From: a virus
DNA length: 34,181 bases
Virus record (IMG/VR): IMGVR_UViG_3300017733_000020
Coordinates: 1 to 34,181 of that record
Reading direction: 5' to 3' (one strand)
Part shown: piece by piece, positions 1-34,181 of the stretch
Numbering within the stretch: position 1 is the stretch's first letter
Layout: each line of letters opens with the position of its first letter
Program-made: the position numbers and the translations under genes
Notes under the pieces: generated by a model
Seen by the model: the letters and a program-made list of their open reading frames with translations, nothing else
What the model was told of the DNA's origin: nothing
The model's database searches: none

Positions 1-279
1 ACTTTAGGGGCAACAGGTGTGGCTATATTAGGAACTACACTTAATGCAAATCACATTGAGGCTCTTAGAGGTTTTAAAAGAGTTATAGTTGCACTTGATC
101 CTGATGCAGCAGAGAAGACTATTGCTTATACTAAAATGCTAAGAGCAAATGGAGTTCATACATTAGCTTTAAAATTACTTGATGATATTAAGTATAGGAG
201 AGAAGAGGATATCGCATTTATAACAAATACAATAAAGGAATTTAATGGAACATTCACTACTAAAGAGTTTGCTAAGTAA
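1..279 (+). CDS. DNA primase, C-terminal TOPRIM part (5' end outside window)
   Basis: The frame is open from base 1, so this is the end of a longer gene. The visible 92 residues contain LGATGVAILGTTLN followed by RVIVALDPDAAEKT, which is the second half of a TOPRIM fold; the D-x-D of LDPDA is the metal-binding pair. In T7-type phages this fold belongs to the primase that makes RNA primers at the replication fork. Here the protein ends soon after TOPRIM, and the helicase is a separate gene that starts 35 bases before this stop in another frame, unlike the fused T7 gp4. A GTG at 19 is in frame but lies inside the domain, so it is not a believable start. The family call rests on the TOPRIM motif plus the adjacent helicase. 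Confidence 0.8.
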   Translation, partial: TLGATGVAILGTTLNANHIEALRGFKRVIVALDPDAAEKTIAYTKMLRANGVHTLALKLLDDIKYRREEDIAFITNTIKEFNGTFTTKEFAK

Positions 280-1465
280 GGATTTTTATGAGAGTACTAA
301 AAATCTTTGCACAAGTAATTTATTCACTAAGGATTTAAGAAAGATTAAACAGGTAGTTGATAATGCAATGTCTGATTATCAACGTGACCTACAGCTAGAC
401 GAGGTTAAAGGTTTATTCTTTACATCTAATCCAACACTAACTACATCTCAAAAGCAACAGTTTAATTTATATTTTAAGCAGATAGATAATGCATCAGCCG
501 TAGGCATTGATGTAGCTACTGACTTACTATCTAATTTAAACAGGCAGTATGTGGGAGAGGTTGTAGCTAATCTAGGATTTCAATATGTTAATGGGGATCA
601 GACAACACTTGAACCTTTGAAAAATATTATTGAGAGTTACCAAGATAATTTTATGCCCTCTGTTAAGACAGACTTTGTGGACAATAGTGTTGAGGGTTTA
701 ATAGCTAGTGCTAGTAGTAGTAACAAGTGGCAGTTCAACATCCCCTCTTTGTTTCAAGGTGTGAATGGACTTGACAATGGGATGCTGTTTGTCATAGGTG
801 CTAGATCAAATGTAGGTAAGTCTAGTTTCCATGCGACTCTTTGTGCTAGTCCAAATGGTTGGGCTAGTCAGGGTGCTAGGATTCTTATCTTATGCAATGA
901 GGAAAAGCCTGAGAGAATAGCATCAAGATATATGACAGCCTGTACAGGTATGACTATGAAACAAATTATCAAGGACAAGAATGAGGCTCATAGATTGTAT
1001 GATCCTGTCAGGGATAATTTAAAATTCTTAGATGCCACAGGTAAGCCTATGAGTTGGGCAGAGGCAGTAATAAAAAGTTACAAGCCTGACATAGTTGTCA
1101 TGGATATTGGTAGTAAGTTTTCTGAAGAGGGAGCTAACACTAATAACCATGAAGCACTAAAAGCCAATGCAATTTATGCTAGGAATATAGGTAAGATGTA
1201 TGGCTGTTTAGTTGTTTACTGCACTCAGTTATCAGCAGAGGCAGAGGGTAAGATTGTTTTATCCCAAGCTATGATTGAGGGTAGTAAAACAGGTCTAGCA
1301 GGAGAGTCGGATCTTATGATTCTTATTGCTAGGAATCCCCCTATGAACGATCAGACTGAAGACGATGGACTAAGGTATCTAAACATTGTCAAGAATAAAA
1401 TATCAGGAGTTCATAGGATTGTTAATTGTGAGTTTGACTTTCATACAGGAGTATATTCATCATGA
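245..1465 (+). CDS. Replicative DNA helicase (DnaB/T7 gp4B-like)
   Basis: A 406-residue RecA-fold helicase that would unwind DNA 5' to 3' at the phage fork as a hexameric ring. Motifs seen: Walker A GARSNVGKSS at residues 185-194, the catalytic-glutamate region LCNEEKPER (about 216-224), Walker B VVMD at 284-287, the Q-loop YCTQLS (325-330), and GSKTGLAGESDLMILI near 346-361, which matches the DnaB H4 region. The N-terminal 150 residues are poorly conserved and would link to the primase or loader. The ATG at 245 is preceded by AAAGGA at 234-239 with 5-base spacing, and the start lies within the end of the primase gene, suggesting coupled synthesis of two separate proteins. The stop overlaps the next start by 4 bases (ATGA). 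Confidence 0.88.
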   Translation: MEHSLLKSLLSKDFYESTKNLCTSNLFTKDLRKIKQVVDNAMSDYQRDLQLDEVKGLFFTSNPTLTTSQKQQFNLYFKQIDNASAVGIDVATDLLSNLNRQYVGEVVANLGFQYVNGDQTTLEPLKNIIESYQDNFMPSVKTDFVDNSVEGLIASASSSNKWQFNIPSLFQGVNGLDNGMLFVIGARSNVGKSSFHATLCASPNGWASQGARILILCNEEKPERIASRYMTACTGMTMKQIIKDKNEAHRLYDPVRDNLKFLDATGKPMSWAEAVIKSYKPDIVVMDIGSKFSEEGANTNNHEALKANAIYARNIGKMYGCLVVYCTQLSAEAEGKIVLSQAMIEGSKTGLAGESDLMILIARNPPMNDQTEDDGLRYLNIVKNKISGVHRIVNCEFDFHTGVYSS

Positions 1466-3066
1466 ACTACATATCAGTATGTTCTGGAATAGAGGCGGCT
1501 ACTGTAGCTTGGAATAAACTAGGGTGGAATCCTCTAGGTTTTTCTGAGGTAGATAAGTTTCCGTCTGCTGTTCTGCAACACCATTACCCAAACGTGCCTA
1601 ACTTAGGTGACATGACTAACTACAAGGAGTGGAACATAAATGAATCAGTTGACCTTATTATCGGAGGAACACCATGCCAATCGTTCAGTATCTCAGGACT
1701 CAGGAAAGGACTTGAAGACCCAAGGGGAAACCTTGCCCTCACCTATATTGGATTACTTGACCACTTTAAACCCAAATATTTCATCTGGGAAAATGTCCCT
1801 GGAGTTTTGTCCTCTAACAAAGGAGAAGACTTTAGTTCCTTCATCAGGGCGGTTCAAGAAATCAGGTATGGGTTCGCCTACAGAGTTTTGGATGCTCAAT
1901 ACTTCGGAGTACCCCAAAGACGTAAAAGAGTCTTTGTTGTTGGATGTTCTTCAGGCGACTGGAGAAGTGCCGCAGAGATACTCTTTGAGTCCGAAAGCCT
2001 GTCGAGGGATACTGAGGAGAGCAGACAAAAGGGGAAAGACTCTACCAAAGAAACTAGAGGAAGCTCTACTACAGACAACAGGTGGCCTGCGAGAATAAGT
2101 AACACACTTGATGTAGCTTATCACGATAAGTTGGGGTTAGAAGATCAACATATAAATGCCGACTGTCCTAAGTTTGTACCTACTGTATATGAATCCCATC
2201 CTAATGATTCTAGAGTTACAGACATGGGAGAAACTTGTACAACTGTAACTGCTAGATGGGGTACAGGTGGTAACAATACACCTTTAGTAAAAGTTGGAGA
2301 TATAACTGAGGAAGTTAAAGTTCGTAAACATAAAGTTGATATAGATAATCTACAACAATTGTTGAGAACTTGTAAATCCAACAGCAAAAAAACCAACAAA
2401 CAAATAGCTGAAGAGTTATCTATACCTGTGACAAAAGTTGAGCATTGGTTTAGGACAGACTCTAGCTTTGCTATACCTTCAGATGATGTTTGGTTCGATC
2501 TAAAAAAATGTTTAGATATTAAAGATGATACATTTGATGATCAGATTATGGAGTTTGAATACAAGGATGGTGTATTTGAATCTAGCCAACGTGTTTATGA
2601 TTCCACAGGTAAAGCACCTACTCTCACAGCTACGAATGATAAACAATTAATTCATCACAAAGAACCTATTTTAGGTGGTCAACATCCCAATGCTGCAGTT
2701 GGAGATGGAGTAGCTCCAACTTTAACTAATGCTATGGGTTCAGGTGGAGGACATATACCATTAGTAGCCCCTAAGTCTGTAATTAGAAGACTGACACCTG
2801 TAGAATGTGAAAGACTACAAGGGTTTCCATGTGGATATACTGAGATACCTTATAACAATAGACCTCATACACCTGACGGACACAGGTATAAAGCACTAGG
2901 CAATAGCATGGCTGTGCCTGTTATCAGATGGTTAGGTGAGAGAATAAATGGTATTGATGCTAGGAGCAAGGTAAGATATGTAGGTAGTGCTAATGCTTCA
3001 AGACAAAAGTTTGCCACAACAATGGGTACAAATTTAGGAGAAAAGAAAAATGGAACTAGTACTTGA
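1462..3066 (+). CDS. C5-cytosine DNA methyltransferase with composite target-recognition region
   Basis: A 534-residue enzyme that transfers a methyl group from S-adenosylmethionine to carbon 5 of cytosine in DNA. Conserved motifs in order: motif I SVCSGIEAA (5-13), motif IV GGTPCQSFS (68-76) with catalytic C72, motif VI ENV (110-112), motif VIII QRRKRVFVVG (152-161), motif IX RRLTPVE (442-448) and motif X YKALGNSMAVPV (476-487). Between VIII and IX is a long variable region (about 165-440). It holds three short copies of a Thr/Gly-rich segment (near 256-276, 383-397 and 414-435) and, between the first and second, a helix-turn-helix-like stretch (288-370, core NKQIAEELSIPVTKVEHWF). The likely role is protection of phage DNA from host restriction, or marking of phage against host DNA; no partner endonuclease is adjacent. 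The start overlaps the helicase stop. Confidence 0.92.
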   Translation: MNYISVCSGIEAATVAWNKLGWNPLGFSEVDKFPSAVLQHHYPNVPNLGDMTNYKEWNINESVDLIIGGTPCQSFSISGLRKGLEDPRGNLALTYIGLLDHFKPKYFIWENVPGVLSSNKGEDFSSFIRAVQEIRYGFAYRVLDAQYFGVPQRRKRVFVVGCSSGDWRSAAEILFESESLSRDTEESRQKGKDSTKETRGSSTTDNRWPARISNTLDVAYHDKLGLEDQHINADCPKFVPTVYESHPNDSRVTDMGETCTTVTARWGTGGNNTPLVKVGDITEEVKVRKHKVDIDNLQQLLRTCKSNSKKTNKQIAEELSIPVTKVEHWFRTDSSFAIPSDDVWFDLKKCLDIKDDTFDDQIMEFEYKDGVFESSQRVYDSTGKAPTLTATNDKQLIHHKEPILGGQHPNAAVGDGVAPTLTNAMGSGGGHIPLVAPKSVIRRLTPVECERLQGFPCGYTEIPYNNRPHTPDGHRYKALGNSMAVPVIRWLGERINGIDARSKVRYVGSANASRQKFATTMGTNLGEKKNGTST

Positions 3067-5098
3067 TGTTGAAAATACAACAACAACTAAAAACAATAAG
3101 TTACACCTTGACCCATTCGAGAGGGGTAATTCTTTGGTTATGGTTGGTGTTCAGTCATTGGCTGCTAAAAATCCATCCACTTATATTTTCGACCACATGG
3201 ATACTACTAGAAATGATGATCTTATATCTAATAGGTATGCTCTTCAGGATTATTTAGATAAGACAACATTACTTATAGGACACAACATATCCCACGATCT
3301 ATTATGGTTGTGGGAGAGTGGGTTTAAATATGAGGGTAAAGTATTTGACACTATGTTAGCTGAGTATGTATTACAACGTGGCATAACTGATAGACTAGGG
3401 TTGGGTAAAGTTGCAGAAAGGTATGAATGTGAAATCCAAAAAGAAGACACACTCAAAGACTATTTTAAAAGAGGATATAGTACAAGAGAAATCCCAAGAC
3501 TCGAACTCGAAACCTACCTCCGACATGATATCGGTGCGACCAAGGAGGTATACGAGAAGATACAAAATAGATTGCAGGGAGTCGAGGATAAGGGTTTGTC
3601 TAAGACGATTGAAATAACTAATGAGGTATCTGTAGTCCTTGCTAGGATGTATCAATCAGGTTTTAAAATAGACAGGACTAAACTTAGTGAGGTACGAAAA
3701 GAGTTTGAGGAAGAGAAGTTAGACTTAGAAAAGAAACTTAATAAGTACACTAGGTACTTGATGGGGGATACACCTGTCAATCTTGGTAGCCCTGAACAAT
3801 TGTCATGGGTTTTATTTAGTAGGAAACCTATAGATAAAAAGAGATGGGCTGACACTATACAACCTAACTTACCTGTACCTGCTTTTAAAAATCTAGTTAA
3901 GTTTAACTTTAAGACTTTGTATAAAACCAAAGCTGTTCAATGTCCTGTGTGCAAAGGCAAAGGATATGTATATAAGAAGAAGAAAGATGGTTCACCTTAT
4001 AAGAAGTCATCTAAGTGTGGTGCTTGTCTAGGTGGTTTTAACTATCAAGAGTCAAAAGATATTGCAGGACTAAAATTCTCAGCACCATCTGTTAAGTGGG
4101 CATCAGCTAATGGGTTCTCTACATCTAAAGGTAACCTAGAAATACTAGAAAGAGTTGCATCTAATAAAGGTATGGAAGAGGCACAAGTATTTTTAGGACA
4201 ACTAAAAAGATTATCTGCGATAACAAGTTATCTATCTAACTTTGTAGATGGTATTGAAAACTTTATAAAGGATGATGATAGGTTACATGTAAGACTTAAT
4301 CAGCATGTAACGTCTACAGGTAGATTCTCAGGTGCTAATCCTAATATGCAGAACATGCCAAGGGGTTCAACCTTTCCTGTTAAGAAAGTATTTATCTCTA
4401 GGTTTAAGGGTGGCAAGATTATGGAAGCTGATTTTGCACAATTAGAATTTAGAGTGGCAGCTTTTCTAAGCCAAGACCCTATAGCTATTAAAGAAGTGAC
4501 TGAGGGGTTTGATGTACATTCTTATACTGCCAAAGTTATTAGTGATGCAGGACAACCTACTACTAGGCAAGTAGCTAAAGCACATACATTTGCACCTTTA
4601 TATGGAGCATCAGGGTATGGTAGGACTAAAGCTGAAGCTAGATACTATGAACATTTCCTAGAGAAATATCAAGGCATTGGTAAGTGGCATAAGAAACTAG
4701 CTACTCAAGCTGTTAGCTATGGCTACATAAAAACTCCAAGTGGTAGAGAGTTTTCTTTTCCTGATACAAAACGTAGAAGGGATGGAACAGTAACAAATTT
4801 TACACAGTTAAAGAATTATCCTGTACAATCGTTTGCCACAGCCGACATTGTTCCATTAGTTTTAGTTGAAATTTACAATAGGTTGCATAAGTTAAGTAGT
4901 GTTGTGGTAAACTCAGTACATGATTCAATAGTTATAGACATACATCCTGATGAAGTTACTCAGGTGTATGACATAATTAAAGATGTAGAAAAGAATTTAG
5001 TTAGTTTGTTAGAAACTAAATATGGCATAGACTTTAACGTGCCATTGTTGTTAGATGCAAAAATAGGTAACAATTGGTTAGAACAAGTAGATATATAA
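3050..5098 (+). CDS. polA: DNA polymerase, family A, with 3'-5' exonuclease and Cys4 insert
   Basis: The 682-residue replicative polymerase. Exonuclease motifs: DVENT (6-10), GHNISHD (77-83) and YLRHDIGATKEVY (156-168). Polymerase motif A is EADFAQLEFRVA (459-470). Motif B runs from R506 through K510 and F514 to Y518-G519, and motif C is VHDS (623-626), where most relatives have HDE. The residue equivalent to E. coli F762 is Phe (F514). Between the SPEQL segment (247-251) and the ST-x-GNLE segment (357-364) of the thumb is an insert with C298-x2-C301 and C323-x2-C326, including CKGKG, which looks like a DnaJ-type zinc-binding unit. The start ATG overlaps the methyltransferase by 17 bases with AGGAGAAAAG just upstream. 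Confidence 0.95.
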   Translation: MELVLDVENTTTTKNNKLHLDPFERGNSLVMVGVQSLAAKNPSTYIFDHMDTTRNDDLISNRYALQDYLDKTTLLIGHNISHDLLWLWESGFKYEGKVFDTMLAEYVLQRGITDRLGLGKVAERYECEIQKEDTLKDYFKRGYSTREIPRLELETYLRHDIGATKEVYEKIQNRLQGVEDKGLSKTIEITNEVSVVLARMYQSGFKIDRTKLSEVRKEFEEEKLDLEKKLNKYTRYLMGDTPVNLGSPEQLSWVLFSRKPIDKKRWADTIQPNLPVPAFKNLVKFNFKTLYKTKAVQCPVCKGKGYVYKKKKDGSPYKKSSKCGACLGGFNYQESKDIAGLKFSAPSVKWASANGFSTSKGNLEILERVASNKGMEEAQVFLGQLKRLSAITSYLSNFVDGIENFIKDDDRLHVRLNQHVTSTGRFSGANPNMQNMPRGSTFPVKKVFISRFKGGKIMEADFAQLEFRVAAFLSQDPIAIKEVTEGFDVHSYTAKVISDAGQPTTRQVAKAHTFAPLYGASGYGRTKAEARYYEHFLEKYQGIGKWHKKLATQAVSYGYIKTPSGREFSFPDTKRRRDGTVTNFTQLKNYPVQSFATADIVPLVLVEIYNRLHKLSSVVVNSVHDSIVIDIHPDEVTQVYDIIKDVEKNLVSLLETKYGIDFNVPLLLDAKIGNNWLEQVDI

Positions 5099-5121
5099 AC
5101 TTTAATAAGGAAATAAATATT

Positions 5122-6021
5122 ATGTCTGATTTAGTAAACTTTAAAGATACAAACAATTTTAATCAACTTGCTGAAGCAATGGGCATGGGTGCTGATATGG
5201 AGAAGAAAAAGAGTGGCTCTACATTGGCAAGATTAAAGATCAACCACACAGGAGTGATGGGGGAAACAACTGTCAAAGGTAAAGTTAAACGTGTAGAAGT
5301 AGTAGATGCTGGTTCTTATGTTTTACAGATGCCTGAAGATGATAGGAAAATATATTCTAATACTGCCACTATCAGGTTGTTTCAACAGAAATTTATGTAT
5401 AAAAGATACGTCACTAAAGATGACGGAGGTATGTTTGTAAAAACAATTATGGCTAATGATTTAAAATCAGATCTTATAGATAATACAGGTGGTGTTAACT
5501 GTGGAAAGTCTAGTGGTTGGATAGAAGACTACAAGAGTTTGCCTGATGAAACTAAGAATCTTTTGAAGTCAATCAAACGTGTAAGAGTTTTATTTGGTGA
5601 GGTTACTTTACATAATCCTGTTGATGAAACAGGCAATGAAATAGATAAAGTCAAAGAAGATTTTTCTTCAATACCTTTTATTTGGGAAGTAGATAATAGA
5701 GATGCATTTAAAACTTTTGCTGCACCTATCTCACAGATGGCTAAAAAGAATCACATTCTTCCACAACATACTATCGAGTTAGATACAGAAGAAAAAACTA
5801 TTCCCACAGGTGCTAAGTACTATCTTCCTACAGTACAGTTAAATCCTGTTGAGTCAACACTTGAAGAAAAAGATGAAAAGACTTTTATAAACTTTAATGA
5901 GTGGATTAAGAACTACAACACTTATATAAAAACTGCTCACACGGATGCACTTAAAGATAAAGGTGATGCTGAAACTAAGGAAGTAGTAGATGAGTTTGTG
6001 GATATAGAAGAAGCTGCTTAG
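5122..6021 (+). CDS. Probable single-stranded DNA-binding protein (T7 gp2.5 role)
   Basis: A 299-residue protein between the polymerase and exonuclease genes. The chosen ATG at 5122 has AAGGAA at 5107-5112; an in-frame upstream ATG at 5074 lies inside the polymerase gene and lacks a good ribosome site. The protein has a basic N-terminal third (KKKSGSTLARLKINHTG), a beta-rich middle, and ends in an acidic tail (KEVVDEFVDIEEAA). A short acidic C-terminus is the protein-interaction tail of phage and bacterial SSB proteins. I see no diagnostic catalytic motif. Assignment to the SSB role is an inference from the tail, composition and gene position; it could instead be an uncharacterised replication accessory protein. 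The stop shares one base with the next start (TAGTG). Confidence 0.55.
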   Translation: MSDLVNFKDTNNFNQLAEAMGMGADMEKKKSGSTLARLKINHTGVMGETTVKGKVKRVEVVDAGSYVLQMPEDDRKIYSNTATIRLFQQKFMYKRYVTKDDGGMFVKTIMANDLKSDLIDNTGGVNCGKSSGWIEDYKSLPDETKNLLKSIKRVRVLFGEVTLHNPVDETGNEIDKVKEDFSSIPFIWEVDNRDAFKTFAAPISQMAKKNHILPQHTIELDTEEKTIPTGAKYYLPTVQLNPVESTLEEKDEKTFINFNEWIKNYNTYIKTAHTDALKDKGDAETKEVVDEFVDIEEAA

Positions 6022-6872
6022 TGAATCATCCTGCCGAAATAAAGATACACAAATATCTTAGTAGTCTTAAATCAGAAGACTCTGTTATGTCTGCTGAAGT
6101 TATAGATCAAATTACTAATGATGTTCGTGATGCTTTAACAAAACAGTTTGTTGATAAACGATCCAATCAATTTACATTAAGAATGTCAAATATTGGTAGG
6201 AGCTACTGTCAATTATGGTTTGATAAAAACAAACCTGAAGCTGCTAGTAAACCATCAGCTAGTTTTATTATGACCATGATGATGGGTGACATAGTTGAAG
6301 CTGTATTCAAGGGCATATTGAAACAAGCAGGTGTTGAGTACAAAAATGGGGAGAAGGTTACTCTTAAATTAGACAATGGTAAGTCTATTGATGGTACTCC
6401 TGATCTCATTACAAATGATGCTGTAGATGATATAAAATCTGCTAGTCCTTGGTCTTATGAAAATAAATTTAAGGACTACAACACTCTTGCTGAACACGAT
6501 TCCTTTGGATATGTATCTCAATTAGCAGGGTATTCTTTAGCTACAAAGACAAAGCCTGGTGGTTGGTGGGTTATCAATAAAGCTAATGGTAATTTTAAAT
6601 ATGTTGCCGCCTCTAACATAGACACAGATACCTGTGTTAAAAAAACCAAAGCTCTAACTGAAGAACTTGAAGAAAATAGATTTCGGAGATGCTATCAGGA
6701 CGTTGAAGAAACCTACCGAAAAAAACCATCAGGCAACCGAAAGCTAGGTATTGAATGTTCATTCTGCAATTACAAACATGCTTGTTGGCCTAACCTACAG
6801 GAAAGACCATCACTAGTTTCTAAAGCAGAAGTGCCTCCAATGGTTTGTTATACAGAGATCCGAAGTGTTTAA
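6021..6872 (+). CDS. PD-(D/E)XK exonuclease, Cas4/RecB-like with probable Fe-S cluster
   Basis: A 283-residue nuclease starting at GTG 6021, directly overlapping the previous stop. Motifs: MMMGD (86-90) with E93, the catalytic GTPD (125-128), DDIKSAS (136-142) giving the D-x-K pair, and YVSQLAGY (164-171), the QxxxY motif of RecB/Cas4 nucleases. Cysteines C63, C246, C249 and C255 have the one-plus-three arrangement that holds a 4Fe-4S cluster in Cas4 and AddB. The likely role is processive degradation or resection of DNA, for host DNA breakdown and recombination, taking the place of T7 gp6 exonuclease. There is no CRISPR array nearby, so a CRISPR adaptation role is unlikely. The gene overlaps the endonuclease I gene by 8 bases. 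Confidence 0.82.
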   Translation: MNHPAEIKIHKYLSSLKSEDSVMSAEVIDQITNDVRDALTKQFVDKRSNQFTLRMSNIGRSYCQLWFDKNKPEAASKPSASFIMTMMMGDIVEAVFKGILKQAGVEYKNGEKVTLKLDNGKSIDGTPDLITNDAVDDIKSASPWSYENKFKDYNTLAEHDSFGYVSQLAGYSLATKTKPGGWWVINKANGNFKYVAASNIDTDTCVKKTKALTEELEENRFRRCYQDVEETYRKKPSGNRKLGIECSFCNYKHACWPNLQERPSLVSKAEVPPMVCYTEIRSV

Positions 6873-7314
6873 TGCTAAATCCTTTGCAGCTTCTAAGAGA
6901 CACGGCTATAGAAGTGGACTAGAATTTAAGGTACAAAAAGATTTACAGAGCAAAGGTGTTGTTGCTAAGTATGAACCATTAAAGATTGAGTGGGAAGATT
7001 TATCATACAGAAAATATACCCCTGACTTTTTATTACCTAATGGAATAATAATAGAAAGCAAGGGTTTATTTACAGCACAAGATAGACGTAAACATTTATT
7101 GATTAAGAAACAACACCCTGACCTAGATATACGATTTGTTTTTGAATCTATAAAAAGAAAACTCAGTAAGAAAAGTAAAACTACTTATGCGGATTGGTGT
7201 AATAGGTACGGATTTCTGTACCATTTAAAACTAATACCTAGTGAGTGGATTGATGAAGACGGATCATCAGAAAAAATACTAACTTTCATACCCTTTCCAG
7301 GAGAAAAAAAATGA
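6865..7314 (+). CDS. T7-type endonuclease I (Holliday junction resolvase)
   Basis: A 149-residue enzyme, the same size as T7 gp3. It cuts branched DNA and would resolve replication and recombination intermediates before packaging, and help break down host DNA. The active site is intact: E20 (RSGLEF), D54 (YTPDF), E64 and K66 (IIIESKG), almost the same numbering as E20, D55, E65 and K67 of T7. This agreement supports the GTG at 6865 as the true start even though it overlaps the exonuclease gene. The C-terminal third is less conserved and rich in Lys. The stop overlaps the next ATG (ATGA). Confidence 0.92.
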   Translation: MFNAKSFAASKRHGYRSGLEFKVQKDLQSKGVVAKYEPLKIEWEDLSYRKYTPDFLLPNGIIIESKGLFTAQDRRKHLLIKKQHPDLDIRFVFESIKRKLSKKSKTTYADWCNRYGFLYHLKLIPSEWIDEDGSSEKILTFIPFPGEKK

Positions 7315-7658
7315 TTGACTTTGAAACAGATATTAAAAACCCTATAGGGGAAGATGACTTAGCCTTGATATTAAAACCTAAGTTTACTAACAAGAAATGG
7401 AATAGCACAGTTGACTTATCTGCTGTGATAATGCCTTCAAAGAAATTAGAAGAAGAAGATACAGAACAATTGAGAGATGTATTGTATGCTTTAGTTACAT
7501 GCTTTCATCTTTTAAATACAGATTCAGATTTTGCTAAAAGAGTTTCAGACAAGATGGATGAAATAGCAAAAGAAGAAGGGTTTTCAGAATATGAAGATAC
7601 TCCTGACAATGTAATAAAACTATCTACTTGGACAAAGACTGAGGGAGATATACATTGA
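7311..7658 (+). CDS. Conserved-looking phage protein of unknown function
   Basis: 115 residues, not recognised. The ATG at 7311 overlaps the endonuclease stop, with GGAGAAA 6-7 bases upstream. The protein is acidic, with no membrane segment or signal peptide. A helical section in the second half (EEEDTEQLRDVLYALVTCF, then DFAKRVSDKMDEIAKEEG) may mediate oligomerisation or protein contact. Its place between endonuclease I and the DUF3310 gene in a tightly coupled operon suggests a function in DNA metabolism, but nothing in the sequence shows which. Confidence 0.75.
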   Translation: MIDFETDIKNPIGEDDLALILKPKFTNKKWNSTVDLSAVIMPSKKLEEEDTEQLRDVLYALVTCFHLLNTDSDFAKRVSDKMDEIAKEEGFSEYEDTPDNVIKLSTWTKTEGDIH

Positions 7659-7972
7659 GTCAATTAAAAGATGATTTGTATAATTGGGAGAAACAAAATG
7701 ATGAGTTTTGGAAAAAAGAAAAAGGAAGTATATATAATGTTGATGTAGTTAATCACCCTCCTCATTATAATAAAGGCAAGTATGAAACTATAGATGTAAT
7801 TGTAGATACATTAGGTGACTACGAAGCAATATCATATTGTCAAGGAAACTGTATCAAGTATTTAATAAGAATGTGGCATAAAGGAAGTGCCTTAGAAAAT
7901 GCTGAGAAATGTTTATGGTACTTAAATAAAATGATTGAGCTACTAAAAAAAACTAAAGGGAAAAATTGGTAA
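7655..7972 (+). CDS. DUF3310-family protein (related to part of T7 gp1.7)
   Basis: 105 residues. Residues from about 32 carry the DUF3310 signature: VNHPPHYNKGKYETIDVI, then YCQGNCIKYLIRMWHKG, then ENAEKCLWYLNKMI. The family is widespread in phages; T7 gp1.7, which carries a related domain, has been reported as a nucleoside monophosphate kinase, so a part in nucleotide supply is plausible here beside NrdA. No P-loop is visible. The start is TTG at 7655, overlapping the upstream stop (TTGA); the strong ribosome site GAGGGAGA just upstream decides this start. The N-terminal 30 residues are a charged extension (NWEKQNDEFWKKEKG). Confidence 0.78.
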   Translation: MSQLKDDLYNWEKQNDEFWKKEKGSIYNVDVVNHPPHYNKGKYETIDVIVDTLGDYEAISYCQGNCIKYLIRMWHKGSALENAEKCLWYLNKMIELLKKTKGKNW

Positions 7973-9735
7973 TGGATACTATAAGTTATAGTGGTATTAA
8001 CATTTGTTACACTAGAGATATAGATTTATCAGATCAAGCTAAAGAACTACTGAGAGATTACTATATGCTTAAGCATGAGACATCTCCTCAAGAAGCTTTT
8101 GCTAGAGCATCTGTTGCATATTGTGAAGGTGACTTAAAATTTGCACAACGTATATATGATTATGCTAGTAAGAGATGGTTTATGTTTGCTAGTCCTGTCC
8201 TTAGTAATGCACCTAACATAGGTAAAAAGTGGAAAGCTTTACCTATATCTTGTTTCTTAACTTATGTAGGTGATACATTACAAGATTTAATCTCACATAA
8301 TTCTGAGGTTGCATGGTTATCTGTTAAAGGTGGTGGGGTTGGGGGTCACTGGTCTGATGTGAGGGCAGTCGGTGATAAATCCCCTGGCCCTATTCCTTTT
8401 CTAAAAGTTGTTGACTCACAAATGACAGCATACAAACAAGGTAAAACTAGGAAAGGTAGCTATGCAGCATACATGGACGTTTCTCACCCTGACATTGTAG
8501 AGTTTATTAATTTTAAATTACCCACAGGTGGTGATGCTAATCGTAAATGTTTTAATTTATTTAATGCTGTTAATGTAACAGATAAGTTTATGAAAGCTGT
8601 AGAAACTGATGGTATGTGGGAGTTAAAAGATCCTGACTTAAATAGTATAGACTATGTAAGAGATACTATTAGAGCTAGAGATTTATGGCAACGTATATTA
8701 GAAGCTAGGTTTAGAACAGGCTCACCTTATATAAACTTTATTGATACAGCTAATAAACATTTACCTGAAGAACAAAAGATGTTAGGTTTAAAAATACATG
8801 GTAGTAATTTATGTAATGAAATACATTTAGCTACTAATGAAGAACGTACTGCTGTATGTTGTTTGTCTAGTGTTAATCTAGAAATGTATGATGAGTGGAA
8901 AGACACCACTATGATTAAAGACTTAACTAGATTCTTAGATAATGTATTACAAAAGTTTATTGATAATGCACCTGAAGATTTAGATAAAGCTAAACGTAGT
9001 GCAATAGCTGAACGATCTTTAGGACTAGGTGCTATGGGATTTCATGGCTACTTACAAAAAATGAATATACCTTTTGAGAGTCCTATTGCGAAAGGTCTTA
9101 ACAAACGTATCTTTAGAACTATTAAAATGGAAGCTCTTGAAGAGAGCCGATTGTTAGCTAAAGAAAAAGGTGAGCCATCAGATATGCAAGGTTCAGGTAA
9201 ACGTAATGCACACTTGTTAGCTGTTGCACCTAATGCTAATAGCTCTATCATATGTGGTTGTACACCTAGTATTGAACCTGTTAAGTCTAATGCTTATGTT
9301 CATAGAACTAGAGCAGGATCACACTTAATTAAAAATAAATATTTAGAAAAAGTATTATTAAAGTATCATAAGAATACAGATGAAATGTGGAAGTCTATTA
9401 TAAGTAATGAGGGTTCTGTACAACATTGTGTATTCTTAAATCCATATGAAAGATCTATATTTAAAACAGCATTTGAATTAGATCAGGAGTGGATTGTAGA
9501 ACATGCAGCAGATAGACAAACATTTATATGCCAAGGACAGTCAGTTAATTTATTCTTTCCTGCTGGTAGTGATAAAAGTTATGTTAATTCTGTACATGTA
9601 AGAGCTTGGAAAGCTAACTTAAAGGGTCTGTATTATTTAAGAACTAGTGCAGCAAACCAAGCAGATAAAGTAGGCACTCAGATTCCAAGAGATGCTTTAA
9701 AAGATGCAGTAGAATGTGTTGCTTGTGAGGGATAA
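7972..9735 (+). CDS. nrdA: Class I ribonucleotide reductase, large (alpha) subunit
   Basis: A 587-residue catalytic subunit that reduces ribonucleotides to deoxyribonucleotides in the cytoplasm with NrdB. The start is ATG 7972 (TAATG overlap with the previous stop, AAAGGG upstream); a TTG at 7966 is an alternative. Conserved residues, numbered from this ATG: C94 (PISCFL), the N279-L-C281-N-E283 active-site triad, C296 (AVCCLSS) which pairs with C94, the tyrosine pair Y554-Y555 (GLYYLRT) that carries the radical, and a C-terminal C582-x2-C585 that would be re-reduced by thioredoxin or glutaredoxin. The usual N-terminal ATP-cone of about 90 residues is absent, so dATP feedback inhibition at that site should be missing. 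Class I is inferred from the downstream NrdB. Confidence 0.96.
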   Translation: MDTISYSGINICYTRDIDLSDQAKELLRDYYMLKHETSPQEAFARASVAYCEGDLKFAQRIYDYASKRWFMFASPVLSNAPNIGKKWKALPISCFLTYVGDTLQDLISHNSEVAWLSVKGGGVGGHWSDVRAVGDKSPGPIPFLKVVDSQMTAYKQGKTRKGSYAAYMDVSHPDIVEFINFKLPTGGDANRKCFNLFNAVNVTDKFMKAVETDGMWELKDPDLNSIDYVRDTIRARDLWQRILEARFRTGSPYINFIDTANKHLPEEQKMLGLKIHGSNLCNEIHLATNEERTAVCCLSSVNLEMYDEWKDTTMIKDLTRFLDNVLQKFIDNAPEDLDKAKRSAIAERSLGLGAMGFHGYLQKMNIPFESPIAKGLNKRIFRTIKMEALEESRLLAKEKGEPSDMQGSGKRNAHLLAVAPNANSSIICGCTPSIEPVKSNAYVHRTRAGSHLIKNKYLEKVLLKYHKNTDEMWKSIISNEGSVQHCVFLNPYERSIFKTAFELDQEWIVEHAADRQTFICQGQSVNLFFPAGSDKSYVNSVHVRAWKANLKGLYYLRTSAANQADKVGTQIPRDALKDAVECVACEG

Positions 9736-9738
9736 TAC

Positions 9739-10197
9739 ATGTTTAAAAGATTCGATAGAGAACTATTTGAAAAGTTTGATAAACTAGCAAGAGATGCAGG
9801 TAAAAGATATTGGAAAGCCAAGGGCTATCATGTAATAGATAATACAGATAGATATGGCCCTGACTTAATAGTTACACCTGTCGGTGGTGATGAATATTCT
9901 AATGGAGATTTTTATTGTGAAGTCGAAATCAAAAGACCCTGGAAAGGAAAAGATTTCCAGTATCCTCAAATCCAAATACCAGGGAGAAAAGCTAAGTTTC
10001 TTAACAAAGACAAGTACAATCTTCCGATCTGTTTTCTCGTCCTTAATGCTGATCAAACCTATGGATACCTTATTGAAGGTGAAACGTTGGCTGAGACTCC
10101 TCTTGTTGAAGTGCCTAATAAGTATGTATGGAAAGGTGAGAAATTTTTTAGAATACCTGCTGAAACTATAGAACCTGTGGAGATACCTAGTGAATAA
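9739..10197 (+). CDS. Small PD-(D/E)XK nuclease-like protein
   Basis: 152 residues starting 3 bases after nrdA. It has the layout of a minimal PD-(D/E)XK core: an N-terminal helix (RELFEKFDKLARDAGKRYWK), then RYGPD-LIV with D42, then after a short loop YCEVEIKRPW with E63 and K65, then a Q-containing strand (YPQIQIPGRK). The later part (CFLVLNADQTYGYLIEG) is predicted beta structure. This arrangement suggests a metal-dependent endonuclease acting on host or phage DNA, consistent with two other nucleases in the same operon. The call is from motif spacing only; a non-catalytic DNA-binding relative is possible. Confidence 0.55.
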   Translation: MFKRFDRELFEKFDKLARDAGKRYWKAKGYHVIDNTDRYGPDLIVTPVGGDEYSNGDFYCEVEIKRPWKGKDFQYPQIQIPGRKAKFLNKDKYNLPICFLVLNADQTYGYLIEGETLAETPLVEVPNKYVWKGEKFFRIPAETIEPVEIPSE

Positions 10198-10471
10198 AAA
10201 ACCTGTACCTAAAATTAATACGAATAGTATAACTGTTGTTGAGTGGAAAGATGCTCAATGTGATTCAGATTGGGGAGAAATAGAACCTCCTGAATTAGCT
10301 AAAGTAATTACTGCTGGATTTTTAATATCAGAAAATAAAGAAGCCATATGCATAGGATCTACATGGGCTGATCCACATGCTAATGCTAGGATACATATTC
10401 CTAAAGCATGGATTTCTAGTAGAAGAACAGTTAATATAAAGAAAGACGAATCTGATGAAGATAGAGATTGA
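10190..10471 (+). CDS. Small phage protein of unknown function
   Basis: 93 residues from GTG 10190, overlapping the previous gene by 8 bases; no ATG is available near the N-terminus. Not recognised. The middle (GFLISENKEAICIGSTWAD) reads as beta hairpins and the C-terminus is highly charged (KKDESDEDRD). No signal peptide or membrane segment. The overlap with both neighbours and unbroken frame support it as a real gene of the nrdA transcription unit. Confidence 0.6.
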   Translation: MNKKPVPKINTNSITVVEWKDAQCDSDWGEIEPPELAKVITAGFLISENKEAICIGSTWADPHANARIHIPKAWISSRRTVNIKKDESDEDRD

Positions 10472-10721
10472 TAAAGAGTTAAGAAATATGTTTGTGAAAG
10501 AAGCACTTATAGAAATGAGAGATGAACTAGATGAAAAGTTTAAAACTAAACCTGAAACATTAAGAGGTTATAACTTACATTATAAATTAACAGATGCTAT
10601 AACACAGTTACTAGATGAACTTACAGTAGGTGGTAACTTTAAAGCTGAAGAAGAATTAAAAAATAAAAAAATGATAACAATCAATGAGTTAGAAGAAGGA
10701 GAAATATATACTAACACATAG
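10455..10721 (+). CDS. Small acidic helical protein of unknown function
   Basis: 88 residues, overlapping the previous gene by 17 bases. Mostly helical and charged, with a central stretch (GYNLHYKLTDAITQLLDEL) and an acidic tail (NELEEGEIYTNT). Not recognised. The start at 10455 has only a weak ribosome site; the in-frame ATG at 10488 (M12) is an alternative. It is the last gene before the terminator at 10775-10798. Confidence 0.6.
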   Translation: MKIEIDKELRNMFVKEALIEMRDELDEKFKTKPETLRGYNLHYKLTDAITQLLDELTVGGNFKAEEELKNKKMITINELEEGEIYTNT

Positions 10722-10774
10722 AAAATACTACTTGATTTAATAGTAAGTTTGTATAAAACTAATCATTAACCTAC

Positions 10775-10798
10775 AGGCTCATTCGAGCCTTTATTTTT
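10775..10798 (+). terminator. Rho-independent terminator after the nrdA unit
   Basis: A perfect 6-bp stem AGGCTC/GAGCCT with the tetraloop ATTC, followed by TTATTTTT. It ends the transcription unit of the replication genes and lies only 14 bases before nrdB, so nrdB and the cytochrome gene would be made by read-through or attenuation unless an unrecognised promoter lies in 10722-10775. Confidence 0.85.
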
Positions 10799-10811
10799 CC
10801 AAGGAGCAACA

Positions 10812-11798
10812 ATGAGTCTTACAAATCCCTCAGTAGTGTACAAGCCTTTTAAATATCCGTGGGCTGTAGAGTTTGCAGTACAGTCAGAGAAAGCCCATTG
10901 GGGTGAATGGGAAGCTAAGTTACAGGATGATGTAGCACAATGGCAGTCAGGTAAATTAACTGGAGCAGAAAAGAATCATATAACTCAGATACTTAGGTTG
11001 TTTACTCAAAGTGATGTAGCAGTAGGTACTAATTATCTTGAGTACTATATACAGAAATTTAAGAACAATGAGATTAGAGCTATGCTTACTAGCTTTACTA
11101 ATAGAGAGTTTGTGCATCAAAGAAGCTATGCATTACTTAATGATACTTTAGGATTACCTGAAGAAGAATACTCAGCTTTCCTAGATTATAAACAGATGAA
11201 AGATAAGATAGAGTTTATGAGTGACATAGATGTTACTACTCTATCAGGGTTAGGAAAATCTTTAGCTAGATCCGTAATGAATGAGGGTATGTCTTTGTTC
11301 TCAGCCTTTGCTATGCTACTTAACTATCAAAGAACAGGTAAGATGAAAGGCATGTGTGAGATTGTAGAGTGGTCAGTACGAGATGAGACTATGCATTGTG
11401 AGGGCATGGTTAAATTGTTTAGAGAGTTTTGTAAAGAACATCCAAGAATAGTTACAGATGAATTTAAGAAAGATATATATCAAATGTTTAGAGATGGTGT
11501 TAAGTTAGAAGATGCTGTAGTAGATACAGCCTTTGAGATGGGTGCTGTTAAAGGTCTTACTGCTGATCAAGTTAAGCATTACATTAGGTACATAGCAGAT
11601 AGAAGACTAATTCAGTTGGGATTAAAAGGAAACTTCAAGGTTAAAGAAAATCCTCTTGAGTGGCTTGATTGGATAGTGGGTGGTGATACCCTTAAGAATT
11701 TCTTTGAGGGTGTTGTGACTGACTACAATGCGTCAGGAATGACAGGTGATTGGGGTTGGGGAGACTCAATTAAAAAAGAAGAAAGGATTGCTGCATGA
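10812..11798 (+). CDS. nrdB: Class Ia-type ribonucleotide reductase, small (beta) subunit
   Basis: A 328-residue diiron protein that makes the radical used by NrdA. Metal ligands by alignment with E. coli NrdB: D68 (TQSDVAVG), E99 and H102 (NREFVHQRSY), E158 (SVMNEGMS), E192 and H195 (RDETMHCEG). Y106, four residues after H102, corresponds to the tyrosyl-radical Y122, so it is a tyrosyl-radical (Ia/Ib) type. ATG 10812 is preceded by a strong AAGGAG at 10801-10806. It is separated from nrdA by three small genes and a terminator. Its stop overlaps the cytochrome start (ATGA), so the two proteins are translated together. Confidence 0.96.
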   Translation: MSLTNPSVVYKPFKYPWAVEFAVQSEKAHWGEWEAKLQDDVAQWQSGKLTGAEKNHITQILRLFTQSDVAVGTNYLEYYIQKFKNNEIRAMLTSFTNREFVHQRSYALLNDTLGLPEEEYSAFLDYKQMKDKIEFMSDIDVTTLSGLGKSLARSVMNEGMSLFSAFAMLLNYQRTGKMKGMCEIVEWSVRDETMHCEGMVKLFREFCKEHPRIVTDEFKKDIYQMFRDGVKLEDAVVDTAFEMGAVKGLTADQVKHYIRYIADRRLIQLGLKGNFKVKENPLEWLDWIVGGDTLKNFFEGVVTDYNASGMTGDWGWGDSIKKEERIAA

Positions 11799-12094
11799 GA
11801 TTAATCTTATTAGTATCCTTACTTTTTAATCAAGTATTTGCAGGTGATATAAAACTAGGTGAAGCAAAGTTTATGAAAAACTGTAAACAATGTCATGGCC
11901 CAGCAGGTATGGGCCTAGCTAGTTATCCGAAAGTGTCAGGAAATAGTATAGAATATACAACTGATAAATTAAAAAAGTATAGAGATGGTATTGAGATAGG
12001 GCCGAACTCATCCTTAATGATAATGATGGCTAGGTCTTTATCAGATACAGATATAAAAAACTTAGCTACATATTTAAAAGATGCAAAAAGATAA
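11795..12094 (+). CDS. Secreted class I c-type cytochrome (c4/c553-like)
   Basis: 99 residues. The N-terminus MRLILLVSLLFNQVFA is a signal peptide with cleavage expected after A16, so the mature protein of about 83 residues would be exported to the periplasm. C30-K-Q-C33-H34 is the haem-attachment motif, with haem joined to both Cys and H34 as axial ligand; GPAGMGLASYPKVSG follows as in c4/c553 cytochromes. The C-terminal LSDTDIKNLATYLK helix is typical, and a Met in the SLMIMM stretch (most likely M75) would be the sixth ligand. Maturation would need the host haem-attachment system. The start overlaps the nrdB stop (ATGA), so it is part of the phage operon. Likely role: single-electron carrier that modifies host respiration during infection; this is inference. 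Confidence 0.9.
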   Translation: MRLILLVSLLFNQVFAGDIKLGEAKFMKNCKQCHGPAGMGLASYPKVSGNSIEYTTDKLKKYRDGIEIGPNSSLMIMMARSLSDTDIKNLATYLKDAKR

Positions 12095-12103
12095 CAGTTT
12101 ATT

Positions 12104-12202
12104 ATGATTAAATTTATACTTTGGTGTATGGCATTTTATATTGCTGCTATAAACCCTACAATGTTTGCAGGGCTGTATGTTTATTATATGTCTACAGGTT
12201 AA
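12104..12202 (+). CDS. Putative 32-residue membrane microprotein
   Basis: A short frame starting 9 bases after the cytochrome stop: MIKFILWCMAFYIAAINPTM followed by FAGLYVYYMSTG. It is almost entirely hydrophobic and could span the membrane once. No clear ribosome site is visible (the upstream bases are ACAGTTTATT), so expression would rely on coupling with the cytochrome gene. It overlaps the 3' end of the convergent virion gene by 4 bases. It could be a small membrane partner of the cytochrome, or a chance frame; length and lack of a ribosome site keep the confidence low. Confidence 0.35.
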   Translation: MIKFILWCMAFYIAAINPTMFAGLYVYYMSTG

Positions 12203-15200
12203 ATATCAATTAAACTATCTTTTATCATTAAGGCTTTTCCAAACTCTTTTGTTTCACTTAATTCTTTATTTTCAGGATGCATTTGTTGATACTTTTCTTC
12301 TATTTCTTTTCTTAATGCTTTGTTTAGTTGTTTATAATCTATATAATTGTTAAGTTTTATTAAGTCTTCTGATATTACAGATCCATCTCTTTTATCTACA
12401 CCATCTATTTTTAATCTATCTTTTGCACTAGTAAAAGCTTTTCTAATTTCTTTTTTTAATAATCTTTTTTTAGTACTGTCAGTAGATTTTTTATAAGTTT
12501 CTGTTTTCATTAAATTAAGAACTTCATTTTCCATAAAATATAATCCATTAGAGATCACAACATTATCAAATGCTTTTATACCTATGGGTTTATATACTTC
12601 CATTCTCCAAGGTACTATACCTAATCTTGTAATTTCTTTTTCAATTTTATTTTGATCTGGAGTCATTTTAAGACCCATAAAATTACTATAAAATCTACCT
12701 GCCCCTGATGGTGCTCCTTGTCTAAAGTATGATACTGCTTTTTCTAAACTATCTTTTCCATAATTATCAACCACATCAGGTAATTTATTTTTAACTTGAT
12801 TACTAAGAGATTCTATTAAAGCATTTCCATCTTTTTCTCCTGTATAAATATCTACACCTATATCTTTAGGATCTCTAGCCATTAAACCCTCATAACTTAA
12901 TCCATCGAGGTACTCTCTTATAGGTTTTATAGGTTGTAAAAATCTACCACCAAAATTAAAAAATGTTTCTGCAAGTCTTGTTAATCCCATTTCAAAAAAA
13001 GTACCATCTTTTAGGTCTTGAAAAGCCCTTAATAAAGCATCTGGAAATAAATCTAAATCTTTTGCTTTTAAACCAGCTACAGATTCTAAAACTGCTTCTA
13101 CACTATTATCTAAAGTTTTTACATCCGAATCTTTTGACAAGTCAAACATACGAATAAGTAATTCTGCCATTGCAAAGTAAGGTGCTACAGGAAAAAAAGC
13201 TCTAGCATCAAATGTAGCATCTCCTATTTTTAAATCCCACCAATCTCTGCTTCTGTTTTCAGGTTGCATCCTATATTGATATGCCATGTAAAGTGCAGTA
13301 CTACCTACAGCACCTCTAGCAGTAGCCTCTGTTCCTTTTTTTATTAAAGCTGCTCTTTGATCATCTGTTAATTTTCCTCCAACACCAAAATATTTTTTTC
13401 CCAATAACCCTGATAAGGTGTCATACATACCTGATGCTCCACCTATAGGACTAAATCTATATTGATAATTAATAGCATTGGCCATAAATCTAGGGAAGGC
13501 AACAGCTAAAGAAGCAAATGGTGTGTTTTCAAAAAAATTAATAAAACCCCTTGCAATATTATTACCTTGAGCTTCAATTATTGTGTCATCTATTTTAGCA
13601 CTTTTATTTGCACCAAATTGAAATGAAAAAGTAGCTCTCATAGCATCTTCAGTTGCTCTTTCTAATACCTCTTTTGGAATAGGAATATCATTTTTTAAAT
13701 AATCTTTATATAAATCTTTTCCTAAATATTTTAATTCTGATTCTACTGATGCTACAAAAGCAGACTTTCTAAAAAGAGCATCTTGAGCTAAATTTAAAGA
13801 TGCTAAAAATCTATTTACTGCATTTAATTTATCCTCTCCTTCACCAATAGCAAGAGTGTTTACTAATCTATTTTTAATAGTAGGGTTAAACTTTAATATT
13901 GCATCAGCTTCTAGAGATGTCATTCCGTAGTTAGCAAGTTTGCCCCATGTAGCAAATATATCTCCTATAGATTTTGGTTCTTGTATTTTTAAAACTGTAG
14001 GATCTGCTCCCATAGAAACAGCAACTCCTCTAATTGCTCTTTGAAATATAGATTCAAAAACATTAGCTGCTGTTTTCATTGTTAATGCACCTAGACCACC
14101 CATAACATTTAAACTAGTAGTAGACAATGCAGAAGTTACCCAAATTTTAGAAGTTCTTTCTAGGGTATGAAAGCCATTAGTAAATGCAGAAAGTGGTGAA
14201 GGATTAAATTGTTCAGTATAAACAGTTTCCATAAACTCTCTAGCTTTTTTATCTGTACCTGCCATAGCCCTAGTTAAATTTGACACATACGAATATGGCT
14301 GAAATATTTTTGCACTATCAGAAACTGAAGTGTTCATTGCTTTAGAAAATTCTTCTGGTGTTATGTCATACTTTTTTAAAACATCTAATAAATTATTTTG
14401 TACACTTTTTGTGTAAGTATCAGGATCAACACCTGCTCTTACAGCAGCTTGTTCTATTGTTAAAGCATCTAGTTTTCCTAAATTTCCTATAACTTCATTT
14501 ACAGCAGTAGATATATTTTTTAACTTACCACCTACAAGTATTTTTGCTTTTCCTGATCTATCTATTTTAGGAACATAAGTTGTAGGATCAGATTTTATTA
14601 TATGTCCTGCAATTCTAACAGCTACAGGAAATAATTTATTGTGTACTTGTGATTGAAGTAACTTGTTTTTTTCTGTAGATAATTTATCAATTACAAGTCT
14701 TCCAGCATTAGGGTCTGCATTATAAACTTTAGCTATTTGCTCATCTGTTTTACTTAACTGTCTTTCTAACTCTTTTAATGCAGGATCTTTATTTGTAACA
14801 GATTTACCTTTATTTATTTTTTTCTCAAATTCTTTTACTGTTTTTTCTGCATCTTTTAATTCCTTAGAAAAAAATATTCCAGGCAAAGTACTTACCCCAC
14901 CAAGAGCACCAGAAACTACACCTCTTAATACAATATTAGATTTATCAAAAGTTTCTTTTCTATATTGTTGAACGGCAAGTCCTTCATCAAGTCCTCCTGC
15001 ATAACTTCCTATTAAACCTTCTACTCCAAAACCAGTACTAAACTGTGCAATTCTATTTTGTCTTACATGTGATTTAAGTTGTTTGTCAACTTCTTTTATT
15101 TTATTTTTAATTTCTGTTCTTTTTGCTTTATTTTTTAATCCTGGTTTTAAATTTTTAAGAAGTATTTTTTGATTAAGTTGTTTTCTTGCTAGTGATAATG

Positions 15201-16233
15201 CAGTTTTACTACCTGCTACACTTACTGCTTTTCCTGCAATAGCCCCAAAGTATGTCATTGGATCAAAAGCTAAAGCATTAGCAATATCAGCAAAGGCTTC
15301 AAATTTATTGTAACCTCCATCTATAATTGGTATAGCTTCCCATAAAGTAAATGCATATCCTGCTGCTGTTCTTTGTGCTTTGTTTGCTTTACTTGTCCAA
15401 AGCACTTCCTGAGTTAAATCAATATTGTTATAATAAACTTCCCTTATATGTGTAGCAAATTTTCTTACATATTCTTTTTTTGATTCTTCTTTTTTATCAT
15501 ACTCATAATCTTTTCCAAATCTAAAAACCATATAATCTTCTACTCGATCAAAGTAATCTTGATTTTTATATAAATCATTGTACTTAATTTTAAATGTATT
15601 AGTTACAGGTTCTTGTTGTTCTACAGGTGTGGCAGAACCTACTATAGGCTGTGCTTGTTTTTGTTGCTTAAATGGTTGAGCAGCCGAAATATTTTTTAGT
15701 ACACTATCCCTGTAATCCTGTGTTTGTTTTACACCCATAGGATTTTTATCTAAAAGAGTTTCTCCACCATTGTATGCTTGAAGAACTTTATTAGGATCAT
15801 TGTTATATTTCTTTTTTAAATGCTGAAGAAACTTAGCTGCACCTATAACATTATTTCTAGGATCATTTGGATTTTGATTGGGTATGTATTTGTTACGAAT
15901 AACAGGCATGAGTTGCATCATACCTATTTCACCATCTTCACCTTCAGCACTAGGATCAAAATTAGATTCTTGTTTTGCTATAGATTTTAACAGTTGAGGA
16001 TTTATATTGTATTCTTTACCTACCTCTTTAAATATAAAATCATACTTTGTTTCTTTTAAAATAATTTCATCTACATCTTCAAGTTTAGATTCAGGTTCTT
16101 TTACAATATTTTGTTGTTGTTGTGTTTCTAATTGTTGTCTTTGAAAAGTATCAAAAACTTCTTGTTGTTCATCTTCATTTAATTCTTCTTCAGAAGCAAA
16201 CTTTAAACCATTTAAATTATAAGTATATTTCAT
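12199..16233 (-). CDS. Internal virion protein with lytic transglycosylase domain (T7 gp16-like)
   Basis: 1344 residues, close to the 1318 of T7 gp16. After a Gln-rich N-terminus, residues about 64-160 form an SLT-type lytic transglycosylase: IAKQESNFDP with catalytic E89, GEIGMMQLMP (101-110), and LQAYNGGE (151-158). In T7-like phages such a protein is ejected into the cell, cuts peptidoglycan locally and forms part of a channel for DNA entry. The remaining 1100 residues are mainly helical with Ala/Gly-rich and amphipathic sections (for example SALSTTSLNVMGGLGALTM), consistent with channel formation. It is the last gene of the minus-strand unit. The start ATG overlaps the previous stop by one base. 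Confidence 0.9.
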   Translation of the reverse strand: MKYTYNLNGLKFASEEELNEDEQQEVFDTFQRQQLETQQQQNIVKEPESKLEDVDEIILKETKYDFIFKEVGKEYNINPQLLKSIAKQESNFDPSAEGEDGEIGMMQLMPVIRNKYIPNQNPNDPRNNVIGAAKFLQHLKKKYNNDPNKVLQAYNGGETLLDKNPMGVKQTQDYRDSVLKNISAAQPFKQQKQAQPIVGSATPVEQQEPVTNTFKIKYNDLYKNQDYFDRVEDYMVFRFGKDYEYDKKEESKKEYVRKFATHIREVYYNNIDLTQEVLWTSKANKAQRTAAGYAFTLWEAIPIIDGGYNKFEAFADIANALAFDPMTYFGAIAGKAVSVAGSKTALSLARKQLNQKILLKNLKPGLKNKAKRTEIKNKIKEVDKQLKSHVRQNRIAQFSTGFGVEGLIGSYAGGLDEGLAVQQYRKETFDKSNIVLRGVVSGALGGVSTLPGIFFSKELKDAEKTVKEFEKKINKGKSVTNKDPALKELERQLSKTDEQIAKVYNADPNAGRLVIDKLSTEKNKLLQSQVHNKLFPVAVRIAGHIIKSDPTTYVPKIDRSGKAKILVGGKLKNISTAVNEVIGNLGKLDALTIEQAAVRAGVDPDTYTKSVQNNLLDVLKKYDITPEEFSKAMNTSVSDSAKIFQPYSYVSNLTRAMAGTDKKAREFMETVYTEQFNPSPLSAFTNGFHTLERTSKIWVTSALSTTSLNVMGGLGALTMKTAANVFESIFQRAIRGVAVSMGADPTVLKIQEPKSIGDIFATWGKLANYGMTSLEADAILKFNPTIKNRLVNTLAIGEGEDKLNAVNRFLASLNLAQDALFRKSAFVASVESELKYLGKDLYKDYLKNDIPIPKEVLERATEDAMRATFSFQFGANKSAKIDDTIIEAQGNNIARGFINFFENTPFASLAVAFPRFMANAINYQYRFSPIGGASGMYDTLSGLLGKKYFGVGGKLTDDQRAALIKKGTEATARGAVGSTALYMAYQYRMQPENRSRDWWDLKIGDATFDARAFFPVAPYFAMAELLIRMFDLSKDSDVKTLDNSVEAVLESVAGLKAKDLDLFPDALLRAFQDLKDGTFFEMGLTRLAETFFNFGGRFLQPIKPIREYLDGLSYEGLMARDPKDIGVDIYTGEKDGNALIESLSNQVKNKLPDVVDNYGKDSLEKAVSYFRQGAPSGAGRFYSNFMGLKMTPDQNKIEKEITRLGIVPWRMEVYKPIGIKAFDNVVISNGLYFMENEVLNLMKTETYKKSTDSTKKRLLKKEIRKAFTSAKDRLKIDGVDKRDGSVISEDLIKLNNYIDYKQLNKALRKEIEEKYQQMHPENKELSETKEFGKALMIKDSLIDI

Positions 16234-17378
16234 TAGTCAAAATCTAAAATGCTAACATTTTTGCCAGTTGATGTTTGTAGATTACCTTGATAATCTTTAC
16301 TCTTTCCTTCGTTACCACCAGTTAATTTTTCACCCTCTGATGTCCTAGGTTTTAAATAATTTGATCCTATAAAATTAACCTCATATGCAGTATATGCACC
16401 ATCTATTTTGGCTGCTCTTTTTAAATCTTCTAGTATTGGGCCTTCTTCACTTTTATCTGTTATTCCTAAAGTACTATTTAAAATAGGTCTTATAGCTAAT
16501 TCTAAAGCTCCTAAATGCTTATTTACATCTTTTGAATCAGTAAACTCTAAAATTAATTGTCTACCACCAGACCCATCAGGAATGAATTTAACACTACTTC
16601 CTGTTTTCCCAGCAGTTAAATTAGTAAATGTTCCTATTGCTTGATTCATTCTTGCTCTTATTTCAGCAGTAGTAGGTTTCTTAGTTCCACTCATATTACC
16701 AAGAAGTGTTCTTTCATTTTGTATTCTTTTTATTACTTCAGGATCTCCACCATCTGGTTTATTAATTTCATTAAATAATCTTACAGCCCCTTTATCTAAT
16801 AAACTAGTAGGAGTTTCTTTACTTAATAAAGATTTATCAACTTGAATATTTAAAGGATCAAGAGGGGCTGGTGCTTGTTTATCTGACAATTCTTTTAATG
16901 ACATACCTACATCAGCAGCATAGCTTTCACCAATTCTAGAAGTATCTACATTTAAACCAGGTATAAATGTTTTACCTGATGGTGCAGTCATACCTGTAAT
17001 ATCTTTATATGCTTGTAGTGCATTTAGTTCTATTCTTTGTTTTACATCTAATACATCATTTTCATCTTTTGATTTTATAAAGTCTTGTAACATAGATGGA
17101 TTGTCTCTAGCTAAAGTTTTAAATTCGGTAAGTAATTCAGGACTTTCCATAAGTGCAGCCACAGTTGATGGGCCTAACTTAGGTGCTATAGATCTAATCT
17201 CTGCAACTCTTTGTTTTAACTCTGTTCTTATTTTCTTTTCTTGTTGTTTAGCAGTTTTAATTTCTACAGCACGTTGCTGATATCTTTTTTCAGCAGTTGC
17301 CTCTGCTCTAAGTCTGTCTTCTTTTAAACCTTCTCCTAAAGATCGTGCAAATCCTGCTGCAAATGAAGATATACCCAT
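16233..17378 (-). CDS. Probable internal virion protein of unknown function
   Basis: 381 residues directly upstream of the gp16-like gene with TAATG junctions at both ends. The first 80 residues are a strongly charged helix likely to form a coiled coil (EATAEKRYQQRAVEIKTAKQ onward); the start MGISSFAAGFARSLGEGL resembles an amphipathic N-terminus. The C-terminal half is mixed (FIPDGSGGRQLILEFTDSKD). Not matched to a known family. Position next to the transglycosylase protein suggests one of the ejected inner-core proteins (the place of T7 gp14 or gp15), but sequence alone does not prove this. Confidence 0.65.
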   Translation of the reverse strand: MGISSFAAGFARSLGEGLKEDRLRAEATAEKRYQQRAVEIKTAKQQEKKIRTELKQRVAEIRSIAPKLGPSTVAALMESPELLTEFKTLARDNPSMLQDFIKSKDENDVLDVKQRIELNALQAYKDITGMTAPSGKTFIPGLNVDTSRIGESYAADVGMSLKELSDKQAPAPLDPLNIQVDKSLLSKETPTSLLDKGAVRLFNEINKPDGGDPEVIKRIQNERTLLGNMSGTKKPTTAEIRARMNQAIGTFTNLTAGKTGSSVKFIPDGSGGRQLILEFTDSKDVNKHLGALELAIRPILNSTLGITDKSEEGPILEDLKRAAKIDGAYTAYEVNFIGSNYLKPRTSEGEKLTGGNEGKSKDYQGNLQTSTGKNVSILDFD

Positions 17379-17920
17379 TATTGTAACTCCTCTTCAGGCA
17401 TTTCTTGTGGTAATTGTTCTGCTGATGGTCTTGCCATTAAACCTTTTTGTATAGGCATTTCATCTTGCATTATAACTTCTTCCTCTGGTACTTGTTGTTG
17501 CTCTTCTTCTAATGCTTCTTCTAAATATTTTTTTACAAATCTATAAGGAACTCTATTTTTTTCTTGTTCTTGTTTGTAAGAATCTATATATTTAATGTCA
17601 GCACTCTCAGCAACAAATCTCATTAATTCTTTAACATAAGGATTAATTAAAATACTTACATCAAGATTATGTATTCCATTCATAGTTCCAGATACAGTAA
17701 GCATTTCTGTAAGCTGATCAATAGATACACCATTATCTATAGCTTTTAAAAAAGAATCCTCTGTCTTTTCATTTAAAAGTCTTTCAGCATAAAAATCAAC
17801 AGCCTCATCAACTGTTGTTAATTGAGTAGGTCTTTCCCAAGGATATGCACCTGGTTCTTTAGTTAAAGACATCCCAGGTATTGGGCCTTGTAATAAATCA
17901 GGACTCAGTTGAATTGTCAT
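17378..17920 (-). CDS. Acidic structural-region protein of unknown function
   Basis: 180 residues. The N-terminus (PGMSLTKEPGAYPWERPTQL) is Pro-rich and looks extended; the middle is helical (VDEAVDFYAERLL); the last 50 residues are Glu/Gln/Pro-rich and probably disordered (EEALEEEQQQVPEEEV). No catalytic motif. It overlaps the upstream gene by 23 bases and touches the downstream one. Probably a minor virion or assembly protein, by position only. Confidence 0.65.
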   Translation of the reverse strand: MTIQLSPDLLQGPIPGMSLTKEPGAYPWERPTQLTTVDEAVDFYAERLLNEKTEDSFLKAIDNGVSIDQLTEMLTVSGTMNGIHNLDVSILINPYVKELMRFVAESADIKYIDSYKQEQEKNRVPYRFVKKYLEEALEEEQQQVPEEEVIMQDEMPIQKGLMARPSAEQLPQEMPEEELQ

Positions 17921-18146
17921 CTTTTAATTCCATTCTCATTTTACGAACCTTGGCAACATGCCCTGCCATAATTTTAATCATGTCAGTTTCTTTATCTTCA
18001 GTATCAGATTCTTTTTTCATAGATGGTGACATAAAACCTTTTAATTTTTTCTTTTCTTTTTTAGGTTTCTTTTTATTTGTAGCACCACTTAGTATAGCTA
18101 CTACTTCAGCTTCTACTTTTTTATCATAATCTTCTGTGTTTAACAT
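17898..18146 (-). CDS. Small Lys-rich protein of unknown function
   Basis: 82 residues. A very basic central patch (TNKKKPKKEKKKLKGF) is followed by an acidic/basic helix (MIKIMAGHVAKVRKMRMEL). It could bind DNA or the capsid interior. AAGGA lies upstream of ATG 18146 (minus strand AATAAGGATTTATAA). It overlaps the next gene by 23 bases. Not recognised. Confidence 0.6.
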   Translation of the reverse strand: MLNTEDYDKKVEAEVVAILSGATNKKKPKKEKKKLKGFMSPSMKKESDTEDKETDMIKIMAGHVAKVRKMRMELKDDNSTES

Positions 18147-18159
18147 TTATAAATCCTTA

Positions 18160-20283
18160 TTAAAATGGCAAGAATTTTTTTGCAATATCTATTGCTTTAT
18201 TAACAACTCTAGGAGCAGCTACTTTAAATACCTCTCCTGCTACAGCCCCCATAACTTCATTGTTACTTTCTTTTAATGAGTATTTAGCTTTTTCTATAGC
18301 TGCATCATTAGTCATTATTTGCAAAGCTAAATTATTCACTCTGTCAGCTTCATTATTTGATGTTTCCCAAGCATAAGACATTTGATCTCTATACTCTTGC
18401 CAAACATTTTCATACTCTTGCATGGTTATGTTTAAAGCATTAGCTGCATTAAATTGATTAAGTTGATTTTGAGCAGCAGTATCTGCTGTAGCAATTTGTT
18501 GTCTCCATTGAGCATTAGCTTGACTAACAACTAAACCATTACTAGCATTAAATTGTGCTACTGCATTTCTCTGTGATACATTAAATTGCTCTAAACCATT
18601 AGCTTGAGATACATTAAACTGTTCTATAGCATTACTCTGTGCAACATTAAACTGACTTATTTGTGAGTTCATAGAATCATAAAACTGATTAACTTGATTC
18701 TCACTAGTAGCATTAAATTGTTTAGCAGCATTTTCAGCAGCAGTATCAGTTAATATAGATTGAACAACTGATTGTGTTTTAAATAAATTAGTTTGCTGTG
18801 CAAAATCTAAATTCTTCATATCCATTTGTAAAAATGCTTGTGCATTTTGTACTTCTGCTTGTTGTCTATTATTTAAATTAGTTGTTTCTAAGTTAGCCAT
18901 TTGTGCTGCTGTTGCCATAGTTACAGCTTGTCTATTATTTAAGTTGGCTAAATCAACAGACTGTGCCATCCTTGCATTTTCTAAAGTAACCTGTACTTCA
19001 GAAGTAAAGTTTTGATTTGCTATGTCAGATATTTTTGCAGCATTAGTTACTCTAGTTTGAAATGCTTGATCAAACTCTTGTCCTAAAAACTGTGCTCTTT
19101 GTTGTCCTGCAATAACAGCACGTTGTTGTCTGTTACTTAAATTTTGTATGTCTAAATTAAAAACTGTTTGTGCATCAGTTTGTGCAATAGGTAATGCATT
19201 TTCCATTACAGCTTGTACAACTGCTTGTCCTGCTAAACTTGAAGCACCTAAACCTCTTTGATTTAAAACTGCCATTGCTTTTCTTACTGCACCATCAGCC
19301 CAAGCAGGAGGATTAGAAGGTTTAAAATCTTTATATAAGTTTTCTAACTGACCCTGTGTTGTAGCCATAGGATCTAAGTTTGCTTGTGCAGCTTGAAACT
19401 TATCTAAATTTTGTTCTACAAGTGCTGATTTAACAGAAGGCCCAGCTACTAATTCTTCTGCATCTAATTTTCTTTTTGGTAAATTATCAATTTGAACTGC
19501 TTTATCTATTTCAGAAGCTTGTACATTTTTTAATGCAGTAGCTTTAACATCTTCTGTTTGTGCTTGTACTTGAGCTTCCTCTCTAACATCTCCTGTAACA
19601 GGTTTTAGTTTAGAAACTTCTTCTGAAACTTTAGGTGCAGTTTTATCTGCATCAACTTTAGATGCATCTCTAGGATCAACACTAGCAGCAGTAGCTGTGT
19701 CAGTTACTTTTTCACCTGTTGCTGTAGCTCCATCTATTTTTTCAAACTTAACTTCTTGTCTTGGATCTTCTGCTATCTTAACAGCTTCTACAGGTGCTGC
19801 TTCAGGTCTATTTAATTTAGTCCTAGCTTTTAAATCAGCTACTAAGTCTGTAGATACAGCAGCAGCATCGGCTGCATCAGGTGAGTTTTGTGCTCCTGCT
19901 ACAAATTGATCTACTTCACTCGCATCAATAGTATCACCAAATTTTTCTTGATAATACTTTCTGCCTGATGCATCTGCACCTCTGCCTAATACACCTTGAT
20001 ACAAGTCATCAATACTTAATCCACCTTGTGCCATTCTTTTAACAATGCCACCTTTTGCTTTTTTAAGTTTTGCTCTAACACCTTGTGTCATTTGTGCATG
20101 TAATCTTTGAGCAGGTAATGAAGATGCTAAGAAATCATCATAGCCTGACATAGGGCCATCATATCCTATTTTTCTAGCTATCTTTTCACGAATTTTAGAT
20201 GTTACAGGTGATGCTCTTTCAGAAGTTTGTACTTCATACTTAAGAGGTTTACTTGATGTAGTAGCTCTATCTGGTATAGCCAT
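18160..20283 (-). CDS. Large repetitive virion protein with DUF4214-like segment and Gln/Asn repeats
   Basis: 707 residues. The N-terminal 90 are basic and contain KKAKGGIVKRMAQGGLS. Residues 91-130 (IDDLYQGVLGRGADASGRKY onward) resemble a single DUF4214 repeat. Residues about 130-260 are Ala/Asp/Val/Thr-rich and low in complexity. The second half is a long helical region with recurring units: NLSNRQQ, NLNNRQA and NLNNRQQ, then a run of QFNVSQ-type units (QFNVAQSNA, QFNVSQANG, QFNVSQRNA, QFNASNG). This pattern suggests an elongated coiled-coil or filament. Such proteins occur in the internal-protein part of marine podovirus genomes; ejection with the DNA is an inference. Confidence 0.7.
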   Translation of the reverse strand: MAIPDRATTSSKPLKYEVQTSERASPVTSKIREKIARKIGYDGPMSGYDDFLASSLPAQRLHAQMTQGVRAKLKKAKGGIVKRMAQGGLSIDDLYQGVLGRGADASGRKYYQEKFGDTIDASEVDQFVAGAQNSPDAADAAAVSTDLVADLKARTKLNRPEAAPVEAVKIAEDPRQEVKFEKIDGATATGEKVTDTATAASVDPRDASKVDADKTAPKVSEEVSKLKPVTGDVREEAQVQAQTEDVKATALKNVQASEIDKAVQIDNLPKRKLDAEELVAGPSVKSALVEQNLDKFQAAQANLDPMATTQGQLENLYKDFKPSNPPAWADGAVRKAMAVLNQRGLGASSLAGQAVVQAVMENALPIAQTDAQTVFNLDIQNLSNRQQRAVIAGQQRAQFLGQEFDQAFQTRVTNAAKISDIANQNFTSEVQVTLENARMAQSVDLANLNNRQAVTMATAAQMANLETTNLNNRQQAEVQNAQAFLQMDMKNLDFAQQTNLFKTQSVVQSILTDTAAENAAKQFNATSENQVNQFYDSMNSQISQFNVAQSNAIEQFNVSQANGLEQFNVSQRNAVAQFNASNGLVVSQANAQWRQQIATADTAAQNQLNQFNAANALNITMQEYENVWQEYRDQMSYAWETSNNEADRVNNLALQIMTNDAAIEKAKYSLKESNNEVMGAVAGEVFKVAAPRVVNKAIDIAKKFLPF

Positions 20284-20285
20284 AA

Positions 20286-20468
20286 TTATTCTTCTTTATT
20301 TTTAAATGATCTTATAAATTTTTGAATAGTCTTTGTTTCATAAATTCTTATTGCTGTCCAAACAATAGTAAAAATTGCAGCAAGTGCAGGTAATACATCA
20401 ACAAGTGTTCCAACTACAGTAACCATAGATATAGCATCTACAGTTTGTTTTATATTTTCTGTATCCAT
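20286..20468 (-). CDS. Small membrane protein, probable holin
   Basis: 60 residues from ATG 20468, which has GGAG 11 bases upstream on the minus strand; an in-frame ATG at 20519 would add 17 residues inside the endopeptidase gene and is less likely. One strong membrane segment (TLVDVLPALAAIFTIVWTAI) is followed by a basic tail (KTIQKFIRSFKNKEE), the layout of small T7-type class II holins. It lies just downstream of the M15 endopeptidase, so it would permeabilise the inner membrane, or act as an antiholin to the second holin-like protein of this cassette. Confidence 0.65.
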   Translation of the reverse strand: MDTENIKQTVDAISMVTVVGTLVDVLPALAAIFTIVWTAIRIYETKTIQKFIRSFKNKEE

Positions 20469-20472
20469 ATAT

Positions 20473-20865
20473 TCAATAACTCCAGATAGTTGGTCTAGGT
20501 CTTGATGCAGAATTTTCAATAGTATCTAAATGTAAAAATCTAGAGCCACCTTTTTGGTTAACTCCTATACCTGTAAAGCCTACTAAAAATGCTAATGATA
20601 ATAATTCAAAAGCATTTTTTCTATCTACTAGTATGTCACATGCCTTACCTGATACATGTGCTCCACCTTTAGGATCTTTCTTCATAGCTTCTACAGGATG
20701 TGTTTCATCTCTAAATCCAGAAGTAATAGTCATAGGTTTACCATAGCTATCTCTTAATTGATTTAACTTATCTATAAAATCTTGATCCATATTTTCTGTA
20801 CCTGTATGACTACAGTAAAATTCACTAGCTTTAAAATATCTAGAGTTATCCCAATCTACACTCAT
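20473..20865 (-). CDS. Endolysin: M15-family peptidoglycan endopeptidase
   Basis: 130 residues of the Peptidase M15 (D-Ala-D-Ala carboxypeptidase-like) fold. The zinc site is intact: H70 and D77 in GAHVSGKACDI, and H112 in FLHLDT; the SGFRDETH segment (49-56) carries the substrate-side Arg. It would cut the peptide part of peptidoglycan to release progeny. There is no signal peptide, so a holin is required, and holin-like genes flank it on both sides. The start overlaps the upstream stop by 4 bases (ATGA). Confidence 0.92.
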   Translation of the reverse strand: MSVDWDNSRYFKASEFYCSHTGTENMDQDFIDKLNQLRDSYGKPMTITSGFRDETHPVEAMKKDPKGGAHVSGKACDILVDRKNAFELLSLAFLVGFTGIGVNQKGGSRFLHLDTIENSASRPRPTIWSY

Positions 20866-21320
20866 ATTCTTGGTTCTTTCTTTTCTAGTATTTCATTTAT
20901 TTCATTCGACTTTTGTTTACTACCTACACTACTTCCGAAGTAATATGCTAACACCATTGTAGTAGCTGAGTTTAGAGCACCTAAGACGTACACCAAAATA
21001 TCTTTAGCTCCTGAATTTACATCTACATCTGCAAATATAATTACTAAGAATAAAGCAAAAGACATTGCTACTGTACCTAATGCAAGTATTGGAGTTACAC
21101 ATTTATTTAACCAACTAGCATTTTCACTAGTTGCAATAGCAGTTTCTCTAGCTCTAGCTGAATCTCTATCAGCCATAATCATTTCTATTTCTTTTAGTTG
21201 ACCTTCTTTTTCAAGAGAGGCTAACTTAAGTTTAGCTTTACGTTGTGCATCTTTATCAGGTATTAATCTTTCGATTAACTTTTCTCCGATAGGTAATATA
21301 CTAGACAATAGTGGTAACAT
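20862..21320 (-). CDS. Holin-like membrane protein (GTA holin 3TM type)
   Basis: 152 residues. An N-terminal helix (LLSSILPIGEKLIERLIP), a charged linker (DRDSARARETA), then two clear membrane segments (VTPILALGTVAMSFALFLVI and ILVYVLGALNSATTMVLAYY) and a short charged tail. This order matches the family named holin of 3TMs for gene-transfer-agent release. Lying directly before the M15 endopeptidase, it is a strong candidate for the main holin. The start is inside the end of the upstream gene (20-base overlap). Confidence 0.78.
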   Translation of the reverse strand: MLPLLSSILPIGEKLIERLIPDKDAQRKAKLKLASLEKEGQLKEIEMIMADRDSARARETAIATSENASWLNKCVTPILALGTVAMSFALFLVIIFADVDVNSGAKDILVYVLGALNSATTMVLAYYFGSSVGSKQKSNEINEILEKKEPRI

Positions 21321-21513
21321 TTACTAACTCCATTTGTGCTTTATAAAACTTTTTAAATAAGGGGCATCCGTCTTTTGTTTCCCCAATAACCCAGGTAAAT
21401 TGTTCATAGCTATTTTGACATTGATATACACATTTATCTTCTTCGTACCAACTTAATCTACATTGATACTCGCCATGAAAAACTATTAGTGTGGTAAGTA
21501 CTAAACTAATCAT
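21301..21513 (-). CDS. Small Cys-containing exported protein of unknown function
   Basis: 70 residues with a short hydrophobic N-terminus (MISLVLTTLIVFHG) that could be a signal anchor, followed by a region with four cysteines (YQCRLSW, DKCVYQCQN, DGCPLF), suggesting disulfides in the periplasm. Located in the lysis cassette, it might have a spanin-like or envelope role, but no spanin signature such as a lipobox is seen. Not recognised. Confidence 0.55.
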   Translation of the reverse strand: MISLVLTTLIVFHGEYQCRLSWYEEDKCVYQCQNSYEQFTWVIGETKDGCPLFKKFYKAQMELVNVTTIV

Positions 21514-22013
21514 TATCTACTTGCCTCTTTAATCATATCAATTAAAAACCAAATCATACTTGCTAACAATGTACCTACTATAGTTATAGATCCACCCATT
21601 GTTGTATTGTAAAAAAAAGCTTTACGTCTACGAATTTGTTCATATACTTCTTTTTCTCTCTTAGCTTTTATAGCTCTACGTTGATGAATAAATTCTTTGT
21701 ATCCTCTAATACCTAAGTGATTAAGAGCACCTACATAAAACATACTTTTAATTTCTTTTTCTTGTTCTTCAATCTTTCTCTTAGCTACTAATGTATCAAA
21801 TGCTTCTGCTGTTGCTGACTTACTATATACAATCTTTTTAAAGATAGAAGGTTTGGCTTCTTCCTGTGACATCCATTCTTGTAAGTCACTTATATGTCCT
21901 GCCCACTTAGATAAAGATCTATAAACTGCATCAGCCTCATCTGCTGCTTTAGCAACTTTCTTTACTACAGTAAAAGCAGTATTAGCTGCTGCTAGGAGTG
22001 TGAGAGGATCTAT
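21513..22013 (-). CDS. Membrane-anchored lysis-region protein with probable ATA start
   Basis: The frame continues 47 codons upstream of the first ATG (21872) to an in-frame stop, reading IDPLTLLAAANTAFTVVKKV then AKAADEADAVYRSLSKWAGH. This N-terminus resembles phage proteins that begin M-D-P-L-T. No ATG, GTG, TTG or CTG exists in that stretch, but the codon before GAT-CCT is ATA at 22013-22011, with a good ribosome site AAGGAA 5 bases upstream. The ATG at 21872 has none. I therefore place the start at ATA, giving 166 residues. The middle is a charged helix (RAIKAKREKEVYEQIRRRK) and residues 140-160 form one membrane segment (GGSITIVGTLLASMIWFLI). Function unknown; position and topology suggest a lysis accessory or spanin-like role. 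Confidence 0.65.
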   Translation of the reverse strand: MDPLTLLAAANTAFTVVKKVAKAADEADAVYRSLSKWAGHISDLQEWMSQEEAKPSIFKKIVYSKSATAEAFDTLVAKRKIEEQEKEIKSMFYVGALNHLGIRGYKEFIHQRRAIKAKREKEVYEQIRRRKAFFYNTTMGGSITIVGTLLASMIWFLIDMIKEASR

Positions 22014-22014
22014 C

Positions 22015-22083
22015 TTATTTCCTTAGTTTATTAATTAACTCTATAAAAGCCTTTGTTATTTTGTTAGAAGTTTGTGTATTCAT
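22015..22083 (-). CDS. Putative 22-residue peptide upstream of the ATA-start gene
   Basis: A short frame, MNTQTSNKITKAFIELINKL followed by RK, whose TAA ends one base before the ATA codon of the next gene. The sequence is an amphipathic basic helix. There is no clear ribosome site, and its last codons contain the AAGGAA used by the next gene. It could serve as a leader that delivers ribosomes to the ATA codon. It may be a chance frame. Confidence 0.3.
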   Translation of the reverse strand: MNTQTSNKITKAFIELINKLRK

Positions 22084-22088
22084 TAGTT

Positions 22089-22703
22089 TTATTTAAAAGT
22101 ACAAAATTGTGTCATTGAAAATCTACCTAAACATTTACCTCTTTTATTTTCTGGCATTAAAACATTTTTAACTTTATGAAATAAAAAAGATGGAAAAATA
22201 ATCATTGAATTATTTTCAGGTTTAATATTTATTTTATTTTCTATACTAAACTCACCTCCAGTAAAATGCATTGGTGTTTTAAAAAAAATATAAGTTGCTG
22301 TTAATGATGCTATATCTACATGAAAATCATATAAGTTATTATTTTCATAGTAATTTAAAAAAGTCTTATCTGAATTACAAATATTTAAATACTTAAAAAG
22401 GTTATGTTCTTTTAATAATTTATCTCTTACTTCTTCATTAAAAAGTTTTCTATTTATATTAAAAATTAAACAATGTTTTCTACCTTCAGATGTATATAAC
22501 TCATCAAGTTGTATGGAATAATTTTGTTTAATTTTTTTATTTTTAAAATCTGGTGCTCCATATGATTTTTTAAAATCTGTATGCCACATATAAGGATTTA
22601 AATTAAAAATAAAATTAGTTAATTTTTTATATTCTTGTTTATCAAAATAATTATTTATAATTACTACTGGTAAATTATCTACATATTTTAAATTTAATTT
22701 CAT
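22089..22703 (-). CDS. 2-oxoglutarate/Fe(II)-dependent dioxygenase-like protein (first copy)
   Basis: 204 residues with the double-stranded beta-helix layout of prolyl-4-hydroxylase-like enzymes. Iron ligands: H128 and D130 (YDFHVDI) and H176 (SFLFHKV). Basic residues K187, R188 and R194 (GRFSMTQF) follow at the distance of the 2-oxoglutarate-binding residue. GGEFSIENKINIKPENNS between D130 and H176 is the usual hairpin. Such enzymes hydroxylate protein side chains or nucleobases using oxygen. It stands between tail-fibre and lysis genes, so a virion protein is a possible substrate. The region is even more AT-rich than its surroundings, with long runs of Asn and Lys codons. Confidence 0.75.
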   Translation of the reverse strand: MKLNLKYVDNLPVVIINNYFDKQEYKKLTNFIFNLNPYMWHTDFKKSYGAPDFKNKKIKQNYSIQLDELYTSEGRKHCLIFNINRKLFNEEVRDKLLKEHNLFKYLNICNSDKTFLNYYENNNLYDFHVDIASLTATYIFFKTPMHFTGGEFSIENKINIKPENNSMIIFPSFLFHKVKNVLMPENKRGKCLGRFSMTQFCTFK

Positions 22704-22706
22704 TAC

Positions 22707-23183
22707 TTATTTATAATTAATGTTAATAGTAAATCTAGCTTGTTCATTTGTACAATTTGTACTTGCATGAAATATAGATGGATCAAATAAAATAATTCTA
22801 TTTTCAATAGAAGAAATAAATTTATCTTCTATATAAGTTCCTCCATTACAAGTATTTAAAAAATATATAGCCCCTTTATGTTTAATTGGATAATCTTGAT
22901 GTTTATCATGTGTTATTAAATTCTCAGTTTTTGGATAACAATTAATTTTTATTCTTCGTAAAGCAAATGCATTTAATTTATTTAATAATGGATTAATGTA
23001 ATTAACAAATTGACTATTAGAAAAATTATTGTCATATAGTGTATGTGTAAAATAAAAGTGTCCTGTTATTTCTTTATCTTTTGAAACATATTCATTAAAA
23101 TAATAAGGAAAATTTGCAGATATAAATATATCTTTTAATTTATTAAAGTCTTTTTTATCTAAATAATTGTCTATTATTTTCAC
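22707..23183 (-). CDS. 2-oxoglutarate/Fe(II)-dependent dioxygenase-like protein (second copy)
   Basis: 158 residues, 3 bases upstream of the other dioxygenase gene. Iron ligands H95 and D97 (DKHQDYPI) and H139 (PSIFHAST), with R150 (QARFTINI) placed to bind 2-oxoglutarate. GAIYFLNTCNGGTYIED is the typical strand-turn of the marine-phage and bacterial 2OG group. It is only distantly similar to its neighbour, so the two are probably separate family members rather than a recent duplication. Role and substrate unknown; neighbouring fibre genes make fibre or receptor modification a possibility. Confidence 0.75.
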   Translation of the reverse strand: MKIIDNYLDKKDFNKLKDIFISANFPYYFNEYVSKDKEITGHFYFTHTLYDNNFSNSQFVNYINPLLNKLNAFALRRIKINCYPKTENLITHDKHQDYPIKHKGAIYFLNTCNGGTYIEDKFISSIENRIILFDPSIFHASTNCTNEQARFTININYK

Positions 23184-23189
23184 TATATA

Positions 23190-23552
23190 TTACCAACCAA
23201 TATATTGTCCTCCTAAATTAAGATGTTCTTGATAATTACCAATAACCCATCCTTTTGTATTATCAGATTGATACTGATCTTCATACCAAAGATAATATTT
23301 ATCTTCTGCAACTTCAACATCTGTTAATGTTGGTTTTGTAATTGGTGCTTGCCAATTATTATTAGAGTCTAATATCCAACTATTACAAGGTTTAGGTAAT
23401 ATAAAAACTGAACCATTCCATGTACCTCCTATAACTGCTGGTTTACTATCTGTATATTCATACCAATTATCACCTGCTACCCAATTGTCAGGAGCAATAG
23501 TAATATTTTGTACAATATTTGTACCAGGATCTACTAAACCAAATTTTTTCAT
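23190..23552 (-). CDS. Small tail-fibre-associated protein
   Basis: 120 residues. The N-terminus (VDPGTNIVQNITIA), the central PAVIGGTWNGSVFILPKPCN, and SWILDSNNNWQAPITKP form a pattern common in small proteins encoded beside tail fibres of marine phages, where the central part reads as a beta hairpin with a conserved Pro-Ser-Trp-type turn. The C-terminal half is Tyr/Trp/Asp-rich (YYLWYEDQYQSDNTKGWV). It is probably a virion component at the fibre or a fibre chaperone. It overlaps the glycine-rich adhesin gene by 4 bases. Confidence 0.65.
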   Translation of the reverse strand: MKKFGLVDPGTNIVQNITIAPDNWVAGDNWYEYTDSKPAVIGGTWNGSVFILPKPCNSWILDSNNNWQAPITKPTLTDVEVAEDKYYLWYEDQYQSDNTKGWVIGNYQEHLNLGGQYIGW

Positions 23553-24508
23553 GATGCTGCATACCTTATGATTAATAAACCTTGTTTACCCACTCCTGCT
23601 GTTTCTGTAGGTGCTCCTGATCCACCTCCACCAGATCCAAAAGAACCTGCATTAGTTGCTGTTACTCCAGCATTAGCATAAGATCCATTACCTACACCAC
23701 CTAAACCTGCACCTGTTCCTCCTTGTGCTCTATCTGATCCTTGTAAAGCTTGGCCTTGAGCATTTTGTGCTGATTGTGGATTAGCTCCACCACCACCACC
23801 ACTTGCTACTATACCTGAATTAGCTTCGTCAAATTCAGTAAAAGTTGCAAATGCAAGGGCTGTATCCATTGCAGTTAAAGCCATACCTTCTCCTCCTGCA
23901 CCACCTCTATGAAAATTATCTTTATCAGGGCCAACTGAACCTACTTGTGTAGCTCCACCACCACCACCTGCATTATATGATTGACCACCACTATTAGCTG
24001 CTCCACCTACATTAGTGTTATCTCCATTAGCAGCACCTCCAGCATTGGCATTACCAGTTCCAGCACCTCCTCCACCAGAGCCTCCTGCTCGACCTGCTCT
24101 AGTGTCAGGGTCAGTAGATTGATTACCACCATCACCTCCACCTAAACAAGTTACAAGATTAGTTCCACCAGCAGATATAATTGTGCTACCTCCCTGTGAT
24201 ACTGAATTACTAGCATTAGATGCTCCAATAATAACTTTATAAGTTGTACCTGCTTCAAAAGTAACTTCAGTTAAATTATCAACTTCTCCTGCACCACCAC
24301 CACCTCCACCATTTACACCTCCACTACCACCAGCACCAATAGCAATTACATTAGCTAATCCACCTACAGTAACTGCAAAATCACCTGCAGCAGTAAAAAC
24401 ATGATATTTAAAATCCCCTAGTGTTTTTGTTTCATTACCACCTGATGCTTCTATAGGATCAACAGCACCTGAAAAAGTTGTTAATAAAAGTTGATGAATA
24501 CCTGTCAT
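23549..24508 (-). CDS. Glycine-rich tail fibre tip / adhesin
   Basis: 319 residues, dominated by glycine runs (NGGGGGGAGEV, SGGGGAGTGNANAGGAANGD, SYNAGGGGGATQ, SGGGGSGAPTE) interspersed with Ala, Asn and Ser. The start has a short beta domain (TKTLGDFKYHVFTAAGDFAV), and the end reads GKQGLLIIRYAAS, the closing strand typical of glycine-rich phage adhesin domains. By analogy with polyglycine-type adhesins it probably forms the receptor-binding tip of the fibre encoded just upstream. Long repetitive glycine codons make this part prone to variation between strains. Confidence 0.78.
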   Translation of the reverse strand: MTGIHQLLLTTFSGAVDPIEASGGNETKTLGDFKYHVFTAAGDFAVTVGGLANVIAIGAGGSGGVNGGGGGGAGEVDNLTEVTFEAGTTYKVIIGASNASNSVSQGGSTIISAGGTNLVTCLGGGDGGNQSTDPDTRAGRAGGSGGGGAGTGNANAGGAANGDNTNVGGAANSGGQSYNAGGGGGATQVGSVGPDKDNFHRGGAGGEGMALTAMDTALAFATFTEFDEANSGIVASGGGGGANPQSAQNAQGQALQGSDRAQGGTGAGLGGVGNGSYANAGVTATNAGSFGSGGGGSGAPTETAGVGKQGLLIIRYAAS

Positions 24509-24511
24509 AAG

Positions 24512-26392
24512 TTAACTCACATTTCCTGTAATTACACATGCTGAAGAATCTATAAATAATACACTAGCTACTCCATTGTAAGCTAATGTAACTAAAGCAG
24601 TTGACGTTTCTGCTCCTGCTACGAAACAAGTATTTAATTGTGCTGCTGAAAAAGTTGTAACTGCTGCTGCTGTTTTTCCACCATAATTAGTATTAAGTAC
24701 TGTAAATATATCTCCAGCAGAAAATACATCTTTAGTTAAAACTAAAGTTTGTGTTGAAGAAGCTGTACCTGTAAGCATTATAAAATTACCTGTATCAGTA
24801 CCAGCAGCAGTACCTAATTGAGTAGCTAAGTTTCTAGATTTAGGAACTGCTCTTAAATTACCATCTACATCAAGATAAGTTTTATTAGTTATAGTTGCTG
24901 TTCCTGCTTCAGATACTAATGTAGAGTTAGCACCCTTTGGTAAAAGCATTTCATTAGTGACTCCCTCACTATGAGGTTGTGCCATTACTTTTTGTCCATG
25001 TGAGTTATCTCTACAATTAAGTTGTATTTGACCATCTACAGAAGAACCATCTCCTTTTACTTCTACAATTTGTGTTGCAGGATTAATTGTTAAATTTCCT
25101 GCACCATTAGTAATATCTCCTTCAACTCCAAGAGTAGAAGCTACAGATACAGCACCTTTAACATTTAATGTTCCTTGTGCTGAAGTGTTACCTTGTATAT
25201 GAAAAGTACCACCAACTGAAGCATTTTTAAGAATACCTAAATTACCTGTGCTATTTGCTGTTGCAAAAGTAAATTCATCTGTTATTGCCAAAGTACCTGT
25301 AATAGAAGCATTACCAGTTATACCTAATGTACCACCTACTGAAGCTGCACCTATTACACTTAAAGTACCTGCATTAGCTTGGTTGTTAGTGACTGTTAAT
25401 GTTCCACCTACAGAAGCATTTTGTCTAATGTCTAAAGTACCTGTTCCTGATATACCACCTGCTACATCTATATCTCCAGTTAATACAAATGATCCACCAA
25501 CTGATGCAGCACCTACATTGTCAAATCTGTCAAGACCTACATAATCATTTGTAACTGTTAATGTACCACCTACAGAAGCATTTCCAACTGCACCAATTTC
25601 ATCTTTAGCAATAATAGTATTTGTTACTGTAAGTGTTCCACCTACAGAAGTATTGCCTATAGCTTCTAATGTTCCTGAGTTTTCTTGATTACCTGTTACT
25701 TTTAAAGTGCCACCTACAGAAGAATTACCTTTAACTGCAAATGTAGATGCTCCTGATATAGCTCCAGTAATAGTTGTAGCACCACCTACTGATGCTGCAC
25801 CTTTAACATCTAATGTTCCAGCACCTGAAGCATTTCCTGTTACTGTAAATGTGCCACCTACAGAAGTGTTACTTATAACACTTAAAGTAGTACCTACAGA
25901 AACAGAATCAGATATTCCTAAACTTCCTGTTACATTAGCTGTAGCAAAATTAAATGTGCCACCTATACTTAACGATCCATCTACAGAAGCATTTCCACTA
26001 ACTCCTAAACTACCTCCTACAGAAGCAGCACCTACTACACTTAAAGTAGAACCCATAGTTACTGCACCAATAACATTGGCTGCATCAGCAGATATATTAT
26101 CTAAGTTAGCAGTACCATCAAGATACAAATCTTTAAATTGTTTATCACTACCACCTAAGTCTAAAGTATTAGTAGTTGCTGGAGATAAAGCTGTAGCACT
26201 AATTTCTAATTGTTGTGCTGGGCCAACTTTTACAATAGCTGCACCTTCAGCAGATGTGCCATCATGTGAGTGTCCATCTGTTTTAAATGCATTAACTATT
26301 GCATCAAATTCACCATCTAAATCTGATGCATTAATTACATTACCATCAGCAATATTATTGCTGGAATCGTTTCTATTGTAGCCTGTACCCAT
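24512..26392 (-). CDS. Tail fibre protein with 24-residue tandem repeats
   Basis: 626 residues. The N-terminal 60 (GYNRNDSSNNIADGNVINAS, then GHSHDGTSAEG) is the virion-attachment domain seen in many marine podovirus fibres. Residues about 118-430 are a tandem repeat in which SVGG recurs ten times (residues 124, 177, 201, 225, 249, 273, 297, 327, 351, 392), most of them exactly 24 apart; each unit reads roughly N-A-S-V-G-G-T-L-x-V-T-G-N. This is a pattern expected for a trimeric beta-helix shaft. The C-terminal 190 residues (for example TSSTQTLVLTKDVFSAGDIF) form a distal domain. ATG 26392 has GAGGT upstream. Confidence 0.85.
   Translation of the reverse strand: MGTGYNRNDSSNNIADGNVINASDLDGEFDAIVNAFKTDGHSHDGTSAEGAAIVKVGPAQQLEISATALSPATTNTLDLGGSDKQFKDLYLDGTANLDNISADAANVIGAVTMGSTLSVVGAASVGGSLGVSGNASVDGSLSIGGTFNFATANVTGSLGISDSVSVGTTLSVISNTSVGGTFTVTGNASGAGTLDVKGAASVGGATTITGAISGASTFAVKGNSSVGGTLKVTGNQENSGTLEAIGNTSVGGTLTVTNTIIAKDEIGAVGNASVGGTLTVTNDYVGLDRFDNVGAASVGGSFVLTGDIDVAGGISGTGTLDIRQNASVGGTLTVTNNQANAGTLSVIGAASVGGTLGITGNASITGTLAITDEFTFATANSTGNLGILKNASVGGTFHIQGNTSAQGTLNVKGAVSVASTLGVEGDITNGAGNLTINPATQIVEVKGDGSSVDGQIQLNCRDNSHGQKVMAQPHSEGVTNEMLLPKGANSTLVSEAGTATITNKTYLDVDGNLRAVPKSRNLATQLGTAAGTDTGNFIMLTGTASSTQTLVLTKDVFSAGDIFTVLNTNYGGKTAAAVTTFSAAQLNTCFVAGAETSTALVTLAYNGVASVLFIDSSACVITGNVS
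25103..26041 (-). repeat. Degenerate 72-bp tandem repeats in the fibre gene
   Basis: About 13 units coding for the fibre shaft (residues 118-430). On the plus strand the recurring core is CCACCTACAGAAGCATT with changes. Six consecutive SVGG cores (residues 177-297) are exactly 24 codons apart; the 53-, 30- and 41-codon gaps mark interruptions. The repeat also produces long open frames on the opposite strand, which are shadows. Confidence 0.85.
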
Positions 26393-26409
26393 TTTAAATT
26401 ACCTCGTTA

Positions 26410-28404
26410 TTATCGTCTATCAAAAGTGCCATATTCTAATGTTGCAGCATCTAAAGAATATGAGGGGTTTGAATCAGTAGATGAAAACAATACTGATACG
26501 TTAAATCCTGATCCTACTGTTTGTGCTGTAAATTTCTTTTTTAATCTACCACCATATACTGCTGTACCATAAGTAGAAGTGCTTCTACCATATACACCTG
26601 CAACTCCTGATGTTGTATTAGATAGTGCTATTGATGCTGGTTGTACACTACCCTCTTCATTTAAATCAAACTTTAATCTAGCTGTAGTATCAAAACTACC
26701 TGAAGGCTCTGTATATAAATGTAATTTAAAAATAGTCTTTCTAAACTCAGGATCACTTAAAGCTACAAAAGGTGATGCAAATGTAGCCTCTATAGCAGTA
26801 CCATCAAAAGTATTAGTTGTATCCATGTTATATACAAAACCATTTGTATTTGCAAATACTATTGTTTCAGTCTTAGATTTATAGTTACTATCTGCAACAA
26901 ATGCTTTAAACCCTCTAGTTTCTGACCAACCAAACATAGAACCTTGTGGCCCTGCTAACTGTGTTCCTATAATACCAGTAGCAGCAGAATCACTAATATT
27001 AGAATTAAATCCTAACAATCTATATTGAGATTTATTTTTTATAGTTACACTCATAAAAGAATTATTAGAATTAATAACATCTGTTACTTCTTTTTGTATA
27101 GTTTTTGATATAACTGCTAAATCAAAATCTCCTACTTTATCTGATCCACTTAAAGATCTAATACCATCAGGCCCAAGAAATACTACATCTCCTGCAACCT
27201 CTCTAATAGTATCTGAATCTATACATCCTATATTTCTAGTTACAGGTTGTAAAACAAAATCAGCTATAGTATTACCTACTAACCTATCAATTTTATTTTC
27301 ACTAAATATAATTAGCTGATCTCTAAAAGCAATTAAGCCTGTTATATTAGAGCCTACACTTATATTTCCAGCACCATTACCTGCATCAAAATCATTATCT
27401 GTATAAGGTGCAGTAAAAGTTAGTACATCTCCTTTAGCAAAAAATAATTGATTCTTATATGATGCTGTATGAGATGCACCTAATACATCATCAGGTGCTC
27501 CTGTTAAAGGTGTATAAGTAGTTCCATCATATACAAATGGATAATTACTACCATCTACACCTGCTATCTTCTCTGTTGTACCTATTCTATATTTAGAAAA
27601 TCTATTTATATTAGTAGCTGCATTTACTTTTGCTGCTGTTAAAAATGTTATTACAGCATCATTACTTGGGCTACTATTTAAATCAGGTGATATAGCTATT
27701 GCTGATTCACCTGCTGCATTAACTGTAGGTTTAGTTGTTACTGTATAAACTAAAGCTACACTTGCAATAGTAAATGTATCTCCTACTTGTGGTGCTGATG
27801 TTAATCCATCAACATTTAAAGTTCCACCACTTTGACTACCACCATTTACTCTAGGTACTCCATACTGACTTACATTTATTTGTGTAAATCCTGAACCTCC
27901 TGAACTATAAACATTATTATTTCTTACTGCTATAACTGTTGATTCCCATGCAGCTAATCCATGTACAGCTTCATTAGAACCACTAGTAAAAGTTACATTA
28001 GCTTGATCAGCAGGGCTACTATCTAAACTAGTAGTTAAAGTAAGTGTAGCTCTTTTAGTTGTACTACTATAACTTACACCTCCTGATGCTACTGTGTATG
28101 TACCACTTACTCCTGTTATTGTTAAAGTATCTCCTACTACAGGTGTAAAATGTACATTCCCTATTATTAATGTTGTACCTGATTGACTAGCTCCATGTAC
28201 TTTACAAACATTAAAACCTGGAACTATATTACTATCAAACTTATTATAACCTAATATCTTTTTATAACCACCCTCTACTGAAGGTTCAAAGTTTCTTAAT
28301 ATTCTAGCAGTACCTGGTTGCTGTATACCATGCTGTAAAGGTGCTAGATTACTTATTAATCCACCTTTAAACTCAAAAGCATATGTTTGTAAATTATCAG
28401 GCAT
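26410..28404 (-). CDS. Tail nozzle / tail tubular protein B-like
   Basis: 664 residues. The N-terminus (FEFKGGLISNLAPLQHGIQQ, then ARILRNFEPSVEGGYKKILG) is a conserved pattern of large tail proteins of marine podoviruses placed after the tail tube A-like protein, the position of T7 gp12. Two similar beta domains (residues about 68-140 and 186-254) each contain SQSG-TL, VGDT and SSP. The middle (PVTRNIGCIDSDTIREVAGD then VVFLGPDGIRSLSG) reads as a beta-propeller blade pattern as in nozzle proteins. The role as nozzle is inferred from position and layout. Confidence 0.65.
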   Translation of the reverse strand: MPDNLQTYAFEFKGGLISNLAPLQHGIQQPGTARILRNFEPSVEGGYKKILGYNKFDSNIVPGFNVCKVHGASQSGTTLIIGNVHFTPVVGDTLTITGVSGTYTVASGGVSYSSTTKRATLTLTTSLDSSPADQANVTFTSGSNEAVHGLAAWESTVIAVRNNNVYSSGGSGFTQINVSQYGVPRVNGGSQSGGTLNVDGLTSAPQVGDTFTIASVALVYTVTTKPTVNAAGESAIAISPDLNSSPSNDAVITFLTAAKVNAATNINRFSKYRIGTTEKIAGVDGSNYPFVYDGTTYTPLTGAPDDVLGASHTASYKNQLFFAKGDVLTFTAPYTDNDFDAGNGAGNISVGSNITGLIAFRDQLIIFSENKIDRLVGNTIADFVLQPVTRNIGCIDSDTIREVAGDVVFLGPDGIRSLSGSDKVGDFDLAVISKTIQKEVTDVINSNNSFMSVTIKNKSQYRLLGFNSNISDSAATGIIGTQLAGPQGSMFGWSETRGFKAFVADSNYKSKTETIVFANTNGFVYNMDTTNTFDGTAIEATFASPFVALSDPEFRKTIFKLHLYTEPSGSFDTTARLKFDLNEEGSVQPASIALSNTTSGVAGVYGRSTSTYGTAVYGGRLKKKFTAQTVGSGFNVSVLFSSTDSNPSYSLDAATLEYGTFDRR

Positions 28405-29129
28405 TAAGAAGCCAATCTATAAACATATGTACTACGTTGTGTTCTTGTTAACATAGTTGATCTAACATAAGTATTTTTATTAATTAAAACAATTCTCATG
28501 TTTTTTAAACCATCTTTAAACTTTTTCTCTGCAACCATTGCATCTTGTGTATTGCCTCTAAACATATAAGCATAATGCATAGCACCATCAACAACTACAT
28601 TTCTATATATTTCAGGTATTTTAGGCACATCAGTTGAATCTATTAAATCTGTACTAGTTAAATAATATTCATATACTAAAGTATAAGCTTTATTAGGTGC
28701 AGGTGATAATATATATTCTAAACCATGCCCTTTAGCTACATATACAGGAACACTTCTTAAACTTGTATCACTTGTATACTCTTGCTCAACAAATCTATCT
28801 AAGTATTCTTCATAAGTTAATACTTGTAACTTTTGTGTTCGATTACCTAATGTAGTATCTTCTTTAACTCTAAAACTTTCAAAGTCTAAAACAGTAGCAT
28901 TAGCAGGAAAACTATACCTAGTAATACCAGCAGTTAAAGTATCTTCTTGTTCAACAAAGTTATAAGGCCACTCAGGATACTCTTGATCTATTTCTTGTAT
29001 TGCAGCATTAACACTATCTTTAACTTGTGAATAAAATCCTACTGCACTAGCAAAATTAGAACTAGTAAGTTCTACTTCATTAAGTCTACGATTAACTTCA
29101 TTAACAAGTCCTAAAAAATTATATGCCAT
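28404..29129 (-). CDS. Tail tubular protein A-like / head-tail adaptor
   Basis: 241 residues. The N-terminal helix (FLGLVNEVNRRLNEVELTS) followed by VKDSVNAAIQEIDQEYPEWP and a beta section (TRYSFPANATVLDFESFRVK) matches the layout of T7 gp11-type tube proteins that join the portal and the nozzle. The C-terminal half includes a helix (IYRNVVVDGAMHYAYMFRGN). One-base junctions on both sides place it in a coupled tail module. Confidence 0.7.
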   Translation of the reverse strand: MAYNFLGLVNEVNRRLNEVELTSSNFASAVGFYSQVKDSVNAAIQEIDQEYPEWPYNFVEQEDTLTAGITRYSFPANATVLDFESFRVKEDTTLGNRTQKLQVLTYEEYLDRFVEQEYTSDTSLRSVPVYVAKGHGLEYILSPAPNKAYTLVYEYYLTSTDLIDSTDVPKIPEIYRNVVVDGAMHYAYMFRGNTQDAMVAEKKFKDGLKNMRIVLINKNTYVRSTMLTRTQRSTYVYRLAS

Positions 29130-29449
29130 TATGTTTCCTTAATAGGAAGTAATACTGTTCTTTCAGCTATTGTTCCAGTTGTATCTGTTATTTGACAACT
29201 AAATTTATATTTAAAATTATTAGTACCTAGTGCTACATTTATAGTAGCTACAGTATTAGTGTTAGATTTACCTACAAACTGTATTCCATTTACTACATCA
29301 TTAACACTAGCTAATTCAGTTTTAGTTCCTGAAGCATTATCAACAAACCAAATAACAGAACTAATAGTAGCTTGATCATTTAAATACCTTGACCAATCCA
29401 TACTAAAGTCTACTGTTTCATCAGGGTCTTTACTAGGCCATGTAAACAT
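29129..29449 (-). CDS. Phage fibre-tail adaptor-like protein
   Basis: 106 residues. The opening FTWPSKDPDETVDFSMDWSR, followed by beta strands (SSVIWFVDNASGT, TVATINVALGTNNFKYKFSC), is the pattern of small Ig-like proteins annotated as fibre-tail adaptors in marine phages. It probably links tail fibres to the tube or serves as a small tail decoration. No catalytic residues. Confidence 0.65.
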   Translation of the reverse strand: MFTWPSKDPDETVDFSMDWSRYLNDQATISSVIWFVDNASGTKTELASVNDVVNGIQFVGKSNTNTVATINVALGTNNFKYKFSCQITDTTGTIAERTVLLPIKET

Positions 29450-29450
29450 A

Positions 29451-29705
29451 TTAAGCTACCTTTACTGTTCTATCTGAAGATGTAGTTGATCTATGTACAT
29501 GAACTGTCCTACGTCTTTCATAGTTATCAGCTACTGCTGTATAATCAAATTGTGTTGCAGTAATACTTTCTTCACCTAATGATGATGTTGCTTTAACTCC
29601 ATCAGGTATAATAGTTCTACTATTTATAGTTCCATAAACAGATGTACCATATACAGCAACACCATATACTTCTCCTGTACTATCTATTAAAGTAACTGTA
29701 GCCAT
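29451..29705 (-). CDS. Small structural-region protein of unknown function
   Basis: 84 residues, beta-rich. It contains a repeated VYG motif (EVYGVAVYGTSVYGTINS) and a basic C-terminus (ERRRTVHVHRSTTSSDRTVK). A similar AVYGGRL/TSTYGTAVYGG stretch occurs near the C-terminus of the nozzle-like protein, suggesting the two share a surface element. Probably a minor virion protein, judged from its position. Confidence 0.6.
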   Translation of the reverse strand: MATVTLIDSTGEVYGVAVYGTSVYGTINSRTIIPDGVKATSSLGEESITATQFDYTAVADNYERRRTVHVHRSTTSSDRTVKVA

Positions 29706-29709
29706 TTAT

Positions 29710-30153
29710 TTAGTCAATCCTTATAATAGCTGTAGTACTATCTGCTGTAGGAAAACCTACTATAAAATCAGCAGTTGTTGTTGTTTTATCTGCACTAAAA
29801 TCTAATACACATACAGCATTAGTAGTGTCAGATGTACCACTTGTAGTTGTGTTATATACTAAAGCACCTCTTACTGTTACAGAAGCATTAGTAAATGTAG
29901 CATTATCAAAACTAGTAAATGCTACTGTGCCTGATGTAGTAGCAGTCTTATTAGTTAAACCTAATCCACCACTTGTATATCCTGCACCTGCTACTTCTCC
30001 ACTAGTAGTATAACTTGTAGTACCTGCACTTAATGCTGCACCTGAACTATACAAAGCAATTTTAAAAGTATGTCCACCAGAAACAGAAAAGTCATGCTTA
30101 CCTTCAAGCAATTCTTTTTTAAATGATGTACATAAAGCTTGTGTTATTGCCAT
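29710..30153 (-). CDS. Minor structural protein, beta-rich
   Basis: 147 residues. MAITQALCTSFKKELLEGKH, then TFKIALYSS, TSYTTSGEVAGAGYTSGG, VTVRGALVYNT and AVCVLDFSADKTTT form a recognisable pattern shared by many phage virion proteins of unknown exact place (head or tail surface). It is rich in Thr, Ser, Gly and Ala. It is the first gene after the terminator at 30166-30203. Confidence 0.7.
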   Translation of the reverse strand: MAITQALCTSFKKELLEGKHDFSVSGGHTFKIALYSSGAALSAGTTSYTTSGEVAGAGYTSGGLGLTNKTATTSGTVAFTSFDNATFTNASVTVRGALVYNTTTSGTSDTTNAVCVLDFSADKTTTTADFIVGFPTADSTTAIIRID

Positions 30154-30165
30154 TACGTTACTTTC

Positions 30166-30203
30166 AAAAAAAATGGGTAACCCTTATAGCAAGAGCTACC
30201 CAC
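30166..30203 (-). terminator. Rho-independent terminator between head and tail genes
   Basis: On the minus strand, TGGGTA pairs with TACCCA around a 17-base loop that contains a further AGC/GCT mini-stem, followed at once by eight T. It lies downstream of the capsid and decoration genes, so it should raise head-protein transcript levels relative to the tail genes. Confidence 0.7.
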
Positions 30204-30220
30204 ATATCAACAATATAGCA

Positions 30221-30724
30221 TTAAGCTAATTGGTCACGATCTACTTCGTCAGGCCCAAGATCATTAGAAATATCTTGAACTACTGCAAAGGCACGGAATA
30301 CACCAGTTGTAGGTAGAGCACTTGCTGATGTATTAGCCTTACCAATAGTAAGATCTAATGTTAAATCAGAGCCAGTCATCATAGGTCTACAGGCAGAAGC
30401 TATTTGAGTAATTGTACCTGTAGCAATTGCTGATCCCCAATCTTCTCCATTAACAAATCCATCACCATCTACAGTTTCAATACCTAAATCTACTGTATAC
30501 TTACCATCACCTTGTGTAACCATTTCAAGTCCTGCTGCATATACCAAAGACTTAGCTGGAATATCCAACACTTGAATTACGTCTGCTGATCCGATAGCTG
30601 AACCTTTAGTAGTTGTAACAGTTGCTAAATTAACATCTGTTTCAATTTTATAAGGCATCTTACGGATAGCTCTTGAAGGATGTGTTCCTCCATTTATACC
30701 ACTTGATTGATCTACTGTAGCCAT
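30221..30724 (-). CDS. Probable capsid decoration / head protein
   Basis: 167 residues directly downstream of the major capsid gene and before the terminator. Beta-rich (ADVIQVLDIPAKSLVYAAGL, KYTVDLGIETVDGDG, SDLTLDLTIGKANTS) without catalytic residues. AAAGGAGAAAAT lies upstream of ATG 30724. Co-expression with the capsid protein from the same short transcript suggests an abundant head component such as a decoration protein; this is inference. Confidence 0.6.
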   Translation of the reverse strand: MATVDQSSGINGGTHPSRAIRKMPYKIETDVNLATVTTTKGSAIGSADVIQVLDIPAKSLVYAAGLEMVTQGDGKYTVDLGIETVDGDGFVNGEDWGSAIATGTITQIASACRPMMTGSDLTLDLTIGKANTSASALPTTGVFRAFAVVQDISNDLGPDEVDRDQLA

Positions 30725-30736
30725 TTATTTTCTCCT

Positions 30737-31810
30737 TTAAGCAGCAGTATTATATTTAGCAGTAACGATTGCTTCAGGTCTTAAAATCTTACGACCATAA
30801 AGATGCATACCACGAACGATGTCAGCAAAGCTGTCAGGATCTCGATAGCTTTCTGTCTTAGTAATCTGTTGAGCAGTAGCTACAGCAGATGAATGTCCAG
30901 CAACAATAACACCAAAGTTGGCATTTTGATTAGCTGTACCTGTTGTTGAAGAACCTGTTCCTACTGATGGAAGGTTGTTTGAAATATACACTTTAAAGCC
31001 ATGTAGATTATTCAACACTAATCCATTCTGTAAGCCTGATCCACCAAAGTCTGAGTCAAATAATCTGCTATCCTCATCCTTTAATATCTCAGCAAATACA
31101 GGATCAACTACTAACCATCTGTTTGCTGTATCAACAAATTGAGTATCAAGTAAACGGCTCATACGAGCTACTACTTGTAATGGGCTTGCAGTTGCTGTTG
31201 GAACTGAAGTAGCACCTGGCAAACGTGAAGCTATTGGAATTGAATGCTCACCTGCACTACTAGTAGTGATATTAGCAAAACTACCTTTTTTTAGTTTCAT
31301 TGTAGTTAAAAGCTCATCATCACCTGCTGTTGAAACAGCATTAGTACCAGGGGAAGAAGTTCTAGCTGTATCAGCAGCACCATGTTTTGCTGATTGTGAA
31401 AAACCACAAAGATAACCAAATACATCTTGATCATATTGATCTCTTAAACGATATGCAGCACGATCAGATGCCATTGATAAGAAGTTTACATGACTGTGAG
31501 CTTCTTCAATATCATCCATCTTAAATGCATAGTAGTTAGCTTGATCAACAACTAATGTGAAATCTTCATCATCAAGATCCTGTGCAGTAATTTGTGTACC
31601 ACGATTGTAAGCCTGTACGGAAACTTCAGGTTCTTTAATGATTTTAACTGAATCACCCATATTAGCAATCTCACCAAAATAATCACTATTGGTAATATCT
31701 TCTACTATGGAGGATTTACGGAAAGCAAGTTGTACCTGCTTCGAGTATATTACTGGGCTAAAATTACCATTAGGTAAATTGTTATGGCCCGTTGCCTTAG
31801 GAAAAGCCAT
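30737..31810 (-). CDS. Major capsid protein
   Basis: 357 residues. The start is ATG 31810, with AAGGAG 8 bases upstream on the minus strand; a frame reaching to 31861 lacks a ribosome site and begins with an unlikely Cys-rich stretch. The N-terminus (AFPKATGHNNLPNGNFSPVI) and the following IVEDITNSDYFGEIANMGDS, VKIIKEPEVSV, GTQITAQDLDDEDFTLVVDQ and AFKMDDIEEAHS match marine podovirus capsid proteins with an HK97-type fold (spine-helix and E-loop regions). It assembles the icosahedral shell with the scaffold protein encoded upstream. It has its own promoter and a structured leader. Confidence 0.9.
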   Translation of the reverse strand: MAFPKATGHNNLPNGNFSPVIYSKQVQLAFRKSSIVEDITNSDYFGEIANMGDSVKIIKEPEVSVQAYNRGTQITAQDLDDEDFTLVVDQANYYAFKMDDIEEAHSHVNFLSMASDRAAYRLRDQYDQDVFGYLCGFSQSAKHGAADTARTSSPGTNAVSTAGDDELLTTMKLKKGSFANITTSSAGEHSIPIASRLPGATSVPTATASPLQVVARMSRLLDTQFVDTANRWLVVDPVFAEILKDEDSRLFDSDFGGSGLQNGLVLNNLHGFKVYISNNLPSVGTGSSTTGTANQNANFGVIVAGHSSAVATAQQITKTESYRDPDSFADIVRGMHLYGRKILRPEAIVTAKYNTAA

Positions 31811-31891
31811 TGTATTTCTCCTTGAAAAAAAGTATAAGTATCCAACGCAGTTCTTACACAATCATTCTAGGGGCTGTCTTTATTGGTGCAA

Positions 31892-31922
31892 ATTATATAG
31901 ATGCCGTCACAAGCTATATAAT
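31892..31922. repeat. AT-rich inverted repeat in the capsid leader
   Basis: ATTATATAG and CTATATAAT are perfect 9-bp inverted copies separated by ATGCCGTCACAAG (13 bases). Each arm contains TATAAT in outward orientation. It may be a second hairpin of the capsid mRNA leader or a protein-binding site. Confidence 0.55.
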
Positions 31923-31977
31923 ATGGGCAATCAAGTTTCAGGTATTCCGAAAATTGTTATATTGCGTTATAAAATTT

Positions 31978-32022
31978 TGTAAGTGTAATTTGGTATCCAT
32001 GTAGGGGCAAACTACACTTACA
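31978..32022 (-). promoter_or_regulatory. 15-bp hairpin in the capsid mRNA leader
   Basis: On the minus strand TGTAAGTGTAGTTTG pairs with CAAATTACACTTACA (14 Watson-Crick pairs and one G-U) around the 15-base loop CCCCTACATGGATAC. It begins about 11 bases after the predicted transcription start of the promoter at 32040-32067. No strong T-run follows (AAATTTTATAA), so it is probably not a terminator; a processing or mRNA-stabilising element is more likely. The rest of 31811-32070 holds no convincing gene. Confidence 0.75.
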
Positions 32023-32039
32023 GTAATTGTTGAACTATT

Positions 32040-32067
32040 GTTATAAATATAAATGCTTGAATGTCAA
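32040..32067 (-). promoter_or_regulatory. Sigma70-type promoter for the capsid unit
   Basis: On the minus strand a perfect -35 TTGACA (32067-32062) and a -10 TATAAC (32045-32040), 16 bases apart, with transcription expected from about 32033. It sits immediately after the scaffold stop and drives the capsid and decoration genes up to the terminator at 30166. Confidence 0.7.
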
Positions 32068-32070
32068 GTA

Positions 32071-32952
32071 CTATCTTGCTGAACCTGTCAAATCATATAT
32101 AAATGTACCATTTTGTATGGCTTTAGTTATTTCTTCCTGATTTGCTTCATATTCTCTAGCTGACATTTTTTCTACATCTGATTCTTTAAGTGTTCCTACT
32201 TCAGATGAAGTATTAGGATTACCTTTATTAGTGGCTACAGATTTAGCTGCATCAAGGCTTTTATCTTTTGCAGTTACTTTCTTAGTACTAATACCCATAT
32301 CAGCTTTGTAAAGATCAATAGCTCTTGCAGCAGAATTAGCATCATGCTCATTTTCATATAATGCTTTTTGAACCCACTCAGGTTGTTCTTCTACCCAAGT
32401 ATGAAATTCATCTTGATCTCTAATAGTTACAAAGTCAGGATGTTTCTTTAATAATTCTACTTCAGCTTTCTCTCTTAATGCATCATCTTGCATTGTATTA
32501 ATTTGTTTAAGTCTTTCTTCTAAATCTTTAGATTGTTCTTTAGCTTTTTTAATAGCTATTGTTTCTACAATCTTAGCTACATCAGGGTACTCTTTAGTCC
32601 ACTCATCTAACTCTTCTTCTGATTTAGGTAACTTAATTTGTTTCTTTGTAGAAGCATCTAATTGAGTTCTTAACTCATCTATCTGCTTTTGAAGATCATG
32701 TTCTTTCTTTTGTGAGTGTCTTCTTAAATCACCATATCTTTTTTTAAAACTTTTTTCTTCTGCTGTAACAGGTTCAGGTTCAGATTTTTCTTCTTCTTCA
32801 ACTTGTCCTGTATTCTGTTTTTTTAATTCTTCTAATTCTTTTTCTTCTTGTTCTATACGTTCTTTATTAGCAGATCGTGTAGCAAAGCCTACTACTTTCT
32901 TTTTCTGAGGTTTAACTTCAGGTGTTTCTATTACTTCTGCTGCTTCAGCCAT
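32071..32952 (-). CDS. Capsid assembly scaffolding protein
   Basis: 293 residues, highly charged and almost wholly helical, as expected for a phage scaffold: ERIEQEEKELEELKKQ, EHDLQKQIDELRTQLDAS and EQSKDLEERLKQINTMQDDA form coiled coils. The C-terminal region is basic then mixed (KKVTAKDKSLDAAKSV; last residues YDLTGSAR). The gene lies directly before the capsid gene. ATG 32952 has AAGGAA upstream on the minus strand. It guides capsid assembly and leaves before DNA packaging. Confidence 0.85.
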   Translation of the reverse strand: MAEAAEVIETPEVKPQKKKVVGFATRSANKERIEQEEKELEELKKQNTGQVEEEEKSEPEPVTAEEKSFKKRYGDLRRHSQKKEHDLQKQIDELRTQLDASTKKQIKLPKSEEELDEWTKEYPDVAKIVETIAIKKAKEQSKDLEERLKQINTMQDDALREKAEVELLKKHPDFVTIRDQDEFHTWVEEQPEWVQKALYENEHDANSAARAIDLYKADMGISTKKVTAKDKSLDAAKSVATNKGNPNTSSEVGTLKESDVEKMSAREYEANQEEITKAIQNGTFIYDLTGSAR

Positions 32953-33047
32953 TTTGTACTTCCTTCTTATTGGGGCTATCCGTAGCCTGTAAGGGGGGAT
33001 AAGGTAGCCAATTATAGATTCTTTATTTTAAATGAGGAATCATTAAC

Positions 33048-34181
33048 TCATCTTTTCCTACCAGCACCAGGATATTGTTTTTCTATAATACTTGTAGCTC
33101 CTTTTTTAACTACTTCTTTAACTGCTTTTTTACCAACTTCTTTAATAATACCTTCTTTTGTAAACTCTGGTAAAAATTTCTTAGCTATACTTTTTACAGT
33201 ACTTTCACCTACAGCACTACTTACTTTAGTGCCTAATTTAGACATTAATCCTGGGCCATAAGTAAGACCTGCTCCTATTGCAGCCGCAATAGCAAACTTT
33301 TCAGCAGCATCATTTTTAGTATCCACATAATTAGGGTATATTAAAGCATTATCATTCTCATCAAACCTAATCATAAAGTTAGTCATGCCTTCAGTTTGTG
33401 TAGTATTACCCCATCTTACTCCTTTTCTTGGATCATTTGCTGCATTAATTGCTTCTATATTTGTTCGTGCTTTAGCCTTTGATCTCATGCCATAACCTAT
33501 TGCTCTAGTAGTATCTTGTTCGTATCCTAACTCTCCTCCATACTTACCTTGTACTACTTGTTCACCTGTATCTTTATTAATTAAAATTCTTTTTGGAGCT
33601 TGTGGAACTAAACCAACAATCTTAGTTTCTTTTCCACCCATACCTAAACTTCTGCTTGTTGTTTTTACATCTTCAGGTGAAACTTCAATAAGTTTAGATT
33701 TTTCTCTAGATCTGTCTAAATGATTACTAACCTTTTCAGGTTTAAGATAATATTTATCACCTTTTTTAATTAATTCTGCTGATACTTTAGGTTGCTCTAC
33801 ATCTTTATATCCTAACTGTCTTAGATCTTTAATACCTGCTTGTGCTAATGAATCAGCCATATATTGATTTATAAATGGTACATCTGTTTGATTAGGATAA
33901 CTTTGTCCTTGTCTTTTTAAATATTCATTTTGATGTTGTAATTGATTCATTATATTAGATTTAGCATCATCCCCAGTTAAATTAGTATAATCTTCTGGGC
34001 CTGATATAAATGTACTAAAATCTTTTTCTACTTTAGTTTGCTGTGTTTTATTAGTAGTAGATGTTCCTACTTTAGTAGATGTATTAGGATCTTTAGTTGG
34101 ATCTACTATATCAGGAAATTTTCTACTAACTATATCTCTAGCTGATGTAAATCCTTTCTTACCTAATAAAGCTCTACCTAT
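33048..34181 (-). CDS. Head-region protein of unknown function (5' end outside window)
   Basis: The frame stays open to the right edge of the window, adding 77 codons before the first in-frame ATG at 33950 (for example GRALLGKKGFTSARDIVSRK and DFSTFISGPEDYTNLTG), so at least 377 residues are present and the true start is outside. The visible N-terminal part is Lys/Thr/Gln-rich; the C-terminal 90 residues contain an Ala/Gly-rich helix (AEKFAIAAAIGAGLTYGPGL) that may insert in a membrane, and a basic end (EKQYPGAGRKR). Located before the scaffold gene, where portal-associated or ejected proteins are encoded. The 95 bases between it and the scaffold hold a small GGCTA/TAGCC hairpin (32974-32987). 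Confidence 0.7.
   Translation of the reverse strand: MGRALLGKKGFTSARDIVSRKFPDIVDPTKDPNTSTKVGTSTTNKTQQTKVEKDFSTFISGPEDYTNLTGDDAKSNIMNQLQHQNEYLKRQGQSYPNQTDVPFINQYMADSLAQAGIKDLRQLGYKDVEQPKVSAELIKKGDKYYLKPEKVSNHLDRSREKSKLIEVSPEDVKTTSRSLGMGGKETKIVGLVPQAPKRILINKDTGEQVVQGKYGGELGYEQDTTRAIGYGMRSKAKARTNIEAINAANDPRKGVRWGNTTQTEGMTNFMIRFDENDNALIYPNYVDTKNDAAEKFAIAAAIGAGLTYGPGLMSKLGTKVSSAVGESTVKSIAKKFLPEFTKEGIIKEVGKKAVKEVVKKGATSIIEKQYPGAGRKR

Follow-up and report, generated by a model that had tools for sequence, protein, structure and literature searches.

What does a phage gain from a cytochrome c gene, and which partner does the encoded protein serve? We addressed this question for a stretch of viral DNA of 34,181 bases, which is one whole IMG/VR record and is referred to here as the window. 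A first-pass annotation had noted a CKQCH-containing cytochrome gene whose ATG overlaps the nrdB stop codon, and had proposed a soluble electron carrier that might be linked to the oxygen-using class Ia ribonucleotide reductase (RNR). Our analysis confirmed the gene and the ATGA overlap. For this conserved phage cytochrome c, the relatives in cells suggest a connection with PQQ sugar oxidation and not with the adjacent RNR.

Counterparts of its polymerase, its capsid protein and its order of genes place the window among the HMO-2011-type podoviruses. The polymerase (59% identical to that of phage HMO-2011) and the capsid protein (72%) are close to those of Puniceispirillum phage HMO-2011 and of the Roseobacter phages CRP. 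Genes run as in HMO-2011: helicase, (methylase), polymerase, endonuclease I and RNR, followed by convergent structural genes. The C-5 cytosine DNA methylase gene inserted between helicase and polymerase (positions 1462–3066, plus strand; PF00145, 5.6e-58) is a feature of the window that HMO-2011 lacks. Cultured hosts of HMO-2011-type phages are SAR116, Roseobacter and SAR11 HTCC1062 (PMC9038755). Host contamination was rejected as the source of the cytochrome gene, as phage genes flank it on both sides in many contigs. With the HMO-2011-like polymerase and capsid protein and the homologues in 26 other contigs, this agrees with the earlier view of an integral phage gene rather than flanking host DNA. 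A terminator-like hairpin lies upstream of nrdB (Table 1), and from there nrdB and the cytochrome gene may be co-transcribed as a two-gene unit of their own; such co-transcription would set timing, not function.

Table 1. Features of the nrdB–cytochrome region in the window.
Feature	Position	Strand	Evidence
nrdA, ribonucleotide reductase large subunit	7966..9735	+	PF02867, 3.8e-116
Terminator-like hairpin upstream of nrdB	10775..10790	+	Pattern scan, 2 found vs 0.5 expected
nrdB, ribonucleotide reductase small subunit	10812..11798	+	PF00268, 8e-72
Secreted-looking class I cytochrome c, GSDH-linked subfamily	11795..12094	+	99 aa, ATG start
Putative signal peptide MRLILLVSLLFNQVFA, residues 1–16	11795..11842	+	Read from sequence
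CKQCH haem attachment motif, residues 30–34	11882..11896	+	One CXXCH in 99 aa
Met75, presumed distal haem ligand, within NSSLMIMMA	12017..12019	+	Invariant in 22 sequences; aligns with c4 axial Met region

The protein matched Pfam Cytochrom_C (PF00034) at 6.3e-11 and 43.9 bits, against a curated cut-off of 21.3, and Cytochrome_CBB3 at 1.4e-8. Cys30, Cys33, His34 and Met75 were invariant in 22 aligned sequences, and Met75 is presumed to be the sixth haem ligand. By sequence, the nearest solved structure was a Thioalkalivibrio paradoxus cytochrome c (PDB 8yts; 2.8e-20), followed by c4 and c552–c554 proteins. The AlphaFold model, of moderate confidence (mean pLDDT 75), is weak around the haem loop because haem is absent from it; its best fold match was also 8yts (TM 0.62–0.73), and 1cno and 2zzs matched as well. 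On its CXXCH motif, C-terminal Met, profile score and predicted fold, the protein is a class I cytochrome c (PF00034). The c4/c553-type C-terminal helix described earlier is present in the model (residues 84–96), but the c4 identity was rejected, since a c4 needs two haem domains and the 99 residues hold a single CXXCH. By eye, the N-terminus is signal-peptide-like, with a hydrophobic core and a VFA-type cleavage site just before GD, and the alignment showed that this hydrophobic stretch is kept in relatives. From these features we infer export and covalent haem loading, and a soluble electron carrier is still the best reading of this secreted-looking class I cytochrome.

Two scans of viral contigs returned 26 other IMG/VR contigs with a homologue, 57–100% identical. 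No match was found among the 50,697 phage records of INPHARED, in agreement with the earlier remark that cytochromes c are uncommon in phages, and the cultured HMO-2011 and HTVC033P genomes carry no such gene. The main text of a genome survey of HMO-2011-type phages mentions iscU and erpA, and the word cytochrome is absent from it (PMC9038755). The contigs fall into several phage types. nrdAB and the cytochrome occur together in HMO-2011-type contigs (the window, L002–L006, L010, L011, L013–L016 and L023), while a related phage type has a class II RNR upstream of the cytochrome (L007–L009, RNR-II domain found); L012 has downstream genes in common with the latter. Eight contigs are from T4-like myoviruses (L017–L021, L117, L121 and L122; L018 lies on a contig of 144 kb); two neighbouring genes checked in this group matched T4-like cyanophages and pelagimyophages. 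L022 carries tail-type genes, and the short contig L118 was left untyped.

In a tree built from an 85-column alignment, 23 of the 26 phage sequences formed one clade (support 100/98), whose stem is long (0.71) and which spans both podoviruses and T4-like myoviruses. L022 and the L121/L122 pair were placed outside this clade, near cellular sequences, and may represent two further acquisitions, fewer being possible with an alignment of 85 columns. Pairwise dN/dS among the phage cytochromes had a median of 0.10, which indicates purifying selection and hence a maintained gene rather than a chance one. We rejected a recent isolated import from a host, given the separate, supported clade and the 26 other contigs that carry the gene. 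With the haem ligands unchanged in the aligned set as well, the refuting outcome named in the first-pass annotation, absence from related phages or loss of ligands among them, did not arise. Phages have thus had the cytochrome gene for a long time and have maintained it.

The slot after nrdB proved to be variable. In NrdB relatives 94–98% identical to the window it was empty or held other cargo or other short genes: in L146 a convergent gene runs right up to the nrdB stop, and in L150 and its kin the slot contains a 226-codon ORF of a different kind. Within a set of 80 contigs, the cytochrome was absent from all those with NrdB below 85% identity. An MT-A70 methylase lies between nrdB and the cytochrome in L011, and the stretch immediately 5' of the cytochrome in this contig is found again in L012, which belongs to the other RNR type, a pattern resembling cassette exchange. 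Because its contents vary among close relatives and show this cassette-like exchange, the position after nrdB is best described as a cargo slot, a hot spot in HMO-2011-type phages, and the coupling of the cytochrome to nrdB appears mostly positional. Functional coupling, by which the cytochrome would supply energy or electrons for nucleotide reduction by the oxygen-using class I RNR, would fit the ATGA overlap seen in the window and several relatives. However, the two proteins would act in opposite compartments (periplasm vs cytosol), L007–L009 have the same cytochrome behind a class II RNR, no RNR adjoins it in the T4-like contigs, in several of which IscU/IscA-type genes are the neighbours, and close nrdB relatives have other cargo or nothing in the slot. 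We consider this coupling highly improbable; the slot comparison has already largely refuted a specific link to class I RNR, and the first-pass suggestion did not survive it. As a separate observation, the slot ORF of L150 (4935–5615; likewise in L148–L150) resembles a 2-oxoglutarate oxygenase, a guess from sequence.

In several T4-like contigs, IscU and/or IscA-type genes lie beside the cytochrome (L018 9167–10309; L017 1976–3115; L020 9974–10717; L117 7968–8692; L121 7926–9035; L019 6252–7146). These neighbours would suit an electron sink or redox protection, whereby the cytochrome drains periplasmic electrons or protects against stress, peroxide or reductive, while haem and iron–sulphur groups turn over. 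Such genes are, however, absent around the podoviral copies, and Met-ligated single-haem class I cytochromes are normally electron carriers, so that we regard this reading as improbable. Two further observations were made in these contigs. In L017, L018, L020 and L117, a conserved, secreted-looking protein of 104 aa (VPPPRGIDPVEAK...) precedes the IscU/IscA and cytochrome genes. In L021 (171–845), the cytochrome frame carries on as a thermonuclease-like protein, whose homologue in L017 is a separate gene, the next one. The join, past the distal Met, has apparently cost the cytochrome its C-terminal helix by fusion, unless it is an artefact of assembly or deletion.

The informative pointer to a partner came from cellular genomes. 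A scan of 84,980 genomes gave 80 cytochrome loci, the 39 nearest of which (L024–L062) are mostly from HIMB59-like and other alphaproteobacteria; they do not establish SAR11 as host or donor. A GSDH-family gene (PF07995) lay directly downstream in 36/36 of the nearest loci with downstream DNA, the other three ending at a contig edge and being left out of the count, and beside the cytochrome in none of the 41 more distant loci. This adjacent PQQ-type sugar dehydrogenase, the defining association of the cellular kin, had been missed in the first-pass annotation. Within the HIMB59 order, to which L024 belongs, the cytochrome was found in 21 and GSDH in 20 of 32 genomes, and the two genes adjoined in all 20 genomes with GSDH; the odd genome, with a cytochrome and no GSDH, is probably explained by a partial cytochrome match cut at a contig end. 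Among 385 sampled Alphaproteobacteria, only nine had a cytochrome of the GSDH-linked subfamily.

Among solved structures, the cellular GSDH matched quinoprotein sugar dehydrogenases, soluble glucose dehydrogenase B being one of them, and it retains their HNGG and HRNxQG regions. In addition, pqqE, a gene of PQQ synthesis, scored over the cut-off in 10/12 pair-bearing genomes vs 0/14 controls. Within the HIMB59 order the association was loose (17/21 genomes with the cytochrome vs 5/11 without it, the genomes being incomplete). The natural reading of the gene pairing is that the cellular cytochrome would accept the electrons of a PQQ-dependent sugar dehydrogenase in the periplasm; in the literature, we found no solved or biochemically tested example of a GSDH–cytochrome pair.

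When cellular GSDH-linked sequences alone were used to build a profile, it scored all 26 phage proteins at 122–159 bits, 57–77 bits above the profile of other cytochromes, and for other cytochromes the difference was reversed (−24 to −88 bits). The motif NSxLMxMMA around the distal Met was present in 26/26 phage and 37/37 cellular GSDH-linked sequences, and in 0/23 others. By profile and motif, the phage cytochromes belong to the GSDH-linked subfamily, without its operon. The cellular members beside GSDH in HIMB59-like and other marine proteobacteria (L024, L027, L035) are ~47–59% identical to the window protein; they have CGNCH or CINCH where the window protein has CKQCH, and the phage proteins differ further in lacking a GSDH gene and in forming their own long-stemmed clade. 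The 8yts protein, T. paradoxus cytochrome c546/556 and the closest solved structure by both sequence and fold, is ~46% identical to the phage protein, but has HTALMAPHA in place of NSxLMIMMA; the literature searched on 8yts yielded no useful lead.

None of the phage cytochrome loci tested contained GSDH, a scan of viral contigs with the GSDH alignment found none of the pair type, and the phage records searched gave only four distant matches, from 'Acinetobacter phage MD-2021a', of doubtful nature. As none turned up in the phage loci tested or in the viral-contig scan, the GSDH partner must be the host's. As for the host itself, the phage polymerase matched HIMB59-order genomes only distantly, at ~30% identity and within ~930-codon frames, the kind of frame that a cellular DNA polymerase I would give, and searches of alphaproteobacterial genomes with NrdB and IscU returned no host-diagnostic match.

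The reading that we favour, and hold to be somewhat likely, is that the phage provides the protein to which a host periplasmic PQQ sugar dehydrogenase passes its electrons, and so sustains respiration during infection. It builds on the gene and its ligands, family membership, selection, the distribution among phages and the strict cellular cytochrome–GSDH pairing. The phage cytochrome would be a periplasmic mono-haem class I carrier made without its dehydrogenase, exported during infection and matured by the haem-attachment system of a GSDH-bearing host. It would be reduced by the host PQQ dehydrogenase, and perhaps by further donors in the periplasm, and hand the electrons to the host terminal oxidase. 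As an extra or longer-lasting carrier, it could hold up the proton-motive force when host carrier synthesis stops, to the benefit of the phage, and periplasmic sugar oxidation would need no uptake, phosphorylation or assimilation of the sugar. Against a role with GSDH, the pair is not established in the cultured HMO-2011-type hosts (SAR116, Roseobacter, SAR11 HTCC1062), and pqqE co-occurs only loosely with the cytochrome in the HIMB59 order. Given the stem of 0.71, the partner specificity of the phage clade may also have changed.

The main rival is a general soluble carrier between cytochrome bc1 and a terminal oxidase, accepting electrons from any donor and having no special role with GSDH. 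Small cytochromes of similar kind serve cbb3 and aa3 oxidases, and the class I fold with its ligands, the presence of the gene in phage lineages that may differ in their hosts, and a GSDH partner gene that is never phage-carried would all suit such a carrier. It accounts less well for a subfamily that sits beside GSDH wherever a cellular locus could be tested and for the retention of the signature motif in the phage proteins; we judge it unlikely, though the most serious of the alternatives.

We tentatively suggest, at a little under an even chance, that unrelated marine phages (podo- and T4-like) share a carrier-only cargo that plugs into the periplasmic PQQ sugar dehydrogenase of the host, so that extracellular sugars would be burnt outside the cytoplasm to maintain proton-motive force, with no need for uptake or for carbon metabolism, as a heterotroph counterpart of the photosynthesis carriers of cyanophages. 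Cyanophage plastocyanin (petE) and ferredoxin (petF) are likewise phage-borne electron carriers without the enzyme served (PMC10452541), but they are other proteins on another electron path in photosynthetic hosts, whereas the window cytochrome points to heterotrophic respiration. Little has been described of phage genes that encode respiratory electron carriers of heterotrophs, and we found none reported for the HMO-2011-type group, which has polymerase, capsid protein and gene order in common with the window and whose members HMO-2011 and HTVC033P lack the cytochrome. A conserved cytochrome that occurs in different phage types and goes with one enzyme family in cells points to PQQ dehydrogenases as a host function exploited by phages, and makes it possible to test directly whether phages influence periplasmic oxidation in some of the common streamlined bacteria of the ocean.

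In five alphaproteobacterial loci (L029, L035, L038, L039 and L049), the cytochrome–GSDH pair lies just downstream of an isc-type run that reads, from sequence, iscU-iscA-hscB-hscA-fdx-mnmA and echoes the phage order iscU-iscA-cytochrome. We considered whether the myoviral run had been copied from a host isc-mnmA-cytochrome-GSDH region (L035, L029) and rejected the idea, as IscA is only ~30% identical and phage IscU resembles other alphaproteobacterial types as much as those of HIMB59. In the window, a possible micro-ORF of 32 aa with one probable membrane span starts nine bases past the cytochrome stop (12104..12202, plus strand); its pattern MIKF...FY...P..F.GLYVYY is absent from other relatives apart from L002–L005 and, in a looser form, L010. 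Finally, HTVC033P (L105), a pelagiphage of the HMO-2011-type group, has a haem-related gene of its own, annotated as a putative ferrochelatase (29480–30124).
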